Shown here: piece by piece, positions 1 to 64,000 of the stretch
Numbering within the stretch: the first letter of the stretch is position 1
Layout of the letters: every line of letters begins with the position of its first letter
Origin: Psychrobacter celer
GTDB lineage: Bacteria; Pseudomonadota; Gammaproteobacteria; Pseudomonadales; Moraxellaceae
Assembly: GCF_016107555.1 (NCBI RefSeq)
Contig: NZ_JABASU010000005.1
Span: 62,001 to 126,000, forward strand
Reading direction: 5' to 3'
Length of the DNA: 64,000 nucleotides
Program-made: the position numbers and the translations under genes
The notes under the pieces: model-generated
Seen by the model: only the letters and a program-made list of their open reading frames with translations
Told to the model about the DNA's origin: nothing
Database searches by the model: none

Positions 1-1359
1 CTGATGTCACGCGTCAGCAGCTACGTCAAAGCGCAAGTACTCACCCATGACCAAGACGCGCAGCACGCCTACAATGCCGACCCGCTGATCTCTAGCAGCA
101 TCTCAACCGACCTGCTGATCGACACGCACGCGACCGGTCAGCGTCTGCTCGATGATGCAGAGGCCATCACCGTACCGACCTTTGTCTTGTGTGCTGGCAA
201 AGATTATGTGGTAGATAAGCAAGCAGAGCGGACATTTTATGAGGCGATCAATAGTTCAAGCAAACGCTGGCAGCTGTATCCTGATAGCTACCATGCCATC
301 TTTCATGAGACCAACAAAGCCGACGTGTTTGCCGACTGTCTAGCGTTTGCCGAGGAGGTATTTAGCACACCGGTACAAACAGTGGATTTAAGAGCGGCGC
401 ATTTGCATAGCGCTAGCAAAGACAAGGTCGATCGACTGGCCATCAAGCCATTTAATCCAAGCTTTGCGCTAACTCGGTTGGCGATGCAAAAATTTGGTCA
501 TGTCAGCGATGCGATCGCCACAGGGCTTGAGCATGGCTTTGACTCAGGGCATTCGCTCGATCATGTCTATCAAAACCAGCCTAGTGGCCAAAACAAGTTT
601 GGTCAAGCGGTCGATAAATTCTATCTTAACAACATCGGCTGGCAAGGCATTCGTATCCGCCGCGAGCATATATTAGAGCTGGCGCGTACCGCACTGACAG
701 CTATCGAAGACAACAACCCCCAAGGTAAAAAACCAAGTAGCTCTAAGCGCTATCAACCAAAGCTGCTAGATATCGCCAGTGGCCATGGTTATTATGCATT
801 TGATCTGTTGACGGAATTTACGGGACTACAAGCTGAGCTGCGAGATTATGAGGTACATAATATTCAAGCGCTACAAGCAAAAGCTGAACGCTTAGGTATC
901 ACTGATCGAGTGGTGGTCAGGCAGCAGGACGCTTTTGACCCTGCCAGTTATACGCAGGCCGTGCAGGAGGATAGTGTCACCGCATCATCACTACACATGT
1001 CATCATCAAACAACGCAAAATCTGATGCAGGGTTTGATATCGCTATCGTCTCTGGATTGTTTGAGCTGTTTTCTGACAACCGCTTACTCGAGACTGCATT
1101 AGCAGGTATTTATGATAACTTAAACACAAATGGCTACCTGATTTATACCAATCAACCATGGCACCCTGAGCAAGAGTTTATCAGTAAAACCTTAAACAAC
1201 CATCGCGGCCGTGACTGGGTGATGCGTTGCCGCTCACAAGCGGAGATGGACCAGCTGATCAGGCAGGCAGGCTTTCAAAAAGTCAGCATGCGTATCGATC
1301 GTTTTGGTATCTTTACAGTGTCGCTGGCGGTAAAGGTCGCCCCGCTCGATGACAAATAA
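1..1359 (+). CDS. Bifunctional alpha/beta hydrolase / class I SAM-dependent methyltransferase, C-terminal part
   Basis: The reading frame is open from the first base, so the true start lies upstream and only the last ~450 residues are visible. The first ~120 residues look like the end of a serine hydrolase of the monoacylglycerol-lipase type: a conserved Asp in GKDYVVD and a His in DSYHAIFHE fit the last two members of a catalytic triad, while the nucleophile would lie outside the window. The second half is a Rossmann-type methyltransferase with motif I LLDIASGHGYY and a later acidic strand motif FDIAIVSGLFEL. Fusions of this kind occur in gammaproteobacteria; the substrate is unknown to me, and a lipid is inferred from the neighbours. 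The stop overlaps the start of the patatin-like gene by 11 bases, which implies translational coupling. Confidence 0.8.
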   Translation: MMSRVSSYVKAQVLTHDQDAQHAYNADPLISSSISTDLLIDTHATGQRLLDDAEAITVPTFVLCAGKDYVVDKQAERTFYEAINSSSKRWQLYPDSYHAIFHETNKADVFADCLAFAEEVFSTPVQTVDLRAAHLHSASKDKVDRLAIKPFNPSFALTRLAMQKFGHVSDAIATGLEHGFDSGHSLDHVYQNQPSGQNKFGQAVDKFYLNNIGWQGIRIRREHILELARTALTAIEDNNPQGKKPSSSKRYQPKLLDIASGHGYYAFDLLTEFTGLQAELRDYEVHNIQALQAKAERLGITDRVVVRQQDAFDPASYTQAVQEDSVTASSLHMSSSNNAKSDAGFDIAIVSGLFELFSDNRLLETALAGIYDNLNTNGYLIYTNQPWHPEQEFISKTLNNHRGRDWVMRCRSQAEMDQLIRQAGFQKVSMRIDRFGIFTVSLAVKVAPLDDK

Positions 1360-2593
1360 GCACACAACATATGAGCGTGTGCAGCTGTTTTCGGGAGGCG
1401 GCTCGCGCTTTGCCTATTATCTGGGCAGTTATGCCGCGCTGGTCGCCCATGATTTGAGGCCAGATATGATCATAGGTACTTGCGGCGGTAGCCTCTCGGC
1501 GTATTTGGTACATCTTGCGCCTGAGCCAAAAGACTTGCAAGCACTGCTGTATAGCCATGAGCTGTATACCGCTATTTGTGCAATCAGGCATGTCAGGCCA
1601 GATGAAGCAAATAGACGATTAAAAATGCGCTATATAACGCAGGCCATACAGCGTTGGCGCTTAGCAAGCAAGCAAAGCACCAAACCGCAACGCTCATCGC
1701 CAGCCAGCTATGAGCAGCTACTCGCAGAGCTGCAGCAATTGGCCATGTTTCGTATCGATGATGAGCGGTATTGGCTCGATGCGCTATCTGGTGTTGTCAA
1801 TGAGCGTAATGAGCGTAGAGACAAGAGTGCCTGTGGTCATAAGCGTATTCAAAGCACCAAGCAAGCCATACCTGAGGTTGCCATCATCGCCAGCCGTCTG
1901 CAAAAAGCCTCTGGGGTTGACAGCGCGTGGCCACCTGCCTCATATACGGGGGCGGGTCCAGCAGCAGTATTGCAAGAGTTGTTATTTGCCTCGCCGCGTG
2001 TGGCGACTATGATGTCGCTTGCCGCCGCCATGCAAGGCGAAGCTGATGATAAGATACGATCACCTGCGCATACGTTTGCTGATGGGCGCATACCGCCGCA
2101 TGTACAGATAGTGAGCCAGTGGAGGTTTGCAGACGCGATACGTGCGTCTATGGCCGATATGTACTATCTGCCACCTACCCATATTTCAGCGCTCGGTTGG
2201 TGTTTAGGCGGTGTCATCAACCTCACGCCCGTTGAGCTGGCCTGTAAGCTGGGGCAAACGGTATTTGCCGAGAGCAAAGCGGGGTATGATACCTGGCTTG
2301 CTGCCCCAGCGATTAAGCGTGTCTTTGGTTTTGATCCCAATGCTCGTTTGGCACAGGTGCATGGCTATCATAGAGAGGCAAGCCATCGCCATACCGAGCC
2401 GCTGCATTGGTTGCCGTTTGCTGACAATGCCGAGCAGCTCGGAGGCCAAAGCGTGCAAAAGCGCTTTAGTATAAAGCAAATGACCGTAGCGTTGATTCAT
2501 CGTGATTATGATGGTTTTGTGCAGCAAATGCAGGCGCAGTGGCAATATGGCTATCAGCGAACGAGCAGCTATATTCGGCAGCATACGCTATAG
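1349..2593 (+). CDS. Patatin-like phospholipase family protein with Cys at the nucleophile position
   Basis: A 414-residue protein. Residues 12-24 carry a glycine-rich oxyanion-type motif (LFSGGGSRFAYYL), residues 43-47 read GTCGG where patatins have GxSxG, and residues 245-246 (ADGR) fit the Asp-Gly of the catalytic dyad. The nucleophile at residue 45 is therefore Cys (codon TGC), not Ser. Classical patatins are lipid acyl hydrolases; whether this one hydrolyses, transfers acyl groups or is inactive cannot be told from sequence. A region around residues 105-190 is rich in charged and polar residues and is not conserved in any family I recognise. It overlaps the upstream hydrolase/methyltransferase gene and is followed by an SDR gene, so it probably belongs to a lipid-modifying operon. 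Membership of the patatin fold is fairly sure; activity is not. Confidence 0.75.
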   Translation: MTNKHTTYERVQLFSGGGSRFAYYLGSYAALVAHDLRPDMIIGTCGGSLSAYLVHLAPEPKDLQALLYSHELYTAICAIRHVRPDEANRRLKMRYITQAIQRWRLASKQSTKPQRSSPASYEQLLAELQQLAMFRIDDERYWLDALSGVVNERNERRDKSACGHKRIQSTKQAIPEVAIIASRLQKASGVDSAWPPASYTGAGPAAVLQELLFASPRVATMMSLAAAMQGEADDKIRSPAHTFADGRIPPHVQIVSQWRFADAIRASMADMYYLPPTHISALGWCLGGVINLTPVELACKLGQTVFAESKAGYDTWLAAPAIKRVFGFDPNARLAQVHGYHREASHRHTEPLHWLPFADNAEQLGGQSVQKRFSIKQMTVALIHRDYDGFVQQMQAQWQYGYQRTSSYIRQHTL

Positions 2594-2698
2594 TTGACCT
2601 ACTTTAGCGCTACCGTTTTACAGGTGTACTGTGTTTATACCTTTGCTTATGCCTATACCGCCAGCGGCTACGCCACATTTATCCCAGTAGCGCGCTTA
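2589..2698. repeat. Degenerate copy of the palindromic interspersed repeat
   Basis: This stretch begins TATAGTTGAC, has TAGCGCTAC near its left side and ends in ATTTATCCCAGTAGCGCG, which closely matches the right side of the core in the 34922 and 38685 copies. The middle is diverged. It fills most of the gap between the patatin-like gene and the SDR gene. Assignment to the family rests on the two ends only. Confidence 0.45.
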
Positions 2699-2764
2699 GA
2701 CTTATAACGATGGTGTTTTGAACTGACGATATACGAATACCGCGATTTATGCCGAACCGATGAT

Positions 2765-3592
2765 ATGACAGATCTTAAACCAAACGCCTTAAAGCCTACC
2801 ACAGCTGATGCACCGCACGTCATCATCGTCGGTGGCACCAGTGGTTTGGGGTTGGCATTGGCACGTCATCACCAGCAACTGGGCTGGCATGTGAGTGTGG
2901 TGGGTCACGATCGCCAAAAAATAGCGCAGATCAATCGTCAGTATCCGCACATCATCACCTATCGCTGTGATCTGACTGACCGCGCCCAAACGCATGAGTT
3001 TTTGCAGCGCTTATCTGCCATCACGTTTTATCGGCTGGTTTATAGTGCGGGCAGTTATACCAACGAGCGGGTGCGGACGCTCAATGCGGCAGACAGCACG
3101 CGCATGCTAGCGATTAACTTACAAGCATTTGAGCAGGTGTTTTGGTGGGCAAGTGAGCGACTAAAACAGCAGCCGACATCGTTTGACATGAGGCAATATG
3201 GCAAGCCAAGTCTCATCTGTATTGCCTCCATCGCTGGGGCGTTGGACTATCCCTATGCCAGCCTCTATGCCAAAAGCAAACGCGCGATGATAGCCACGGC
3301 CAGCGCCTATCGCTTGGCACTGCGCCCGTATGATATTCAAGTAAACGGCATCGCCTCAGGCTATATCGATACCCAAGCGCTGCGTGATCTAAATGACGGT
3401 GACGCCAGTCATAAGCCATTTATCATCAGTACACAGACCGCCGTCCAGCATGTCATGCAAGCTATCGCTGATGATACCGAGCTTGCCATATTTCCACGAG
3501 CGATGCGTTATATTATTTATGCCTTAAACAGTGTGCCCAAGCCGTTATTAGACTGGGTATTACGCAGCCAGCTTGATAAAAACAATGAGTAA
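2765..3592 (+). CDS. Short-chain dehydrogenase/reductase (SDR), NAD(P)-dependent
   Basis: A 275-residue classical SDR. The cofactor-binding glycine motif is GGTSGLG near residues 22-28 of the Rossmann fold. The usual NNAG strand is replaced by YSAG, a catalytic Ser lies in the SIAGAL segment, and the active-site Tyr and Lys are in YAKSK. The fold therefore has a full Ser-Tyr-Lys set. The C-terminus ends in a hydrophobic Trp-rich segment that could contact membrane. It follows the patatin-like gene after 171 bases that contain a degenerate repeat, so co-transcription with it is plausible but not certain. The substrate is unknown; an acyl or lipid keto group is a guess from the neighbouring hydrolase, patatin and CdsA-like genes. 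Confidence 0.85.
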   Translation: MTDLKPNALKPTTADAPHVIIVGGTSGLGLALARHHQQLGWHVSVVGHDRQKIAQINRQYPHIITYRCDLTDRAQTHEFLQRLSAITFYRLVYSAGSYTNERVRTLNAADSTRMLAINLQAFEQVFWWASERLKQQPTSFDMRQYGKPSLICIASIAGALDYPYASLYAKSKRAMIATASAYRLALRPYDIQVNGIASGYIDTQALRDLNDGDASHKPFIISTQTAVQHVMQAIADDTELAIFPRAMRYIIYALNSVPKPLLDWVLRSQLDKNNE

Positions 3593-3633
3593 TGAAAAAT
3601 GAGTAAAAAAACTGTCTTTGCAACAGGCTTTAT

Positions 3634-4551
3634 TTAACCCAGTAGCCAATAAAGGACGGTAAAAATAGGCACGCCAATCAGCAAGCTATCGATACGGTCC
3701 AATACGCCGCCGTGCCCTGCTAGCATGGTACCTGTGTCTTTGATACCGTGCTGACGTTTAAACGCAGACTCTAGCAGATCGCCTGCGATACCGCTCACTG
3801 CCAATCCATACGCGGCTAGCAAGCAAAGCCACCATTCAAACCCCGTCAGCCAGACCCCCAGTAGCGATGCCAGTAGCGCGGCACACATACTGCCAAAGAC
3901 AGCGCCTTCAATGCTTTTGTTGGGGCTGATGCGCGGCGCTAGGCCACGTGAAAACAGACGATGACCAAGTAGGCGACCGCATAGATACTGGGCGATATCG
4001 TTAAATTGACTGGCAAATAAGACAAACAATAAGACACCATACTGCTCGCGTTGCCACGTCAGCTGCTGGAGGGCAATCAAGCTGACAATCAAGGCGACAA
4101 ATGCCATGCTCAATAACCCATCTAAACCCGTTGGGCGCGTGTAGTGTGAAGTGGTCGGGCTAGCGGTGTGGTCGGCAGAAGAGGTGGGAGTGACGCTTGG
4201 CTGCAGGCCGCGGCTTTGTAGCTTATGGATCAGTCGTGCTCTACTAGGTAGGCACCATATCCGTTTGATTTCGTAGCCACCGCGCAGACCGATCAGCACA
4301 AAAAAACCAATAAGCAGCCATTGATAGGGGTATCTGGACGTCAAGAGCTCGGCATGGCGATCTGCTATCTTTGCGATTGCATAGCAGCCAAAGAGCGCCG
4401 CCAGCATAAACCACCATGAGCGTGCGATCAGATAAATCTTCGGTAGGCGTCTGCGCAGGCGTGGTATGGCCAGCCCTCCCCATACCGCGCTAACCACCCC
4501 CATTAGCGCGATCACAAAGACGATATCAGAAGCCATACCTTTAAGATCCAA
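3634..4551 (-). CDS. cdsA: Phosphatidate cytidylyltransferase (CdsA-like)
   Basis: A 305-residue integral membrane protein with about seven hydrophobic segments. Residues ~265-291 carry the complete CDP-diglyceride synthase signature: S-A-F-K-R, K-D-x-G, H-G-G and D-R-I-D are all present in the expected spacing. The enzyme makes CDP-diacylglycerol from phosphatidate and CTP in the inner membrane. A polar stretch around residues 115-140 is rich in Ser/Thr/Pro and looks like a loop. It converges with the SDR gene and follows nadB on the same strand after 117 bases. In most gammaproteobacteria the housekeeping cdsA sits between uppS and dxr; this genomic setting suggests a second, cluster-associated paralog, which I cannot verify from the window. 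Confidence 0.85.
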   Translation of the reverse strand: MDLKGMASDIVFVIALMGVVSAVWGGLAIPRLRRRLPKIYLIARSWWFMLAALFGCYAIAKIADRHAELLTSRYPYQWLLIGFFVLIGLRGGYEIKRIWCLPSRARLIHKLQSRGLQPSVTPTSSADHTASPTTSHYTRPTGLDGLLSMAFVALIVSLIALQQLTWQREQYGVLLFVLFASQFNDIAQYLCGRLLGHRLFSRGLAPRISPNKSIEGAVFGSMCAALLASLLGVWLTGFEWWLCLLAAYGLAVSGIAGDLLESAFKRQHGIKDTGTMLAGHGGVLDRIDSLLIGVPIFTVLYWLLG

Positions 4552-4635
4552 ATGCTACCATTTTATGTCGCGGATTATGTCGCAACGCTTACAGCCGAAT
4601 TGTTATGATAGCGTAAATGCTTCTTTAATCCTAAC

Positions 4636-4653
4636 TATAGTTGATAAACTATA
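4636..4653. repeat. Perfect palindrome made of the MITE terminal sequence
   Basis: TATAGTT and AACTATA form a perfect 7-bp inverted repeat around GATA. The same heptamer and its complement are the two ends of the repeat copy at 38685-38821, and TATAGTTGATA matches the outward reading of that copy's right end. It lies in the nadB-cdsA gap without a T tract, so it is unlikely to be a terminator. It may be a relic or excision footprint of a repeat element. Confidence 0.4.
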
Positions 4654-4668
4654 TGGTATTAGCTGATA

Positions 4669-6621
4669 TTAACCGGACTCCCGCATGGCTAAAGGTGGTA
4701 CAGTTATTTTTTGCACATCCGCTGTTGTTATATGGGCTGTCATGTCTATATCGTCAATAGTAGCAAATGCGGTCAGCGAGGGCGGCTCAATGACACTGGT
4801 CAGAGGTTTGTTCGCTAAGTTTGGATAGTCTTGTCTATAATGACCGCCGCGACTCTCATGACGCTGATAAGCCGACTGCATAATCAAAGCCGCTAACTGC
4901 AACTGCCTAGTTAATTGAACGTAGGGCAGCGTATGGTAAGAGATGACGTGGTCTTGGCTTTTAGTATCTATATCATCAAAGCTTCTACCACCGAGCTGCT
5001 GTTGCCACTGGCAGATTTGCCCCAGCGCTTGCTCAAGCTGCTCGGCGCTACGAGTGATGCCCAGATGCGAGGTCATTAACGCTTTTAATTGGGTGGTTAT
5101 GCCAGCAATGTCATTATTTGTACTGGTGTGGACATTAGCGTTGTGATGGTCATTAGTATGGCGTTGGTACTCAATGGGCGATGGCAAGGTAATACGCTGA
5201 TAGTCTGCCAGCATCGGTGGGGTCCAAATATCATAGATGGATTGCTCTGAGTTAGTATAAATGGACGTGGCGTCTGGTTTTTTAGTTGCGTGTAGATAGC
5301 GCGGGATATCGGCGGCGATGTGGCGCCCGACCACCACGCACTCAAGCAGCGAGTTACTGGCCAAGCGATTAGCGCCGTGCAAGCCTGTATAAGCAACTTC
5401 TCCTGCCGCATAAAGCCCTATCACATCGGTCAAGCCATTAGCAGAAGTGACCACGCCGCCGCAGCTATAATGCGCGGTGGGGGCTACTGGGATCGGGTCG
5501 GTGGTGATGTCGATGCCAAGGTCTAATAGTGTCTGATAAATCTGCGGAAAGTGTGCTCGGAGAAATGCCGCTGGTAAGTGACTGACATCGAGATGAACGT
5601 AGCCAAGTCCATTGATGCTAATTTGCTCGGCGATAGCACGAGCGACGATGTCTCTTGGTGCCAGCTCTGCGCGTGTATCAACCTCTAGCATAAAGCGTTT
5701 ACCTGTCTGCGGGCAGTACAGCCGTCCGCCTTCACCGCGTAGGGCTTCAGAGATTAAAAAACTACTTTCACCAAGCGCCAAACCTGTCGGATGAAATTGG
5801 ATAAACTCCAGATTTGCCAAGCGGCAGCCTGCTTGCCAAGCCATCATCACGCCATCACCGACACAGACATTGGGCGCGCTGGCACGTTTAAACAACTGCC
5901 CTAGACCGCCACTGGCCAGCACCACCGCGCGACTATGCAAGGTTAGCTGTCGTTGATGAACGTGATCAAAAACAAGTGCACCTCGGCAATGATTGTCAGT
6001 ATTTTTTAGCAGATGAAACGCTTCATGATAGGGCAGGATGGTTATATTGGATGCCGCTTGCGCTTTTTTAACTAAGGCTTCCATAATATGTCGGCCAGTG
6101 GCATCATCAGCATGAGCGACGCGCCGGCAGCCATGACCGCCTTCTTTGGTCAAGTGTAAGTCGCTGGTTTGTAAGGCGGCTGTCTCAAGGTCTTCCTCAT
6201 GGGGGTATTGAAAATTGTCTAATGTCGCTATTTTTTCTGCTGGCGCGTGTTGTTTTGGTAGGCGAGTAAAGGGCACGCCTTGCTCGCACAGCCATTGCAC
6301 CGCTTGCTCGCCTGAGCTTAGGATCTCTGTGGTGTTTTTTGCCTCGCACAGCCCTGCGCCTGCGATGAGCGTATCAGCGATATGATCAGCGGTGCAGTCT
6401 TTGGCATCCAAACTTGCCGCGATACCGCCTTGGGCATAATGACTGGAGCAAACGTCCAGCGCCGCTTTACTTAGTATCGTCACGTGGAGTGTTTGCGGTA
6501 AGGCCAGCGCCGTGCTCAATCCAGCAAGACCTGCGCCAATGATCAACACATCTGTGTGTCTGACGCCATGGGTATCATCAGTAGGGGTGCTTGTATTAGC
6601 GGCTGTATGCGCCTTACTCAT
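4669..6621 (-). CDS. nadB: L-aspartate oxidase
   Basis: Oxidises L-aspartate to iminoaspartate, the first step of de novo NAD synthesis, using FAD in the cytoplasm. The start chosen is the ATG at 6621, one base after the nadA stop, giving 650 residues. The FAD dinucleotide-binding motif GAGLAG is at residues 29-34. The family blocks QGGIAA, HPTG, RGEGG and HYSCGG are all present, and the C-terminal helical domain follows. The protein is about 110 residues longer than the usual ~540: there is a ~25-residue N-terminal tail rich in Thr/Ala and an extra His/Asn/Thr-rich stretch in the C-terminal domain. The one-base spacing with nadA means an operon and probably coupled translation. Confidence 0.95.
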   Translation of the reverse strand: MSKAHTAANTSTPTDDTHGVRHTDVLIIGAGLAGLSTALALPQTLHVTILSKAALDVCSSHYAQGGIAASLDAKDCTADHIADTLIAGAGLCEAKNTTEILSSGEQAVQWLCEQGVPFTRLPKQHAPAEKIATLDNFQYPHEEDLETAALQTSDLHLTKEGGHGCRRVAHADDATGRHIMEALVKKAQAASNITILPYHEAFHLLKNTDNHCRGALVFDHVHQRQLTLHSRAVVLASGGLGQLFKRASAPNVCVGDGVMMAWQAGCRLANLEFIQFHPTGLALGESSFLISEALRGEGGRLYCPQTGKRFMLEVDTRAELAPRDIVARAIAEQISINGLGYVHLDVSHLPAAFLRAHFPQIYQTLLDLGIDITTDPIPVAPTAHYSCGGVVTSANGLTDVIGLYAAGEVAYTGLHGANRLASNSLLECVVVGRHIAADIPRYLHATKKPDATSIYTNSEQSIYDIWTPPMLADYQRITLPSPIEYQRHTNDHHNANVHTSTNNDIAGITTQLKALMTSHLGITRSAEQLEQALGQICQWQQQLGGRSFDDIDTKSQDHVISYHTLPYVQLTRQLQLAALIMQSAYQRHESRGGHYRQDYPNLANKPLTSVIEPPSLTAFATIDDIDMTAHITTADVQKITVPPLAMRESG

Positions 6622-6622
6622 A

Positions 6623-7762
6623 TTAGGCGGCTCCCACATTGGCAAAGAGCGCGCGGTCTTTGACAAGGTCACCGCTTGCAGTGACGCGCCGCTTTTGCGC
6701 TTCGGCAAAATCCAGCATACGTTGTAAAGGTTTTTTGGCAGCCGCTGCCAGCTCAGGCGTCAACATGACTTCACCGCTTCGCTGTGTCAGACACTGCTCG
6801 ATGCCTTTTAGGCCATTCATCGCCATCCACGGGCAAAACGCGCAGCTCTTACAGCTGGCGCTTTCGCCAGCGGTCGGTGCGGCCAAAAAACGCTTGTGTG
6901 GTGAGCGTTTTTGCATCTCGTGCAAGATACCCAAATCGGTCGCTACGATAAAGGTCTCGGCATCCATCTCATAGGTTGAGCTGAGCAGCTTACTGGTTGA
7001 GCCGACGACATCAGCCAGCGCGACCACGCTATCAGGCGACTCTGGATGTACCAGCACTTTGGCGTCAGGGTGCTCCTCTTTTAATTGCAGCAGCTCGGTC
7101 GCTTTAAACTCATTGTGCACCAGACAAGAGCCTTGCCAGAGCAGCATGTCTGCGCCAGTCTCACGAGCGATATATTTGCCCAAATGCCGGTCAGGCCCCC
7201 AAATGATAGGCTCGCCTTGCGCGTGTAAATGACGGACGATATCGATACCGACAGAGGAAGTCACCACCCAGTCGGCGCGCGCTTTGACCGCGGCGCTGGT
7301 ATTGGCATAAACCACCACGGTACGCTCAGGATGAGCGTCGCAAAATGCGGCAAACTCATCTGCAGGACAGCCCAAATCAAGCGAGCATTCCGCTGCTAAG
7401 TCAGGCATCAGGACGGTCTTTTCCATACTTAGGATTTTTGCTGACTCGCCCATAAAGCGCACGCCTGCCACCACCAATGTCTGTGCCTCATGGGCTTGTC
7501 CAAAGCGCGCCATCTCAAGCGAGTCACCGACACAGCCGCCAGTCGCCAATGCCAAATCCTGAATAAAAGGATCGACATAATAATGAGCGACGAGCACAGC
7601 GTTATGCGCTTTTAGCAAGTGCTTGATGTTTTCTTCAACTGCCAGCCGCTCAGAGCGTGGCAGCTCGGTAGGTATCTTTGCTCTGGCGTATTCGATGGTC
7701 ATCTGAGTGACGATGCGCTGGTCGGTACTCATGATAGGGGCGTCGTACGGATAAGTTTTCAT
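6623..7762 (-). CDS. nadA: Quinolinate synthase A
   Basis: Condenses iminoaspartate with dihydroxyacetone phosphate to quinolinate; needs a [4Fe-4S] cluster. The start is set at the ATG at 7762 because AAAGGAAAGG lies about 8 bases before it; 379 residues follow. The three cluster ligands typical of long NadA proteins are visible in [19 protein letters not shown] and [13 protein letters not shown], and the substrate-binding segments VAHYYVDP and [12 protein letters not shown] are intact. It is the first gene of the nadA-nadB unit. A perfect palindrome at 7853-7873 fills the spacer of its likely promoter, so repression by the neighbouring NadQ-type regulator is expected. Confidence 0.97.
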
Positions 7763-7851
7763 AGCTGCAACCTTTCCTTTGGTGCGATAGTGATACATCA
7801 TATGTCGTAATATTGGAATGACTCGCTAAAGCAAAATCATAAATTGTCTTA

Positions 7852-7879
7852 ATTATGCTCATTTTGAGCATAAAAACAA
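7852..7879 (-). promoter_or_regulatory. Candidate nadA promoter overlapping an operator
   Basis: On the minus strand TTGTTT (7879-7874) and CATAAT (7857-7852) are separated by 16 bases. The spacer coincides with most of the palindromic operator, a layout typical of direct repression. Transcription would begin about 80 bases before the nadA start codon. Confidence 0.5.
7853..7873. promoter_or_regulatory. Probable NadQ operator upstream of nadA
   Basis: A perfect inverted repeat, TTATGCTCA-TTT-TGAGCATAA. The same sequence with two mismatches in the right half recurs at 9375-9395 before nadC. Sharing between the two NAD operons, with a Nudix-type NAD regulator gene between them, makes this the likely binding site of that regulator. 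Confidence 0.7.
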
Positions 7880-7904
7880 GGGTTTTTTATGATTTTTCTA
7901 ACTA

Positions 7905-8073
7905 TATAGTCAATCCTAAATAAAACTGACATGCTAGATATTATGTTCACGTGCTACTGGGTGCCACGTGCTACTGATATTTATTTTGCGCAGCCTCTGT
8001 CGGCGTAGGCACAGCACGCAAGAAAAATGAATACCCGTAGCGCTGTACCTGTTTTAATGTAAATTAACCATAT
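7905..8073 (-). repeat. Palindromic interspersed repeat, diverged copy
   Basis: The core at 7968-8043 reads GTGCTACTG at one end and CCCGTAGCGC at the other. Between them TTTTGCGCAGCCTCTG and CAGCACGCAAG match the reverse complement of the 34922 and 38685 copies. The outer left end TATAGTC at 7905 also fits the family. It lies in the nadA-nadQ intergenic region, about 26 bases upstream of the candidate nadA promoter. Confidence 0.7.
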
Positions 8074-8278
8074 TAAGGCGTGCGGCTTGGCTGATGTTAC
8101 AGCGACAGACTGTGATCGTCTTAGATTCGAGCTATACTAGGAAGTGTTACTGTTTGTAGGTAAACGGTGCTAACGACTGCTGTAGCACGGCTGTTTTGAT
8201 TGTATACTGAGTTTGTTTTTGTACTCAGCTTGTTTGTGTACTACGTTTGATTTTCTACCGAGGATGATAAATACACTT

Positions 8279-9328
8279 ATGACGTTGTCTTATTCACATG
8301 CGCATCAGCAAGGCAGTGGTACCACCGAGGTGGTTGCCGTACTCGTTGCGATTACCGAGCATACCGCCCGTGTCCTAACGGTCGATAAAGGTAAGCTATT
8401 GCCCAATGGGCCACTGATGCCGCTGCATCGCTCGTTGCAAGCAGGGGTGCGCCAGTGGGTGGAGGAGCAGACGCAGCAGCCACTTGGGTATTTAGAGCAG
8501 CTTTATACCTTTGTCGATACCAATAGACGCAACGTCGATGGTCATGCTTTAGTGTATGTCAGCTATCTAGGGCTGGTGCAAGAGACGCAGACGCCAAAGC
8601 TGCCAAGCCAAGCGCTATGGCGAGATTGGTATGATTACTTCCCGTGGGAAAACCACTTAGATGGCGCGCCAACTATCATTACCTCGTTTATCGTGCCAGC
8701 ATTATTGGCATGGGCACAGGAGGCAGATGACGTTATCATTCAGCAGCGGCGACGTCAGCGTATTGAGCTGTGTTGGGGCGTCGGTGATGCGCATGTGATA
8801 AGCCAACAGCCGCCAAGCTTGGGTGCCAGCGCGGCCAGCCGGGAGCAGCTGCCAGAAAATAAAGAATGGGTCGCCGAGCATGTACTGCTGCGCTATGAGA
8901 TGCTTTATGAAGCAGGGTTGATACCTGAAGCGCCAAGCTATCCGGCAAGCTACTTAGCCAATGTGTCCACCGAGCTGCCTAAACACTGGTCGCAGCTGAT
9001 AGGCGAGCCGATGTATTACGATCATCGCCGCGTGATTGCCACCGCCATCTCTCGATTACGAGCCAAGATAGAGTATCGGCCGCTGATTTTTGGTTTGATG
9101 CCCGAGGTGTTTACTTTATCGCAGTTACAGCAGAGCGTAGAGGCGTTATCAGGTGTGCGCCTGCATAAGCAGAACTTTCGCCGCTTGCTGGAGGCACAAA
9201 ACCTAGTGATGGAAACAGGAGAGAGCAGTAGCGCTCAGCGCGGCCGGCCCGCTAAGCTGTATCGTTTTCGGCACGATATCGAGTTACAAAGCCTGCTCAT
9301 GGATAGCAAGCTGCCCAAACGCAAATAA
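8279..9328 (+). CDS. nadQ: Nudix-type transcriptional regulator of NAD synthesis (NadQ-like)
   Basis: I read this as the NadQ/COG4111 type of regulator: an N-terminal Nudix-like ligand domain (EVVAVLVAIT, then LPNGPLMPLHRSLQAGVRQWVEE where a Nudix box would be, degenerate and so probably non-catalytic) and a C-terminal winged-helix part ending RPAKLYRFRHDI. The family is known to repress nad genes. Position supports the call: the gene lies between divergent nadA and downstream nadC, and the same palindrome precedes both. The start is uncertain: the ATG at 8279 (349 residues) has GAGG 15 bases upstream; an in-frame ATG at 8264 abuts the same GAGG. The ligand is probably NAD or a precursor, by inference. 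Confidence 0.75.
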   Translation: MTLSYSHAHQQGSGTTEVVAVLVAITEHTARVLTVDKGKLLPNGPLMPLHRSLQAGVRQWVEEQTQQPLGYLEQLYTFVDTNRRNVDGHALVYVSYLGLVQETQTPKLPSQALWRDWYDYFPWENHLDGAPTIITSFIVPALLAWAQEADDVIIQQRRRQRIELCWGVGDAHVISQQPPSLGASAASREQLPENKEWVAEHVLLRYEMLYEAGLIPEAPSYPASYLANVSTELPKHWSQLIGEPMYYDHRRVIATAISRLRAKIEYRPLIFGLMPEVFTLSQLQQSVEALSGVRLHKQNFRRLLEAQNLVMETGESSSAQRGRPAKLYRFRHDIELQSLLMDSKLPKRK

Positions 9329-9374
9329 TTAAATGACATTATTTTATTGCAGGGCGGGGTGCTTTACGCTATAT

Positions 9375-9395
9375 TTATGCTCATTTTGAGTCTAA
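9375..9395. promoter_or_regulatory. Probable NadQ operator upstream of nadC
   Basis: TTATGCTCA-TTT-TGAGTCTAA, the same as the nadA-side palindrome except for two bases in the right half. It lies 47 bases after the regulator stop and about 100 bases before nadC, which suggests nadC has its own regulated promoter. TCTAAT at 9391-9396 could be its -10 box, but I see no convincing -35. Confidence 0.6.
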
Positions 9396-9492
9396 TAAAT
9401 GACCGTGATGCCAGTGATATGATTGCTATTTGTGGTGCTATCACTGGCGATGGCACATTTATCAAGCAAATGCGCAACGATAAGGATAACCG

Positions 9493-10371
9493 ATGACAGG
9501 CAAACAAGAACCAGCATTAAATGAGGTGTTGCTACGCCCATTAGTAGAGACCGCTCTCACAGAGGATCTAGGCAGGCGCGGCGATGTCACCTCACAAGCA
9601 ACCATCCCAGCCGATATGCAAGCGCAGCTACAGATCAAAGCGCGCCAGGCTGGCGTTATCTGCGGTATGGATTTGGCGCGATTGGCCTTTGGTATGGTCG
9701 ATACGCAGATTGGTTTTGACGCTCAGATCGCGGATGGTGAGAGGGTTGAGGCGGGGACAGTGCTGGCGACCGTGCGCGGTAATGCGCGTCATTTGCTCAC
9801 TGCTGAGCGTACCGCGCTCAATTTTATGACGCATCTGAGCGGTATCGCGACCGCGACACGGCAGATCGTCGATAGTGTGGCTGCATACCCTGCGCAAATC
9901 ACCTGTACGCGTAAGACCATTCCTGGCCTACGGACAGTGCAAAAATACGCTGTACGCTGCGGCGGCGGGCGCAACCATCGCTTGGGGCTGGACGATGCGA
10001 TTTTGATCAAAGACAATCATATTGCGATTGCAGGCGATATCGCAACTGCCATCAAGCAAGCGCAAGACGTTGCCGGTCATCTGATTCCAATTGAGGTAGA
10101 AGTCGACACCTTAGCGCAGTTAGCGCAGGCACTCGATGCCGGTGCAAGCTTGGTATTACTGGACAATATGACGCCTGATGTTTTGGCGCAAGCGGTGGCT
10201 ATGTGCCAAGGCCGCGCCAAGACAGAAGCCTCAGGAGGCATCACCCCTGAGACGGTGCAAGCGGTCGCCCAGGCAGGGGTGGATTTCATTGCAATGGGTT
10301 ATCTGACGCACAGTACTACCGCGCTCGATATCGGTCTGGATTTTATGGTCAGTGATAATACGGGAAATTAA
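9493..10371 (+). CDS. nadC: Nicotinate-nucleotide pyrophosphorylase (quinolinate phosphoribosyltransferase)
   Basis: Converts quinolinate and PRPP to nicotinate mononucleotide, CO2 and pyrophosphate in the cytoplasm. It has 292 residues, close to the usual length. The PRPP and quinolinate binding blocks are intact: ERTALNFMTHLSGIAT, TRKTIPGLR, YAVRCGGGRNHR and DAILIKDNHI, followed by the barrel segments VEVDTLAQ, LLDNM and EASGGI. AAGGA lies about 7 bases before the ATG. It completes the quinolinate branch with the divergent nadA-nadB pair and is preceded by its own copy of the shared operator. Confidence 0.97.
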   Translation: MTGKQEPALNEVLLRPLVETALTEDLGRRGDVTSQATIPADMQAQLQIKARQAGVICGMDLARLAFGMVDTQIGFDAQIADGERVEAGTVLATVRGNARHLLTAERTALNFMTHLSGIATATRQIVDSVAAYPAQITCTRKTIPGLRTVQKYAVRCGGGRNHRLGLDDAILIKDNHIAIAGDIATAIKQAQDVAGHLIPIEVEVDTLAQLAQALDAGASLVLLDNMTPDVLAQAVAMCQGRAKTEASGGITPETVQAVAQAGVDFIAMGYLTHSTTALDIGLDFMVSDNTGN

Positions 10372-10510
10372 GCAAAGTTAATGATTTTATTGGCTTATCT
10401 GCCTATGCTACAATGGCGCTTATGCGGTGGTTAGCCGCCTAACAGGTCATCGCTGTGTGCCGTGATGACCTGACTTTAGCATCATTGCTGCAACAGATAA
10501 GCGAGACTGA

Positions 10511-11152
10511 GTGAACACTGAAATAATCAAGATAATCTTAGCCTTTTTGGTGCTGATCAATCCATTTAGCGCATTGACGTTGTTTTTGGATTTGACCCGC
10601 GGTTATTCGATGAATAATCGGCGCAAAGTGGCGCGTATTGCTTGCTTGACCATTTTTATTACCATCAGCTTTTTTACTGTGGCAGGGGAGACCTTGCTTA
10701 AGCTGCTGGGTATTTCTATCGGCTCGTTTCAGTTGGCGGGTGGTATCTTGGTGTTTTTGATTGCGCTCAACATGATGAACGGGGAAGGTAACCCCGTCAA
10801 ACCCGATCAAGAAAACTTCGATGTCGAGTATGACAAATACTCCGCGCCAAGTACCGCCTCTGCTGTTGTGCCGCTCGCTATTCCGATGATGATTGGTCCT
10901 GGCGGTATCTCTACCGTCATCATTTACTCTTCGCAAGTCTCTGGGATTTTGCAAGTCTCAGCCATTCTTATCGCTGGATTGTTTATCAGCTTGTTTTGCT
11001 ATTTGGCCTTAATGGCGGCAGGTCGTATTAGCCGGCTGCTGGGCGATACTGGACTAAACATCATGAGCCGCATCATGGGCATGCTCTTGGCTGCAGTGTC
11101 TATCGAAATCATCGTCAATGGCTTGCGTACCTTGTTTCCTGCCTTGGTATAA
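10511..11152 (+). CDS. MarC family inner-membrane protein
   Basis: A 213-residue membrane protein with six predicted hydrophobic segments, matching the MarC/UPF0056 family: the N-terminal block INPFSALTLFLDLT and the central block VPLAIPMMIGPGGISTVI, the two most conserved parts of the family, are clear. A polar loop at about residues 95-115 separates the two halves. The start is GTG at 10511; there is only a weak ribosome site. Despite the name, MarC is not involved in multiple antibiotic resistance in E. coli and its function is unknown. It precedes tmm by 123 bases, but tmm appears to have its own promoter. Confidence 0.85.
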   Translation: MNTEIIKIILAFLVLINPFSALTLFLDLTRGYSMNNRRKVARIACLTIFITISFFTVAGETLLKLLGISIGSFQLAGGILVFLIALNMMNGEGNPVKPDQENFDVEYDKYSAPSTASAVVPLAIPMMIGPGGISTVIIYSSQVSGILQVSAILIAGLFISLFCYLALMAAGRISRLLGDTGLNIMSRIMGMLLAAVSIEIIVNGLRTLFPALV

Positions 11153-11235
11153 CCGCTTGTCTGACGCTTAAAAGCATGTGCGCTTGTGTGACTAATCACC
11201 AAAGACGCTGGCAAAAAACTCCATTAATGAAAATA

Positions 11236-11244
11236 TGTTATAGT
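11236..11244 (+). promoter_or_regulatory. Candidate extended -10 promoter of tmm
   Basis: TGT followed by TATAGT makes an extended -10 element; no good -35 is visible. The start of transcription would fall inside the palindrome at 11244-11256. Confidence 0.35.
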
Positions 11245-11256
11245 AGTGATTCACTA
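11244..11256. promoter_or_regulatory. Palindrome at the presumed tmm transcription start
   Basis: TAGTGA-T-TCACTA is a perfect 6-1-6 inverted repeat between the candidate -10 box and the ribosome site. It has the form of a dimeric repressor operator; the regulator is unknown. Confidence 0.35.
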
Positions 11257-11275
11257 TTTTTGACAGGAGTTGATC

Positions 11276-12658
11276 TTGAGTAAGAAAAGAATTGCTATTT
11301 TAGGAGCAGGTCCAAGTGGTTTGGCGCAGTTGCGTGCCTTTGAAGCAGCGCGCTTGGCAGGTGTAAAAGACTTACCTGAGATAGTTTGTTATGAGAAACA
11401 AAACGCCATTGGCGGTATGTGGAACTATAGCTGGCGCACAGGTCTAGACAGAAATGGTGAGCCCGTCCACGGCAGTATGTACCGCTATCTATGGTCAAAT
11501 GGCCCAAAAGAATGCTTGGAGTTTGCAGACTACTCGTTTGATGAGCATTTTGGTGAGCCTATCCCTTCATACCCTCCGCGTGAAGTCCTAAAAGACTACA
11601 TCATGGGCCGTATCGACAAACAAGACATTCAAAAATATATTCGCTTTGAATGCCCAGTACGCTGGGTAGCTTTCGATGATGACACACAAAAATTCACCGT
11701 CACGGTGATGAACCATAAAACCGACGAGCAAGAAGTCGAAGAGTTTGACTATGTTGTGGTTGCGACAGGGCACTTTTCGACGCCAAATATGCCGTACTTT
11801 GAAGGTCTCGAAGCCTTCCCTGGCCGTATCTTGCATGCTCACGACTTCCGTGATGCCCTAGAGTTTAAAAACGAAGATATTTTACTTGTCGGTAGCAGTT
11901 ACTCCGCCGAAGACATCGGTACGCAGTGCTATAAGTATGGCACCAAATCAGTAACCATCAGTTATCGCAGCCAGCCACTTGGCTATGAGTGGCCTGAGGG
12001 CATCAAAGAAGTGCCACTGGTGACGCATTTTGAAGGAGATGTGGCGCATTTTGCTGATGGCACCAGCCAGAGCTTTGACGCCATCATTATGTGTACCGGT
12101 TACTTGTTCCATTTCCCGTTCTTGCCGGATGAGCTGCGTTTGCAAACGCATAACTGCTTGTACCCTGCCAACCTTTATAAAGGTATTTTTTGGCAGCCCA
12201 ATCCCAAGCTTATCTATCTAGGCATGCAAGATCAGTACTTTACCTTTAATATGTTTGACGCCCAAGCGTGGTATGCGCGTGATGTCATCATGGGTGAGAT
12301 GGCGCTGCCGGATTTGGCAACGCGTGAGGCTGACGAGCAAAAATGGCTGGAAACCTACGCCAAATGCGTCACGGTCGACGACTCCATCGACTTTCAAGCT
12401 GCTTATATTCGCGACTTGACCGATGCGACGGACTATCCTGAGTTTGCGGTCGAAAAACAAGGCGATATTCTAAAGCAGTGGCAAAAGGACAAAGCAGAGA
12501 ACATCATGACCTTTAGAGAAAAGGCCTACCGCTCGACGCTGACGGGCACGCTAGCGCCTGAGTTGCCAGAGCCGTGGCTGGATGTGTTAGATGACTCGCT
12601 TGAACACTTTTTAAACTTGGCATTTGTCCAGCCCAAAAAGCATAAAAAAGCCTCATAA
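11276..12658 (+). CDS. tmm: Trimethylamine monooxygenase (bacterial flavin monooxygenase)
   Basis: Oxidises trimethylamine to trimethylamine N-oxide with FAD, NADPH and O2. The start is a TTG at 11276, six bases after AGGAG, giving 460 residues, the usual Tmm length. FAD motif GAGPSG is at residues 9-14, the flavin monooxygenase fingerprint FPGRILHAHDF is near residue 180, and the NADPH motif VGSSYSAEDIG follows. Segments such as MYRYLWSNGPKE, FADYSFDEHFG, YLGMQDQYFTFNMFDAQAW and DKAENIMTFREKAYRS match my recollection of characterised Tmm proteins very closely, so I favour Tmm over a generic FMO. No TMAO demethylase or methylamine pathway gene lies next to it, so the product may serve as an osmolyte or be processed elsewhere. 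A terminator follows. Confidence 0.92.
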   Translation: MSKKRIAILGAGPSGLAQLRAFEAARLAGVKDLPEIVCYEKQNAIGGMWNYSWRTGLDRNGEPVHGSMYRYLWSNGPKECLEFADYSFDEHFGEPIPSYPPREVLKDYIMGRIDKQDIQKYIRFECPVRWVAFDDDTQKFTVTVMNHKTDEQEVEEFDYVVVATGHFSTPNMPYFEGLEAFPGRILHAHDFRDALEFKNEDILLVGSSYSAEDIGTQCYKYGTKSVTISYRSQPLGYEWPEGIKEVPLVTHFEGDVAHFADGTSQSFDAIIMCTGYLFHFPFLPDELRLQTHNCLYPANLYKGIFWQPNPKLIYLGMQDQYFTFNMFDAQAWYARDVIMGEMALPDLATREADEQKWLETYAKCVTVDDSIDFQAAYIRDLTDATDYPEFAVEKQGDILKQWQKDKAENIMTFREKAYRSTLTGTLAPELPEPWLDVLDDSLEHFLNLAFVQPKKHKKAS

Positions 12659-12686
12659 GCAGTTTTTATCTATAAGTGTTTATTGT

Positions 12687-12724
12687 AAAAAACCAAACCT
12701 TCAAGTGAGGGTTTGGTTTTTTTT
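12687..12724. terminator. Bidirectional rho-independent terminator between tmm and the LysE-type gene
   Basis: A stem of AAACCAAACC and GGTTTGGTTT with a short loop is flanked by A and T runs on both sides, so it can serve both converging genes. Confidence 0.85.
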
Positions 12725-12762
12725 AGGTTAGGCCATCCATCTTTGGTGACTAGCTTTGATGA

Positions 12763-13365
12763 TTAGCTTTGATACAAATGCCATGCCAGATAGAGCATCA
12801 AGATACCGACGAGAGCGTCCAAAACATTCCAAGCTTTTGGTTTGGCAAACAGCGGTTTGAGTAAGCGCGCGCCATAGCCCAGCGCAAAAAAGAAAAAGAA
12901 AGACGCGCTGACGGCACCAGCGGCAAACATCACTTTGCTACTAGCGCCTGTTGAAACCATGCCGACGAGCACCAATGTATCTAAATAGACGTGCGGGTTG
13001 AGCCATGTAAAGCCAAAACACAGGAGCAGCGCTTTTTTTAGGCTGCTGACCACTTGACCCTCGACGGTCAGTGCCTGTGATAGGCGCACACTGGCATATA
13101 GGCTTTGTAAGCCATAACCGAGCAAAAACACCACACCGGCGAATTTTGCGACATCGACGATGTGCGGATAGCGTGCTGTCACGGCGCCAAAGCCGCCGAC
13201 GCCTGCTGAAATCAAGATGGCATCGCTAAGGGCACAAAACAAACAGACAAAAAAGATGTGCTCGCGCTTTAGCCCTTGTTTGAGTACAAAGGCGTTTTGC
13301 GAGCCTATCGCAATGATGAGCGATAGCCCAAGCAAGAAGCCAGAAAGAAAGTCAGGGGCATACAT
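12763..13365 (-). CDS. LysE/ArgO family amino-acid exporter
   Basis: A 200-residue inner-membrane protein with about six hydrophobic segments. The family hallmarks are present: IAIGSQNAFVLKQGL near the N-terminus and FTWLNPHVYLDT around residue 120, both characteristic of the LysE/ArgO branch exporting basic amino acids such as lysine and arginine. The exact substrate cannot be fixed from the sequence. It converges on tmm with a shared terminator between them. No LysR-type activator (LysG/ArgP), often adjacent in other bacteria, is found here. Confidence 0.88.
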   Translation of the reverse strand: MYAPDFLSGFLLGLSLIIAIGSQNAFVLKQGLKREHIFFVCLFCALSDAILISAGVGGFGAVTARYPHIVDVAKFAGVVFLLGYGLQSLYASVRLSQALTVEGQVVSSLKKALLLCFGFTWLNPHVYLDTLVLVGMVSTGASSKVMFAAGAVSASFFFFFALGYGARLLKPLFAKPKAWNVLDALVGILMLYLAWHLYQS

Positions 13366-13553
13366 AATTAAGTGCTTAATCGGTGGTGGAGCGGGGCGGA
13401 TAGTGCCAGCGGCGCTGACATTTTGCGTACTGGCAGCATCACAAAAAGCTGTTAAGATACGCTATTGATTGCACAGATGCAATAAAGCAAAGCCCCTTAC
13501 TGTAAAATGGGTGTGTAACAAGAGGCGTGTATAACAGAGAGGTAAGATCGGTC

Positions 13554-14315
13554 ATGGTGGTAAGTTTGACAAGAATGCTACAATCATTTGGGCAAGCCCA
13601 AGACGATCTGCCAGCGCAAGCGGCCTTACAGGCGCAAAAGACAGCGAGCCACTATGATAGCCAAACAAAGAGCAAAGGCGGCGAGCAAGCAGATGACGGC
13701 AATAGCAAAAACCCGCGTACTACGCTGACGCCCCCTGAGCGTGCCGACCGTATCTGTGCGGCATTGGCGCAAGTGAGTGATGCGCGTTCGGCCACACCGC
13801 TCACCGACCGCTATCTGGCCAATCATGCACAAATGCGCCCAGACAACAGACCCCCTTTTGACCCTGATACCTTATGGTATCTCAAACATGGACGCTGTCC
13901 GATTATGACTGAGCTTGTAGATGTGGTCGATGAAGCCACCTTAAACGCCATGCCTATCGAGGCGGTGGCAATACTCGATAGAATAAATGGTAAGCTAAAG
14001 CGCTACCGTGAGTGGAGTCAAGAGCTCAACGATGAGCAGCAGCAACAGCATAACGAGCGGCAGTTCGTCATCGATAAGCTGGTTTCTGAGAGTATCCCCG
14101 AGGCGCTGCATCATTATGAGCAGCTGCAACGATTTAGCCCGCACCGTACCAGAAACCATGCAGCACAAGGTAAGATGAGCGCAGGTGATATGCTGACGGA
14201 TTTGTTTTTAGAGATTGACTACGAGCTTGATGAGCTGCTCGATGAATTGCACAACACTGTGATGAGCCGCCTTGCTTCCACGCATCGCTATGTCAAAAGC
14301 CGCACGCAAAGCTAA
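13554..14315 (+). CDS. Uncharacterised protein, first of three tandem paralogs
   Basis: I do not recognise the family. About 253 residues if started at the ATG at 13554; a GTG at 13527 is also possible. The N-terminal ~100 residues are polar and low in complexity, with no membrane segment. The C-terminal part shares an order of motifs with the next two genes: MPxxAxxxLxxINxKLKRY, then QFVIDKLVSESIPEALHHYEQL, then LxxIDYELDELLDEL, then RYVKSR at the end. The three are the same orientation and closely spaced, which suggests a duplicated set working together. This copy is the only one without an N-terminal hydrophobic anchor. Probable helical bundle or coiled coil; function unknown. Confidence 0.75.
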   Translation: MVVSLTRMLQSFGQAQDDLPAQAALQAQKTASHYDSQTKSKGGEQADDGNSKNPRTTLTPPERADRICAALAQVSDARSATPLTDRYLANHAQMRPDNRPPFDPDTLWYLKHGRCPIMTELVDVVDEATLNAMPIEAVAILDRINGKLKRYREWSQELNDEQQQQHNERQFVIDKLVSESIPEALHHYEQLQRFSPHRTRNHAAQGKMSAGDMLTDLFLEIDYELDELLDELHNTVMSRLASTHRYVKSRTQS

Positions 14316-14428
14316 GCTAAGGGTGGCGGTTGTGACTGCGAACCTGCTCTCATTGATACCGCGGTGCTTGCCAATCATTTTGCCAAAAAAAACTGCCAAA
14401 AAACTTGCCATAAAATAAGGATCAGCCA

Positions 14429-15100
14429 ATGACCCAAATGACTGCGATGTTTATCATGTTTGTATTGTATGGTGTGCTACCAGCGGCTGGGTTGTACTTG
14501 GGATATCGTGGTATCAAAAAAATGACCGCGCCCAAAATGCTGGAGTATAAGGCGATGCCGCAGCTGGGTTATATCCCCGAAAAAAGCCTACCGGCTGATA
14601 TCAAGACGATGCTGGCGCAGATCAACGAAAAAGGCGAAAAGCTGCGCGTCATTTATGGTGATACCAATAATGACGGTAAGATTGATGACAAAGACACTGT
14701 CAGTGAGACCTATATCATGATTCAAAATCTCATGGACAGACATGTGCCGCTGGCGGTGGCGGACTATCGGCGCTTGCATGACTTAGATGTGGGCGATAGT
14801 GCGCGCGCTGATACCACCAAAATCAAGAACTCCAATGTGACAGGCAAAGAAGCGCTGCTTGAGGTGCTCACCACCATTGACGCGCAGTTTGATGATTTGC
14901 TCAATGCCTCCTATCATCAAGACGGGCAAAAGCTACTCGCGACCAGTCGCTATCTACAAAAACGTTTTAAAACGCCTGCTGTCAGTCATGAAGGACAAAA
15001 CCTCGATGACAGTGCTGACGATGAGGCAGGTATCCAAACGCTTGAAACCCCAGCTGGTGCTGCGGCCAAAAAGGCGCGCGCTGACGATATCAAACGGTAA
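14429..15100 (+). CDS. Uncharacterised membrane-anchored protein with an EF-hand-like loop, second of three paralogs
   Basis: 223 residues, with AAGGA about 7 bases before the ATG. Residues ~7-27 form a single hydrophobic segment followed by Arg/Lys, so the rest is probably cytoplasmic. Residues 78-89 read D-T-N-N-D-G-K-I-D-D-K-D, which fits the 12-residue calcium-binding loop of EF-hand or dockerin proteins (acidic positions 1, 3, 5, Gly 6, Ile 8, acidic 9 and 12). The C-terminal part matches the neighbouring genes: SLPADIKTMLAQINEK, then YIMIQNLMDRHVPLAVADYRRL, then LTTIDAQFDDLL and SRYLQKRF. The last ~35 residues are an acidic, Ala-rich tail. Function unknown. Confidence 0.75.
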   Translation: MTQMTAMFIMFVLYGVLPAAGLYLGYRGIKKMTAPKMLEYKAMPQLGYIPEKSLPADIKTMLAQINEKGEKLRVIYGDTNNDGKIDDKDTVSETYIMIQNLMDRHVPLAVADYRRLHDLDVGDSARADTTKIKNSNVTGKEALLEVLTTIDAQFDDLLNASYHQDGQKLLATSRYLQKRFKTPAVSHEGQNLDDSADDEAGIQTLETPAGAAAKKARADDIKR

Positions 15101-15142
15101 AGATTAAAAGCTAAGCGCAATAATGGTAAAAGAGTAAGATAT

Positions 15143-15697
15143 ATGAGTGTGCTCATTGGTGTCGGTATCGTGACGACCATCACGACCATTTATTTGGGTA
15201 AAAAAGGCTGGCAAGCGCTGCATAAAGCCGTCGGTATCACCCCAGGCGTGCTTACATATCAAGATGATCAAGCGCCTTTGTCATTGTCTGCGGTCACATG
15301 GCGGCATCTGCGTTTACAAAAAAAACATCTACAGCGTTTACCAAATGATCAGCTGCGCCAGCTGCAGCGTATCGACGATAAGGTGAGTCGCTATCAGTCT
15401 TATCAAAAAACACAACAGGCTGATGATAAGACGCCGACGGTGACCGAGTCGCAGTTTGTGTTAGAAAAGCTGCTGTACACGCGCTTGCCTGACACACTAG
15501 CCAGTTATGATTATCTGGTCAGTATCGATAGCGCCGACCTATCACAAACAGAAAAAAAAGCAGAAGCCAGTGAGCTGTTGCAGCAGGTATTAGACCATAT
15601 CGAGCAGCGTCTAGATGCGTTATTGGACCAAGCGCAGACGCAGCATCTACAAGCGTTACGCGTGATGAAAAACTATGTCGAGAGCCACGATCGTTAA
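15143..15697 (+). CDS. Uncharacterised membrane-anchored protein, third of three paralogs
   Basis: 184 residues. The first ~20 residues are hydrophobic (VLIGVGIVTTITTIYL) and followed by Lys-Lys, as in the second paralog. It shares LPNDQLRQLQRIDDKVSRY, QFVLEKLLYTRLPDTLASYDYL, LDHIEQRLDALLDQ and a terminal KNYVESH with the two upstream genes. The predicted structure is mostly helical with many Gln and Leu. It begins 42 bases after the second gene and is followed by a strong terminator, so it ends the transcription unit. Some resemblance to the XpaC type of helical proteins crossed my mind, but I cannot support it. Confidence 0.75.
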   Translation: MSVLIGVGIVTTITTIYLGKKGWQALHKAVGITPGVLTYQDDQAPLSLSAVTWRHLRLQKKHLQRLPNDQLRQLQRIDDKVSRYQSYQKTQQADDKTPTVTESQFVLEKLLYTRLPDTLASYDYLVSIDSADLSQTEKKAEASELLQQVLDHIEQRLDALLDQAQTQHLQALRVMKNYVESHDR

Positions 15698-15728
15698 AGG
15701 GTAGGGCAAAACGACAGCAAGTGGCGCA

Positions 15729-15768
15729 AAAAAAGCTGCCTGTGATATCTCTCACAGGCAGCTTTTTT
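15729..15768. terminator. Bidirectional rho-independent terminator
   Basis: AGCTGCCTGTGA and TCACAGGCAGCT form a 12-bp stem around TATCTC, flanked by A and T runs. It ends the three-paralog unit and, on the other strand, rluB. Confidence 0.92.
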
Positions 15769-15798
15769 ATGATCTAGGTGTATAAAGCCTCAATAAAA

Positions 15799-16722
15799 CT
15801 AACGCTTATCGCCGCGGCCACGAGTGTGCCGAGTGCCGCGACTGGCAGGGCTGCCGCTGCTTTTCGGTTTGCTACTGTGCGACTTATCGCTACGACTATC
15901 GGCACGGCGTGCTTTGAGCGGTTTGTTTTTGATACGTTCTTGCTTTTCTTTGGCCGCGCCGTGCAGACCTGTACCATAACGCGGGCGCAAGCTGACTAAG
16001 TCGGTTAGGGTGTTGATCTCCTTTTTGTCCAGCTCCAAGAAGCGGCCTGTACGCAGCTCTTTGGGCAGTGAGATCGTACCATAGCGGGTGCGCAATAGGC
16101 GGCTGACTTTGAGGCCTTGCGACTCAAACAAACGGCGCACTTCGCGGTTACGGCCTTCTTTTAGTTTGACGTGATACCACTTGTTGACGCCTTCACCGCC
16201 GCCTTCTTTAATGTCTTCAAACTGCGCCATGCCGTCCTCTAACATGACACCAGCGGTCAAGTTGCGAGCGATATCAGGGGTGACCTCACCCAAGACACGT
16301 ACCGCATATTCACGCGTGACTTCACTTGAGGGGTGCATCAAGCGATGGGCCATCTCGCCATCGTTGGTAAACAATAACAGTCCGGTTGAGTTGATGTCCA
16401 AACGGCCAACCATCACCCAGCGATCGTGGGTCAGCTTTGGTAGGCGCTCAAACACAGTCGGACGACCCTCAGGGTCTTTTGCCGAGCACACTTCTCCTTC
16501 AGGCTTGTAGTATGCCAAGACGCGGCGGCGCTTTTCGTTTTCGGCGTTGTATTTGATCTGACGACCATCTACCCGTATCTCATCGCCTTGCTGCACGCGA
16601 TCACCAATGGTTGCAGGCGCATTATTGACAGACACGCGGCCTGATCTGATGACCTCTTCCATCTGACGGCGTGAACCCAGCCCCATACGGGCGAGGGCTT
16701 TTTGTAATTTCTCATCTTTCAT
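15799..16722 (-). CDS. rluB: 23S rRNA pseudouridine(2605) synthase B
   Basis: Isomerises uridine 2605 of 23S rRNA. The start is the ATG at 16722, with AAGGA about 7 bases upstream; 307 residues. An S4 RNA-binding domain occupies residues ~1-60 (LQKALARMGLGSRRQMEEVIRSG), followed by the RsuA/RluB catalytic domain with the active Asp in VGRLDINSTGLLLFTNDG and the later block KEGRNREVRRLF. The last ~65 residues form a basic, Ser/Arg/Gly/Lys-rich tail, common in this family and likely to contact RNA. RsuA and RluE lack such an N-terminal and C-terminal combination, so RluB is preferred. Confidence 0.93.
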   Translation of the reverse strand: MKDEKLQKALARMGLGSRRQMEEVIRSGRVSVNNAPATIGDRVQQGDEIRVDGRQIKYNAENEKRRRVLAYYKPEGEVCSAKDPEGRPTVFERLPKLTHDRWVMVGRLDINSTGLLLFTNDGEMAHRLMHPSSEVTREYAVRVLGEVTPDIARNLTAGVMLEDGMAQFEDIKEGGGEGVNKWYHVKLKEGRNREVRRLFESQGLKVSRLLRTRYGTISLPKELRTGRFLELDKKEINTLTDLVSLRPRYGTGLHGAAKEKQERIKNKPLKARRADSRSDKSHSSKPKSSGSPASRGTRHTRGRGDKR

Positions 16723-17148
16723 AATCATGTCCTTGAGTCGGTGGGTTTACATTTCTCAATGTAAAAAAATAGAGCGCCTATTCTACGCTATTTTAACAAA
16801 ATTAGCACGTAAACAACTGCTTACTGTCAATGATGACTCAAACCAATATTTATTAGAAAATTCGCGTTTGGGTTATCTGTTTTAAGAAAGAGCGTTCTAA
16901 AAAGGGTAACGACAGCCATGTTGTTTTTTAAAAGACGGTAAAAGAGCTATCTACAAATACCTCTTCTCTTGCCAGTCACTTATTAAAAAGCGTATCAATA
17001 TTTTGGCTTTATCTTGCGCTAGGATTTTGCCGCGTACACAGGTACAATATTATGACTAGTCAAAGGTTGACGAAGCAAAAGACAGGCATGCAAAGTACTT
17101 GCGCGCGCTGTCTTTATTTTTTATATCGTACCCTCTATTGGAGTTACT
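16723..17148. other. rluB-folD intergenic region
   Basis: 426 bases between divergent genes. I see no gene. TACAAT at 17043-17048 could be a -10 box without a good -35. A terminator-like hairpin lies at 17077-17121, ahead of folD. Confidence 0.5.
17077..17121 (+). terminator. Terminator-like hairpin in the folD leader
   Basis: AAAGACAG pairs with CTGTCTTT, an inner GCAA/TTGC pair shortens the loop, and ATTTTTTAT follows. It ends 28 bases before folD, so it could terminate a short leader or small RNA; folD's ribosome site GGAG lies after it. Confidence 0.5.
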
Positions 17149-18027
17149 ATGTCTATTGCCCAAGAGCCTGCTACCGTTTTGGACGGCAAAGCACTTGCCA
17201 AACAAATAGAACAGGATCTACGCGCGCGCGTGGATACGATCAAAGCTAAGACGGGACGCACCCCAAGCCTTGCAACGATATTGGTTGGTGATGATCCAGC
17301 CTCTGCGACCTATGTACGTATGAAAGGCAATGCCTGTAAGCGTGTCGGCATGGACTCTATTCGGGTCGAGATGCCAAGTGCTACGACTACCAAAGAGCTG
17401 ATGGCAAAGATTGATGAGCTCAATAACGATCCTGATGTCCATGGTATTTTGCTGCAGCACCCAGTACCTGCGCATATCGATGAGCGTGCATGCTTTGAGC
17501 AAATTGACTTGGCAAAAGACGTCGATGGCGTGACGTGTCTTGGCTTTGGTCGTATGGCGATGCAGCAGTCTGCGTATGGCTCTTGCACGCCGCAGGGCAT
17601 CATGCACTTATTGGCGCATCATGATATCGAGTTATCAGGTAAAGAAGCCGTGGTCGTTGGCCGTAGTGCTATCTTGGGTAAGCCGATGGCGATGATGTTA
17701 TTAAATGCCAACTGCACAGTGACGATGTGTCACTCAAAAACACAAGATTTGGCCGCTCATATCAAGCGTGCTGATATCGTGGTCGGGGCAGTGGGTGTGC
17801 CTGAGTTGATTAAAGCTGAGTGGATCAAAAAAGGGGCTGTGGTAGTCGATGCAGGTTTTCATCCCACCGACAATGGCGGTGTTGGCGATATCGAGCTGAC
17901 AGGCGTTGAGAGCATTGCTAGTGCTTATACACCTGTGCCAGGCGGCGTAGGCCCGATGACTATTAATACTCTCATTCGCCAGACGGTAGAAGCCGCTGAA
18001 AAATCAGCAGGCTTGGATATTAGCTAA
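17149..18027 (+). CDS. folD: Bifunctional methylenetetrahydrofolate dehydrogenase / methenyltetrahydrofolate cyclohydrolase
   Basis: Interconverts 5,10-methylene-, methenyl- and 10-formyl-tetrahydrofolate with NADP. 292 residues, typical length. Family signatures are visible: [23 protein letters not shown] with the catalytic Lys, [19 protein letters not shown], the NADP-binding [17 protein letters not shown] and the C-terminal [17 protein letters not shown] lies 8 bases before the ATG. The stop codon falls inside the first unit of a perfect 23-bp tandem duplication, so a second copy of the final codons and stop lies just downstream. Confidence 0.97.
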
Positions 18028-18053
18028 AAACAGGCTTGGATATTAGCTAAAAA
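18008..18053. repeat. Perfect 23-bp tandem duplication at the end of folD
   Basis: Two identical 23-base units, 18008-18030 and 18031-18053, each containing the last codons of folD and its TAA stop. The coding sequence is not changed. Confidence 0.95.
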
Positions 18054-18145
18054 ATAGCCATGTGAGTGCTGATTGCCGATAGATAAAGCGGCCTGATTGA
18101 TAGAGTCAGGCAAATCAACCACCTCTTCGTTGATAGGATCTAAAA

Positions 18146-18664
18146 ATGGCTAAAAAAGACGTAGGTATTCATGAGCGACTACAAGGTATTGGTAGAGAGT
18201 TTGTCGATGTCTGTCATTACGTTATTTTATTTTTAATCAGTGTGGTGGTGGTCTGGACGGCAGGTAAAGAGTTCATTTATATTGTCCAAAAAGGCTCAGC
18301 GGATCTAAAAGATATTTTGATGCTGTTCATTTATCTTGAGCTACTCGCTATGATAGGGATTTATTTTAAAACCCATCGACTTCCCGTACAGTTTTTGATA
18401 TTTATCGCCATCACTGCATTGTCGCGACATCTGGTCGTTGATGTGCAGGCAGTGTCAGATTATTTTCATCTATGGCTATTGGCAACGATCTCTGTGGCAA
18501 TCATGCTATTGAGTGGTGCTATTGTCATATTGACTTGGACGGCAAAAACCTTTGGTCGTCCAGAGGACAATCTTGATAGACAGTATGCAAATTTGACAGT
18601 CAAGGCTATGCTGCCTGATAATGCGCAAGCACCAGACAGCCATACCAAGCACCGCCGTGAGTAA
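18146..18664 (+). CDS. PsiE family (phosphate-starvation-inducible) membrane protein
   Basis: 172 residues with four hydrophobic segments (about residues 20-45, 55-75, 80-100 and 110-135). The block LKDILMLFIYLELLAMIGIYFKTHRLPV followed by TALSRHLVVD is the recognisable PsiE core. PsiE is induced by phosphate starvation in E. coli but its activity is unknown. The C-terminal ~40 residues are polar. I see no Pho box upstream. It stands alone, with folD before it and a strong terminator after it, so it is probably monocistronic or read from folD. Confidence 0.85.
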   Translation: MAKKDVGIHERLQGIGREFVDVCHYVILFLISVVVVWTAGKEFIYIVQKGSADLKDILMLFIYLELLAMIGIYFKTHRLPVQFLIFIAITALSRHLVVDVQAVSDYFHLWLLATISVAIMLLSGAIVILTWTAKTFGRPEDNLDRQYANLTVKAMLPDNAQAPDSHTKHRRE

Positions 18665-18682
18665 TGAGGCACAATCAGCACA

Positions 18683-18714
18683 AAAAAAAGGGCTACCACT
18701 GGTAGCCCTTTTTT
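18683..18714. terminator. Bidirectional rho-independent terminator between psiE-like gene and corA
   Basis: GGGCTACC and GGTAGCCC pair around ACT, with A and T runs on either side, serving the converging psiE-like and corA genes. Confidence 0.92.
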
Positions 18715-18730
18715 ATGTATGAATGAGTTA

Positions 18731-19945
18731 TCACAACCATTTGAGTTTCTTAAAGTTGTAATACAAGAAGCTACACAACGCGATGATAATAATCATAATA
18801 ACGAAGTAAGCGTATTTCCAATGCAGCTCAGGCATAAAGTCAAAGTTCATTCCATAAATGCCAGCGATGGCCGTTGGTACCGCTAAAATCCCTGCCCAAG
18901 CGGCGAGCTTACGTACCACCTCGTTTTGTCCCATATTGACCATGGCCATATAGGTGTTCATTACCACGCTTAGCATCTCATTGAGGCCGTTGATGGCGTC
19001 TAACGAGTGCAGCAAGTGGTCATTGACGTCACGAAAGTAGGGCTTGGCCGCTTGCGAAAACCCAGAGACCAGCTCGCTTTTTTTGTGATTGATAAAAAAA
19101 CTACAGATGTCTTGCACCGGTAAGATAATGGCACGCATATGTACCAGCTGTGATTTGAGCTCGTAGAGGTTTTTGAGCGTGCCTTTATCAAACTCATAGG
19201 TAAAGACATAGCGCTCTTGCTCCCGCAGATAACGCCCCAAACGATCGGTAATCGGCATATAGTTATCCACGATAAAATCGAGAATAGCGTGCAAGACAAA
19301 TATCGGCCCCATTCTGAGCTTTTCTGGGCGACGGTGGCAGTGCTCGCGGACAGGTGCGTAGGAGTTGGATGGACCATTGCGAATGGTGATTAAGTAGTTT
19401 TTGCCCATAAATATCGCAGTGGTGCCGTAGCGAATGACGTTGTCTTCAAGCTTTGCGGTACGTAAGACCACAAATACCATGTCGTTGTCATAATTTTCGA
19501 CTTTGGCGCGCTGATGGTCGGCAAAGGCATCCTCGATGGCAAGTTCGTGCAGACCAAAGGCTTCTTTGACTTTGACCATGGTTTGGAGGCTGGGGTCATA
19601 CAAACCCAGCCAGATAAACTGGCCATTGTTACTCAGCGCCCGACTTACATCATTTAGCGCCACTTTATCGAGGTTTTCGCCGGTCTTACGAGAGTAGGCG
19701 TAGCAATTGACAACCTCATCTTCACTGGATAGATCGATATCTTCATAGCGCTCAGAATCAGGGTCATAGACCGTCATGGTCTCGATGGTGTCTTCTCTGG
19801 TGGCATCGGCATCGCCGTAGATATAGCTATCATCATTATCGAGATACAAATGCTCATCATTCATATCCGCATAAAGACGGTTGATGTCGGAGTTAGGTTC
19901 AATACGTGCGGTTTTTTTGAGCAATTGATCGTTATTGTGGTCCAT
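18731..19945 (-). CDS. corA: CorA family magnesium/cobalt transporter
   Basis: Forms a pentameric inner-membrane channel for Mg2+ (and Co2+/Ni2+). 404 residues: a large cytoplasmic domain first, then two C-terminal membrane helices. The signature YGMNF, which forms the pore mouth loop, lies between them near residue 365, and the conserved loop Glu is in MPELHW. A very acidic N-terminal extension of ~65 residues (many Asp, Glu, Tyr) precedes the usual domain, making the protein longer than E. coli CorA (316 residues). A strong ribosome site, GGGAGGGGG, lies directly before the ATG. Confidence 0.93.
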   Translation of the reverse strand: MDHNNDQLLKKTARIEPNSDINRLYADMNDEHLYLDNDDSYIYGDADATREDTIETMTVYDPDSERYEDIDLSSEDEVVNCYAYSRKTGENLDKVALNDVSRALSNNGQFIWLGLYDPSLQTMVKVKEAFGLHELAIEDAFADHQRAKVENYDNDMVFVVLRTAKLEDNVIRYGTTAIFMGKNYLITIRNGPSNSYAPVREHCHRRPEKLRMGPIFVLHAILDFIVDNYMPITDRLGRYLREQERYVFTYEFDKGTLKNLYELKSQLVHMRAIILPVQDICSFFINHKKSELVSGFSQAAKPYFRDVNDHLLHSLDAINGLNEMLSVVMNTYMAMVNMGQNEVVRKLAAWAGILAVPTAIAGIYGMNFDFMPELHWKYAYFVIMIIIIALCSFLYYNFKKLKWL

Positions 19946-20000
19946 ACCCCCTCCCGTGATAAAGTAAAAAATGTCTCACAAATAAAACGCGGCGCCGTCA

Positions 20001-20390
20001 TTAAAGCGCGTGGCTTTTTAAAGTCTCAATATCGACCAAGCTCAGCAGGCTTTCGTGACAGGCTTCGAGCTTGATCGGCGGGGCGATATCGAAGTCCAAG
20101 GCCTCGACCCAGCGCAGCGCACAGATGCACCAGTAGTCGCCAGGTTTTAATCCAGCAAAACCATACTCAGGCAGAGGCGTGATTAAGTCATTGCCGCGAC
20201 TGGCAGAAAAATTCAAAAACTCGCTGGTCATCTTGGCGCAGACGGTATGCTGGCCAACATCATGACTGCCAGTATGGCAAAAACCATTGCGATAATAGCC
20301 GGTAATCGGGTCAAAACAGCAGCTAGCAAGCGCCGTTCCTAAGACGTTGGTTTGGTTGATGGCTGGGTTTGGGTGGTAATCAGATGACAT
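20001..20390 (-). CDS. DUF2237 family protein
   Basis: The ATG at 20390 gives 129 residues; an upstream in-frame start is possible but adds an unlikely stretch. The sequence NVLGTALASCCFDPITGYYRNGFCHTG at the N-terminus and HTVCAKMTSEFLNFSASRGNDL in the middle are the conserved blocks of the DUF2237 family, and KPGDYWCICALRWVEAL the C-terminal one. Several conserved Cys and His residues could bind metal. No activity is established for the family. It lies upstream of corA on the same strand, with a gap of 55 bases, so the two may be co-transcribed. Confidence 0.85.
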   Translation of the reverse strand: MSSDYHPNPAINQTNVLGTALASCCFDPITGYYRNGFCHTGSHDVGQHTVCAKMTSEFLNFSASRGNDLITPLPEYGFAGLKPGDYWCICALRWVEALDFDIAPPIKLEACHESLLSLVDIETLKSHAL

Positions 20391-20894
20391 AAGGCTTCCG
20401 AGATAAAAATATGTGTTAGTGTAACATGAGTCTGTCTGCATGGCGCTGTTCTTGCTGAGGCAATTCGCGCACGTTTTATCAAGTAATGCAAGCGTATAGC
20501 GGCTATTTCACGGGCGCTATTTGTTCAATACGAGCAGATAGCCGTCGCCGTAGCTACTGATGCTCATGCTCATGATGCCATAGACGATAATTAGATAGTA
20601 ATTGTGCCCAATTGTCACTAGGCGAACCTTGAGTGCTATGCTAAACTAAAGCATAAAGTGCCTTGATTATTTATCTCTGTTTATTAGCGCATAAAGATAC
20701 TCGTCTTATCATTCCAAATTATACTTATTACTCACCCTGTTGCGGTTACCTAGTTTGTTTATAAATAATTGGGTCAATGATGTTGTGTGTTAAAAACACA
20801 ACGATACGATGTCAATGCCCTTATAAATACAACCTTTTAGTACCGCATCAGTACCGCGTTTTTTGGTAAGCGATACGCCAAACAAGGATTTATT
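20391..20894. other. Intergenic region upstream of hisZ
   Basis: 504 bases between divergent genes. No gene is supported. A small hairpin at 20782-20802 (GTTGTGT with ACACAAC) lies about 90 bases before hisZ; it has no T tract. Nothing else stands out. Confidence 0.5.
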
Positions 20895-22202
20895 GTGTCT
20901 GTCAGTTCTGATTCTGCAAAACCTGCCCAGTTAAATGCAACAAAAAATGCGGCCACTCAGCCTGCCGATAGCGTTGCTAAACCCAATAGCATGCCCTACC
21001 TAAACCACTTTGCCAGCGATGTGGCCAACAGTTGGCTGTTGCCTGATGGCGTGGTGGATGTGTTGTTTGAAGACGCGCATAAGCAAGAGGTGCTTAGGTA
21101 TCAATTGACGCAGCAGCTGATCACTCATGGCTATCAGTTGGTCAATCCGCCGATGATTGAGTTTACTGAGTCACTATTAAGTGACGCCTCAGAAGATTTG
21201 AAACGTCAAACGTTTAAGATCATCGACCAGCTGACGGGTCGTTTGATGGGCTTGCGCGCCGATATTACCCCGCAGATTTTGCGTATTGATGCGCATCATG
21301 GCGGTACCGGTATTGCGCGTTATTGCTATGCAGGCGATGTGATTCACACTTTGCCCTCAGGACTGTTTGGTTCACGTACGCCCTTGCAGTTAGGCGCTGA
21401 GATATTTGGCTGCGCCGATTTGGCAGCCGATATCGAGCTGATTGATGTCTTGTTTGGGATGGTCAATACACTAGATATGAGCGCAGCACTGCATATTGAC
21501 TTGGGTCATGTGGCGATATTTAAGCGTTTGGCTGAGATGGCGGCGCTATCTGACAGCGACGCTGAGCAATTGATGCATTTATATGCCAATAAAAACCTAC
21601 CAGAGCTCAAACGCGTTTGCCAAGCATTGCCGATGGGCGATGACTTTTATGCCTTAGCGCGTTTTGGTCACGATATCGATAATTTGCTGACCAAGCTCTC
21701 TACTGCCGCCCAGCAAGATGAACAGATATCTACGGCTATCGATGAGCTACAGCGCCTAAAAACGCACCTAAAAACGCAGTGGCAGTGTCCGGTGAGTGTC
21801 GATGTGACTGAGCTATCAGGCTACCACTATCATACTGGCATTGTCTTTAATGGCTATATCAATAGCGAGACTCAGCCGCTGGTACGCGGTGGGCGTTTTG
21901 ATGGTATGCAAAGCGGTGGCCATCTGTCCGCCAGCCAGCCACGCGAAGCCACAGGATTTAGTATGGATGTCAGCCGTTTGCTGGCGCACACGCAGCTTGA
22001 AGCGCCAAGTATCGTGCTGATCGATTATCAAGCCGCTACTCAAGCAAGCCCCGAGCAGCGACAAACCTTGCTCCAGCAGGCCACCAGCTTACGCGAGCAG
22101 GGCTACCGTGTCACCATGCCACTAAACGCGGACGATCGTCCCGATGGCGTGACACATCGTTTGGGTTTTGCTGACAATCAATGGCAACTACAAACTATTT
22201 AG
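20895..22202 (+). CDS. hisZ: ATP phosphoribosyltransferase regulatory subunit
   Basis: A histidyl-tRNA-synthetase paralog that forms a complex with short-form HisG for the first step of histidine synthesis. The start is GTG at 20895, with AAGGA six bases upstream; 435 residues. It shows class II synthetase-like blocks: NPPMIEFTESLLSD, RADITPQILRI and YCYAGDVIH, and YYHTGIVFNGYI near residue 315. It lacks the anticodon-binding domain and the catalytic features of HisS, which is encoded separately in this window. The first ~30 residues are a low-complexity extension. hisZ before purA is a common gammaproteobacterial order. Confidence 0.92.
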   Translation: MSVSSDSAKPAQLNATKNAATQPADSVAKPNSMPYLNHFASDVANSWLLPDGVVDVLFEDAHKQEVLRYQLTQQLITHGYQLVNPPMIEFTESLLSDASEDLKRQTFKIIDQLTGRLMGLRADITPQILRIDAHHGGTGIARYCYAGDVIHTLPSGLFGSRTPLQLGAEIFGCADLAADIELIDVLFGMVNTLDMSAALHIDLGHVAIFKRLAEMAALSDSDAEQLMHLYANKNLPELKRVCQALPMGDDFYALARFGHDIDNLLTKLSTAAQQDEQISTAIDELQRLKTHLKTQWQCPVSVDVTELSGYHYHTGIVFNGYINSETQPLVRGGRFDGMQSGGHLSASQPREATGFSMDVSRLLAHTQLEAPSIVLIDYQAATQASPEQRQTLLQQATSLREQGYRVTMPLNADDRPDGVTHRLGFADNQWQLQTI

Positions 22203-22394
22203 CTTAACTAGATTCAGTTTGGCTGACTTATAGGTATAGTTACAGTAGCATCGCTGCTTGGATAAAGACTTTAAGATAAAACATACTTGGTTTGGCGCGG
22301 CAATGATAAGCGCACTGAGCACAAGCATCAAACACTGCTAACATCATGTTAGTTTTGCAACCGTTATTGCACACACCTCAATACATAAAGGTAA

Positions 22395-23693
<1,299 letters not shown>

Positions 23694-23764
23694 TGCTTAC
23701 TATAAGTCTTGGTGCTATAAGCATTAACTGGCTTGTAGTATTCATCAAGTAGTATCAATTAAAC

Positions 23765-23797
23765 GAACCCCAGTGCTGAGCATTGGGGTTCTTTTTG
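23765..23797 (+). terminator. Rho-independent terminator after purA
   Basis: GAACCCCA and TGGGGTTC form the stem, followed by a run of five T; it lies about 70 bases after the purA stop. Confidence 0.92.
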
Positions 23798-24043
23798 GTC
23801 AATATGATGACCGTATTAACAATTAGCGGATCATAAATTTACTTTTATGCAAGGTGCGGTCATAAATTAATCCTATCATTTATAGCCTCAATCATTATAA
23901 TAGGCAACAATCCTATGTTGACGCTCGTGTTTTGCTATCGATAAATCATGAGTTATCCGCTTCGTCGACATGGCGGCCAACGTTAAAACAAAGCATTTAC
24001 CCCTTTACTTTTACCAAACTGACCCCCTATTAGGAGTTTTTTT
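23798..24043. other. purA-ndk intergenic region
   Basis: AT-rich sequence with no gene that I can support. The ribosome site of ndk (AGGAG) lies at its end. I cannot choose a promoter with confidence. Confidence 0.5.
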
Positions 24044-24475
24044 ATGGCTAACGAACGTACTTTATCTATCATCAAGCCTGATGCAGTCGCTGGCAACCAC
24101 ATCGGCGCTATTTATAGCCGTTTTGAAGAAGCGGGTTTAAAAATCGTTGCTGCAAAAATGTTGCATCTTGATGACAAAAAAGCAGGCGGTTTTTACGCTG
24201 AGCATGCCGAGCGTCCATTTTATAATGCTTTGGTCTCATTCATGACTTCAGGCCCTGTCGTTGTTTCTGTATTAGAAGGCGAAAACGCCATTGCTAAACA
24301 CCGTGAAATCATGGGCGCAACCAACCCAGCCGACGCTGCCGAAGGCACTATCCGTGCTGACTTTGCTAGCAGCATCGACGAAAACGCGGTTCATGGTTCA
24401 GATTCAGCTGAGTCAGCAGCACGTGAAATCAGCTACTTCTTTAACGATGATGAAGTATGTGCACGTACGCGCTAA
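24044..24475 (+). CDS. ndk: Nucleoside diphosphate kinase
   Basis: Transfers the gamma-phosphate between nucleoside tri- and diphosphates through a phosphohistidine. 143 residues, normal length. It begins [12 protein letters not shown], and the active-site histidine lies in the signature [16 protein letters not shown]. The residues contacting the nucleotide (Lys in IKPDAV, the Arg in the AERPFY segment, the Asn of the signature) are all present. AGGAG lies about 8 bases upstream of the ATG. It is probably transcribed alone, with a terminator on each side. Confidence 0.98.
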
Positions 24476-24533
24476 GAGCAGCCAGTTATTGATAGCAGCC
24501 GAGAGGTTGGCTATGAATAATTTGTGTCGCAAG

Positions 24534-24566
24534 ACGGCTTATATCTGATGGGTATAAGCCGTTTTA
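24534..24566 (+). terminator. Rho-independent terminator after ndk
   Basis: ACGGCTTATA pairs with TATAAGCCGT around a nine-base loop and is followed by a short T run. Confidence 0.88.
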
Positions 24567-24847
24567 GCTATTTTGGTTTGTCTGTTTTTTCGCCGTCTTT
24601 GTGTTATTGAAATTTTTTATTATTTGCCTCATTATTGTCTTTATCTAGCATTATCAATCCTTTATCAGTATAGCTACTCATTTTTTGTGCTTGTCGCTAT
24701 GTATGATTGGCATAAGTACAAGAGATGCTGCGCTCATAATGGATTGCTAATGGCCATATTTGCCATAAGGCGTATGGAGAGCAACACTCATCGCTTATAT
24801 CAACAATTGCCACGCTTAATTTAGCTGATGCAAAAAGGTTATCTATT
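24567..24847. other. Intergenic region upstream of rlmN
   Basis: T-rich sequence after the ndk terminator. Short open frames here have no good ribosome site and no recognisable protein; I see no other feature. Confidence 0.5.
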
Positions 24848-26083
24848 ATGTCCACTGTTCAATCCCCGATCCAGCATGTCCCTGCCACCTCCAAAGCCAG
24901 CATCAAGCTGGTCGATGAAGCGCAGGCCAAGACCAATCTTTTGGGGATGACCCAAGCACAATTGGCTGACTATTTTAAAAGCCTAGGCGAAAAGCCATTT
25001 CGCGCGACGCAGGTGATTAAATGGATATATCAGCACGGGGTGACAGATTTTGAGCAGATGACCAATCTGAGCAAGTCACTGCGCGATAAATTGTCGCTGA
25101 ATGCCTGCGTGACTCCGCCTAAGGTCATTCATCGTCAGTACAGTGATGATGGTACGCGTAAATGGGTGTTTGAAGTGACGGGCGGCTCGCTGGTAGAGAC
25201 GGTATTGATTCCGGCGGATGATAATAAATCGAATGGCCGCAAAACCTTGTGTATCTCTTCGCAAGTCGGCTGCGCGCTCGACTGTAGTTTTTGTAGTACC
25301 GGTAAGCAGGGTTTTGAGCGCGATCTGACGGCGGCTGAGATCATCGGGCAGCTGTGGGTGGCCAATGCTTCCTACATGAGTGATGACAATGACAGCTTAG
25401 AGGCTGTCGATCATAGCGCTTGGGAAAACCATGTCACCAACGTGGTGATGATGGGTATGGGTGAGCCTTTATTAAACTACAAGCCTGTAATCGGCTCGAT
25501 GGAGATTATGCTCAGCGACCATGCTTATGGCCTCTCAAAACGCCGTGTGACATTGTCAACCTCAGGCGTGGTACCCAAGATGTATCAGCTGGCACAAGAT
25601 CTCGATGTGGCTTTGGCGATATCCTTGCACGCGCCCAATGATGAGCTGCGTGATGAGCTGGTGCCTATCAATAAGAAATACCCGTTAAGTGAGCTGATCG
25701 CCGCGGCAAAAAACTACGTGTATGATGTCAATCCACGCCACAAAAAACACGTCACCATTGAGTATGTCATGCTTGATGGCGTCAATGACAGCGATGAGCA
25801 TGCGCGGCAGTTGGTGGCGTTATTGGATGGTCTACCAAGTAAGATTAATTTGATACCGTTTAATCCGTTTCCGCATGCACCATATGACAAATCAAGCAAC
25901 AACCGCATCCATGCGTTTAGCAATATCTTAAGTGAAGCTGGGTTTGTGTGTACCATTCGTCAAACGCGCGGCGACGATATCGATGCGGCTTGCGGCCAGC
26001 TGGTCGGGCAAGTCGCCGACCGCACTCGTCGTTCAGCGGCATGGCAGCAAAGCATCAAAGCGCGTGAAAACGCTGAGTTGTGA
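24848..26083 (+). CDS. rlmN: Dual-specificity 23S rRNA/tRNA (adenine-C2) methyltransferase
   Basis: A radical SAM enzyme that methylates A2503 of 23S rRNA and A37 of some tRNAs. 411 residues. The cluster motif CxxxCxxC is in [11 protein letters not shown], the SAM-binding GMGEPLLNY follows, and the C-terminal Cys that carries the methyl group is in [20 protein letters not shown]. An insertion relative to E. coli lies in the segment [17 protein letters not shown] between the cluster motif and the GMGEP motif. It begins a long same-strand run through rodZ and ispG to hisS. Confidence 0.97.
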
Positions 26084-26177
26084 TTCATCATACAATTAAT
26101 CACAACTAAATTGTACTTATGGGGGCTAAATCTATTAAACTGATGCTTCGATTATCGAACGCATTGAATCCAGTTTT

Positions 26178-27140
26178 ATGATGGCGGCTATGATGACTTC
26201 TAAAAATTCTTGTCAAAATAAGTATCAAAGCGTGTGTTTTTTGACTGACAAACCATGGATGACAGCCACGTTGCCAGTCGTGGCACAGACGGCAGTGGCG
26301 TCCAAACGGCTACTGCTTGGTATGGCAATGGTGGGGCTGTTTTTGACGGGGTGTCAAAGCACGCCAACCGATGATTTATTGGGGGATACCCCTTATCAGA
26401 CGTCGACGCGGCCGAGCAATGATCGCAACTTGGATCAACAAGAAATTGCGCGCGTACGCACCTCGCTTGCCGCGCAATATATCCGCAAAAACGAGCTTGA
26501 TACCGCCCAACGCCAGCTTGAAAAAGCCTTCGCTGCCGATAGCCGTTACGCGCCAGCCTATGATATGATGGGCGTTTTGCTGCAGCAAGAGGGCAGCCGT
26601 ATTAATCTGCAAAAAGCCGATCAGTACTTTAAAAAAGCCATCGCGCTTGATAAAGACTTTGAGCAAGCTCACAATAACTATGGCGTGTATTTGTCGCAGA
26701 TGAAACGCTATAAAGAAGCGGCTGAGCAGTTTGAGATTGCAGGGGCAGCGCTTGGCTACGAAGGTCGTATCGGCGCGCTGGAAAACCTAGGCCGAACCTA
26801 CCTACAGATGGGCGACCGTACTGCTGCGGCCAAAGCGTTTTTGCGCGCGCTAGATGGCAACCGCAATAGCATCATCGCCCATATCGAATTGGTAGATTTA
26901 TTGCTTGAGCAGCAGCGGGTGGCCCAAGCGCAAAAACTTTATGACGAGACACTGATCTTGGTACAAGGGCAAGGTATCAGCCCGCGTTTGCTATTACAAG
27001 GCATCAAACTTGCGGCGGCTCAAAACAACATAACCACACGCCAGCAATTGGCACAGCAGCTTTTATCCGCTTATCCACTAAGTGATGAAGCAAAACAACT
27101 GAAGACTTGGCTTAACAATCCAGAGGCACCATGGAAATGA
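26178..27140 (+). CDS. pilW: Type IV pilus biogenesis/stability lipoprotein, TPR-containing
   Basis: An outer-membrane pilotin-type protein (PilF/PilW) needed for assembly of the PilQ secretin. The lipobox is LTGC, with Cys at residue 59 of the longest frame; a start at the internal ATG at 26259 would give a more usual signal peptide of about 31 residues, and no ribosome site decides the matter. After the lipobox there are about five tetratricopeptide repeats with typical W/Y/A spacing (AAQYIRKNELDTAQRQLEKA, APAYDMMGVLL, EQAHNNYGVYL, GALENLGRTYL). It lies directly between rlmN and rodZ, the conserved place for pilF/pilW, and overlaps rodZ by up to 10 bases. Confidence 0.9.
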   Translation: MMAAMMTSKNSCQNKYQSVCFLTDKPWMTATLPVVAQTAVASKRLLLGMAMVGLFLTGCQSTPTDDLLGDTPYQTSTRPSNDRNLDQQEIARVRTSLAAQYIRKNELDTAQRQLEKAFAADSRYAPAYDMMGVLLQQEGSRINLQKADQYFKKAIALDKDFEQAHNNYGVYLSQMKRYKEAAEQFEIAGAALGYEGRIGALENLGRTYLQMGDRTAAAKAFLRALDGNRNSIIAHIELVDLLLEQQRVAQAQKLYDETLILVQGQGISPRLLLQGIKLAAAQNNITTRQQLAQQLLSAYPLSDEAKQLKTWLNNPEAPWK

Positions 27141-27946
27141 CCACCCCATCATCAAACACTCAATCAAATACTCAGGGATCATTTGGTGCCATGTTGCAGC
27201 AAGCCCGCAAAACAAAGCAAGTCAGTCTAGAAGAGGCCGCCGCCGAGCTATTTATCTTAAAGCGTCACCTAAAAGCCTTAGAAGATGAGAATTTTGCAGA
27301 TTTGCCGCAAGCCGCGTTTGCTCGTGGTTTTGCTATCAACTATGCCAAGTTTTTGGGGTTAGACCCTGTAAAGATCGCCAGTAGCTTTGATGCCGCCTAC
27401 CCCAATGAGCTAAAACCACATTCAGTCAACAACATTGATACACCGCTGCGCCCGATGGGCACCTTGCAGCGAGACACTCATAACCGCATTCGTTTCAATC
27501 CGTTACTGATTATCGCGGTCATTGGCGTTATTATCTTAGCGATTTTTTTATTCCGCATGGTCAGTAATGCCAGCAAAGAAAATACCCAAGCACCGACCAA
27601 CGCTGTCGAAGACATCTCGGCACTTGAGCAGGCTCAAGGCGCTGCTATCGATAGCGAGACAGGCGTGGGTGCCGCAGGCTCTGCGCTTAACATAGGCGCG
27701 GCGAGCAGCACCGCGACGTTAGAGGTGATGTTGAGCGACGAGGCGGTGGTGGTGATTACTGATGCGTCAGGGAGCAATCTGATGAACGGCGCTCAAAGCA
27801 CGGGTAGCTATAAGCTATCTGGCATACCGCCATTTAATGTACAGATCGATAATGTCGATAATGTCAGCTTAATGCTCAACCAAGAGGCGGTGGCATTAGA
27901 GGCATATGCCACTGATAAGCAAGCCAGTTTTGAGCTTGCGCCATAA
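27131..27946 (+). CDS. rodZ: RodZ-like cell-shape protein
   Basis: A bitopic membrane protein that links MreB to the cell-wall synthesis machinery. 271 residues. An N-terminal helix-turn-helix of the Xre type occupies residues ~17-85 (GAMLQQARKTKQVSLEEAAAEL and LPQAAFARGFAINYAKFLGL). A single membrane helix follows at about residues 121-141 (LLIIAVIGVIILAIFLF), then a Ser/Ala-rich linker and the C-terminal DUF4115 beta domain with GxYKLSGIPPFNVQIDN. The start overlaps the end of pilW; the ATG at 27137, forming ATGA with the pilW stop, is an alternative. Confidence 0.92.
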   Translation: MEMTTPSSNTQSNTQGSFGAMLQQARKTKQVSLEEAAAELFILKRHLKALEDENFADLPQAAFARGFAINYAKFLGLDPVKIASSFDAAYPNELKPHSVNNIDTPLRPMGTLQRDTHNRIRFNPLLIIAVIGVIILAIFLFRMVSNASKENTQAPTNAVEDISALEQAQGAAIDSETGVGAAGSALNIGAASSTATLEVMLSDEAVVVITDASGSNLMNGAQSTGSYKLSGIPPFNVQIDNVDNVSLMLNQEAVALEAYATDKQASFELAP

Positions 27947-28030
27947 GTGGGCAAAAGCATAATGCCGCATCGTTAGGTATCATTGTCAGGGTTTATTTTT
28001 ATTTTTTTGTTTTAACCAAAGGGTTTGTCT

Positions 28031-29146
28031 ATGTCAACGTCAGCGCCTATTAACCGTCGTTTTACCAAAAAAATATATGTCGGTGATGTCGCGATTGGGG
28101 GTGATGCACCGATTAGTGTGCAAAGCATGACCAATACCGAGACTTGTGATGTGGCCGCGACGGTCGCACAAATCGAGCGCTGCGTAGAAGCAGGCGCTGA
28201 TCTGATGCGCGTCTCGACCCCGACGATGGATACGGTCAACGCCTTTGCCGAAATCCGTAAACAGGTCAGCGTGCCGCTCATCGCCGATGTGCATTTTGAT
28301 CATAAGATTGCTTTGGCAGTGGCCGAAGCAGGCGCTGATTGTTTGCGTATCAACCCAGGTAATATCGGTAGTGATGCCAAAGTACGTGAAGTGGTTGCCT
28401 GCGCCAAGCATCACAATATCCCGATTCGTATCGGTGTCAACGCAGGCTCGCTAGAAAAAGACATCCAGCGAAAGTATAAAGAGCCGACGGGCGAGGCGAT
28501 GCTAGAGTCCGCGATGCGCCATATCGATATTTTAGAGCGCCTCAATTTTGATCAGTACAAAGTCTCAGTCAAAGCCAGTAATGTGTTTTTGACATTAGAG
28601 GCGTATCGTCTGCTCTCAGCCCAAATTGACAACCCGCTACATCTGGGCGTGACCGAAGCTGGTGTCTATCGCACCGGCGCGGTCAAATCTGCCATTGCAT
28701 TAGGGGGGCTACTCCTAGACGGTATCGGCGATACCATTCGTATCTCCCTTGCGGCAGAGCCTGAAGAAGAAATCAAAATCGGCTTTGATATTTTAAAATC
28801 GCTAAATATCCGCTCAAACGGCGTCAATTTTATCGCTTGTCCTAGCTGCTCGCGCCAAGAGTTTGATGTGATCAAAGTGATGACAACGTTAGAGTCGCGT
28901 CTCGAGGATATTCGTGAGCCGATGGATCTGTCAGTGATTGGCTGTAAAGTAAATGGCCCAGGGGAGGCCAAAGAAGCCGATATCGGTATTGTCGGTGCTG
29001 CGCCAAAGTCATTGGTCTACCGTATGGGCGAAAAAAGCCATTTGATCAATACCGAAAATCTAGTCGATGAGATTGAAAGTATGGTGCGCGCCCATGCTGA
29101 AGACTTGGCAAAAAAGCGCGAAAATGAGATTATTCGCGTTAAATAA
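28031..29146 (+). CDS. ispG: 4-hydroxy-3-methylbut-2-en-1-yl diphosphate synthase (flavodoxin-type)
   Basis: Converts methylerythritol cyclodiphosphate to HMBPP in the non-mevalonate isoprenoid pathway. The start is the ATG at 28031, with AGGG seven bases upstream; 371 residues. The TIM-barrel N-terminal domain begins [20 protein letters not shown]. The [4Fe-4S] ligands are in [10 protein letters not shown] and [10 protein letters not shown] in the C-terminal domain. The short form without the internal domain is normal for bacteria. It is downstream of rodZ in the usual gammaproteobacterial order. Confidence 0.97.
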
Positions 29147-29206
29147 ATACCAGTAGCGCTAACGGATACCAGTAGTGCTGTCGCTGTTTTTAGGTTAACC
29201 ATATAA
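29147..29206. repeat. Remnant of the palindromic repeat before hisS
   Basis: Two close copies of ATACCAGTAG followed by C/T-GCT, then CTGTTTTTAGGTTAACCATAT, which resembles the outer part of the 7905-8073 copy. Only the end segments of a repeat appear to be left. Confidence 0.4.
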
Positions 29207-29244
29207 AAAAGAACTTGTGATAATTGTAAGGATATGACCGTACC

Positions 29245-30534
29245 ATGATCAAAGCTATCAAAGGGTTTAATGATATTTTGCCTACCCAATCGGCAAAATG
29301 GCTACAATTAGAGGCGATATTGGCGGATGTGCTGGGTAGGTACGGTTATGAGCATATTCGCTTGCCTATCGTTGAGCAGACTGATTTGTTTGCCCGTGCT
29401 ATTGGCGGGGCCACCGACATCGTCGAAAAAGAGATGTATAGCTTTGCCGATAAATCTGAGCCGCCCACTCCTTTGACCTTGCGCCCAGAGGGCACCGCAG
29501 GCGCGGTAAGGGCTGTAATCGAGCACAATCTACTGCGCGGTGATACGCCCAAACTATGGTACATCGGCCCCATGTTTCGCTATGAGCGCCCGCAAAAAGG
29601 CCGCTATCGTCAGTTTCATCAATTAGGAGTCGAAAGCTTCGGTAGTGCGCTGCCCGATGCCGATGCTGAGCTGATCGCGATGACGCATCTGATGTGGCAA
29701 GCGCTGGGTCTCAAAGACGAGATGCGCTTGCAACTAAACAGCTTGGGTGAAATCGACGAGCGCCATGCTTATCGTGAGGCCTTAGTCGCTTATCTAACCG
29801 ACAAACAAGATCAGCTTGACGAGGATAGCAAGCGCCGTCTGACGACCAACCCGCTACGTATCTTAGACAGCAAAGAGGCGAGTACGCAGGCGTTATTGAA
29901 TGATGCGCCAAAGCTGGCTGAGTTTTTGGGTACGGAGAGTATGGCGCACTTTGAGCAAGTGCAGGCATACTTGACCGCGCTTGGTATCGATTTTGAGATC
30001 AATCCGCATCTGGTACGCGGTCTGGATTATTACAATAAGACCGTCTTTGAATGGGTGACAGACAAGCTAGGTAGCCAAGCCACCGTCTGTGCAGGTGGTC
30101 GTTATGATGGTTTGATTGGCCAGCTAAAGTCTGTAGGTACCGACGGCAGTAAACCTGCCAAATCTGAGCCTGCCGTTGGATTTGCCATGGGGCTTGAGCG
30201 TTTATTATTGTTACTAGAGGCGGTCGCGCCGATGGCAGACGTTTCGGCCTGCGATGTCTTTGTGGTCGCTCATCCAGAAGTCTATAGCGCAGGTATCAAG
30301 TATGCCCAAAACCTACGTTATGAGCGTCCAGATATCCGAGTCAAGATGGCAAGTGCCACCAGCCTAAAAGCGCAAATGAAAAAGGCGGATAAATCAGGGG
30401 CTGCGCTCACGGTGATTATTGCTCAGCAAGAGCTCGATGACAATTTGGTGAGTATCAAAGACATGCAGACAGGCGAGCAGCGTAGTGTCTCGCAAGACTG
30501 GCTATCGAATGCAGACAATTTTTCGCGCCAGTGA
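29245..30534 (+). CDS. hisS: Histidyl-tRNA synthetase
   Basis: Charges tRNA-His. 429 residues. The class II motifs are present: motif 1 around [15 protein letters not shown], motif 2 [20 protein letters not shown], and motif 3 [13 protein letters not shown] near residue 315. The two histidine-specific segments TLRPEGTAG and [15 protein letters not shown] are intact, and the anticodon-binding domain starts around residue 335. This separates it clearly from hisZ above. It lies between ispG and the yfgM-like gene as in related genomes. Confidence 0.98.
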
Positions 30535-30633
30535 TGAATGGGTCGATCGATTAGTCGATCAATTAATAGGTTAATCAGTTGATATCGGCTTTCGCCTCAG
30601 CATTTTTATAACACTTTTATTAGGTAACCCTTT

Positions 30634-31434
30634 ATGGCTTTGACACCCAATTCGCCAAATCCAGACAATTCCATGGACGCGTTAAAGCAGTATGGCAGTT
30701 ATATCGTCACTGCAATTTTGTTGGCGTTGGCCGCTTATTTTGGTTGGACATACTGGCAAAATAACCATGCGCGCGTTGATACAGTCGCAGCAGATCACTA
30801 CGCGGATATCCAGCGGCTTAATGAAGAAATCAGTCTGGCGGCGCAAAACCCAGATTTGGAAGCTGAGGCGCAAGAAGCGCTGGCACAAAGCCGCACACAA
30901 CTAGATAAAGATATCGATGCATTGGTTGCCGCCCACGGCGATTCAGTCTATGCGTGGCAAGCACTGATGATAAAAGCCCGTCACCAAGTGGATAGTGATG
31001 ATTTTACCGCCGCGGCAAATACCCTGAAGCAGGCATTGGCAATTGACTTGGGCGACGCTGGCCTAAGCGCCATCACCCGTCTACGTTATGCCAACACGCT
31101 ACTGGCAGCAGGTGATACTGAGGGCGCACTGGCAGAAGCCAAACAAGACGTGCCAAGCTCATTTGAAGCCAGTCAGCAAGAGTTGCTAGGCGATATCTAT
31201 CTGGCACAAAACGATAAAGATTTGGCCATCAACGCTTACAATAATGCGTGGGAGCTGTTACGTGAGCGTCAAGAAATGCGTGCAGTATTGGCACTGAAGA
31301 TGGAGAGCTTGGGGGTAATGCCTGAGCCCATCGAGGCGCAAGCCAGTCTGATCCAAGAGCCTGCTGTACCAGGGCCTGCGATATCTGAGCAGCCACCAGT
31401 GGTAGAGGGCGCATCGGCCGAAGTTACACAGTAG
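30634..31434 (+). CDS. YfgM-like ancillary SecYEG/BamB-associated TPR protein
   Basis: 266 residues with one N-terminal membrane helix at about 22-40 (IVTAILLALAAYFGWTYW) and a periplasmic part made of TPR-like helices (YAWQALMIKARHQVDSDDFTAAANTLKQAL and LLGDIYLAQNDKDLAINAYNNA). In E. coli, YfgM associates with PpiD and the SecYEG translocon and lies between hisS and bamB, exactly as here. The C-terminal 45 residues are Pro/Glu/Ala-rich and probably unstructured. I infer the same role from fold and position rather than from close sequence identity. Confidence 0.88.
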   Translation: MALTPNSPNPDNSMDALKQYGSYIVTAILLALAAYFGWTYWQNNHARVDTVAADHYADIQRLNEEISLAAQNPDLEAEAQEALAQSRTQLDKDIDALVAAHGDSVYAWQALMIKARHQVDSDDFTAAANTLKQALAIDLGDAGLSAITRLRYANTLLAAGDTEGALAEAKQDVPSSFEASQQELLGDIYLAQNDKDLAINAYNNAWELLRERQEMRAVLALKMESLGVMPEPIEAQASLIQEPAVPGPAISEQPPVVEGASAEVTQ

Positions 31435-31705
31435 TGGTATTGTATTAGGCGCTATTAACGAATAATAGCGCTGATGTTTTATCAGCACCCTAGGCAGTAC
31501 CAACAGAATTCTATATGCTAGATTGGCGGCCAGTGGGCTGATCGTGAGAGCAGAGTTGATAAGTGGCTGTTATCTATTTAAAAAAATTTATAACAGTCAC
31601 CAAGATAATTAAAACCAGGCAACACTGTGAGCAGATCATTGATGGATGAGCCACAGACTGACCGCCCAATCCACTAATCCATAATAATTTTTGTAGTGAG
31701 AACCT

Positions 31706-32917
31706 ATGATGACTCAATCCATTCGCTCGAGCAACATGTCAACAGCCAATATTATCAAAAAGACAGTCATGCATGTGGCCGTACTGGCAGTAATGAGCAC
31801 TGCAGTGATTGGGTGTAATCGCGGTATCAAGCCTGTCGTCAATGATCCTGTCGATTTGGTACAAATTGCAGAGCCGGTCACTGTGCTACAGCCTGTCTTT
31901 AGCGCAGATGTTGGCAATAAAAAAGCCAGCAAAAAAGATCCTTTGGCGCTGCAAGTTGGCTATGCCAATGGTCAAATGGTCACAGCTTCACGCGGTGGCG
32001 ACTTGATAGGGTTTGATAATGCAGGTGAGCGTCTGTGGTCAGTCAATGTCGGTGATCAAATCACCGGCGGCGTGACAGTAGATGCCTTAAGCCAAACAGC
32101 AATCATTAGCACACGTGGCGGTCAGGTGATGGCGTTTGATAGTACAACGGGTGCCAAACGCTGGCAGCAGCAGCTATCAGGGTCGGTATTGACGCCAGCT
32201 TTGGTCAGTAATAATCGCGTGATTTTGTCAGCGAATGATGGGTTTTTGCACGGCTTATCTCTACAAACCGGCCAGTCCGTATGGCAGTTTGCCACTCAAG
32301 TGCCTGCCATCAGTGTACGCGGTAGCGCTGCGCCAACCCTACTAGACAGCAAGACCGCGTTGCTGGCGACCGCAGATGGCCGTTTGCATGCGGTGACGGT
32401 TGATAGTGGTCTGCCGCAGTGGTCGAGACGCGTCGGTGTCGGTATGGGCAGCAGCGAAGTTGAGCGTATGAGCGATGTCGATGGCACGCCTACTGTTGAT
32501 CAAAACCAGCTGTTTGCAATCAGCTATAGTGGTCAGTTATTGGGTATTGATTTGGCCTCGCGTCAGGTTTTATTTGTCAATGAGCTTGCCAGTCTCAAAT
32601 CCCTTGCTGTCAATAATCAGCAAGTCATCGCCACCAGCCTAGATGGTAAAGTGGTTGCGTATGATCGCAGCAATGGCGAGATGCTCTGGGAGAGCGATGA
32701 GCTGGCGTATCGTCACTTGACCAACCCTGTGATGATTGGTGATTATATCGCGGTCGGTGATTTAGAAGGTGTGGTGCATTTGTTCAACCCTGCCAATGGT
32801 CAAATCATTAGCCGTGTACAGACCAAGGGGGCGTTGACCAACTTGCAAGTACAAGGAAGTCGTTTGCTAACGCAGAGCACCTCAGGTCAAGTGGCTATCT
32901 GGCAGCTGATACGTTAA
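31706..32917 (+). CDS. bamB: Outer-membrane assembly lipoprotein
   Basis: The BamB subunit of the beta-barrel assembly machine. 403 residues; a signal peptide ends in the lipobox VIGC at about residue 37. The mature part is an eight-bladed PQQ-type beta-propeller with repeated units such as GDLIGFDNAGERLWSVNVGD, GQVMAFDSTTGAKRWQQQLSG and GKVVAYDRSNGEMLWESDE. The start is uncertain: ATGs at 31706 and 31709 are equally near GTGAGAA, and a third lies at 31736. It follows the yfgM-like gene by 271 bases and precedes der. Confidence 0.95.
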   Translation: MMTQSIRSSNMSTANIIKKTVMHVAVLAVMSTAVIGCNRGIKPVVNDPVDLVQIAEPVTVLQPVFSADVGNKKASKKDPLALQVGYANGQMVTASRGGDLIGFDNAGERLWSVNVGDQITGGVTVDALSQTAIISTRGGQVMAFDSTTGAKRWQQQLSGSVLTPALVSNNRVILSANDGFLHGLSLQTGQSVWQFATQVPAISVRGSAAPTLLDSKTALLATADGRLHAVTVDSGLPQWSRRVGVGMGSSEVERMSDVDGTPTVDQNQLFAISYSGQLLGIDLASRQVLFVNELASLKSLAVNNQQVIATSLDGKVVAYDRSNGEMLWESDELAYRHLTNPVMIGDYIAVGDLEGVVHLFNPANGQIISRVQTKGALTNLQVQGSRLLTQSTSGQVAIWQLIR

Positions 32918-33335
32918 GTATCATAGACTGTGCCATGCGGTAGCTGATGAGTCGTGATATTGTTATCAGCCAGCCATTAGACTTGCGGATTGATATCACG
33001 ATCACTACTATTATCACTCACGCTGCTAGGTCAGCGTTTTGTGCTTGGTTGTAAACTGCTTGTTTAAACGCAGGCTTTCGCGTACTCTATGCGACCGATA
33101 TGCGGTAGGTTTACCATATAGACGATATCATTTGATAGATCCGATAAAATGGTGTCTGAGAGATATAATCATCACTGTAGACTTGCTTACTATAGAGTCG
33201 ATGTCATAGGGTCGATGATTGTATCTGCTGTCGTTTTATCATTTATATTAATTTGCGGTCACGTACAACAATATTTGCGACTATGATTTTGGTCGCTGTA
33301 CGGTCTGCCATTGTGCCTTTCACTGAGAGTAACCC
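32918..33335. other. bamB-der intergenic region
   Basis: 418 bases with no gene. A weak hairpin at 33020-33040 (ACGCTG with CAGCGT followed by TTT) may terminate bamB. I see no clear promoter for der. Confidence 0.45.
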
Positions 33336-34757
33336 ATGAGTATCAAGCCTGTGGTCGCCTTAATTGGTCGTCCAAACGTCGGTAAATCAACCTTATTTAA
33401 CCAGTTTACAAAAAGTCGGCAGGCATTGGTTGCTGATATGTCGGGGCTGACGCGTGACCGTCAGTACGGTGATGCTACCTACGAAAACAAATCGTTTATC
33501 GTTGTCGATACGGGTGGTATTGGTGAGGCAGATGATGGCAGTGGCAATATCGATGATTATATGTCTGAGCAATCGCACACAGCGATTCATGAGGCAGATA
33601 TCATCGTGTTTGTGGTGGATGCGCGGTCTGGGATGATTGGCGCTGATGCTGAGATTGGTAAGTTTTTGCATACATTGGGCAAGCCTGTCTATGTGGTCGC
33701 CAACAAAGTCGATGGCGTCCATGATGCCGCGCCTGCGGAGTTTTATGCGCTTGGTTTGGGCGAGCCGTATCCGATGGCCGCCAGCCACGGCCGCGGTGTC
33801 GGTAACTTGCTAGAAGTGCTGACCGCTGATATGCCTGAGCAAGAAAACGTCGTCGAACCAAATGGCTTAAAACTTGCCATTATCGGTCGTCCAAATGTCG
33901 GCAAATCTACCTTGGTCAACCGTTTGCTTGGCGAAGATAGGGTGGTGGTGTTTGATATGCCAGGCACCACGCGCGACAGTATTTATATTCCTTATAAACG
34001 GGATGGTAAGGATTATGTCCTCATCGACACCGCAGGCGTGCGCCGCCGCGGCAAAATTGATGAAAAAGTAGAAAAATTCTCCGTTATCAAAACCCTACAA
34101 GCCATCGAAGACTCCAATGTGACGGTGATTGTCATCGATGCGCAAGAAGGCATCGTCGATCAAGACTTGCATATGATAGGCTATGCGCTCGATGCAGGTC
34201 GGGCGCTGGTGGTCGCGATAAACAAATGGGATGGCCTCAGCCAAGACCAAAAAGACTATATCAAGCTTGAGATGGATCGCCGCTTTAGCTTTATTCCTTT
34301 TGTGAAAGTGCACCTGATCTCAGCGCTACATGGTACCGGCGTGGGCAACTTATACCCGTCGATTTTGCGCGCTTATCAGTCATCTATGTTTGAGGTATCG
34401 ACCAATCGCTTGACGCAGATATTGCAAGACGCTGTGACAGCCAACCCACCACCGACCGTCGCAGGTCGCCGTATTAAGTTGCGTTATGCGCATATCGGTG
34501 GTCACAACCCACCGGTCATTGTCATTCACGGTAACCAAACCAGTGCGCTACCGAAGAGCTATCAGCGTTACCTCGAAAACCAATTTCGTCAAGTCTTTAA
34601 GCTTGAAGGCACACCGCTGAATGTCATCTTTCGACAAAATGACAACCCCTATGCTAATAAAAGCGACACGCCGACGAAAGCAAAAGCGCAGCAGTTACGC
34701 CAACGTGAACGCAATCGGGCAAAAAAATTCACCACCAAAGACAAAAAACCTCGCTAA
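33336..34757 (+). CDS. der: Ribosome-assembly GTPase Der (EngA)
   Basis: Essential double GTPase that helps mature the 50S subunit. 473 residues. Two complete G domains: the first with GRPNVGKST (residues 11-19), DTGG and NKVD, the second with [13 protein letters not shown] and NKWD. The KH-like C-terminal domain follows ([25 protein letters not shown]). The last ~35 residues are a very basic tail (Lys/Arg/Gln/Thr), probably contacting rRNA. Between bamB and der one often finds nothing else in this order, as here. Confidence 0.98.
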
Positions 34758-34921
34758 CTTGCTAATGGCTAACTTGCCAGTGGCGAGTGTACGAACCAGT
34801 CGCTTTATGATGTCGCCTGTATCGTTGTCACGATAAGGCGGCATAGTGCTGCGCCGCTGTTTTTATTCTCACCTTGTTGTGTATAGTCAATCCAATATGA
34901 AATTGGCACATCTGATGCCAG

Positions 34922-35058
34922 TATAGTTAGCTGAATGTAAACCTGTTATGGATTTAAACGCGCTACTGGTATAAATTTTACTTGCGTGCTGCGTTCCCAG
35001 AGGCTGCGCAAAATTCATCCCAGTAGCGCTATGACATTTTTAGAGTGTATCGACTATA
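34922..35058 (+). repeat. Palindromic interspersed repeat (MITE-like), copy A
   Basis: 137 bases, differing at only three positions from the copy at 38685-38821 and in the same orientation. The core 34960-35029 is 70 bases with perfect 10-bp inverted ends, GCGCTACTGG and CCAGTAGCGC. The outer ends are TATAGTT and GACTATA, consistent with a TA target duplication. It lies between der and the histidine kinase gene. Confidence 0.92.
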
Positions 35059-35156
35059 GGACGGTACTTGCCCAAAAATATCTGCATGTTTTTCTTATCA
35101 CTTCTGCAAAATACCTGTAGTATGAATAAAAAGTTGTCTTGGCTTCGTTGAGTGAT

Positions 35157-37103
35157 ATGAACAGCCCTCGATCTCGCACCATTCCTATGCTTATCTGGCG
35201 CTCTGTCGTACAGGCCATTACGCTGGCTGTGTTGGCAGGGTTTATATTGTCTTTTGTCTATGGTCTGACTTATCATTACAAAGAAACGCATCGGCATATA
35301 GATCAGCTTGCCGCGGTATTGACCGCCAGCGCCTCGACAGCAGAAGGGGCAGATATCGTAGCGGAGCAAGTTGCCTTTTTATTAGAAAATGAGCCAAGTA
35401 TTCAGAGTATTTTATTTTACTCAACCCCTCAGCCTATCAGTGATACTAGTCAATCTAGAGGCGACTGGAAAAACGCCCTGTTTGCCGATACGGTCAGCTT
35501 TAATTACCCAGTCGTCAGTAATGACTTGCAACCAGACAGTCTTACTATTGCCGCTACGCTCTCTGATGCTGATGGTTTACCGCGCCAGTCATCAGACCTA
35601 GCGGCGTCCTCAAGCACCACAAAAAATGCCAAGAGTACGCTGGTCGGTTATATTAATATCACCTTAGATGTCAAAAAACTGCGCGCAAGCTGGTTTCAAA
35701 GCAATGCTTTATTGTGGCTGGTTACGATTTTGCTGGCTGTGGTCTGGGCGCTGTATATCTTACGCAAGCTCAACTGGCCGGTTAGGGATTTGGACGCGCT
35801 CACTGAAGTATGCGACATCATCATTAGGACGCCTGAGCTTGAAAAACTGCCCGTTATCGCTCAGCATTTTAATTTTCAGGAGCTGGTGCAAATCAAGCAG
35901 GCTTTGATTGTACTGTTTAAACGCTTGCAAGATATCAAACAAGACTATGAAGCGGTGGCGATCTTTGAGCAGCAGCTACACAGCAAAGATGTATCGCTCG
36001 ATGTGCAGCTGCATAATTTTCAGAGCATGATAACCCACGAGCTAAAAACCTCATTAAATGCCATTGTCGGCGGCTTACAACTGCTAGATTATGAAACCTT
36101 GAGCCGAGAGCAAAAAGACGCGGTCGATATCATCAGTAGTGGCAGTGACAAGCTGGTGTCTTCGCTTGAGCATATCATTCAGTTGAATCAGATACAAAAA
36201 GGTCAGATGACCATTCATCTTAGTGAGTTCAACCCACTACAGCTGATCGCTGATCTGTTGGCAGAGTTTGAGCCTGTCGCTAAACGTAAGGGCTTAGAGC
36301 TGATTAGCCAAGTGCATCATATAGATTATGGCCTACAAGGTGATGTAAAAAAGATACAGCAAATACTCTCGATTTTGCTAAGTAATGCCATTAAGTTTAC
36401 CTCAGCGGGGCAGGTCACCATTGCCTCGCAGCTCACGCATTTTGATAAAAGTAATCGCTGGCAGATTAGCGTAAAAGACACGGGCATCGGCATCGATAAT
36501 AATCACATCGACGATATTTTTAATCCGTTTTTTCAGGTGGATTCGTCACAAACGCGGCAATACGAAGGCTCAGGGATAGGCTTGCCCGTCGTCAAACAAA
36601 TGGCCCAGCTGATGGGAGCGAGTATCGATGTCCATAGTGAGCTGGGCGTTGGTACAGAGTTTGTCTTGACCATTCCTCTGCCCAACCAACAGCAAGTCCA
36701 TCAGCAGCAAGTGCTGGCGGGGCTGAGTATTATTTACTATTATTATCACGAAGCGGGATTTTTGGTGGAAGAGCTTGAGCGGTTAGGCGCGCAGGTGATC
36801 TGCCATCAGTATGAGCAGCTGGCGCTAGATGAGATGCGCCACAAAAAAATCGACATAGTGATGTTTGCAGAAGACGTGTATCCTGCGAGGGCTGAGGCAT
36901 TGGCCACTCGTATTCGTCAGATAGAAAACGCTGATATCACCCATCGGACGCTATTGATATACTGGTATCCAAAACACCACGTGCGCAGCTTAGAGAGCTT
37001 TGAGCATGGGCTAAAAGCCGCTGGTGTCGACTATTGCCACATGGTGACATATAGTGACAAAGGGTTGAGCGATTTGATAAAACGCTGGCTCGTTTGGACA
37101 TGA
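35157..37103 (+). CDS. Hybrid-type sensor histidine kinase with a degenerate receiver domain
   Basis: The ATG at 35157 is chosen (648 residues); there is no strong ribosome site. Two membrane helices (about residues 10-36 and 180-200) bracket a periplasmic sensor region. Then come the dimerisation domain with the phospho-accepting His near residue 294 in THELKTSLNAIVGG, the N box LLSNAIKFT, DTGIGI and GSGIGLPVV of the ATPase domain. The last ~130 residues resemble a receiver domain, but the strand that should end in the phospho-accepting Asp reads DIVMFAED, with Ala at the expected position, so it is probably a pseudo-receiver. No response regulator gene is adjacent. The signal is unknown. 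Confidence 0.85.
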   Translation: MNSPRSRTIPMLIWRSVVQAITLAVLAGFILSFVYGLTYHYKETHRHIDQLAAVLTASASTAEGADIVAEQVAFLLENEPSIQSILFYSTPQPISDTSQSRGDWKNALFADTVSFNYPVVSNDLQPDSLTIAATLSDADGLPRQSSDLAASSSTTKNAKSTLVGYINITLDVKKLRASWFQSNALLWLVTILLAVVWALYILRKLNWPVRDLDALTEVCDIIIRTPELEKLPVIAQHFNFQELVQIKQALIVLFKRLQDIKQDYEAVAIFEQQLHSKDVSLDVQLHNFQSMITHELKTSLNAIVGGLQLLDYETLSREQKDAVDIISSGSDKLVSSLEHIIQLNQIQKGQMTIHLSEFNPLQLIADLLAEFEPVAKRKGLELISQVHHIDYGLQGDVKKIQQILSILLSNAIKFTSAGQVTIASQLTHFDKSNRWQISVKDTGIGIDNNHIDDIFNPFFQVDSSQTRQYEGSGIGLPVVKQMAQLMGASIDVHSELGVGTEFVLTIPLPNQQQVHQQQVLAGLSIIYYYYHEAGFLVEELERLGAQVICHQYEQLALDEMRHKKIDIVMFAEDVYPARAEALATRIRQIENADITHRTLLIYWYPKHHVRSLESFEHGLKAAGVDYCHMVTYSDKGLSDLIKRWLVWT

Positions 37104-37166
37104 TATGGTGGGATTAACTACAGACATGGCGAGATGAGTGTGATACTACAAGCCTTGATTTTATGC

Positions 37167-37204
37167 AAAAAAAAGACGCTCCGGTAGATGAGCGTCTTTT
37201 TTTT
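37167..37204. terminator. Bidirectional rho-independent terminator
   Basis: AAGACGCT and AGCGTCTT pair around CCGGTAGATG, with long A and T runs, serving the converging histidine kinase and dacC genes. Confidence 0.93.
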
Positions 37205-37227
37205 TGTATATAAGTTATGCCAAGTGC

Positions 37228-38394
37228 TTAAAAAAAGCTTTGTACCCAGCGAACCACACGCTGCCAAGTGCGGCTCAAAAATCCTGATTGTTCGATGTCA
37301 CTGGTGGCAATAACAGGCACGGATGCCACTGCTTTGCCGTCGATGACTGCCATCATTTTACCGATGTTTTGTCCTTTTTTGATGGGGGCTTCTAAGCTTT
37401 CGGGGATGTCGACCACGGTGGTTATTTTGTTTTTTTGCGTCTTACTGGTCAGTATTTGCAAGTTATCACCTGTGACCAGCTCAGTTTCGTCGGTTTCACC
37501 AAACCAGACTGGTACCTTACTGACAAACTGCCCAGCAGGTGCTTTGGTGACGGTGGTAAAGTGACCAAAACCCCAGTTAAGCAGCTCGCGCGACTGGTCG
37601 GCACGGGCTTGCGGGCTTTCGGTGCCCATGATCACAGAAATCAGACGCATGCCATCACGTTTGCTCGAGGCGGCCAAGCAGTAGCCTGCAGCATCTGTAT
37701 GCCCTGTTTTTAGACCGTCGACCGTGGGGTCAGTCGCTAGTAGGGCGTTGCGGTTGCCTTGTGTGATGCCATTGTAGGTAAACTCTTTTTCGGCATACAA
37801 GCCATAGTAGTCGCCGCTGTTTTTGATGATAGCGCGCGATAGCTTGGCCAAGTCCAGCGCTGAAGCTCTATGGCCTTCGTCAGGCATACCTGTCGAGTTG
37901 ACAAAATGGGTGTTTTCCATGCCCAGCTTTTCTGCTTGCTCATTCATCAAGATGGCAAACGAGGCTTCGCTACCAGCGATATGCTCTGCCATGGCTTTTG
38001 AAGCATCATTACCGGATTGAATTATGATGCCGCGCAGCATGTCGAGGACACTGGCGGTTTTATTGACAGGGACGTACATACAAGACTGACTGCTACTGCC
38101 GCGGCACCACGCATTTGGGCTCATTAGTACTTGATCGTCTTCTTTTAGGTCACCTGAGGCGAGGCGCTGCTCGATGATGTAGCTGGTCATCATTTTTGTC
38201 AAAGATGCTGGCGGTAGCGCTTCATTGGCGTTTTTTTGTGCCAAGATTTCACCAGTGTTGTAGTCCATTAATACATAGGCGGTATTGTCCATCTCGGGTG
38301 GCTGAATGGCGGCATTTGCCATCATCGCACTCATAGAAACACTTACACCAACGACCAGCTGTACCAGCTGATTTTTTACACGCTTTACTGTCAT
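37228..38394 (-). CDS. dacC: D-alanyl-D-alanine carboxypeptidase (PBP5/6 type)
   Basis: Trims the terminal D-Ala of peptidoglycan pentapeptides; held to the inner membrane from the periplasmic side. 388 residues with a signal peptide ending near ANA at residue 28. Active-site motifs: Ser64 and Lys67 in ASLTK, Ser127-Gly128-Asn129, and Lys229-Thr230-Gly231. A C-terminal beta domain (about 290-365) and an amphipathic Trp/Arg-rich anchor (LSRTWQRVVRWVQSFF) complete the PBP5 plan. A small insertion NAWCRGSSSQSCMYV carries two cysteines (97 and 105) which could form a disulfide near the active-site cleft. The assignment to dacC rather than dacA is by convention only. Confidence 0.95.
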   Translation of the reverse strand: MTVKRVKNQLVQLVVGVSVSMSAMMANAAIQPPEMDNTAYVLMDYNTGEILAQKNANEALPPASLTKMMTSYIIEQRLASGDLKEDDQVLMSPNAWCRGSSSQSCMYVPVNKTASVLDMLRGIIIQSGNDASKAMAEHIAGSEASFAILMNEQAEKLGMENTHFVNSTGMPDEGHRASALDLAKLSRAIIKNSGDYYGLYAEKEFTYNGITQGNRNALLATDPTVDGLKTGHTDAAGYCLAASSKRDGMRLISVIMGTESPQARADQSRELLNWGFGHFTTVTKAPAGQFVSKVPVWFGETDETELVTGDNLQILTSKTQKNKITTVVDIPESLEAPIKKGQNIGKMMAVIDGKAVASVPVIATSDIEQSGFLSRTWQRVVRWVQSFF

Positions 38395-38684
38395 ATATCG
38401 TTACACCGCATCATAAAACCAAATGTATCTGCCGCTTGCGACTCGCCCCAAACCTCGGTCATTTTTTTCGTATGTCTTAAATATTATATTCAAAAACAAG
38501 GGATTAATGATGGCAGTGACGATGGTGCGACAGACATAAAATTAACGCCTTATCTTAGCAAAATGATAACCGATGGGGAATCGATAACTGCAAAAAATAA
38601 GGCACCACCAAAAATAAAAAGCCTTGCTTATGTCTATGTTCGCTTATTGCGTTTATCACGTAACTCAGGCTATCTTCACCTATC
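38395..38684. other. Region upstream of dacC
   Basis: AT-rich sequence between the dacC start and repeat copy B. The dacC promoter must lie here on the minus strand, but no box pair is convincing. No gene seen. Confidence 0.4.
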
Positions 38685-38821
38685 TATAGTTAGCTGAATG
38701 TAAAACTGTTATGAATTTAAACGCGCTACTGGTATAAATTTTACTTGCGTGCTGCGTTCCCAGAGGCTGCGCAAAATTCATCCCAGTAGCGCTATGACAT
38801 TTTTAGAGTGTATCAACTATA
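38685..38821 (+). repeat. Palindromic interspersed repeat (MITE-like), copy B
   Basis: 137 bases with the same layout as copy A. The outer ends TATAGTT and AACTATA form a perfect 7-bp terminal inverted repeat, and the core 38723-38792 has perfect 10-bp inverted ends. Bases outside read TA on both sides when the element is taken as TAGTT...AACTA. Confidence 0.92.
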
Positions 38822-39113
38822 TAAGGTATCTTAAAAAACAAACCCAGCGCGATCTTCGGTTGCAAAAAAGCCTGCTGCATGGCCCATCTTCTGGCAATAC
38901 AGCAAGCTTTTATGTCATCTATCACTCGTCAGAAAATATTAAAGACATTAAAAATCTTGACGCTTTGTCTCGCTCTGGACGCCCGCTTGTGTCGTTTTTT
39001 ATTGTCGTTGATGATCAATGTTATTTTGGCGTCAAAAGCACAGTGGCACGTTTTTTTTATTTTTTTAAATCGTCTGTCTTATTATGCTTATCATAAGTGG
39101 TGATGAGGGGGTA

Positions 39114-39548
39114 CTAGTATTCAGCATTGGCCAAATCTTCGCACAGCGCTCGGTTGTCTTGCTTAGAAAACCCCATCGTCCAGCTACGGATGCCTTGGAG
39201 AATTTGGCGATAGTCTTGCTGCGTTGATAGGTATTGAATCGCCGCTTTGGGGTCTTCTAGTGACGGCATCAGCTCGTGCAACTGCACGTTATAAGACTTA
39301 TAAAAACGCTGTTTTTGCTTACCGTTTAGCATCGGCGGACAAATCTCTGAAAGCACTTGCATCACAGCGATTTCATGCTTGGTGATGTTGATACCAGACA
39401 TGTCTAAAGGAATGGTCGTCGCAGCATTGTTTGCCGCATAGGAGGCTTGAGACAGCATGGCAACAGACGTTATCAGTCCTGCAAGACCTACCTTGGATGC
39501 GGTCTTCGCTAGCACAGAAGCTATAGATAATATCGATTGATTTTTCAT
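39114..39548 (-). CDS. Small exported protein of unknown function
   Basis: 144 residues. A long N-terminal signal peptide (hydrophobic core GLAGLITSVAML) is expected to be cleaved after ASYA near residue 38. The mature part is mostly helical, with two cysteines (ICPPML and ALCEDL) that could form one disulfide, and a middle block KQKQRFYKSYNVQLHELMPSL. It resembles a conserved exported protein of Moraxellaceae that carries no function in annotations (I recall the MCR_0457 name, not certain). It stands alone; a perfect 8-bp inverted repeat lies 64 bases upstream of its start. Confidence 0.75.
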   Translation of the reverse strand: MKNQSILSIASVLAKTASKVGLAGLITSVAMLSQASYAANNAATTIPLDMSGINITKHEIAVMQVLSEICPPMLNGKQKQRFYKSYNVQLHELMPSLEDPKAAIQYLSTQQDYRQILQGIRSWTMGFSKQDNRALCEDLANAEY

Positions 39549-40190
39549 TCTGTATTACACTCGCTTATCTTTATTTAATGGTCATATGTTAATGGGTAAA
39601 AAAACAAAAGTCACATAAAATATTGATTTATGTGTAGATATATTGTGAGCCAAAGCCATCTTGCAGCAACATATCAGCAGCATCGTCAGCTAAGTTACGT
39701 CCGCCTAAAAGTATAAGTTTGTATTGTAGTGCGTTGTTGCCTATTGTAACCTAATGGCAAGTTTTTGCTTATCATTTAATCTGTACTGTCGGTATGACGC
39801 TCTGCCATAAATAGTTCAGGATAAAGCTGTAAAGCCTTGAATACTGTAGGATGTGAGCCTTCATATTTGTATCTATTGCATCTATGGTTTGGTCTGCTAT
39901 GTGTGCGTCAGTGTATGATTGGGGTATAATCGCCATTTATTTTTGCCCTTTTGCTTTTTTGCGCTTTTACTTACGATATCAGCAGGGCGCGCTGATGATC
40001 TTTACCATGGGTAGTGAGTTGGCACAATTTATAAGTATAAGGAAGAAGGTATCATTGGGCGATAAATTTTACCAATCAACCGTTTTCATGATGGCCTATC
40101 ATCTAAGCAATGCTGCGCCGAGTATAGCAATATTATGACAAAAAGGCTGAAAAGCAGACAAACGGTCAAAGACAAAAACAACGAGCAAAT
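39549..40190. other. Intergenic region upstream of surE
   Basis: 642 bases. The minus-strand gene's promoter region lies at the left end with the inverted repeat at 39612-39634. TATAAT at 39925-39930 is a possible -10 box for surE, without a good -35. An open frame of 84 codons at 39884-40138 has no recognisable features and is not called. Confidence 0.45.
39612..39634. promoter_or_regulatory. Perfect inverted repeat upstream of the small exported protein
   Basis: CACATAAA and TTTATGTG are separated by seven bases. It could be an operator; there is no T tract to make it a terminator. Confidence 0.3.
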
Positions 40191-41087
40191 ATGAGATTTT
40201 TACTTAGCAATGATGATGGCGTACACGCGCCAGGACTATTGGCATTGGCTCAGGCACTATCGACCATCGGTGAGGTAGTCGTCGTCGCCCCAAGCGAAGA
40301 GCAAAGTGGCTGCGCAAGCTCGCTTAGTGTCTCAAAGCCGCTGTATGCTCATCAGTTGCCGTCAGGTTTTGTCGCTGTCAATGGCTCTCCTGCCGACTGT
40401 ATTTATCTGGCATTGCACGAGCTGTACCGTGATACGGACTTTGATTGTATCGTCACCGGCATCAATTCAGGCGCCAATTTGGGACAAGATGTCTTGTTTT
40501 CTGGTACCTTTGGCGCGGCATTGACCGCTCAGATTTTTGGTATACCCGCGATTGCCACTTCTTTGGTAGGCGGCGGTGTCAAAGGAAAAAAGACAGGCAA
40601 ACGACGAGGGCAAGAGGATGCCAGTCACTATAAAGTGGCTGCTGAGGAGATTGCCAAGCTCATTCGTGAGACCGCCATTTTGTCGATGTGTAAAAGTTTG
40701 CCCTATCACGTATTAAACGTTAATATTCCTGATGTGCACAGTAGTGCTGAGATAAAAGGCCGAAAAATCACCACGCTTGGCCATGCTCAGATTGCGCGCC
40801 CCGTCCATCACATGGTGGATCCGCGCGGGCGAGATGCGTATTGGCTGTCGTTACGCAAACGCAAAAACGCCCACGCCGCATCAGTGCGAAATGATGAGGA
40901 GGGTGACGAAACGACCCGATTACCAGATCGTCAGGCGCTTAACCCCTTATACCAGCAAACCTATGAGGTGGCAGGTGTGATGAACGACGATAAAGCCGTG
41001 GCCGAAAACTATATCAGCCTATCGCCTGTGCGATTACACCATGCGCCAAAAGCTGCGTTAGAGACGTTGTCGAGTTTGGCCTTATGA
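40191..41087 (+). CDS. surE: 5'/3'-nucleotidase SurE
   Basis: A metal-dependent phosphatase acting on nucleoside monophosphates. 298 residues, about 45 more than usual. Metal ligands Asp8, Asp9, Ser39 and Asn92 are in LSNDDG, EQSGCAS and INSGANLG. The extra length sits in two places: a basic insertion VKGKKTGKRRGQED around residues 128-142, and a second polar one around 220-250 (RKRKNAHAASVRNDEEGDE). Neither disturbs the metal site. In many gammaproteobacteria surE is followed by pcm, nlpD and rpoS; here pcm and rpoS are absent and nlpD follows directly. Confidence 0.95.
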   Translation: MRFLLSNDDGVHAPGLLALAQALSTIGEVVVVAPSEEQSGCASSLSVSKPLYAHQLPSGFVAVNGSPADCIYLALHELYRDTDFDCIVTGINSGANLGQDVLFSGTFGAALTAQIFGIPAIATSLVGGGVKGKKTGKRRGQEDASHYKVAAEEIAKLIRETAILSMCKSLPYHVLNVNIPDVHSSAEIKGRKITTLGHAQIARPVHHMVDPRGRDAYWLSLRKRKNAHAASVRNDEEGDETTRLPDRQALNPLYQQTYEVAGVMNDDKAVAENYISLSPVRLHHAPKAALETLSSLAL

Positions 41088-41250
41088 AGATAATTGAGGC
41101 GATAAAGGCAGGAGTAATAGCACAAATCATAGACAGCTGAGGTCTGTGGCCATAGGATAGATAACCCAAAAAGCATAATACGTATGAGTGGCACACAAAC
41201 CACTCAATGAGACAAAAACTGATGAGTGAGAGAAAGAATAGGAACCTTGT

Positions 41251-42051
41251 ATGAAAAAGCTTAACACAGGATCGCACCTTGCAACGTCGGTGTTGATTGG
41301 TAGCATGGCCGCCGCTGCGCTAACGATGGTAGGCTGTGCCACCAAACCTACTTATCAGACAGCAAACCAAGCTGCGCCCAAGATCATCACCAACGCACAA
41401 GGGGTTCCTAACTACCATCTGGTCCAGCGCGGTGATACCGTCAGCCAAATCGCCGCCCGTTATCGCCTAAATTATCGTCAAATTGGCGCGATCAATGGCT
41501 TAGATAGCAAATACACCATCTATAGTGGCCAATGGCTAAAGCTCTGGCAAGGACAGCCAAATGCTGCCAATAACAATCGCTATAACGCGCCTGCTCAGAC
41601 ACGGCCACAGCCTACTTACAACCCACCTGTCACCAGTACACCTAATAACACCAGCCCTGTCTATGAAGTCACGGCAAACGCCACGTCAGGCTATGAGTAC
41701 CCGAGCCACAACCAAGTGACACGTAACTTTGATGCGGCGGCTGGCACGATGGGCATGTGGTTTGCTGGCAATATCGGCGACCCTGTACTGGCGAGCCAAT
41801 CAGGGACAGTGCTATATGCAGGTAACGGTCTGCCTGAATATGGCAATCTGATCATGATTCGTCATAGTGACAACTATATCACCGCCTACGCTCACAACAG
41901 CCAACTTTTGGTTAAAGAAGGGGACGCGGTGCAGCGAGGCCAACGTATTGCCAATATGGGGAGTAGTGGCCAAACCAATCAAGTGGGCCTGGAGTTTCAA
42001 GTACGCTTAAATGGCAACCCTATTGATCCACGGGCAGTATTGGGACGCTAG
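41251..42051 (+). CDS. nlpD: NlpD-like LysM/M23 (LytM) lipoprotein, probable amidase activator
   Basis: 266 residues. Lipobox VGC at about residue 29. A LysM peptidoglycan-binding domain occupies residues ~55-95 (HLVQRGDTVSQIAARYRLNYRQIGAINGL), then a Pro/Asn/Thr-rich linker, then an M23/LytM fold at ~170-265. The metal-binding residues of active M23 enzymes are missing: the final HxH position reads LEFQV. Such degenerate LytM domains activate cell-division amidases (NlpD with AmiC in E. coli) rather than cut peptidoglycan. Position after surE supports NlpD. Confidence 0.92.
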   Translation: MKKLNTGSHLATSVLIGSMAAAALTMVGCATKPTYQTANQAAPKIITNAQGVPNYHLVQRGDTVSQIAARYRLNYRQIGAINGLDSKYTIYSGQWLKLWQGQPNAANNNRYNAPAQTRPQPTYNPPVTSTPNNTSPVYEVTANATSGYEYPSHNQVTRNFDAAAGTMGMWFAGNIGDPVLASQSGTVLYAGNGLPEYGNLIMIRHSDNYITAYAHNSQLLVKEGDAVQRGQRIANMGSSGQTNQVGLEFQVRLNGNPIDPRAVLGR

Positions 42052-42270
42052 TCTTTGTCAGTGCCATGATTGATTGTGCAGCACGGCCTAGCATTGCTGC
42101 TCTACCGCTGCTGGTTTTTATTTGCTAAGTTATCCCAAGTCCTAAAAAGATGATAAACGACTGATGAGCGATATGTTGATGAGTGGTATATAGTTACTCT
42201 ATGCTCATTACTCTGATTTTTGGCAACGGTATGGCTTACCGATAGTACTTATTCACACCTGAGACTTCTT

Positions 42271-43575
42271 ATGATTTTAAAAAAACACTATATTGCTCTT
42301 TTCCCAGCGCTAGTCATGGTGGGCTGTACCAGCCAACAAGCGATGCAAAAACCTAGCAAACCTGTGCGTCAGGCTAACGTGCAAATTACTCAAACTCAGA
42401 CCATTCAAGTCAAGCCGACCCCCAAGCCTGCTGTCAAACCCCAGCCAGTCGCAAAACCAAGCTATGGCAGTTTTTCTGACTGGAAGTCGGATTTTTCTAT
42501 GCGCGCCATGGCGTCAGGTTATGATGCACAGACCATTCGCCGCCTGCTAGATTTGGCGTATCTCAATCAGCAAGTCATCTCTTTAGACTCAGGGCAGCCT
42601 GAGTTTTCTAAAATGCCGTGGGAGTATGTGGATTCGGCGGTATCAGACGGCAGAGTCAGCACAGGTAAGCGTAAGTTTGCAGAGCAGCGGGCGTTTTTGT
42701 CCCAGTTACAGTCGCAGTATGGCGTCAATGCCGAAATCATCGCGGCAATATGGGGGATGGAGTCTTCGTATGGCGCGGTGACGGGCAACAGTAGCATTCC
42801 AAGCTCGCTTGCCAGCCTTGCCTATGACGGTCGTCGCCAAGAGTTTGCCGAAACTCAGTTGTTGTCGCTTGCTTCGTTATTGCAGCGCGGCGATGTGTCA
42901 TGGTCACAGCTTGATGGCTCTTGGGCGGGCGGCATGGGGCAAACCCAATTCATCCCTGATACTTGGCTCAAACAAGGGGTAGATGGCGATGGTGATGGTC
43001 ACCGCAACCCTTGGGCAACGGGAGATGCATTGGCGTCTACTGCCAATTATCTGAGTAACTCAGGCTGGGTACGCGGCTTAGCGCCTTTTTATGAAGTGAG
43101 GATTCCTGCATCTTTTGATTATGCCGTTGTTGGCAGTAAACAGTCGGCGGCCAGATGGGCGGCGCTTGGTATCGATACCATCGATGATGTGTCTTTGGAT
43201 GCCAATACTCAGATGGAGTTGTGGCTACCGGCTGGCAAAGATGGTCCTGCACTGCTGCTCAGTCCCAATTTTGATGTGATCAAAGTCTATAATAATTCAT
43301 CAAGCTATGCCCTAGGGGTCAGCTTGTTGGGCAAAGCGCTGGCAGGGCAAGGCGGTCTATATAAATCATGGCCACGTTATGAGCGCCCATTATCGACTGT
43401 GCAAGTACGCAATCTCCAGCAGCGTCTGACCAGCATGGGTTACGATACCAAAGGTGCTGACGGTATCGTAGGCACCAATACGCGTAGGGCGTTTCAGCGT
43501 TGGCAAGCAGATAATGGCCAGACGCCAGATGGCTTTATTACTCAGCGCAGTGCTGCAAGCCTAGCCTCATGGTGA
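42271..43575 (+). CDS. mltB: Lytic murein transglycosylase B-type lipoprotein with peptidoglycan-binding domain
   Basis: Cleaves the MurNAc-GlcNAc bond to anhydromuropeptides. The ATG at 42271 gives 434 residues with a lipobox VGC near residue 19; an upstream in-frame ATG would place a non-signal stretch first. The SLT2/MltB domain carries the catalytic Glu in IWGMESSYGAVTG and conserved GGMGQTQFIPDTWL and VDGDGDGHRNPW. A C-terminal peptidoglycan-binding domain 1 covers the last ~65 residues (VRNLQQRLTSMGYDTKGADGIVG). A Lys/Pro/Gln-rich linker follows the lipobox. Terminated by a strong hairpin. Confidence 0.93.
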   Translation: MILKKHYIALFPALVMVGCTSQQAMQKPSKPVRQANVQITQTQTIQVKPTPKPAVKPQPVAKPSYGSFSDWKSDFSMRAMASGYDAQTIRRLLDLAYLNQQVISLDSGQPEFSKMPWEYVDSAVSDGRVSTGKRKFAEQRAFLSQLQSQYGVNAEIIAAIWGMESSYGAVTGNSSIPSSLASLAYDGRRQEFAETQLLSLASLLQRGDVSWSQLDGSWAGGMGQTQFIPDTWLKQGVDGDGDGHRNPWATGDALASTANYLSNSGWVRGLAPFYEVRIPASFDYAVVGSKQSAARWAALGIDTIDDVSLDANTQMELWLPAGKDGPALLLSPNFDVIKVYNNSSSYALGVSLLGKALAGQGGLYKSWPRYERPLSTVQVRNLQQRLTSMGYDTKGADGIVGTNTRRAFQRWQADNGQTPDGFITQRSAASLASW

Positions 43576-43690
43576 GCTAGGCTGTTAAACTGGCTGTGTC
43601 ATCTGGTTGGCTATTAATATTAAGCTGTTAAAGAAGGCATTTTGCTCACGTTCTTGCTAGGCTCTACAGTAAGCCGTTAACAACTACAAC

Positions 43691-43718
43691 AAAAAGCACC
43701 TTATTAGGTGCTTTTTTT
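43691..43718 (+). terminator. Rho-independent terminator after mltB
   Basis: AAAAAGCACC and GGTGCTTTTT pair around TTATTA, with a T run. Confidence 0.92.
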
Positions 43719-43825
43719 GCGCTAGTCTAGGATTGCTATATCAGTTATAGTCAATCTGATACGCGAGAAAAATAGCTGCTCATTGAGCGATTTAATAGCC
43801 GTCAAAAAAAGAAGAGTACCCTTTT

Positions 43826-45130
43826 ATGATTACCATGGAAGCCTTGCAATTAGCGATAAAAGCGCGCGTAGAAGATTACAATAATAATGATTTTTCTCTA
43901 AGGCAAAGAGCTATTAGGACGTGCGCTTTGCAAGACAGCGGCAATCAAATACTGGCGCAAGATATCGCCTCGCCTTTTGATATACCCAGACAAAACCTAT
44001 CGTCGATGGATGGTTATGCTATCGCGCAAGGCAGCGAACTATCGGCAGATAGCACTATCGAGATCATCGGTGAGTCACAAGCGGGCAGCGCTTATACAGA
44101 TCGGCTTGTAGCAGGGCAGGGCGTACGGATTTTTACAGGGGCGGTGGTGCCTGATAGCTGCGATACTGTCATCATGCAAGAAAACACCAACTTTGCAAAA
44201 ATAAAAGACACAATCGACAAAGCAAAGCCTTATCGGGTAACACTGACCCAAGCGGCCAAAGTGGATAGCAATATTCGCCGGCAAGGCGAAGAGATAGAGG
44301 CAGGTGAAGCGGTGTTGACAGTCGGTAAGCGCATAAACCCTGCTGATATTAGCCTACTTGCAAGCTTAGGTATCAGCCAAGTCAGCGTCTTTGCGCCGCT
44401 TATCGTCGGGCTACTGGCAACGGGCGATGAGCTGGTGGCTGTCGGTGATGAGCTGGCAAGTCTAGCGCAAATATACAACTCCAACACCCCAACGTTAAAG
44501 ACTTTGCTGGCTGGTTTGCCGATTACCATTCGCGACTACGGCATTATCCCTGATGATTTGGATAAGACCACGACTGCTATTAATGAGGCTATGCAAGACT
44601 GTGATGTGCTAATCTCGACCGCTGGCGTGTCGGTGGGTGATTATGATTTTTTGACTACCGTCATCGAGCAGCTTGGGCAAATTAACCATTACAAAGTGGC
44701 AATGAAGCCTGGTAAGCCTTTTGTGTTTGGGGAGCTGGCTAAAGATTTGGATAAACCAGTACTGTACTTTGGCTTACCTGGTAACCCCTTATCGACAGTC
44801 GTTGGTACGCTACAGTTTGTGCTACCGGCACTATGGCAATTATCAGGCGCGCGCGTATCTGAGCAGCCGATGCAAATACATATCAACGCTAAACTAACAA
44901 ACGACATCAAAAAATCAGTCGGTCGCAAAGATTTTCAGCGCGGCGTATTGATGCAAAACGCTACAGGCGAGTATGAAGTGGAGTGTTTTGCCAGGCAGCA
45001 GTCGCATAGAATCAAACAGCTTAGCCTCGCCAACTGCTTTGTCGTGTTGGACAAAGACAGTGGTGATGTCGCAGCAGGTAGTAGAGTCACGGTGCAACCT
45101 TTTCCTTGGCTCCATCAGACGAATAGATGA
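43826..45130 (+). CDS. moeA: Molybdopterin molybdenumtransferase
   Basis: Inserts molybdenum into molybdopterin-AMP to form molybdenum cofactor. 434 residues. Conserved blocks: PRQNLSSMDGYAI, GEAVLTVGKRINPADISLLASLG, ATGDELVAVGDEL, then DVLISTAGVSVGDYDF and the C-terminal PLSTVVGTLQFVLPAL segment that carries FGLPGNP. The middle segment holds the MoCF-biosynthesis fold. It opens a same-strand run with moaB, mobA, a moaE fragment, modA and modB; the gap to moaB (241 bases) is long enough for a separate promoter. Confidence 0.95.
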   Translation: MITMEALQLAIKARVEDYNNNDFSLRQRAIRTCALQDSGNQILAQDIASPFDIPRQNLSSMDGYAIAQGSELSADSTIEIIGESQAGSAYTDRLVAGQGVRIFTGAVVPDSCDTVIMQENTNFAKIKDTIDKAKPYRVTLTQAAKVDSNIRRQGEEIEAGEAVLTVGKRINPADISLLASLGISQVSVFAPLIVGLLATGDELVAVGDELASLAQIYNSNTPTLKTLLAGLPITIRDYGIIPDDLDKTTTAINEAMQDCDVLISTAGVSVGDYDFLTTVIEQLGQINHYKVAMKPGKPFVFGELAKDLDKPVLYFGLPGNPLSTVVGTLQFVLPALWQLSGARVSEQPMQIHINAKLTNDIKKSVGRKDFQRGVLMQNATGEYEVECFARQQSHRIKQLSLANCFVVLDKDSGDVAAGSRVTVQPFPWLHQTNR

Positions 45131-45371
45131 GACGTATAAATCGTAATTGGCAGTAAATTATGAATGATGACAAGCTTAGCATCGGCCGTGCTCAACCGAC
45201 TATATCAAAGACCGACCCGTTACTTATCGCTTTATAGAATTTATGCAGACAAGCGACAACAGCGATCTGTTTTTTGCCCAGCATGCGCATTCGGATAGTA
45301 TTATCGATTATCGGTGGGTAGGTCAGTTGTCACTTTTTTGATTATTTAAATCTGTATGTGAAGGAGTTTTT

Positions 45372-45911
45372 ATGAGTAAGCCTGCCACCCATTTTATACC
45401 GCTTAATATTGCTATTTTAACGGTTTCTGACAGTCGTACGCTGGCAGAAGATACTTCGGGTCAGTACCTAGCAGGCAGCCTGACCGAGGCAGGTCATAAC
45501 TTGGCTGATCGCAAGCTCATTAGCGATGATATTTATCAGATACGAGCAGTGATTAGCGGCTGGATTGCCGATCCAAACGTGCATGCGGTGATTACCACGG
45601 GCGGTACGGGGTTTTTTATCAGAGATAGCATGCCAGAGGCGGTGAAGGTCTTATTTGATAAATCGATCGATGGTTTTGGTGAGATGTTCCGCCTGATCTC
45701 AAAAGAGGAGATTGGCATGTCTACGGTGCAGTCGCGCGCCGTTGCAGGCATGGCAAATCATACCGGTATTTTTTGTTTGCCAGGCTCATCGGGCGCGTGC
45801 CGTACAGGGTGGGAGAGTATCTTGAAAGAGCAGCTCGATAGCCGTACGCGTCCGTGCAACTTTGTACCGCATTTTATGGCACAAAACCCGACTCATAATT
45901 CACATGACTGA
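45372..45911 (+). CDS. moaB: Molybdenum cofactor biosynthesis protein B
   Basis: Molybdopterin adenylyltransferase-type (MoaB/MogA) protein: 179 residues with the MoCF signature TTGGTGFFIRDSMPEAV near residues 77-93 and the earlier NIAILTVSDSRT. MoaB and MogA are hard to separate; overall length and the C-terminal MANHTGIFCLPGSSGACRTGWESILKEQLD favour MoaB, which in organisms without MogA is thought to perform adenylation. GGAG lies a few bases before the ATG. Its stop overlaps the mobA start by eight bases, so the two are coupled. Confidence 0.93.
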   Translation: MSKPATHFIPLNIAILTVSDSRTLAEDTSGQYLAGSLTEAGHNLADRKLISDDIYQIRAVISGWIADPNVHAVITTGGTGFFIRDSMPEAVKVLFDKSIDGFGEMFRLISKEEIGMSTVQSRAVAGMANHTGIFCLPGSSGACRTGWESILKEQLDSRTRPCNFVPHFMAQNPTHNSHD

Positions 45912-46680
45912 CGTTATAAAAGACTCGGCTCATTTGGCAGGCGTGGTCATTTTGGCAGGCGGCGCGTCTACACGGATGGGCGCGGCAAAAGCCCAGCTTA
46001 GATTGCCGACAGGTGAGCGTCTGCTGGATTATCACGTCAGACACACGCTGAATTTGGCTACGTTTGATACTGGTAATAATAAAGATATCCCTATTATGAT
46101 TGCTGATAATGGTCGCGGATTTGACGTTGATTCAGCACTCAAATCTAGCCAGCCGCAAGCCGCTATCATGCACATTGCTGATTATACTAGCGCTGATAGT
46201 CAAGATAAAAACCAAAATGAGAAGATTAATAAAAAGATTGATGATAATATCAAGACGGGCGGGGCATTGGTCGCTATCGAGTCGGCTTTGCAAACGGTAA
46301 TAAAGTCTCAATCATTAAATGCGTTAACAGAAAATCAGTCATTATGGTTATTGGTGATTAGCTGTGACAGCTTGATACCAGCCATCGACTTATGGCAAAA
46401 GTTGCAGCCGATAGCGACTCAAATAACCAAAAACCAAGCAGCTGATAAAAAGGTGATTTGCTTAGCTGATGACAGTCACTTATATCCGTTGTTAGGGCTT
46501 TATCGATTAAGCCTTGAGCCTGATTTAAAGGCCTATATCGATAATGGCGCGCGGCGAGTTATGCCCTTTATCACACCTTATTTACAAGCGGCATCTTTTC
46601 CAAACAGTTGGCAGTATTTGACCAACTTTAATACGCCTACAGACTTTGAGCGCGCCTGCCACTCGCTAAGTACTCTATAG
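45904..46680 (+). CDS. mobA: Molybdenum cofactor guanylyltransferase
   Basis: Adds GMP to molybdenum cofactor for enzymes of the DMSO reductase family. The ATG at 45904, inside the moaB end, gives 258 residues. The nucleotide-binding signature LAGGASTRMGAAKAQL is near residues 15-30 and LLVISCDSLIP contains the metal-binding Asp. It is longer than E. coli MobA (194) because of a polar Lys/Asp/Asn-rich insertion around residues 95-120 (DSQDKNQNEKINKK), which is unlike its neighbours in composition. The product implies bis-MGD enzymes such as nitrate or TMAO/DMSO reductases. Confidence 0.9.
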   Translation: MTDVIKDSAHLAGVVILAGGASTRMGAAKAQLRLPTGERLLDYHVRHTLNLATFDTGNNKDIPIMIADNGRGFDVDSALKSSQPQAAIMHIADYTSADSQDKNQNEKINKKIDDNIKTGGALVAIESALQTVIKSQSLNALTENQSLWLLVISCDSLIPAIDLWQKLQPIATQITKNQAADKKVICLADDSHLYPLLGLYRLSLEPDLKAYIDNGARRVMPFITPYLQAASFPNSWQYLTNFNTPTDFERACHSLSTL

Positions 46681-46761
46681 CGTGGTATTTATCACCCCAG
46701 TCGCAGGCGGCTAGGCAAGGGGGTAGAGATAGTAAGTAGAAACCATGAGTAGAGATAACAT

Positions 46762-46947
46762 ATGACAGACAACGTCCACAGCCATTCTATGACCATCAAA
46801 CACAGCGTTGATGAGGTCTATACCCATCGTTATCCCGCGTATGATGCCTGCCGCTGGATACTCGATGCCATTAAGGCTGATATTCCTGTATGGAAGCAAG
46901 AGTATTACAAGGATGCGCCCTCTAAATGGCTGAGCAACAATGGTTAA
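46762..46947 (+). pseudogene. moaE: Truncated molybdopterin synthase catalytic subunit (moaE remnant)
   Basis: A 61-codon frame. Residues ~22-58 (YTHRYPAYDACRWILDAIK, then PVWKQEYYKD and a final W) correspond to the C-terminal third of MoaE, including the two lysines that act in sulfur transfer (AIK and WKQE). The N-terminal two thirds, with the dimer core and MoaD-binding surface, are missing, and I find no trace of them in the 80 bases upstream. A functional MoaE of ~150 residues would have to come from elsewhere. The frame ends eight bases into modA, so it may persist only because modA translation is coupled to it. Confidence 0.75.
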
Positions 46948-47755
46948 AGTAGCCGTTTTATGTGGTGCGCTATTGGCCTTAAGTGCTTGTACGTCAAAGA
47001 GTGCTACCGATACCTCTACTGATAATGAATCTAAGCAATTGCAGACGCTACGTATCGCCGCCGCCGCCAATTTATCGGATGTACTGCCTGAGGTTATTGA
47101 TGGCTATCAAACCGCTAATAAGCTGTCCAAGGACAATATAGAAGTCACGTATGCCTCATCTGGCAAGTTGTATGCGCAAATAATAGCAGGCGCGCCTTAT
47201 GATATGTTTTTATCAGCCAATCAAGAGTTCCCTGCTAAGCTTGCTGATAAGATTCCCAAAGATAGTACGACGCATCAACCTTTTACCTATACGCAAGGTC
47301 AGCTGGCACTATATAGCGTCAACAAACCTTTGGATGAATTTGGTCCAAAAGCGCTGAGTGATATGTTGATAAGCGACAGCAGTAGCAAGATTGCTATCGC
47401 CAGTCCTGAGCTTGCACCTTATGGCGCGTCGGCACAGTCTTACTTGCAGGCGCAAAAGTTATATGACCCTTTAGTGCAGCAAAAACGCATAATACAAGCA
47501 GAAAACATCGGGCAAGCCTTTCAATATGCGTATACAGGCAGTGTCGATTATGGCTTTGTCGCGCAATCACAAATTAGCGCTATCAATGCGAAACCTGAGC
47601 AATTTATTACCTTAGCGCCTGAGTCTTATCCGGCTATTTTGCAAGATGGTATTATCATTAGTGATAAACCTGCTACCATAGATTTTACGAACTATTTGCG
47701 TTCAGCCGAGGGGCAGCGATACTTCTTACAAGCAGGGTATTTAACCGTGCAATAG
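46940..47755 (+). CDS. modA: Molybdate ABC transporter substrate-binding lipoprotein
   Basis: Binds molybdate (and tungstate) and delivers it to ModB/ModC. 271 residues. The signal peptide ends in the lipobox LSAC (Cys at about 17), so the protein is predicted to be a lipoprotein rather than a free periplasmic protein. Family blocks: LRIAAAANLSDVLPEV, VTYASSGKLYAQIIAGAPYDMFLSAN and the late VDYGFVAQSQI. Oxyanion-binding Ser residues (ANLS, SSGK) are present. Its start codon overlaps the end of the moaE fragment, and modB follows after 42 bases. Confidence 0.93.
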   Translation: MVKVAVLCGALLALSACTSKSATDTSTDNESKQLQTLRIAAAANLSDVLPEVIDGYQTANKLSKDNIEVTYASSGKLYAQIIAGAPYDMFLSANQEFPAKLADKIPKDSTTHQPFTYTQGQLALYSVNKPLDEFGPKALSDMLISDSSSKIAIASPELAPYGASAQSYLQAQKLYDPLVQQKRIIQAENIGQAFQYAYTGSVDYGFVAQSQISAINAKPEQFITLAPESYPAILQDGIIISDKPATIDFTNYLRSAEGQRYFLQAGYLTVQ

Positions 47756-47797
47756 CAATCTCTTAGATACAATAAACCTTTGTGAATACAATGAGCC

Positions 47798-48514
47798 ATG
47801 AGAAATGACATCATGATAGATTCATCGCTAATGTCAGACATGCTCGCGCCTTTCTTAGTCAGTCTTAAGCTCGCCACCGCCACCACTTTGTGTCTACTGT
47901 TTTTTGCCACTCCTGTGGCCTATTGGCTAGCCAAGCCCAGTCGTGGACGTATCATTGCACGGGTAAAGGTAGTGCTGATGGGTATTATCGCTATGCCGCT
48001 GGTCTTGCCGCCCACTGTGATTGGGTTTTACTTACTGCTTTTGCTAAGCCCTAGCGCTGGTATCGGTCACTATCTTCATGAGCACAATATTAGTCCGCTT
48101 ATTTTTACTTTTGAAGGTCTAGTAGTTGGCTCTATTATTTACTCACTGCCTTTTTATATACAGCCATCGTATGCACAGTTTTTGCGTATTCCCCAAAGTG
48201 TCACAGAAGTCGCGCATCTTTTAGAACCCAGTCGTCTGCGCCGCTTCGTCAAGGTAGCCTTACCGCAAGCGCGCGTGGGTATTATTTTGGGTAGTTTGGT
48301 GAGCTTTGCCCATACCATTGGTGAGTTCGGTGTGGTACTGATGATCGGAGGTAGTATCTCAGGTGAGACCAAGGTAGTGTCGATTGCGATATACGAGCAA
48401 GTCGAAGCGCTCAACTATGAGGCAGCGCATATGATGTCTGGCATTTTGATTATCATGGGCGTGGTAATGGTGGCGTTGATTGCTAGTGTGAGTCGCATGA
48501 GTCAGCGTCCATAA
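47798..48514 (+). CDS. modB: Molybdate ABC transporter permease
   Basis: The membrane channel of the molybdate importer. 238 residues, about five hydrophobic helices. The permease loop contacting the ATPase is in EVAHLLEPSRLRRFVKVALPQARVGIILG, matching the EAA motif pattern. MPLVLPPTVIGFYLLLL is a typical ModB segment. An ATG at 47813 is an alternative start. No modC follows: 200 bases of AT-rich DNA and two tRNA genes come next. The ATPase must be encoded elsewhere, be fused to another gene, or be lost. Confidence 0.93.
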   Translation: MRNDIMIDSSLMSDMLAPFLVSLKLATATTLCLLFFATPVAYWLAKPSRGRIIARVKVVLMGIIAMPLVLPPTVIGFYLLLLLSPSAGIGHYLHEHNISPLIFTFEGLVVGSIIYSLPFYIQPSYAQFLRIPQSVTEVAHLLEPSRLRRFVKVALPQARVGIILGSLVSFAHTIGEFGVVLMIGGSISGETKVVSIAIYEQVEALNYEAAHMMSGILIIMGVVMVALIASVSRMSQRP

Positions 48515-48615
48515 TACTAAAATACCTGCACGCCCGTTGGATGATTATAACTATTGCTAACACAAAATAGATGCTTATCGAGAGGTAGTTATATTAGAAG
48601 GAACATAGACAAAAA

Positions 48616-48646
48616 ACACAAACACAGACACAAACACAGACACAAA
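48616..48646. repeat. Short tandem repeat of a 12-base unit
   Basis: ACACAAACACAG is repeated 2.6 times in the modB-tRNA gap; it lies in purine- and C-rich sequence without other features. Confidence 0.8.
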
Positions 48647-48716
48647 AAAACCCCAAACAATCTAATGCTTGAGGCGAAACTTGCTTAAACCCAAAGGTCT
48701 AAATTCGTTTTAAATA

Positions 48717-48793
48717 TGGCGCAGCGGACGGGACTCGAACCCGCGACCCCCGGCGTGACAGGCCGGTATTCTAACCAACTGAACTACCGCTGC
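48717..48793 (-). tRNA. tRNA-Asp (GTC)
   Basis: 77 bases on the minus strand with a complete cloverleaf: acceptor stem GCAGCGG/CCGCTGC, D loop AGTTGGTTAGA, anticodon GTC in CCTGTCACG, T loop GGTTCGAGTCC and an encoded CCA end. Confidence 0.97.
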
Positions 48794-48843
48794 TTAGGTC
48801 GTCTTAGCATCTTGCCTTTATAAAAGGCCCGCTTGCTAGTAAG

Positions 48844-48919
48844 TGGTGGGTGATGACGGATTCGAACCGCCGACATTCTGCGTGTAAGGCAGACGCTCTA
48901 CCAACTGAGCTAATCACCC
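48844..48919 (-). tRNA. tRNA-Val (TAC)
   Basis: 76 bases on the minus strand: acceptor stem GGGTGAT/ATCACCC, D loop AGTTGGTAGA, anticodon TAC in CTTACAC, T loop GGTTCGAATCC and an encoded CCA. It lies 50 bases from tRNA-Asp and is probably transcribed with it. Confidence 0.97.
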
Positions 48920-49130
48920 GCTCTGTGGGTGTGTATTATATAGATTTAGATATGGCTGTCAAACGATATTTTGATTATTTTAGCAAATAATCGAAAATAT
49001 ATTTTTAAGCCGTTGATTTATTGTCATAAAATCTAAAAAAACAACAGTGTTTTCTGTAAAACACTTATGATAGTTATCTGTTGTTTGAAGATGAAAAGCT
49101 ACTATACTACTGAATGTTTTATAAAGGTCA

Positions 49131-50786
49131 TTGATTTTATCTGAATGGTTGGAGGCGAGCATAGATACTTTTGCTATTGAACAGTACTTTACGACTTGGT
49201 CTTGGGGCGATTTTGCCGGATTGGGTCTGGTATTGCATATTGTGCTGATGATAGTAATGACGCTGCGTATCGTATCTGTGCAGCGTAATATCGGCGTGTC
49301 TATCGCTTGGGTTGCGGTTCTTTATACATTGCCGGTGTTTGGTTTTATCGCCTATATTTTGTTGGGTGAGCCGATGATTGGCCGCCGTTATCGTGAGCGG
49401 GTGGATCAAGCCAGTCTATTGATGAATGATATGGCACGGCGTGAGCATTTGGTGTTTGATCAAGGTCAAGAGCTGCTACCGCCCAACTATCGCGGTGTCA
49501 GTCAGATAGGGACGCGCTGGACAGGGTTTGGCGTGTTTCCAGATCACAATATGCAGCTGTTGACAGAGCCGAGCGCGATCTTTAACAGCTTAATCGATGA
49601 TATCAATGCCGCTCAGCGGACTGTTTTTATGGAGTTTTATATTGTCTATCCAAAAGGGCAGGTACTAGAGCTGATAGAGGCGCTGGCGGCGGCGGCGCGG
49701 CGCGGGGTAGAGTGTCATCTGTTGGCCGATAGTGTGGGCAGTTTTAGCTTTTTTAATAGTAGCGCGCATCGTACGCTTGAGCGGGCGGGGGTGTTTGTCC
49801 ATCAGTCGCTTCCTGTGGGCTTATTTAAGACGCTCTTTAAGCGCTCTGATTTGCGCAATCATCGCAAGATTGTGGTGATTGATGAGTATATTGGCTATAT
49901 CGGTAGCTTTAATCTGGTGGACCCAAGGTTTTTTAAACAAAACAAAAACGTCGGTCAATGGATTGATGTGGCGATTCGGGCGACCAGTCAGCAAGCGATT
50001 AGTATCGCGACGGCGATGGCAAAAGTGGTGGTGACCGATATCGGCGCCGAAAACAACGAAAACCTAGATGCGCTCAATCAGCGAGTCAATAACTATACGC
50101 GAAAGCTCTATGTGATGGATCCGACCATCAACGACTTAAACAGTCGCGTAAAAGTATTGAGCGATCACATTGATTATCACGAGCAGCCAGATATTGGCTC
50201 GACGTCGATTGTGATACCCAAAAAACCAATCGTAAAAGGCGTGTTGGCGCAGCTCATACCCTCAGCACCGCAAGTCACAGCACATGTGATTTATAACACT
50301 TTGGTGACGGTCATTCATCGCGCCAATAAACGCATTCGCATTACCACGCCGTATTTTGTGCCTGATGAGGCGCTATCAGGAGCGCTGACCATTGCCGCAA
50401 AGCGCGGGGTCGAGGTGACGCTGATTGTACCGGAAAAGGTCGATTCGTTTTTGGTGCAGCACGCCTCACAAGCGTATTATCAAGAGCTGCTAGAGGCGGG
50501 GGTCAACATCGCTTTGTTTACAGGCGGACTGCTGCATACCAAAACGGTGGTCGTCGATGATGACTATTGTCTCTTTGGGACGGTAAATATTGATATGCGC
50601 AGCTTTTATTTAAACATGGAGGTCAGCTTGGCGATTTATACGCCAGAGATGGTCGCACAGGTGGCAGAGTGTCAAGAGGTGTATTTACAAAGCTGTCGCT
50701 ATGTGAGTCTTGAGGCGTGGCAGCAGCGGCATGGTGCGGAGCGACTGTTTGATAACGTGGTGCGTCTGTTTAGTCCGTTATTGTAG
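49131..50786 (+). CDS. cls: Cardiolipin synthase
   Basis: Makes cardiolipin from two phosphatidylglycerols at the inner membrane. 551 residues with two N-terminal membrane helices (about 28-50 and 60-78). Two phospholipase D motifs: HRKIVVIDEYIGYIGSFN and HTKTVVVDDDYCLFGTVN, each with H-x-K-x4-D. The frame begins at a TTG (49131) near AAAGG, with spacing of three bases; no better in-frame start is apparent, so the N-terminus is uncertain. A stretch of ~70 residues between the two catalytic domains (NENLDALNQRVNNYTRKLYVM and following) is an insertion compared with E. coli ClsA. The gene stands alone after the tRNA pair. Confidence 0.92.
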   Translation: MILSEWLEASIDTFAIEQYFTTWSWGDFAGLGLVLHIVLMIVMTLRIVSVQRNIGVSIAWVAVLYTLPVFGFIAYILLGEPMIGRRYRERVDQASLLMNDMARREHLVFDQGQELLPPNYRGVSQIGTRWTGFGVFPDHNMQLLTEPSAIFNSLIDDINAAQRTVFMEFYIVYPKGQVLELIEALAAAARRGVECHLLADSVGSFSFFNSSAHRTLERAGVFVHQSLPVGLFKTLFKRSDLRNHRKIVVIDEYIGYIGSFNLVDPRFFKQNKNVGQWIDVAIRATSQQAISIATAMAKVVVTDIGAENNENLDALNQRVNNYTRKLYVMDPTINDLNSRVKVLSDHIDYHEQPDIGSTSIVIPKKPIVKGVLAQLIPSAPQVTAHVIYNTLVTVIHRANKRIRITTPYFVPDEALSGALTIAAKRGVEVTLIVPEKVDSFLVQHASQAYYQELLEAGVNIALFTGGLLHTKTVVVDDDYCLFGTVNIDMRSFYLNMEVSLAIYTPEMVAQVAECQEVYLQSCRYVSLEAWQQRHGAERLFDNVVRLFSPLL

Positions 50787-50915
50787 CCTGTGGTATTTTA
50801 GGATAAGGTAAGCAGGCGCTCGCTGCCGCTTAGTAAGTAAGCTGGTCGATAAATGCGCTGTGTTACCGATTTTTGACTAAATTTTTGAATATTTAAATAA
50901 AGGACACGCTGGTTT

Positions 50916-52499
50916 ATGGCTGCATCGCCCGTAACGCCCCTTGATTATATGGCAGCTGGTTATTGGCAGGATTTTTTGGCCAATCGTCCTATCGCAGGCG
51001 GTATGGCTTATGAAAGCCAGCTGCGCGCTTGTATGCTGGATGAGTCGCTGGCAAGCTTGCAGCGCGTCGATACCTTGCTGTCTCAGATACGCCGCGAGCT
51101 GATCAAAACAGAGCGCTGGTCTGAAGAGATGCTGCTGGTTGATGAGCACTATCGCAATTTGATGGTGTTTTTGGCGTTTTATGCAGGTCGCGTGCTGGCG
51201 CAGCACTGGCAGCAGACGCCGCACTGGTACGGGCAGTTTGAATTAGGCAAGCGTTATCCTGAGCTTGCGCTCATTCGTGAGGATTTTTATCAGCATATGG
51301 CGGTCGTCTATCGTGAGGATAATGAGGCGACTGAGGCGACTGAGGCGGATAAGCCGCCGTTGTTTTTTGCGTTAGAGCCTATCGGGCTGCGGCTGTTTGG
51401 CCATATCGATCGCCCCTTTGTTGCTGTGCAAGGTGATCAGGTGGCAAGCGGACTATATCAAGCGGTGAGCGCCAGATTGCCTGCGGCACATAAGCCCAGC
51501 ATTCATAGCACTGATGCACTCGATACCGCGCCCTCTTTTACCAAAGACAGCATCACTATAAATAAGGATGCTGACAGCCGCAATAGCGCTGCTGGCATCG
51601 ATAGCATAGACCGCCAAGTCAGTATCGATGATGACACAAAAGCAGGCGCGCGCGTCAGTACCGTGCCCACGGCAGATAGCCAAATTGCCTTCAGTGACGT
51701 ATCGCTCGATAAAGCACAAACCTCAATTAGTAACTTATCCCATGACGCATCAATGATAACTGAACCTGCCTCGCCGCGCACTCAGCAACCAGCACCTTCA
51801 ACGCTCCAGCTTTCAACACCTCAGCCTTCAAAACATCAATCACCCCAATCATCCCAAGCACCCCCAGAACCATTGGCACCGAACGCCAAACTATCGCCTA
51901 CGCCCGAGCTGTTTACTCAGCTAATGTCTGAGCTAAAGGACATTGAGGTCATGCAGAGCGCTGGCGAGTCAGACTATGAGCAAGCCAGTCGCATTCTAGA
52001 GCAGTTCGAGCAGTATATTGCCAAGCAAAACACACCACGCGCGCAGGTGAAATTTGCCCCAAAGCATTTGGCTGTAAAAAAACAAGCACTACTCAAATTA
52101 CAAACCGCAGCAGAGGCGGGTAATACTGCTGCCATGCTACGCTTGGCAATGTATGAGCTGCTCGGCGAAGGTGTCACAGCCGAGACAGAGGCGGCGCTGG
52201 CAGCGGGCGCTGAATGGGTCAAGCAAGCGGCAAGCAAAAACGACAGCCGTGGTCAGCGTTTGCTAAGTAAGATGTACTACCAAGGACTGGGGGTGGCGCA
52301 AGATATCGACAATGGTAAATATTGGCTCGAGCAAGCGGCAAAAAACGGTCATGCAGAAGCAGCAAGTGTGCTCGAGCAGTGGCAGCAAGCGCAAGCGCTG
52401 ATCACCACCCAAAAACAAGAGCAGCATAGTAGCAAGCGCTATCAGTTGCTGCTCGCTTCTGTCGTTATGGTGGCGATACTGATATTTATCATTGTTTAA
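50916..52499 (+). CDS. Sel1-repeat protein with C-terminal membrane anchor
   Basis: 527 residues; I do not recognise the N-terminal ~180-residue domain. It is followed by ~150 residues of low-complexity Ser/Thr/Pro/Gln sequence, then two to three Sel1-type repeats at about 390-480 (AGNTAAMLRLAMYELLGEGV, SRGQRLLSKMYYQGLGVAQDI and GKYWLEQAAKNGHAEA), and a C-terminal membrane helix (LLLASVVMVAILIFII). With the tail in the membrane, the Sel1 part is probably cytoplasmic. In-frame 9-base repeats encode EATEATEA around residue 137. Sel1 repeats usually mediate protein-protein binding; the partner is unknown. It lies 129 bases after cls. Confidence 0.8.
   Translation: MAASPVTPLDYMAAGYWQDFLANRPIAGGMAYESQLRACMLDESLASLQRVDTLLSQIRRELIKTERWSEEMLLVDEHYRNLMVFLAFYAGRVLAQHWQQTPHWYGQFELGKRYPELALIREDFYQHMAVVYREDNEATEATEADKPPLFFALEPIGLRLFGHIDRPFVAVQGDQVASGLYQAVSARLPAAHKPSIHSTDALDTAPSFTKDSITINKDADSRNSAAGIDSIDRQVSIDDDTKAGARVSTVPTADSQIAFSDVSLDKAQTSISNLSHDASMITEPASPRTQQPAPSTLQLSTPQPSKHQSPQSSQAPPEPLAPNAKLSPTPELFTQLMSELKDIEVMQSAGESDYEQASRILEQFEQYIAKQNTPRAQVKFAPKHLAVKKQALLKLQTAAEAGNTAAMLRLAMYELLGEGVTAETEAALAAGAEWVKQAASKNDSRGQRLLSKMYYQGLGVAQDIDNGKYWLEQAAKNGHAEAASVLEQWQQAQALITTQKQEQHSSKRYQLLLASVVMVAILIFIIV
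51324..51347 (+). repeat. In-frame 9-base tandem repeat
   Basis: GAGGCGACT is repeated twice and a third partial unit follows, coding for Glu-Ala-Thr units; it lies in the Sel1 gene and could vary in number without breaking the frame. Confidence 0.85.
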
Positions 52500-52502
52500 C
52501 AT

Positions 52503-52650
52503 ATAGTCGTTTCAATCTAAAAAGAACACAGTACTGCTGGGATGAATTTTTTGAAGCCTCTGGAGTGCAAAGCGCACAGCAAGCGAGAAAAATTTATACC
52601 AGCAGAACGCAATTCTTAACGTTTCCCTTTTATTTTGGACTGCTTATACT
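52503..52650 (-). repeat. Palindromic interspersed repeat, diverged copy
   Basis: The core 52532-52607 begins CTGCTGGGATGAATTTT and ends AAAATTTATACCAGCAG, matching the reverse complement of the A and B copies, with AGCCTCTGG and CAGCAAGCGAG in the middle. The outer left end reads TATAGTCG, also as in copy A reversed. The right boundary is uncertain. Confidence 0.7.
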
Positions 52651-52882
52651 GATGGCGGGCAGTAATTAAAGGCGTGTTGTTCAGTGTCAAATTGAGGTAG
52701 AATTGGCGCGTTTTTTATTGGCATTTTGTCATCATTGATTCAATCTGAAAAACCCATAGCAGCCAAGTACAGACATATACGAGTGTATCGGTATGTGTAA
52801 TACTTCAAGCGCGTTTAATACTGTCATTCTTTTATAGTGGATTGACCATATAATCTGATTCATTACCAATCTGGGCGACGTT
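52651..52882. other. Region upstream of waaA
   Basis: Rest of the 383-base gap between the Sel1 gene and waaA. No gene is visible; I cannot pick a promoter with confidence. Confidence 0.4.
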
Positions 52883-54472
52883 ATGTCATCTTCTCCTACG
52901 CCATCTGAGCACGTTTCGCAGAGATCTGATTCAGTATCAGGGCTTAATCATGCGGTGTATCAGCCGCCGTTTTATTATCAATGCGCCATCAATGTCCTAA
53001 AGCCCTTGTATCGACTGCAAGTATGGCGACGCTCGCACCAGCGCGACAACTATCAGCAAGAAGTGGCGCAGCGCTTTGGTAAGCATTATCCCTCGCCTCC
53101 TATAGCTGTGAGCGATAATATGACGCATCATGGCGTTATCTGGTGTCATGCGGTTTCATTGGGTGAGACCAATACGGTCGCGCCGCTACTGGAGGCGTTA
53201 TTGGCAGCGGGTTATCAGATATGGTTGACCAATACCACTCAGACGGGTTTTGCCCGTGGTGCCAGCCGTTTTGCTGATGAGATTGCCCAAGGCCAGATGA
53301 GCCATAGTTATGTGCCGGTCGATAGCCCTGTCGTGATTGAGACGTTTTTGGCACATGTACAGCCTATAGCGGCATTGTTTGTTGAGACAGAGCTGTGGGC
53401 AAATATCTTATCTAAATTGGCCGAACAGCGTATTCCCAGTATTTTGGTCAATGGCCGGCTCTCAGCGTCTTCTTTTGCCAGTTATCAAAAAATTGCTGCT
53501 GTCAGTCGTAGTATGATGAAAAACCTTACCTTAATCATCGCGCAAGACAATGAATCTGCTAAGCGCTTTCGGCAGCTCGGTGCCAGCAGTGCCCAAATCC
53601 GTGTGGCAGGCTCGCTAAAATGGGTCATCAATGCGCCAAAGCAGGACAGCAGCGCCAGTGAGCCGCGCGTAGATGAGCAAAGCAATTCGCTGCACGGTAG
53701 CATCAGCGATCAGACGAGTCTGGCCGAGCGATTTGGAGTCACCGGTCGTCCGATTTGGGTGGCGGCCAGCACTCACAGCGGCGAAGAAGAGATCGCCCTG
53801 TCACTACAGCAGCAATTGTTGTCACAGGCGGCACTGACCGATACACTGCTTGTACTCGTGCCCAGACATCCTGAACGCTTTGATGAGGTGGCCGAGCTCG
53901 TCAAAAAGTCGGCATTGACGATGGCGCGGCGCAGTCGTGATGAGTCGATTGAGGCAGCCACGCAAGTGTATGTGGCAGATAGTATGGGCGAGCTGATGAT
54001 ATGGTATCAGCTTGCTAATGTGGCATTGGTCGGTGGCTCGCTTGTCGATATCGGCGGACACAATCCTGTGGAGCCGGCAAGTGTGGCCACGCCTGTCATC
54101 ATGGGGCGCTATACGCAGTCGTGCCAAAGCGTGGTCGACAAGCTCGCTGAGGTTGGGGCGCTGTATCAGCCGTACAATGCTTTTTATCGTCCTGTGACGA
54201 CCTCTCACGCGCATACTTCTCCTGACACGGCGGCACCAGCTAGTCTCACAGACGAGGCATGCGCGTCTGCCGCCCATACTGCTGGCGACATCCGTGCGGA
54301 AACCACGCTGATTTACCAGCAGTTAGCCGCTTGGCTTTATGATCTGGCACTGGCCAAACGGGCAGGGCTTGCAGGCGAGCGGCTGACCAGACAACAACAA
54401 TCCGTACTGACCCGTCAAGTGACCATGATAGAAGAAGTGACTGCCCAGCAGTCGCACCAAGAGCCTTTATGA
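52883..54472 (+). CDS. waaA: 3-deoxy-D-manno-octulosonic acid (Kdo) transferase
   Basis: Adds Kdo to lipid A precursor on the cytoplasmic face of the inner membrane. 529 residues, about 100 longer than E. coli WaaA. The first half contains HHGVIWCHAVSLGETNTVAPLLEAL with the catalytic Glu, and FVETELWANIL follows; the second half has VLVPRHPERF, SLVDIGGHNPVEPA and PVIMGRY, which bind the CMP-sugar. The extra length is a long N-terminal tail (~30 residues), a Ser/Asp-rich loop around 255-275 and an Ala/Thr/Ser-rich insertion near residues 440-470. waaA overlaps rsmE by four bases (ATGA). Confidence 0.95.
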   Translation: MSSSPTPSEHVSQRSDSVSGLNHAVYQPPFYYQCAINVLKPLYRLQVWRRSHQRDNYQQEVAQRFGKHYPSPPIAVSDNMTHHGVIWCHAVSLGETNTVAPLLEALLAAGYQIWLTNTTQTGFARGASRFADEIAQGQMSHSYVPVDSPVVIETFLAHVQPIAALFVETELWANILSKLAEQRIPSILVNGRLSASSFASYQKIAAVSRSMMKNLTLIIAQDNESAKRFRQLGASSAQIRVAGSLKWVINAPKQDSSASEPRVDEQSNSLHGSISDQTSLAERFGVTGRPIWVAASTHSGEEEIALSLQQQLLSQAALTDTLLVLVPRHPERFDEVAELVKKSALTMARRSRDESIEAATQVYVADSMGELMIWYQLANVALVGGSLVDIGGHNPVEPASVATPVIMGRYTQSCQSVVDKLAEVGALYQPYNAFYRPVTTSHAHTSPDTAAPASLTDEACASAAHTAGDIRAETTLIYQQLAAWLYDLALAKRAGLAGERLTRQQQSVLTRQVTMIEEVTAQQSHQEPL

Positions 54473-55188
54473 ACTGTATCTTATTGCCCAGCGACAACTT
54501 TTCGGCAGACACCGCTTATATTGATGACGCGGCGCAAATCACGCACGTCACTCAAGTACTGGCAGCCACCGCCGGAGATAGGCTGAAAATAGGCCAGCTC
54601 GGTGGCCAGCTCGGTACGGGGCAGATAGCAAGCATGCACTCTGATAAAATCGAGCTATGCGATGTACAGCTGAGCTGCGCACCGCCCAAAAAGCTTGATT
54701 TGACGGTGGTGTTGGCGCTGCCACGGCCAAAGGTCTTACGCCGCCTAATCATGGATATGACGGCGCTAGGTGTGCGACATATCGTCCTGATTAATAGCTA
54801 CCGCACCCAAAAAAGCTACTGGCAAAGCCCGATGCTCGATCGTTTGGATGAGTTTGTCTTAGAGGGGCTACAACAAGGCGTCGATACCATCGTGCCGCGT
54901 ATCACGTTGGCCAGGCGTTTTAAGCCGTTTGTCGAAGATGAACTGGCGGGCTTGATCACTTGCCGTGCCATCGTGGCGCACCCGTACAGCGCGCAATCAT
55001 TTGCCCAATACGTCCAGCCGTCATCATTGACGCTACCGAGTTTGGTTTGTATCGGTAGCGAGGGCGGCTGGATAGATTATGAGATTGACTTACTTGCCAA
55101 GCAAGGCTGTACGGCAGTCACCATTGGTCCACGTATCTTACGTACTGAGGCGGCGGTCAATGTCATCTTGGGTCAGTGGTTGCTCTAA
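54469..55188 (+). CDS. rsmE: 16S rRNA (uracil(1498)-N3)-methyltransferase
   Basis: Methylates U1498 of 16S rRNA using SAM. 239 residues of the SPOUT family. The SAM-binding knot is in the C-terminal half: SLVCIGSEGGWIDYEIDLL and VTIGPRILRTEAAVNVILG are the two conserved blocks, and an N-terminal PUA-like domain precedes it. The start forms ATGA with the waaA stop, so the genes are translationally coupled. RsmE after an unrelated transferase is a common loose arrangement. Confidence 0.95.
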   Translation: MNCILLPSDNFSADTAYIDDAAQITHVTQVLAATAGDRLKIGQLGGQLGTGQIASMHSDKIELCDVQLSCAPPKKLDLTVVLALPRPKVLRRLIMDMTALGVRHIVLINSYRTQKSYWQSPMLDRLDEFVLEGLQQGVDTIVPRITLARRFKPFVEDELAGLITCRAIVAHPYSAQSFAQYVQPSSLTLPSLVCIGSEGGWIDYEIDLLAKQGCTAVTIGPRILRTEAAVNVILGQWLL

Positions 55189-55276
55189 TTGCTATGTTTG
55201 TGTTGGGAAGACACGGCCTAAAAATACGGCAAAAATGAGCGGAGATGGGGGCTAAGTCTCGCTCAAACAAATTTAT

Positions 55277-55291
55277 TGATAATTAATCTCA
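55277..55291. promoter_or_regulatory. Candidate Fur box upstream of fbpA
   Basis: TGATAAT-T-AATCTCA matches the 7-1-7 Fur consensus TGATAAT-N-ATTATCA at 12 of 14 arm positions. It lies about 220 bases before the fbpA start, somewhat far, which lowers confidence. Confidence 0.4.
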
Positions 55292-55511
55292 TTTCTATTA
55301 GTATGTTGTTTCCATATATTTAGGGGTTATCAATCGCCAGTGACGGAACTTGCTAGTAGCTGGCATGACTATTCTGATATGCCTGACATGATTATTAACG
55401 TCTTGTGTCAGCGTGTATTGCAGCAAGTGTTGTTATTGATAACATAACCATTGTATATCGTCGCCATTTTATCTATCTCACCTTTTTTATAGCACTATTA
55501 TGGGGAAAACC

Positions 55512-56633
55512 ATGTCATTGAACACCATCAGCACTACGCGTTCTGCTTCTAAGCTTACTTTACCTGTTGTCGTCTGTGGCATGATGCTCGGACTAGCGGG
55601 TTGTAGTAATTCCTCAACGACAGAAGAGAGCGCCGAGACTACGGCCAGCGAGAGCACTGCGCCGCAAGCGACCACCGATGATGCCACAAGTGCAGATGGG
55701 CAAACCATTACTATTTATTCTTCTCGTAATGAGCAGCTGATCAAGCCGCTGCTTGATCGTTATACCGAAGAGACAGGCGTAAAAATTGAGCTGGTAACGG
55801 ACAAGACAGGCCCGCTAATGGCGCGTTTGCAAGCAGAAGGCCAAAACACGCCAGCTGACATGCTATTGACCGTCGATGCGGGCAACTTATGGCAAGCCGC
55901 GCAGCAAGGCCTGCTCCAGCCTGTGGCTTCGACGGTACTCGAAAACAATGTCCCTGCCAAATATCGTGACCCAAAAGGCCAGTGGACAGGGCTGTCACTA
56001 CGCGCTCGTACGATCTTTTATGATCCAAGCAAGGTCAGCGCCGATCAGCTGTCAACTTATGCAGATTTGGCTGATCCAAAATGGAAAGGCAAGCTATGCT
56101 TACGTACCTCAAAGAAAGTCTATAACCAATCATTGGTTGCTAGCATGATTGAGCACTTGGGCGCAGAAAAAACCGAAGAAATCATCCGCGGCTGGGTAGA
56201 TAACTTAGCCACAGATGTGTTCAGTGATGACACCAGCATGCTAGAGGCGATCGCGGCGGGTCAATGTGAGGTCGGTATCGCCAACAGCTACTATTATGGC
56301 CGTATATTGGACGAAAAACCAAACTTCCCAGTAAAAATATTTTGGGCCAATCAAGGCACCACTGGTACGCATGTAAACGTCTCAGGTGCCGGTGTGGTCA
56401 CAGGCTCAGACAATCCAGATGGTACGCTAAAGCTGATCGAATGGTTGTCTTCTGATGAAGCCCAAGGAATCTATGCCAGCTCTGACAAGGAGTTTCCGGT
56501 CAAAGAAGGCGTGGATGAGTCTGAGATGCTAAGATCATGGGGCAGCTTCAAAAAAGACGACATCAATGTACAAAAATTTGGTGAGCTGCAAACCCAAGCC
56601 ATTCAGATGATGGATAAAGCGGGTTATAAATAG
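55512..56633 (+). CDS. fbpA: Ferric iron ABC transporter substrate-binding lipoprotein
   Basis: Captures Fe3+ for the FbpBC importer. The ATG at 55512 is chosen because GGGGA lies five bases before it; 373 residues. The signal peptide ends in lipobox LAGC (about residue 31), followed by a Ser/Thr/Glu/Ala-rich linker of ~35 residues. The mature part starts ITIYSSRNEQLI, typical of FbpA/FutA proteins, and the cluster SYYYGR near residue 255 supplies the paired tyrosines that bind iron. It is the first gene of fbpABC, and a hairpin after it may reduce expression of the other two. Confidence 0.95.
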   Translation: MSLNTISTTRSASKLTLPVVVCGMMLGLAGCSNSSTTEESAETTASESTAPQATTDDATSADGQTITIYSSRNEQLIKPLLDRYTEETGVKIELVTDKTGPLMARLQAEGQNTPADMLLTVDAGNLWQAAQQGLLQPVASTVLENNVPAKYRDPKGQWTGLSLRARTIFYDPSKVSADQLSTYADLADPKWKGKLCLRTSKKVYNQSLVASMIEHLGAEKTEEIIRGWVDNLATDVFSDDTSMLEAIAAGQCEVGIANSYYYGRILDEKPNFPVKIFWANQGTTGTHVNVSGAGVVTGSDNPDGTLKLIEWLSSDEAQGIYASSDKEFPVKEGVDESEMLRSWGSFKKDDINVQKFGELQTQAIQMMDKAGYK

Positions 56634-56646
56634 ATCTCGATGACTG

Positions 56647-56689
56647 ATGCCAATCTCAAATTTCTTTGGGATTGGTATTTGTTGTTTTG
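56647..56689 (+). terminator. Hairpin between fbpA and fbpB, probable attenuator
   Basis: CCAATCTCAAA pairs with TTTGGGATTGG (one G-T pair) around TTTC, with a T-rich stretch after it. In binding-protein transporters such hairpins often let the binding protein be made in excess. Confidence 0.65.
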
Positions 56690-56722
56690 TGGACTCTATA
56701 AGTATGACACGGTAATAATGAT

Positions 56723-58402
56723 ATGATCACAACGCCAGATGCGTCTGTAAGTCAAAGCGATATCGTCGATGGTGATATGAGTGACGGGCATTCAGCAGTC
56801 AGTCAAGACCACACTTTGCGTAAGCGCATTCTTTCAAAATCAGTCTTAGGACTGATTTCGTTGTTTATGCTGGTGCCAATTTTGATCGTACTGTTGTCTT
56901 GGACGCAGCCTGTCGCTGATATTTGGACACACATGCGTGAGTATGTGCTGCCACAAGTGCTCAAAAACACCGCTATTTTATTGATGATGGTCACCGTTAT
57001 TTCTGGGACAGTCGGTACTGCCTTGGCGTGGGTGACCAGTATGTACCGCTTTCCTGGCCAGCGGTTTTTTTCGTGGGCGTTGATGTTGCCGCTGGCGATA
57101 CCTGCCTATGTTTTGGCGTTTGTGACCGTCGGTATTGTGGATTTTAGTGGGCCGTTACAGACCGCCTTACGTGATTTGGGCATAAGTATGGCGATTCCGT
57201 CCGTGCGAAATGTCTGGGGCGCAGGGCTGGTGTTGTCGCTGGCGTTTTATCCTTATGTATATCTGCTGGCGCGTCAAGCGTTTTTATCTCAAGGTCGGCG
57301 GGCGATTGAAGCTGGTCAAATGCTGGGGCTGAGCCGTCGACGGGTGTTTTTTCGTTTGGCCTTGCCGCAAGCCTTGCCGTGGATTATCGGCGGTTTACTG
57401 TTGGCCAGTATGGAGACCTTGGCGGACTTTGGCGCGGTGTCGGTGTTTAATGTCGATACCTTTACCACTGCGATCTACAAGGCGTGGTTTGGGTTTTTTA
57501 GCTTGACCACGGCCGCGCAGCTTGCCGCGTTATTGATCGGTGTGGTCTTTGTCGTGGTGTTGTTTGAGCAGTATTGGCAGGCCAAGCGCGGCACTGCTGT
57601 CACCCAAGGCAGCAGTCATCGTTTTGAGGCGAGCAAACCTGCTAAGTGGGGTATGGCGCTGCTGTGCACGCTAGTGTTTGCGCTGGCTTTTTTGATACCG
57701 TTTTTGCAGCTTATCTACTGGACGGCGGCCAATTTTCGTCAAGACTTCGATGCTCGTTATATCGATTTTGTCACCAATAGCCTGATGATTGCGAGTATGA
57801 CCACGATATTTATTGCTTTTTTGGCGATTGTCATCGCGTGGATCAAGCGTCAGTACCCTGACAAAACAACCAAGCTGATGACGACCTTGGCAAACCTAGG
57901 CTATGTGGTACCAGGTACGGTGCTGGCGGTGGGGATATTTATTCCCATTGCATGGCTTGACAATCAGATGATTGCCTTTGGTATCACCTCGCAGCAGATA
58001 TTATCAGGCAGCGTCATTGTGATGCTGCTGGCTCTATCGACGCGCTTTATGACGGTGAGTTTTCAGCCTGTCGATCGCCAGTTGCAGCGCCTGACGGTCA
58101 ATCAAGAAGCGGCGGCCAAACTGCTCAGTGACAGTGCTTATCAGCGCTGGCGACAGGTCATGCTGCCGGTATTAAGCCCCGGGGTTTTGACAGCGTTGCT
58201 CATGGGTTTTGTTGAGGTAATGAAAGAGATGCCCATTACTTTGATGACGCGGCGGCAAGGCTGGGATACGCTGGCGGTGCGGGTGTTTGAGATGACAAGC
58301 GAGGGCATGTGGGGGCGAGCTGCGCTGCCAAGTCTCTTAATCGTGCTGGTTGGGCTGCTACCAGTATGGATATTGCTACGCCAAAGTGACAAACAAGGCT
58401 AA
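56723..58402 (+). CDS. fbpB: Ferric iron ABC transporter permease
   Basis: Forms the inner-membrane channel. 559 residues with about twelve hydrophobic segments in two tandem binding-protein-dependent permease domains. EAA-type loops are visible in each half: EAGQMLGLSRRRVFFRLALPQALPWIIGG and QEAAAKLLSDSAYQRWRQVMLPVLSPGVLTAL. That is the usual single-polypeptide plan of FbpB/SfuB. A polar N-terminal tail of ~30 residues precedes the first helix. It follows fbpA by 89 bases. Confidence 0.95.
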   Translation: MITTPDASVSQSDIVDGDMSDGHSAVSQDHTLRKRILSKSVLGLISLFMLVPILIVLLSWTQPVADIWTHMREYVLPQVLKNTAILLMMVTVISGTVGTALAWVTSMYRFPGQRFFSWALMLPLAIPAYVLAFVTVGIVDFSGPLQTALRDLGISMAIPSVRNVWGAGLVLSLAFYPYVYLLARQAFLSQGRRAIEAGQMLGLSRRRVFFRLALPQALPWIIGGLLLASMETLADFGAVSVFNVDTFTTAIYKAWFGFFSLTTAAQLAALLIGVVFVVVLFEQYWQAKRGTAVTQGSSHRFEASKPAKWGMALLCTLVFALAFLIPFLQLIYWTAANFRQDFDARYIDFVTNSLMIASMTTIFIAFLAIVIAWIKRQYPDKTTKLMTTLANLGYVVPGTVLAVGIFIPIAWLDNQMIAFGITSQQILSGSVIVMLLALSTRFMTVSFQPVDRQLQRLTVNQEAAAKLLSDSAYQRWRQVMLPVLSPGVLTALLMGFVEVMKEMPITLMTRRQGWDTLAVRVFEMTSEGMWGRAALPSLLIVLVGLLPVWILLRQSDKQG

Positions 58403-58574
58403 CAGCAGTTTTAGACAGTATGACTTATGCACTTTATCAGCATGCGGTCTATGACTTGTGTGGCCTGAGTCCTTTAAACCTGCTACAGTACGATTTTAGT
58501 CGTTTTTAGCACCCATCTGTATGTGCGCGCAGCATGCTCAAGGTTTTATTTTTTATCGCTAACTGGTACCTTTT

Positions 58575-59987
58575 ATGTACACTGATTCAACCCATGATCC
58601 ATCAGAATCTAAATCTATCCATACCAGCAGTCTAAAGGCCAAGGCTATACAAGCCAAGACGCGTCTTGAGCACCGAAAAAACGCCTCAGTTATCAAAGCC
58701 CATAATCTGGCGCATGCGGCTGTCGAGCGAGATGCATCAAAACCCGATGAGGCACCGCAAAAGATAGACACCCGCCAAGACCATAAAGTTAAAAACACAA
58801 ATTCCCAAAAAAACCAAGTAGATAGCGCAGTGTCGCCGTATTTTAGTGTCCAAGATCTCATCGTAGGTTATGACGATACGATCGTCGTCGATGGTCTGTC
58901 GTTGACGTTACAGCAGGGCGAGATTGGGTGTTTTTTGGGGTATAGTGGCTGTGGCAAAACCACGGCCTTACGTGCCATTGCAGGACTAGAGCAAAGCCGC
59001 GGTGGTAGTATTTATCTGAGCAATCAACGCCTGACAGATAAGCGCGCGCGCAAGTCGTTTGCCGTTGCGCCAGCCAAGCGCGGCATGGGTATGGTGTTTC
59101 AGGACTATGCGTTGTTTGGTCACCTAAGTGTGGCAAAAAACATCGCGTTTGGCCTGAACAAATGGTCTACCGCCGACAAAAAAGCCCGCGTGGCTGAGAT
59201 GCTAAGTTTGGTTGACTTGACTGAGCACGCGGACAAACGCCCAAATGAGCTATCAGGCGGTCAGCAGCAGCGTGTGGCGCTTGCAAGAGCGCTGGCACCA
59301 AAACCTAAGCTGTTGCTGCTTGATGAGCCGTTCTCTAATTTAGACGTGGTACTGCGTGAGTCGCTGGCGATGAGTGTACGTGATATTCTCAAACGCACCA
59401 ATACCACTGCGATACTGGTCACGCATGATCAAAACGAAGCGTTTGCTATTGCTGATAAAGTTGGGGTGATGCATCAAGGTAAGCTGGTACAGTGGGCGAC
59501 GCCAAGTGAGCTATATCATGAGCCAGTAAGTCCGTTTGTTGCTGAGTTTGTCGGTGAAGGCGCGATGATAGATGGCATCATCAAAGAAGGGCACGTCGAG
59601 ACAGCGCTAGGTGATATCTATCGCCGTATGGAAGTCTACGACGAAGCCGGCTATCCGCAGTACTGTGAGTATGATTATCCAAATGGCACACCGATCAAGG
59701 TGCTGGTGCGCCCTGATGACATCATTCATGACGATGACAGTACGCAGACAGCATTGGTGGTTGGCCGCGTGTTTCGCGGTGCAAACTATCTATACCGTTT
59801 GCAGTTGGATGATGGTCAGACGGTATTGTCTTTGGTCGCCAGTCACCACAATCATGAGATAGGCTCACACATCGGTATTTTGCCCATACTCGAGCATGTG
59901 GTTGTCTTCGATGAAACGGACGTCAATGCCACCACATGGTCAGAGTACGATGGCGTAGAGCGGTTTGCAGATATTCGCCAAGACTGA
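58575..59987 (+). CDS. fbpC: Ferric iron ABC transporter ATP-binding protein
   Basis: Drives Fe3+ uptake through FbpB. 470 residues. The nucleotide-binding domain starts only at about residue 95 and has a Walker A GYSGCGKTT, Q loop VFQDYALFGHLSV, signature LSGGQQQRVALARAL, Walker B LLLLDEPFSNLD and switch His in LVTHDQNEAFAIAD. A C-terminal TOBE-like regulatory domain follows (FVGEGAMIDGIIKEG and VLVRPDDI). The first ~95 residues are a charged Lys/His/Asp/Ser-rich extension that is not part of the usual ABC protein. A GTG inside this stretch could be an alternative start, but it lacks a ribosome site. Gap of 172 bases from fbpB. Confidence 0.93.
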   Translation: MYTDSTHDPSESKSIHTSSLKAKAIQAKTRLEHRKNASVIKAHNLAHAAVERDASKPDEAPQKIDTRQDHKVKNTNSQKNQVDSAVSPYFSVQDLIVGYDDTIVVDGLSLTLQQGEIGCFLGYSGCGKTTALRAIAGLEQSRGGSIYLSNQRLTDKRARKSFAVAPAKRGMGMVFQDYALFGHLSVAKNIAFGLNKWSTADKKARVAEMLSLVDLTEHADKRPNELSGGQQQRVALARALAPKPKLLLLDEPFSNLDVVLRESLAMSVRDILKRTNTTAILVTHDQNEAFAIADKVGVMHQGKLVQWATPSELYHEPVSPFVAEFVGEGAMIDGIIKEGHVETALGDIYRRMEVYDEAGYPQYCEYDYPNGTPIKVLVRPDDIIHDDDSTQTALVVGRVFRGANYLYRLQLDDGQTVLSLVASHHNHEIGSHIGILPILEHVVVFDETDVNATTWSEYDGVERFADIRQD

Positions 59988-60004
59988 GCAAGCGAGCAGG
60001 CAGG

Positions 60005-60943
60005 TTAGGCTTGCCGTGTTGCCAGTATATGCAGGTAGCGTCCCAGCCATTTGTAGGGCTCGTGCTGTGAATAGCGTAGCTCCATACGTATTACCGCCTC
60101 GGGGTCAGTGTGTCCGCCACGTTTGAGCGGGGCATAGTCATGAAACACGCGTAGACCACTGCTGCGTATGACGTGATAACGATGCGCGGCGAGCCAAGTC
60201 TCGACCTCTTCTTTTGCGACTGGATGATTGGGCGTTAGGCTCTTGACGTTGTCTGCTTTATAGTCGCTATTGTCGAGTAAATTAAAATTTCCCATGATTA
60301 AATTACGATAATCAAAGCTCGCTGGGTTATAAAAACACAGTGACAGCGCGCCTTTGGGCATCAAATACTGATCAAAAAAGTCCATCACGGCAGCGGGCTC
60401 TGCCAACCATTCAAGCAGCGCATGACATAGTATTAAATCAAACTTTTCTGCATCTAACTTTTCTGTGCTTAGCTTTGCTGGTAGCTCCTGATAAGGGCAG
60501 ACATGCCAAGTGATATCAAGAGGCGTGTCTGTCTGCGCTGCATGAGCCTGTGCTTTGGCAAGCATGTTGGCGGAGATGTCATTGATTACCACAGTATGCC
60601 CTTGGGCGGCCAGCTCGATGGCGATTTGTGCCAGACCTGCACCCACATCTAGTATACGCAGCGGCCGGCCAAGGCGCTGGTGCATCTGGGCGCTGTACTC
60701 AAAAATATCACGGCGTAGTACCGCCAGCCTAATCTCACCCTTTAATCCGCCGTAGACTTTTTTTTCAAAATGATCGGCGATGGCATCAAAGCTGCGATCT
60801 GTGCGCTCGCTGCGGCTTTGAGCGGCTGTTGCTGGTTGGGCGGTGGCTTTAGTGGTGAACTTAGTGGTGGTCTTGGTTTTTACTTTGGAAGATGCGTGCA
60901 TGTCGCTGAGACTGAGGTCGTTGTCGTTTGCCATATTTGTCAT
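60005..60943 (-). CDS. cmoM: tRNA 5-carboxymethoxyuridine methyltransferase
   Basis: Methylates the carboxyl of cmo5U34 in certain tRNAs with SAM. 312 residues. After a Thr/Lys/Ala-rich N-terminal extension of ~45 residues, the core begins RSFDAIADHFEKKVYGGLKGEIRLAVLRRD, which closely resembles E. coli CmoM (formerly SmtA). SAM motif I is ILDVGAGLAQIAIELA, and the blocks LILCHALLEWLAEP, LSLCFYN, RVFHDY and ELRYSQHEPYKWLGRYLHI are family features. The next ATG, three codons in, is an equally good start. It converges with fbpC with only 17 bases between them. Confidence 0.93.
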   Translation of the reverse strand: MTNMANDNDLSLSDMHASSKVKTKTTTKFTTKATAQPATAAQSRSERTDRSFDAIADHFEKKVYGGLKGEIRLAVLRRDIFEYSAQMHQRLGRPLRILDVGAGLAQIAIELAAQGHTVVINDISANMLAKAQAHAAQTDTPLDITWHVCPYQELPAKLSTEKLDAEKFDLILCHALLEWLAEPAAVMDFFDQYLMPKGALSLCFYNPASFDYRNLIMGNFNLLDNSDYKADNVKSLTPNHPVAKEEVETWLAAHRYHVIRSSGLRVFHDYAPLKRGGHTDPEAVIRMELRYSQHEPYKWLGRYLHILATRQA

Positions 60944-61199
60944 ATTGTTATCGGTAAAAGGTGATTGTGGGCGTTGAGTGTGCTTAAGCGCTTGGTATCA
61001 TCGGCTACGGGATGAAAGGCTAAGCAGGCTTGTCGATACTCAACGCGGGTATGGCTGGTGTTTGTGATGTTCTGCCGCGCCTGTTTTCTGGTAGCTTTTC
61101 GGTAGTATTTGCGGTATAAATGTATCATTACTTGCCAAGGACGTACGGCGCTTTTTTTTCACAATTTTTCACCGCTTTTGACTGCTAAGGATAGCCATT

Positions 61200-62861
61200 A
61201 TGATCACTTCCCACTCACGGCGCGGCCGCGCAGCGACTCACAAACCGATAGCAATGCGCAGTGTCTTATCAGTCGCCATCGCCAGTAGTGTATGGCTGGT
61301 CGGCTGTGGCGATGACAATGACTTTGACAATGATGTCGATATCGTCTCATCAGCCACTGCTGAATTTGTCAACTCCTTTAGCGCCTCTCAAGTAGACAGC
61401 AGCTTTGGGCTGGGTAGTACCGCAACGCCCGCAGCCAAATGCGGCGTCACGATAGAAAAAGTCAGCTATGATACCAAGGGTGCTGCAGACGAAGATACCA
61501 ATGCTACCGCAGCTTTGATGCTGCCAACGGGCGATGCTCCTGAATGCCAAGGCGCGCGACCGCTGCTATTATATGCCCATGGTACGACCACCGACAAGTC
61601 TTATGACTTTGCGCAAGTGGGTAATATCCAAAATCCTGCGGTAAGCGAAGCCAACTTAATCGCTGCTAATTTTGCCGCACAAGGCTATATCGTGGTCGCC
61701 CCCAATTATGCAGGCTATGATGACTCCACGCTTGATTACCATCCTTACCTTGTGGCTCAGCAGCAGTCGACAGACATGGTCGATGCCCTAGACAGCGCGC
61801 GCGATATCATGGCACGGCAAAAGCGTGCCAATGCGGTCAATTACCGTGATATTGTGGATTCAGGCAAGCTATTTATCGCTGGCTACTCGCAAGGCGGCTA
61901 TGTCACGATGGCAACGGCCAGATTGCTACAATCCCAAGAAAAACCAGTGACAGCCATCGCGCCATCTTCGGGGCCCTATGCGCTCGCAGCGTTTGGTGAT
62001 GAGATATTTAGAGGTAACGTCAATATCGGTGCCTCAAGGTTTGCGCCATTACTTGGCAGTGGCCTACAAGAAAAATATGGCAATATTTATAATAAAAAAT
62101 CAGACATATTCCTAGATAAATATGCGGATGCACAGCTGCCAAATGCGTTGTCGTTTGGTCAGCTAGTGGAGATGGGCAAGTTGCCTAATAATGCGCTGTT
62201 TCAAAAAAATCCTAGTGACCCTAGGCTGGCAGGGCTAGAGCAAGGCAAACTGTTTTCTATCTTGGGTGGTTATGATGAAAATGACTATCTGATTAAGACA
62301 GATTTTCGTGCCGCCTATGTCGCTGATACCGACAAAAATCCTGATGGGCTGTGGGCAGAGAACGGCGATGGTCTACCAGCAGCCGTGCCTGAAAACACTT
62401 TACGTAAGGCATTAAAAGACAATGACTTACGCGGTTATGTGCCGACCATGCCGACACTGCTTTGCGGCGGCAACCAAGACCCGACGGTTTATTTTGATAC
62501 CAATACCGGCTCGATGGTCACGCTACTGCAAGCAGCGGCAAAAAAATCAGCCAAAACCCTCAATGTCACCGTGCTCGATGTCGATATCGACAATGCTGAC
62601 GAGCGTCCAGATCAGCAGACCTTGAGCTTGATTGGGCAAGCTGCCATGAATACTTGGGATGCAGAGGCGGTCAGAGTCCGCGTACAGACCCGCTTTAGTC
62701 AGAGCGTAGAAAAGGTAAAAGCTGACGCTGAGGCGCAAGGCAATATACCGCTCCTAGCATTTTATACCAACTATCATGGTGGTCTGGTCAGTCCAGCCTG
62801 TACTGAGGCCACGCGTGCATTTTTTGATCAAAACTTTAAGCCGGTAGTCAATCCAACATAA
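61200..62861 (+). CDS. Exported alpha/beta hydrolase lipoprotein (lipase/esterase type)
   Basis: 553 residues; AAGGA lies about nine bases before the ATG. A signal peptide ends in the lipobox LVGC (about residue 38) after a basic N-region, so the enzyme is probably anchored in a membrane and faces the periplasm or outside. The nucleophile is Ser230 in GYSQGGYVTM. The block LLLYAHGTTTDKSYDFAQVG gives the oxyanion-hole His-Gly, and IVVAPNYAGYDDSTLDYHPY is typical of secreted lipases of this kind. Candidates for the acid and base are in the late segment CGGNQDPTVYF and NYHGGLVSPAC. It ends with Cys pairs. The substrate is not known. Confidence 0.88.
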   Translation: MITSHSRRGRAATHKPIAMRSVLSVAIASSVWLVGCGDDNDFDNDVDIVSSATAEFVNSFSASQVDSSFGLGSTATPAAKCGVTIEKVSYDTKGAADEDTNATAALMLPTGDAPECQGARPLLLYAHGTTTDKSYDFAQVGNIQNPAVSEANLIAANFAAQGYIVVAPNYAGYDDSTLDYHPYLVAQQQSTDMVDALDSARDIMARQKRANAVNYRDIVDSGKLFIAGYSQGGYVTMATARLLQSQEKPVTAIAPSSGPYALAAFGDEIFRGNVNIGASRFAPLLGSGLQEKYGNIYNKKSDIFLDKYADAQLPNALSFGQLVEMGKLPNNALFQKNPSDPRLAGLEQGKLFSILGGYDENDYLIKTDFRAAYVADTDKNPDGLWAENGDGLPAAVPENTLRKALKDNDLRGYVPTMPTLLCGGNQDPTVYFDTNTGSMVTLLQAAAKKSAKTLNVTVLDVDIDNADERPDQQTLSLIGQAAMNTWDAEAVRVRVQTRFSQSVEKVKADAEAQGNIPLLAFYTNYHGGLVSPACTEATRAFFDQNFKPVVNPT

Positions 62862-62949
62862 CATCGGCAGCCTTTAGGTCATGTACTACGGCTGCTATTT
62901 CGCAATAGGTTAACGATACTCAAACGGATAAATCATCTGACAATCCACC

Positions 62950-62982
62950 AAACTGTGTCCATGAGATTGGGCGCAGTTTTTT
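62950..62982 (+). terminator. Rho-independent terminator after the hydrolase gene
   Basis: AAACTGTGTCC pairs with GGGCGCAGTTT (two G-T pairs) around ATGAGATT and runs into six T. Confidence 0.8.
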
Positions 62983-63017
62983 ATGCCGCTTAACGAGACG
63001 TCAATAAGAGAAACCCT

Positions 63018-63197
63018 ATGAAATCTATCTTGTTATCACTACTGGCTTGCGTCATTATCACTACGCCCATCAGCCAAGCACAAGCTCGAAACACACCTTG
63101 TTCAGGGAAAATGGGCGGGGTGTCGCACTGCTCAAAAGATGGCAAATTTGTTTGTCATAACGGCAAGATTAGTCAGTCTAAAAAGATCTGCCGCTGA
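63018..63197 (+). CDS. Small exported Cys-rich protein
   Basis: 59 residues, too short to be picked up easily. A signal peptide (MKSILLSLLACVIITTPISQ) is expected to be cleaved after AQA near residue 23. The mature peptide of ~36 residues has four cysteines, at residues 28, 38, 46 and 58, in the context PCSGKMGG, SHCSKDGK, FVCHNGK and KKICR, so two disulfides are likely. The pattern resembles small exported proteins found in several proteobacteria, whose function I do not know. A weak purine-rich stretch, AAGAGAAA, lies before the ATG. It sits between a terminator and gyrA. Confidence 0.75.
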   Translation: MKSILLSLLACVIITTPISQAQARNTPCSGKMGGVSHCSKDGKFVCHNGKISQSKKICR

Positions 63198-63500
63198 CAC
63201 ACAAAAAATAGAGAAAAAAAGTCAAAAAAACGACCGCTAATCTCCTGATTCGCTTGGTTTTAATCCTGTGCAAATGCCCCTAATACGGCAAATTTGTGCT
63301 AAAATAGCTTCTTTTATAAAACGTTACTTTTAACAAAAACCGTATCACTATTTTCTTGTTGTTTTGTGCGCTGAGTGAGGGTTTTTTGGAGTCTATATTT
63401 CAATGATAGCTGCATTTTTTGGCAGCTGTATTTTTGTATGACCCAAAGACATCTCAAGCAATGTTGACAGCATCAGAAAAAAGTGAGTGAAGGAGTGTAT
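63198..63500. other. gyrA leader region
   Basis: 303 bases. TGC followed by TAAAAT at 63297-63305 is an extended -10 element and a possible gyrA promoter, which would give a leader of nearly 190 bases. Ribosome site AAGGAG lies 7 bases before the gyrA start. No gene seen. Confidence 0.5.
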
Positions 63501-64000
63501 ATGAGCGAATCGGTCAGTCCTATTGGCATCGTAGATGAACTAAAGCAGTCGTATTTGGATTATGCGATGAGCGTGATCGTCTCACGTGCGCTGCCTGATG
63601 TGCGTGATGGGTTCAAGCCTGTACACCGCCGTGTGATGTATGCCATGCACGTGCTATCAAACGATTATAACAAACCCTACAAAAAATCAGCACGTGTGGT
63701 CGGTGACGTCATCGGTAAATATCACCCACATGGTGATAGTGCGGTTTATGATGCTATCGTGCGTATGGCGCAGGATTTTAGTCTGCGTTATCCGATGGTC
63801 GATGGCCAAGGTAACTTTGGCTCAATCGATGATGATCCACCGGCCGCCATGCGTTATACCGAAGTTCGTATGACCAAGCTTACGCACCAGATGCTTGCTG
63901 ATTTGGATAAAGACACGGTCGATTGGGAAGACAACTACGATGGCTCTGAGCGCATGCCAAGCGTGATGCCAGCGCGTATTCCCAACCTACTGGTCAACGG
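63501..64000 (+). CDS. gyrA: DNA gyrase subunit A, N-terminal part
   Basis: Introduces negative supercoils with GyrB. Only the first ~166 residues are in the window; the gene runs off the right edge. The start is the ATG at 63501, after AAGGAG. The sequence [26 protein letters not shown] and [32 protein letters not shown] is gyrase A. The catalytic Tyr is residue 119 in AMRYTE. The quinolone-determining positions equivalent to E. coli Ser83 and Asp87 are Ser80 and Asp84, so no resistance substitution is present at these. GyrA is preferred over ParC by the overall match in this region. Confidence 0.96.

Follow-up and report, generated by a model that had tools for sequence, protein, structure and literature searches.

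A tandem trio of diverged paralogs in Psychrobacter and its profile relationship to a domain of TelA/VWA operons and PspC fusions

Three consecutive genes of Psychrobacter celer, here called A, B and C, raise the question of whether they are copies of one another and in which cellular system the part that they have in common would be at work. They lie in a window of 64,000 nucleotides, the whole stretch of DNA analysed here (contig NZ_JABASU010000005.1, positions 62,001 to 126,000), and their features are collected in Table 1. A preliminary description of the window had read them as three tandem, diverged paralogs of no recognised family, with a common order of motifs, and had suggested a membrane-associated assembly with specialised subunits.

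Table 1 Features of the trio and of the region downstream, with positions given in the window.
Feature	Position	Strand	Remarks
Gene A	13554..14315	+	253 aa, without membrane anchor
Gene B	14429..15100	+	223 aa, predicted membrane-anchored, with EF-hand-type loop
Gene C	15143..15697	+	184 aa, predicted membrane-anchored
Common domain in A (aa 132-252)	13947..14309	+	hhalign
Common domain in B (aa 53-180)	14585..14968	+	hhalign
Common domain in C (aa 64-183)	15332..15691	+	hhalign
N-terminal hydrophobic segment of B (aa 6-24)	14444..14500	+	followed by net charge +4
N-terminal hydrophobic segment of C (aa 1-19)	15143..15199	+	followed by conserved W...H..VGI.PG motif
EF-hand-type loop of B, DTNNDGKIDDKD (aa 78-89)	14660..14695	+	between helices 1 and 2
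11-bp GC-rich inverted repeat, A-run 5', T-run 3'	15735..15768		read directly from sequence

Paralogy, fold and distribution of the trio

The genes follow one another with gaps of 113 bases (A-B) and 42 bases (B-C). The start of A at ATG 13554 is supported by its N-terminus, MVVSLTRMLQSF, which recurs in most of the 16 A proteins aligned. Compared with orthologs, first, second and third codon positions differ at 18/12/47% in A, 18/12/48% in B and 35/18/55% in C, as is expected of real genes under purifying selection, which by this comparison A, B and C are. The inverted repeat downstream of C, which does not appear in the output of a pattern scan, is likely a bidirectional terminator between C and the convergent gene described below.

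We compared the three proteins as genus alignments of 62 A, 68 B and 68 C sequences, the window included (cut-offs of E < 1e-60 for A and B rows and E < 1e-20 for C rows, which removed only the 6 loci without A). With hhalign, A and B matched at 93.9% (E 1.6e-7, 120 columns), A and C at 98.2% (E 4e-14, 126 columns) and B and C at 96.0% (E 4.2e-9, 120 columns). For each pair, all 200 column-shuffled controls stayed below the real score; reversed alignments gave 12-18, compared with 54-93 for the real pairs. Even B alone as a query picked up the place of A or of C in Psychrobacter genomes, with E values from 1e-4 to 8e-3. On these alignments A, B and C are true diverged paralogs, related through a C-terminal domain of about 120 residues, as the preliminary description had proposed. 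Its motifs fared less evenly: the RYVxSR-like motif, said to be terminal, is so in A and nearly so in C, whereas the window's B (RYLQKRF) continues for another 43 residues, and the QFVIxKLL motif is degenerate in B (TYIMIQNLM).

Structure models point in the same direction. The models of A (helices at residues 135-159, 166-194 and 210-252; mean pLDDT 71.3) and B (56-77, 93-119 and 139-181; mean pLDDT 67.8) have three helices in the same order, the last one long, and not the unrelated folds that would have spoken against the paralogy; overall model confidence is moderate, with pLDDT about 66 in the EF-hand-type loop of B. Foldseek returned no match at E <= 0.001 for the B model against the PDB or for the A model against viral models. 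VIA-align listed designed three-helix coiled coils, BAR domains and Borrelia helical proteins among others, with Z up to 9.7, and these matches may reflect a common helical-bundle arrangement only. The BAR domain fold is a dimeric crescent with three long helices; the BAR chains had Z 5.4-8.7, below the level that would go beyond such an arrangement. One VIA-align chain named TelA-LXG, which we take to be an unrelated secreted toxin with only the name in common with TelA, was not used.

No Pfam or NCBIfam model reached its cut-off on A, B or C, and no profile search placed them in different known families. PADLOC-DB gave 0 families for the three up to E 0.01, and PHROGs gave weak matches only, the best being C to a baseplate-hub family (E 0.005). 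C had no match in phages and B none in plasmids. The statement that no family could be recognised thus stands as far as annotated families go, but it overlooked a wider, unnamed domain that occurs in TelA/VWA operons and with PspC, to which we return below.

Searches with B found 67 related loci, all in Psychrobacter, with the gene order A-B-C at 61 of them and B-C at the other 6 (L030, L053, L054, L056, L057 and L059); L030 is a truncated contig, and the region upstream of B is readable in the remaining five. A divergent LysE-type gene lies upstream of the trio in 61 of the 62 readable loci, and a convergent pseudouridine-synthase gene (by Pfam), which we take to be RluB-type, lies downstream of C in 61/62. 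In the window's genome, a profile of all three proteins found the places of A, B and C only, up to E 10. With E up to 0.1, the C profile had matches in 104 of 249 Moraxellaceae genomes, of which 90 belong to the same genus, 6 to genus g20 (1e-16 to 2e-20) and one to genus g18 (G056, 3e-5); the other seven matches were weak (E 0.01-0.05). Among the genomes listed, a single same-genus genome, G079, had no C-profile match, and no trio was found in this Psychrobacter at E up to 10.

Membrane anchors, history and the loop of B

The preliminary description had A without, and B and C with, an N-terminal membrane anchor, and the hydropathy profiles agree with that prediction: the best 19-residue Kyte-Doolittle mean is 0.99 in A, 1.99 in B and 1.79 in C. 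Positive charge after a membrane segment marks the cytoplasmic side (the positive-inside rule), and the net charge after the hydrophobic segment is +4 in B and +3 in C; the C-terminal domain therefore probably faces the cytoplasm.

A tree of 53 domains, which carries a long-branch warning mainly for rows of the wider family (T, see below) and for L129, groups Psychrobacter A with five g20 A-like proteins (99/95) and Psychrobacter B with the single g20 B-like protein (96/88); C adjoins the A group (94/93) and T is set apart (97/91). From these groupings, the A, B and C lines seem to have split before Psychrobacter parted from its sister genus g20. The g20 A-like proteins start with a hydrophobic segment and a C-like W...H...G motif. 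Since these sister-genus relatives keep the anchor, the solubility of A looks derived, a feature overlooked at first reading, and Psychrobacter A probably lost its anchor.

Between the first two helices of B lies a loop, DxNxDGxIDxxD, whose positions 1, 3, 5, 9 and 12 are D or N. It was likewise passed over in the first reading, and we take it to be a calcium loop of the EF-hand or dockerin type. The pattern D.N.D..[ILV]D..D is intact in 68/68 Psychrobacter B proteins. B is the sole ORF with such a loop among the 49 ORFs of at least 150 aa in the window, as counted with a PROSITE-like pattern that leaves out the 13th position (T in B). The loop is absent from the aligned A and C rows and from the single g20 B-like protein found, and Pfam EF-hand models stayed below their cut-offs on B (EF-hand_8 12.6 bits vs 28; EF-hand_5 10.2 vs 25.9). 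The likeness to EF-hand and dockerin proteins lies in a loop with acidic or Asn ligands between two predicted helices; the difference is that in B it is a single loop within an otherwise unrelated three-helix domain. Judged by its residues, the loop of B likely binds calcium.

A wider domain family in TelA/VWA operons and PspC fusions

In a small set, the trio profile matched a 206-aa protein of G056 at E 3e-9. This protein, the founding member of what we call the T family, is encoded by the last gene of an operon with the order SBP-like, TelA-like, SBP-VWA and T, in which TelA (2.5e-27) and VWA domains were detected; the label SBP-like is our own reading, supported by the RefSeq name of a Variovorax gene. 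A second Moraxellaceae TelA locus, in G060, has a weak relative nearby (E 0.016). Searching plasmids with the G056 protein (tblastn) gave 10 records from Sphaerotilus, Variovorax, Deinococcus, Nonomuraea, Curtobacterium and Novosphingobium, of which 8 were examined (two near-identical Variovorax records were left out, and two stretches carry no annotation). The annotated neighbours of T are TelA and VWA in Sphaerotilus and Variovorax and VWA in Deinococcus taeanensis, where the T proteins themselves are named hypothetical protein; on the plasmid of Curtobacterium MCSS17_016, T lies near TerD-TerD-TelA. Around the matches in Novosphingobium and Deinococcus KNUC1210, the annotation shows no TelA.

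Trio and T alignments matched in hhalign at 97% over 114-115 columns (E 9e-11 to 1.6e-11). The score of 69 compares with a best of 18.5 in 200 shuffles and 11.7 for reversed T, and alignments of five unrelated neighbours, LysE, RluB, MarC, PsiE and CorA, and of TelA scored 8-16 against the trio (TelA 16, CorA 11). A profile of 7 T sequences with no trio member among them gives a more independent test, with the caution that the trio profile had led to the first T protein. This T profile matched 3 genomes out of 369 in the class (E up to 0.001). In the window's genome it found only B (5.3e-6) and A (1.3e-5), and not C. The other two matches were a real one in G399 and one in G654 that we treated as chance, since its frame is interrupted by stops and the ORF list has no gene to go with it. 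Alignment A5 of T contains the G060 protein, picked on its weak E value of 0.016 and its place near TelA; a larger T alignment has 47 rows, with rows of at least 300 residues or with stops left out. On these comparisons, the trio and T almost certainly descend from a common domain. They have in common about 115 columns of C-terminal domain, an N-terminal hydrophobic part and the conserved patterns LP..L..I and LP..L..Y..L. In contrast to T, the trio is a three-gene tandem away from telA, its proteins have single N-terminal segments or none, and B carries the calcium-type loop.

The G399 protein shows a second architecture, with a PspC domain at its start (5.8e-20), two T matches and a TelA gene (2e-86) about 2.3 kb away. 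Within the order of G399, T was found at E up to 1e-5 in 44 of 301 genomes. For 37 T loci, picked manually, we looked at wider stretches; 17 of them have a short T frame and 20 a long one, and at least 3 further short-frame places were left out. Neighbour counts at these loci are lower bounds, some stretches stopping at contig ends: the short-frame, stand-alone loci have SBP-VWA in 16/17, SBP in 15/17 and TelA in 9/17, and the long-frame loci have TelA in 9/20 within the fetched stretch and SBP-VWA in 0/20. At the 8 stand-alone loci where TelA was not seen, SBP and SBP-VWA are in several cases directly adjacent. Pfam detected PspC in all six long T proteins scanned (5 of the 20, plus L200), and our own PspC-like pattern matched 13/20. 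A search for the SBP-VWA protein of G056 returned none in 145 genomes of the order, in a search that had no known positive. For the T domain itself, no Pfam or NCBIfam cut-off was reached in the members scanned. The fusions, in which PF04024 is joined to one or two T domains, resemble the trio in holding the T domain at the membrane and have TelA nearby in several genomes; they differ from it in their PspC domain, for which A, B and C gave no match up to E 1. The word TelA is absent from the main text of the 2024 Psp survey (PMC11237479) as available to us; because of this absence, and judging from a literature search that lacked most subscription journals, the link between PspC, T and TelA may be unreported.

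A possible role at the inner face of the membrane

The trio does not share the operon context of T: its neighbours are the LysE-type and RluB-type genes, TelA lies on another contig of the window's genome, and no trio-like gene was found in the 14 kb around it. TelA is present in 23 of 61 Moraxellaceae genomes, namely in 13/13 that have a hit to the trio or T at E up to 1e-4 vs 10/48 that have none, an association that rests on about three clades and includes G056, whose hit is itself a TelA-operon gene (12/12 without it). G051 and G071, with hits at E 0.01-0.02 and counted as negative, have no TelA. Because 10/23 TelA genomes have no trio or T hit and G079 has TelA and TerD in the absence of the trio, TelA does not need the trio. 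The window's genome has five TerD matches, four of them clustered, away from the trio; a TerD match was found in 7/7 genomes checked, weakly in G005 (6e-14).

Ter systems are reportedly the subject of Anantharaman et al. 2012; according to citing papers, Pan et al. 2011 is said to treat TerD and calcium, and Collins et al. 2010 TelA and nisin. In the published passages available, TelA and a vWA protein of the Ter system are named as forming sub-membrane structures (PMC7824862), TerD is described with calcium sites (PMC8779313), and PspC is presented as a sensor of membrane stress that occurs in fusions with signalling domains (PMC11237479). In Listeria, an xpaC-telA-like operon is among the bacteriocin-induced genes, along with a PspC/YvlB gene, and a mutant with the telA-like gene disrupted has higher nisin susceptibility, the mechanism of the TelA-like protein being stated as unknown (PMC12791056). 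TelA, XpaC, PspC and Ter proteins are linked to tolerance of membrane-acting agents. The trio resembles the Ter system (TerD, TerC, TelA, vWA) in that its genome holds TelA and TerD, the latter a protein with calcium sites whose Klebsiella homologue binds calcium, and differs in lying at another locus and in having no Ter domain by Pfam. From these TelA/vWA, PspC, xpaC-telA and TerD passages, we infer that the trio may be an envelope-stress scaffold or adaptor beneath the membrane.

With middling confidence, we favour a reading in which A, B and C serve beneath the membrane as adaptor subunits of an envelope-stress system of the TelA/Ter/Psp type, with one of the three probably gated by calcium. 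The three would be diverged copies of one alpha-helical, membrane-proximal and probably cytoplasm-facing adaptor domain, which elsewhere is encoded by the last gene of SBP / TelA / SBP-VWA operons or forms the C-terminal module of PspC fusions. B and C would keep the three-helix domain close to the cytoplasmic membrane on its inner side, with A as their peripheral partner; a membrane-associated assembly with specialised subunits, as the preliminary description had it, is plausible. Upon envelope perturbation, the three together could scaffold or recruit TelA-type sub-membrane structures, and calcium in B's loop, between the first two helices, could shift the packing of the helices and alter partner binding. 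The T domain ties together TelA/VWA operons, PspC fusions and the Psychrobacter trio, and is a candidate TelA partner; B is a candidate calcium switch. A bolder version, unlikely as a whole, holds that in Psychrobacter the partner domain of TelA and PspC has become a three-part membrane-bound complex whose EF-hand loop gates the TelA/Ter machinery by calcium; if true, it would mean a bacterial calcium sensor on a scaffold outside every annotated family.

The trio could also derive from the T domain and have left the TelA/Ter context for an unrelated genus-level job, e.g. in an envelope structural or trafficking complex. The separation from telA, the fixed place beside the LysE-type and RluB-type genes, and the retention of TelA by G079 without the trio all fit such a change of function. 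However, those neighbours are not co-transcribed with the trio because both are on the other strand, and the trio genomes checked still have TelA and TerD, which leaves this alternative somewhat unlikely.

Another alternative is that the trio are divergent members of XpaC (PF10112, Halogen_Hydrol), a family that partners TelA in many genomes. T aligned with XpaC at scores of 29-35 (18-40%, 109-142 columns), higher than all of 200 and all of 150 shuffles (which reached at most 25.2 and 21.5) and higher than the control of T against TelA (21.7), and the XpaC members fetched adjoin TelA-type genes. XpaC and the trio also both have an N-terminal hydrophobic part and a C-terminal helical part of similar pattern. 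Yet PF10112 had no match on A, B or C up to E 1 and reached at best 11.9 bits vs a cut-off of 29.8 in the window's genome, away from the trio, and the direct trio-XpaC profile alignment came to about 1.3%, with 1/200 shuffles as good. With no significant direct alignment and a link that runs via T only, we do not assign the trio to XpaC and consider this identity quite improbable; it is possible that the trio, T and XpaC belong to a common superfamily.

A merely convergent coiled-coil character of unrelated helical proteins is far-fetched as the source of the trio-T similarity: antiparallel three-helix bundles are common and the structure look-ups gave generic helical matches only, but the match is colinear over about 115 columns, reversed T scores only 12, the helical families TelA and CorA stay as low as given above, and the T profile is specific genome-wide, finding only B and A in the window's genome.

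Trio-domain genes in Psychrobacter and in G086

A, B and C, the three tandem paralogs that share a C-terminal domain (the trio), are not uniformly present in Psychrobacter. At five loci (L053, L054, L056, L057 and L059), which represent Psychrobacter pasteurii, phenylpyruvicus, piechaudii and lutiphocae together with one MAG, B and C are kept and A is absent. The single-contig Psychrobacter genome G079 carries both TelA and TerD, and its whole sequence, searched to an E-value of 10, gave no match to any of the three trio genes.

In genome G086, the trio domain is matched by the first half of a 341-aa protein, the second half of which may be another, very diverged copy. Its gene adjoins the RluB-type pseudouridine-synthase gene, the same placement as that of the trio in Psychrobacter.

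Coordinates of the features by fetched locus
Feature	Locus	Position	Remarks
G086 341-aa protein	L129	7224-8249	N-terminal hydrophobic segment; same gene in L123
PspC-T fusion	L200	4442-9141	Also L248-L267
Variovorax sp. SRS16 T operon	L190	2571-14576	Hypothetical / TelA / SBP-VWA / T; Wadjet-annotated genes ~2.4 kb away
TerD-type gene cluster, Psychrobacter celer (genome of the window)	L271	4498-11135	Contig differs from those of trio and TelA

T-family fusions and operons

Single proteins combine PspC (PF04024) with one or two domains of T, the unnamed family related to the trio domain. Among the subset of these proteins scanned, Pfam coverage was confined to the PspC part. TelA lies close to the fusion genes in several of these genomes. 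In Variovorax sp. SRS16, ~2.4 kb separates the T operon from genes that carry the annotation of a Wadjet JetA-type defence system.

TelA loci of other Moraxellaceae

At three further TelA loci (L176, L177 and L178), TelA and a TerD-type gene have a further, weaker TelA-family match next to them, and L177 and L178 also encode an unnamed ~310-aa protein.
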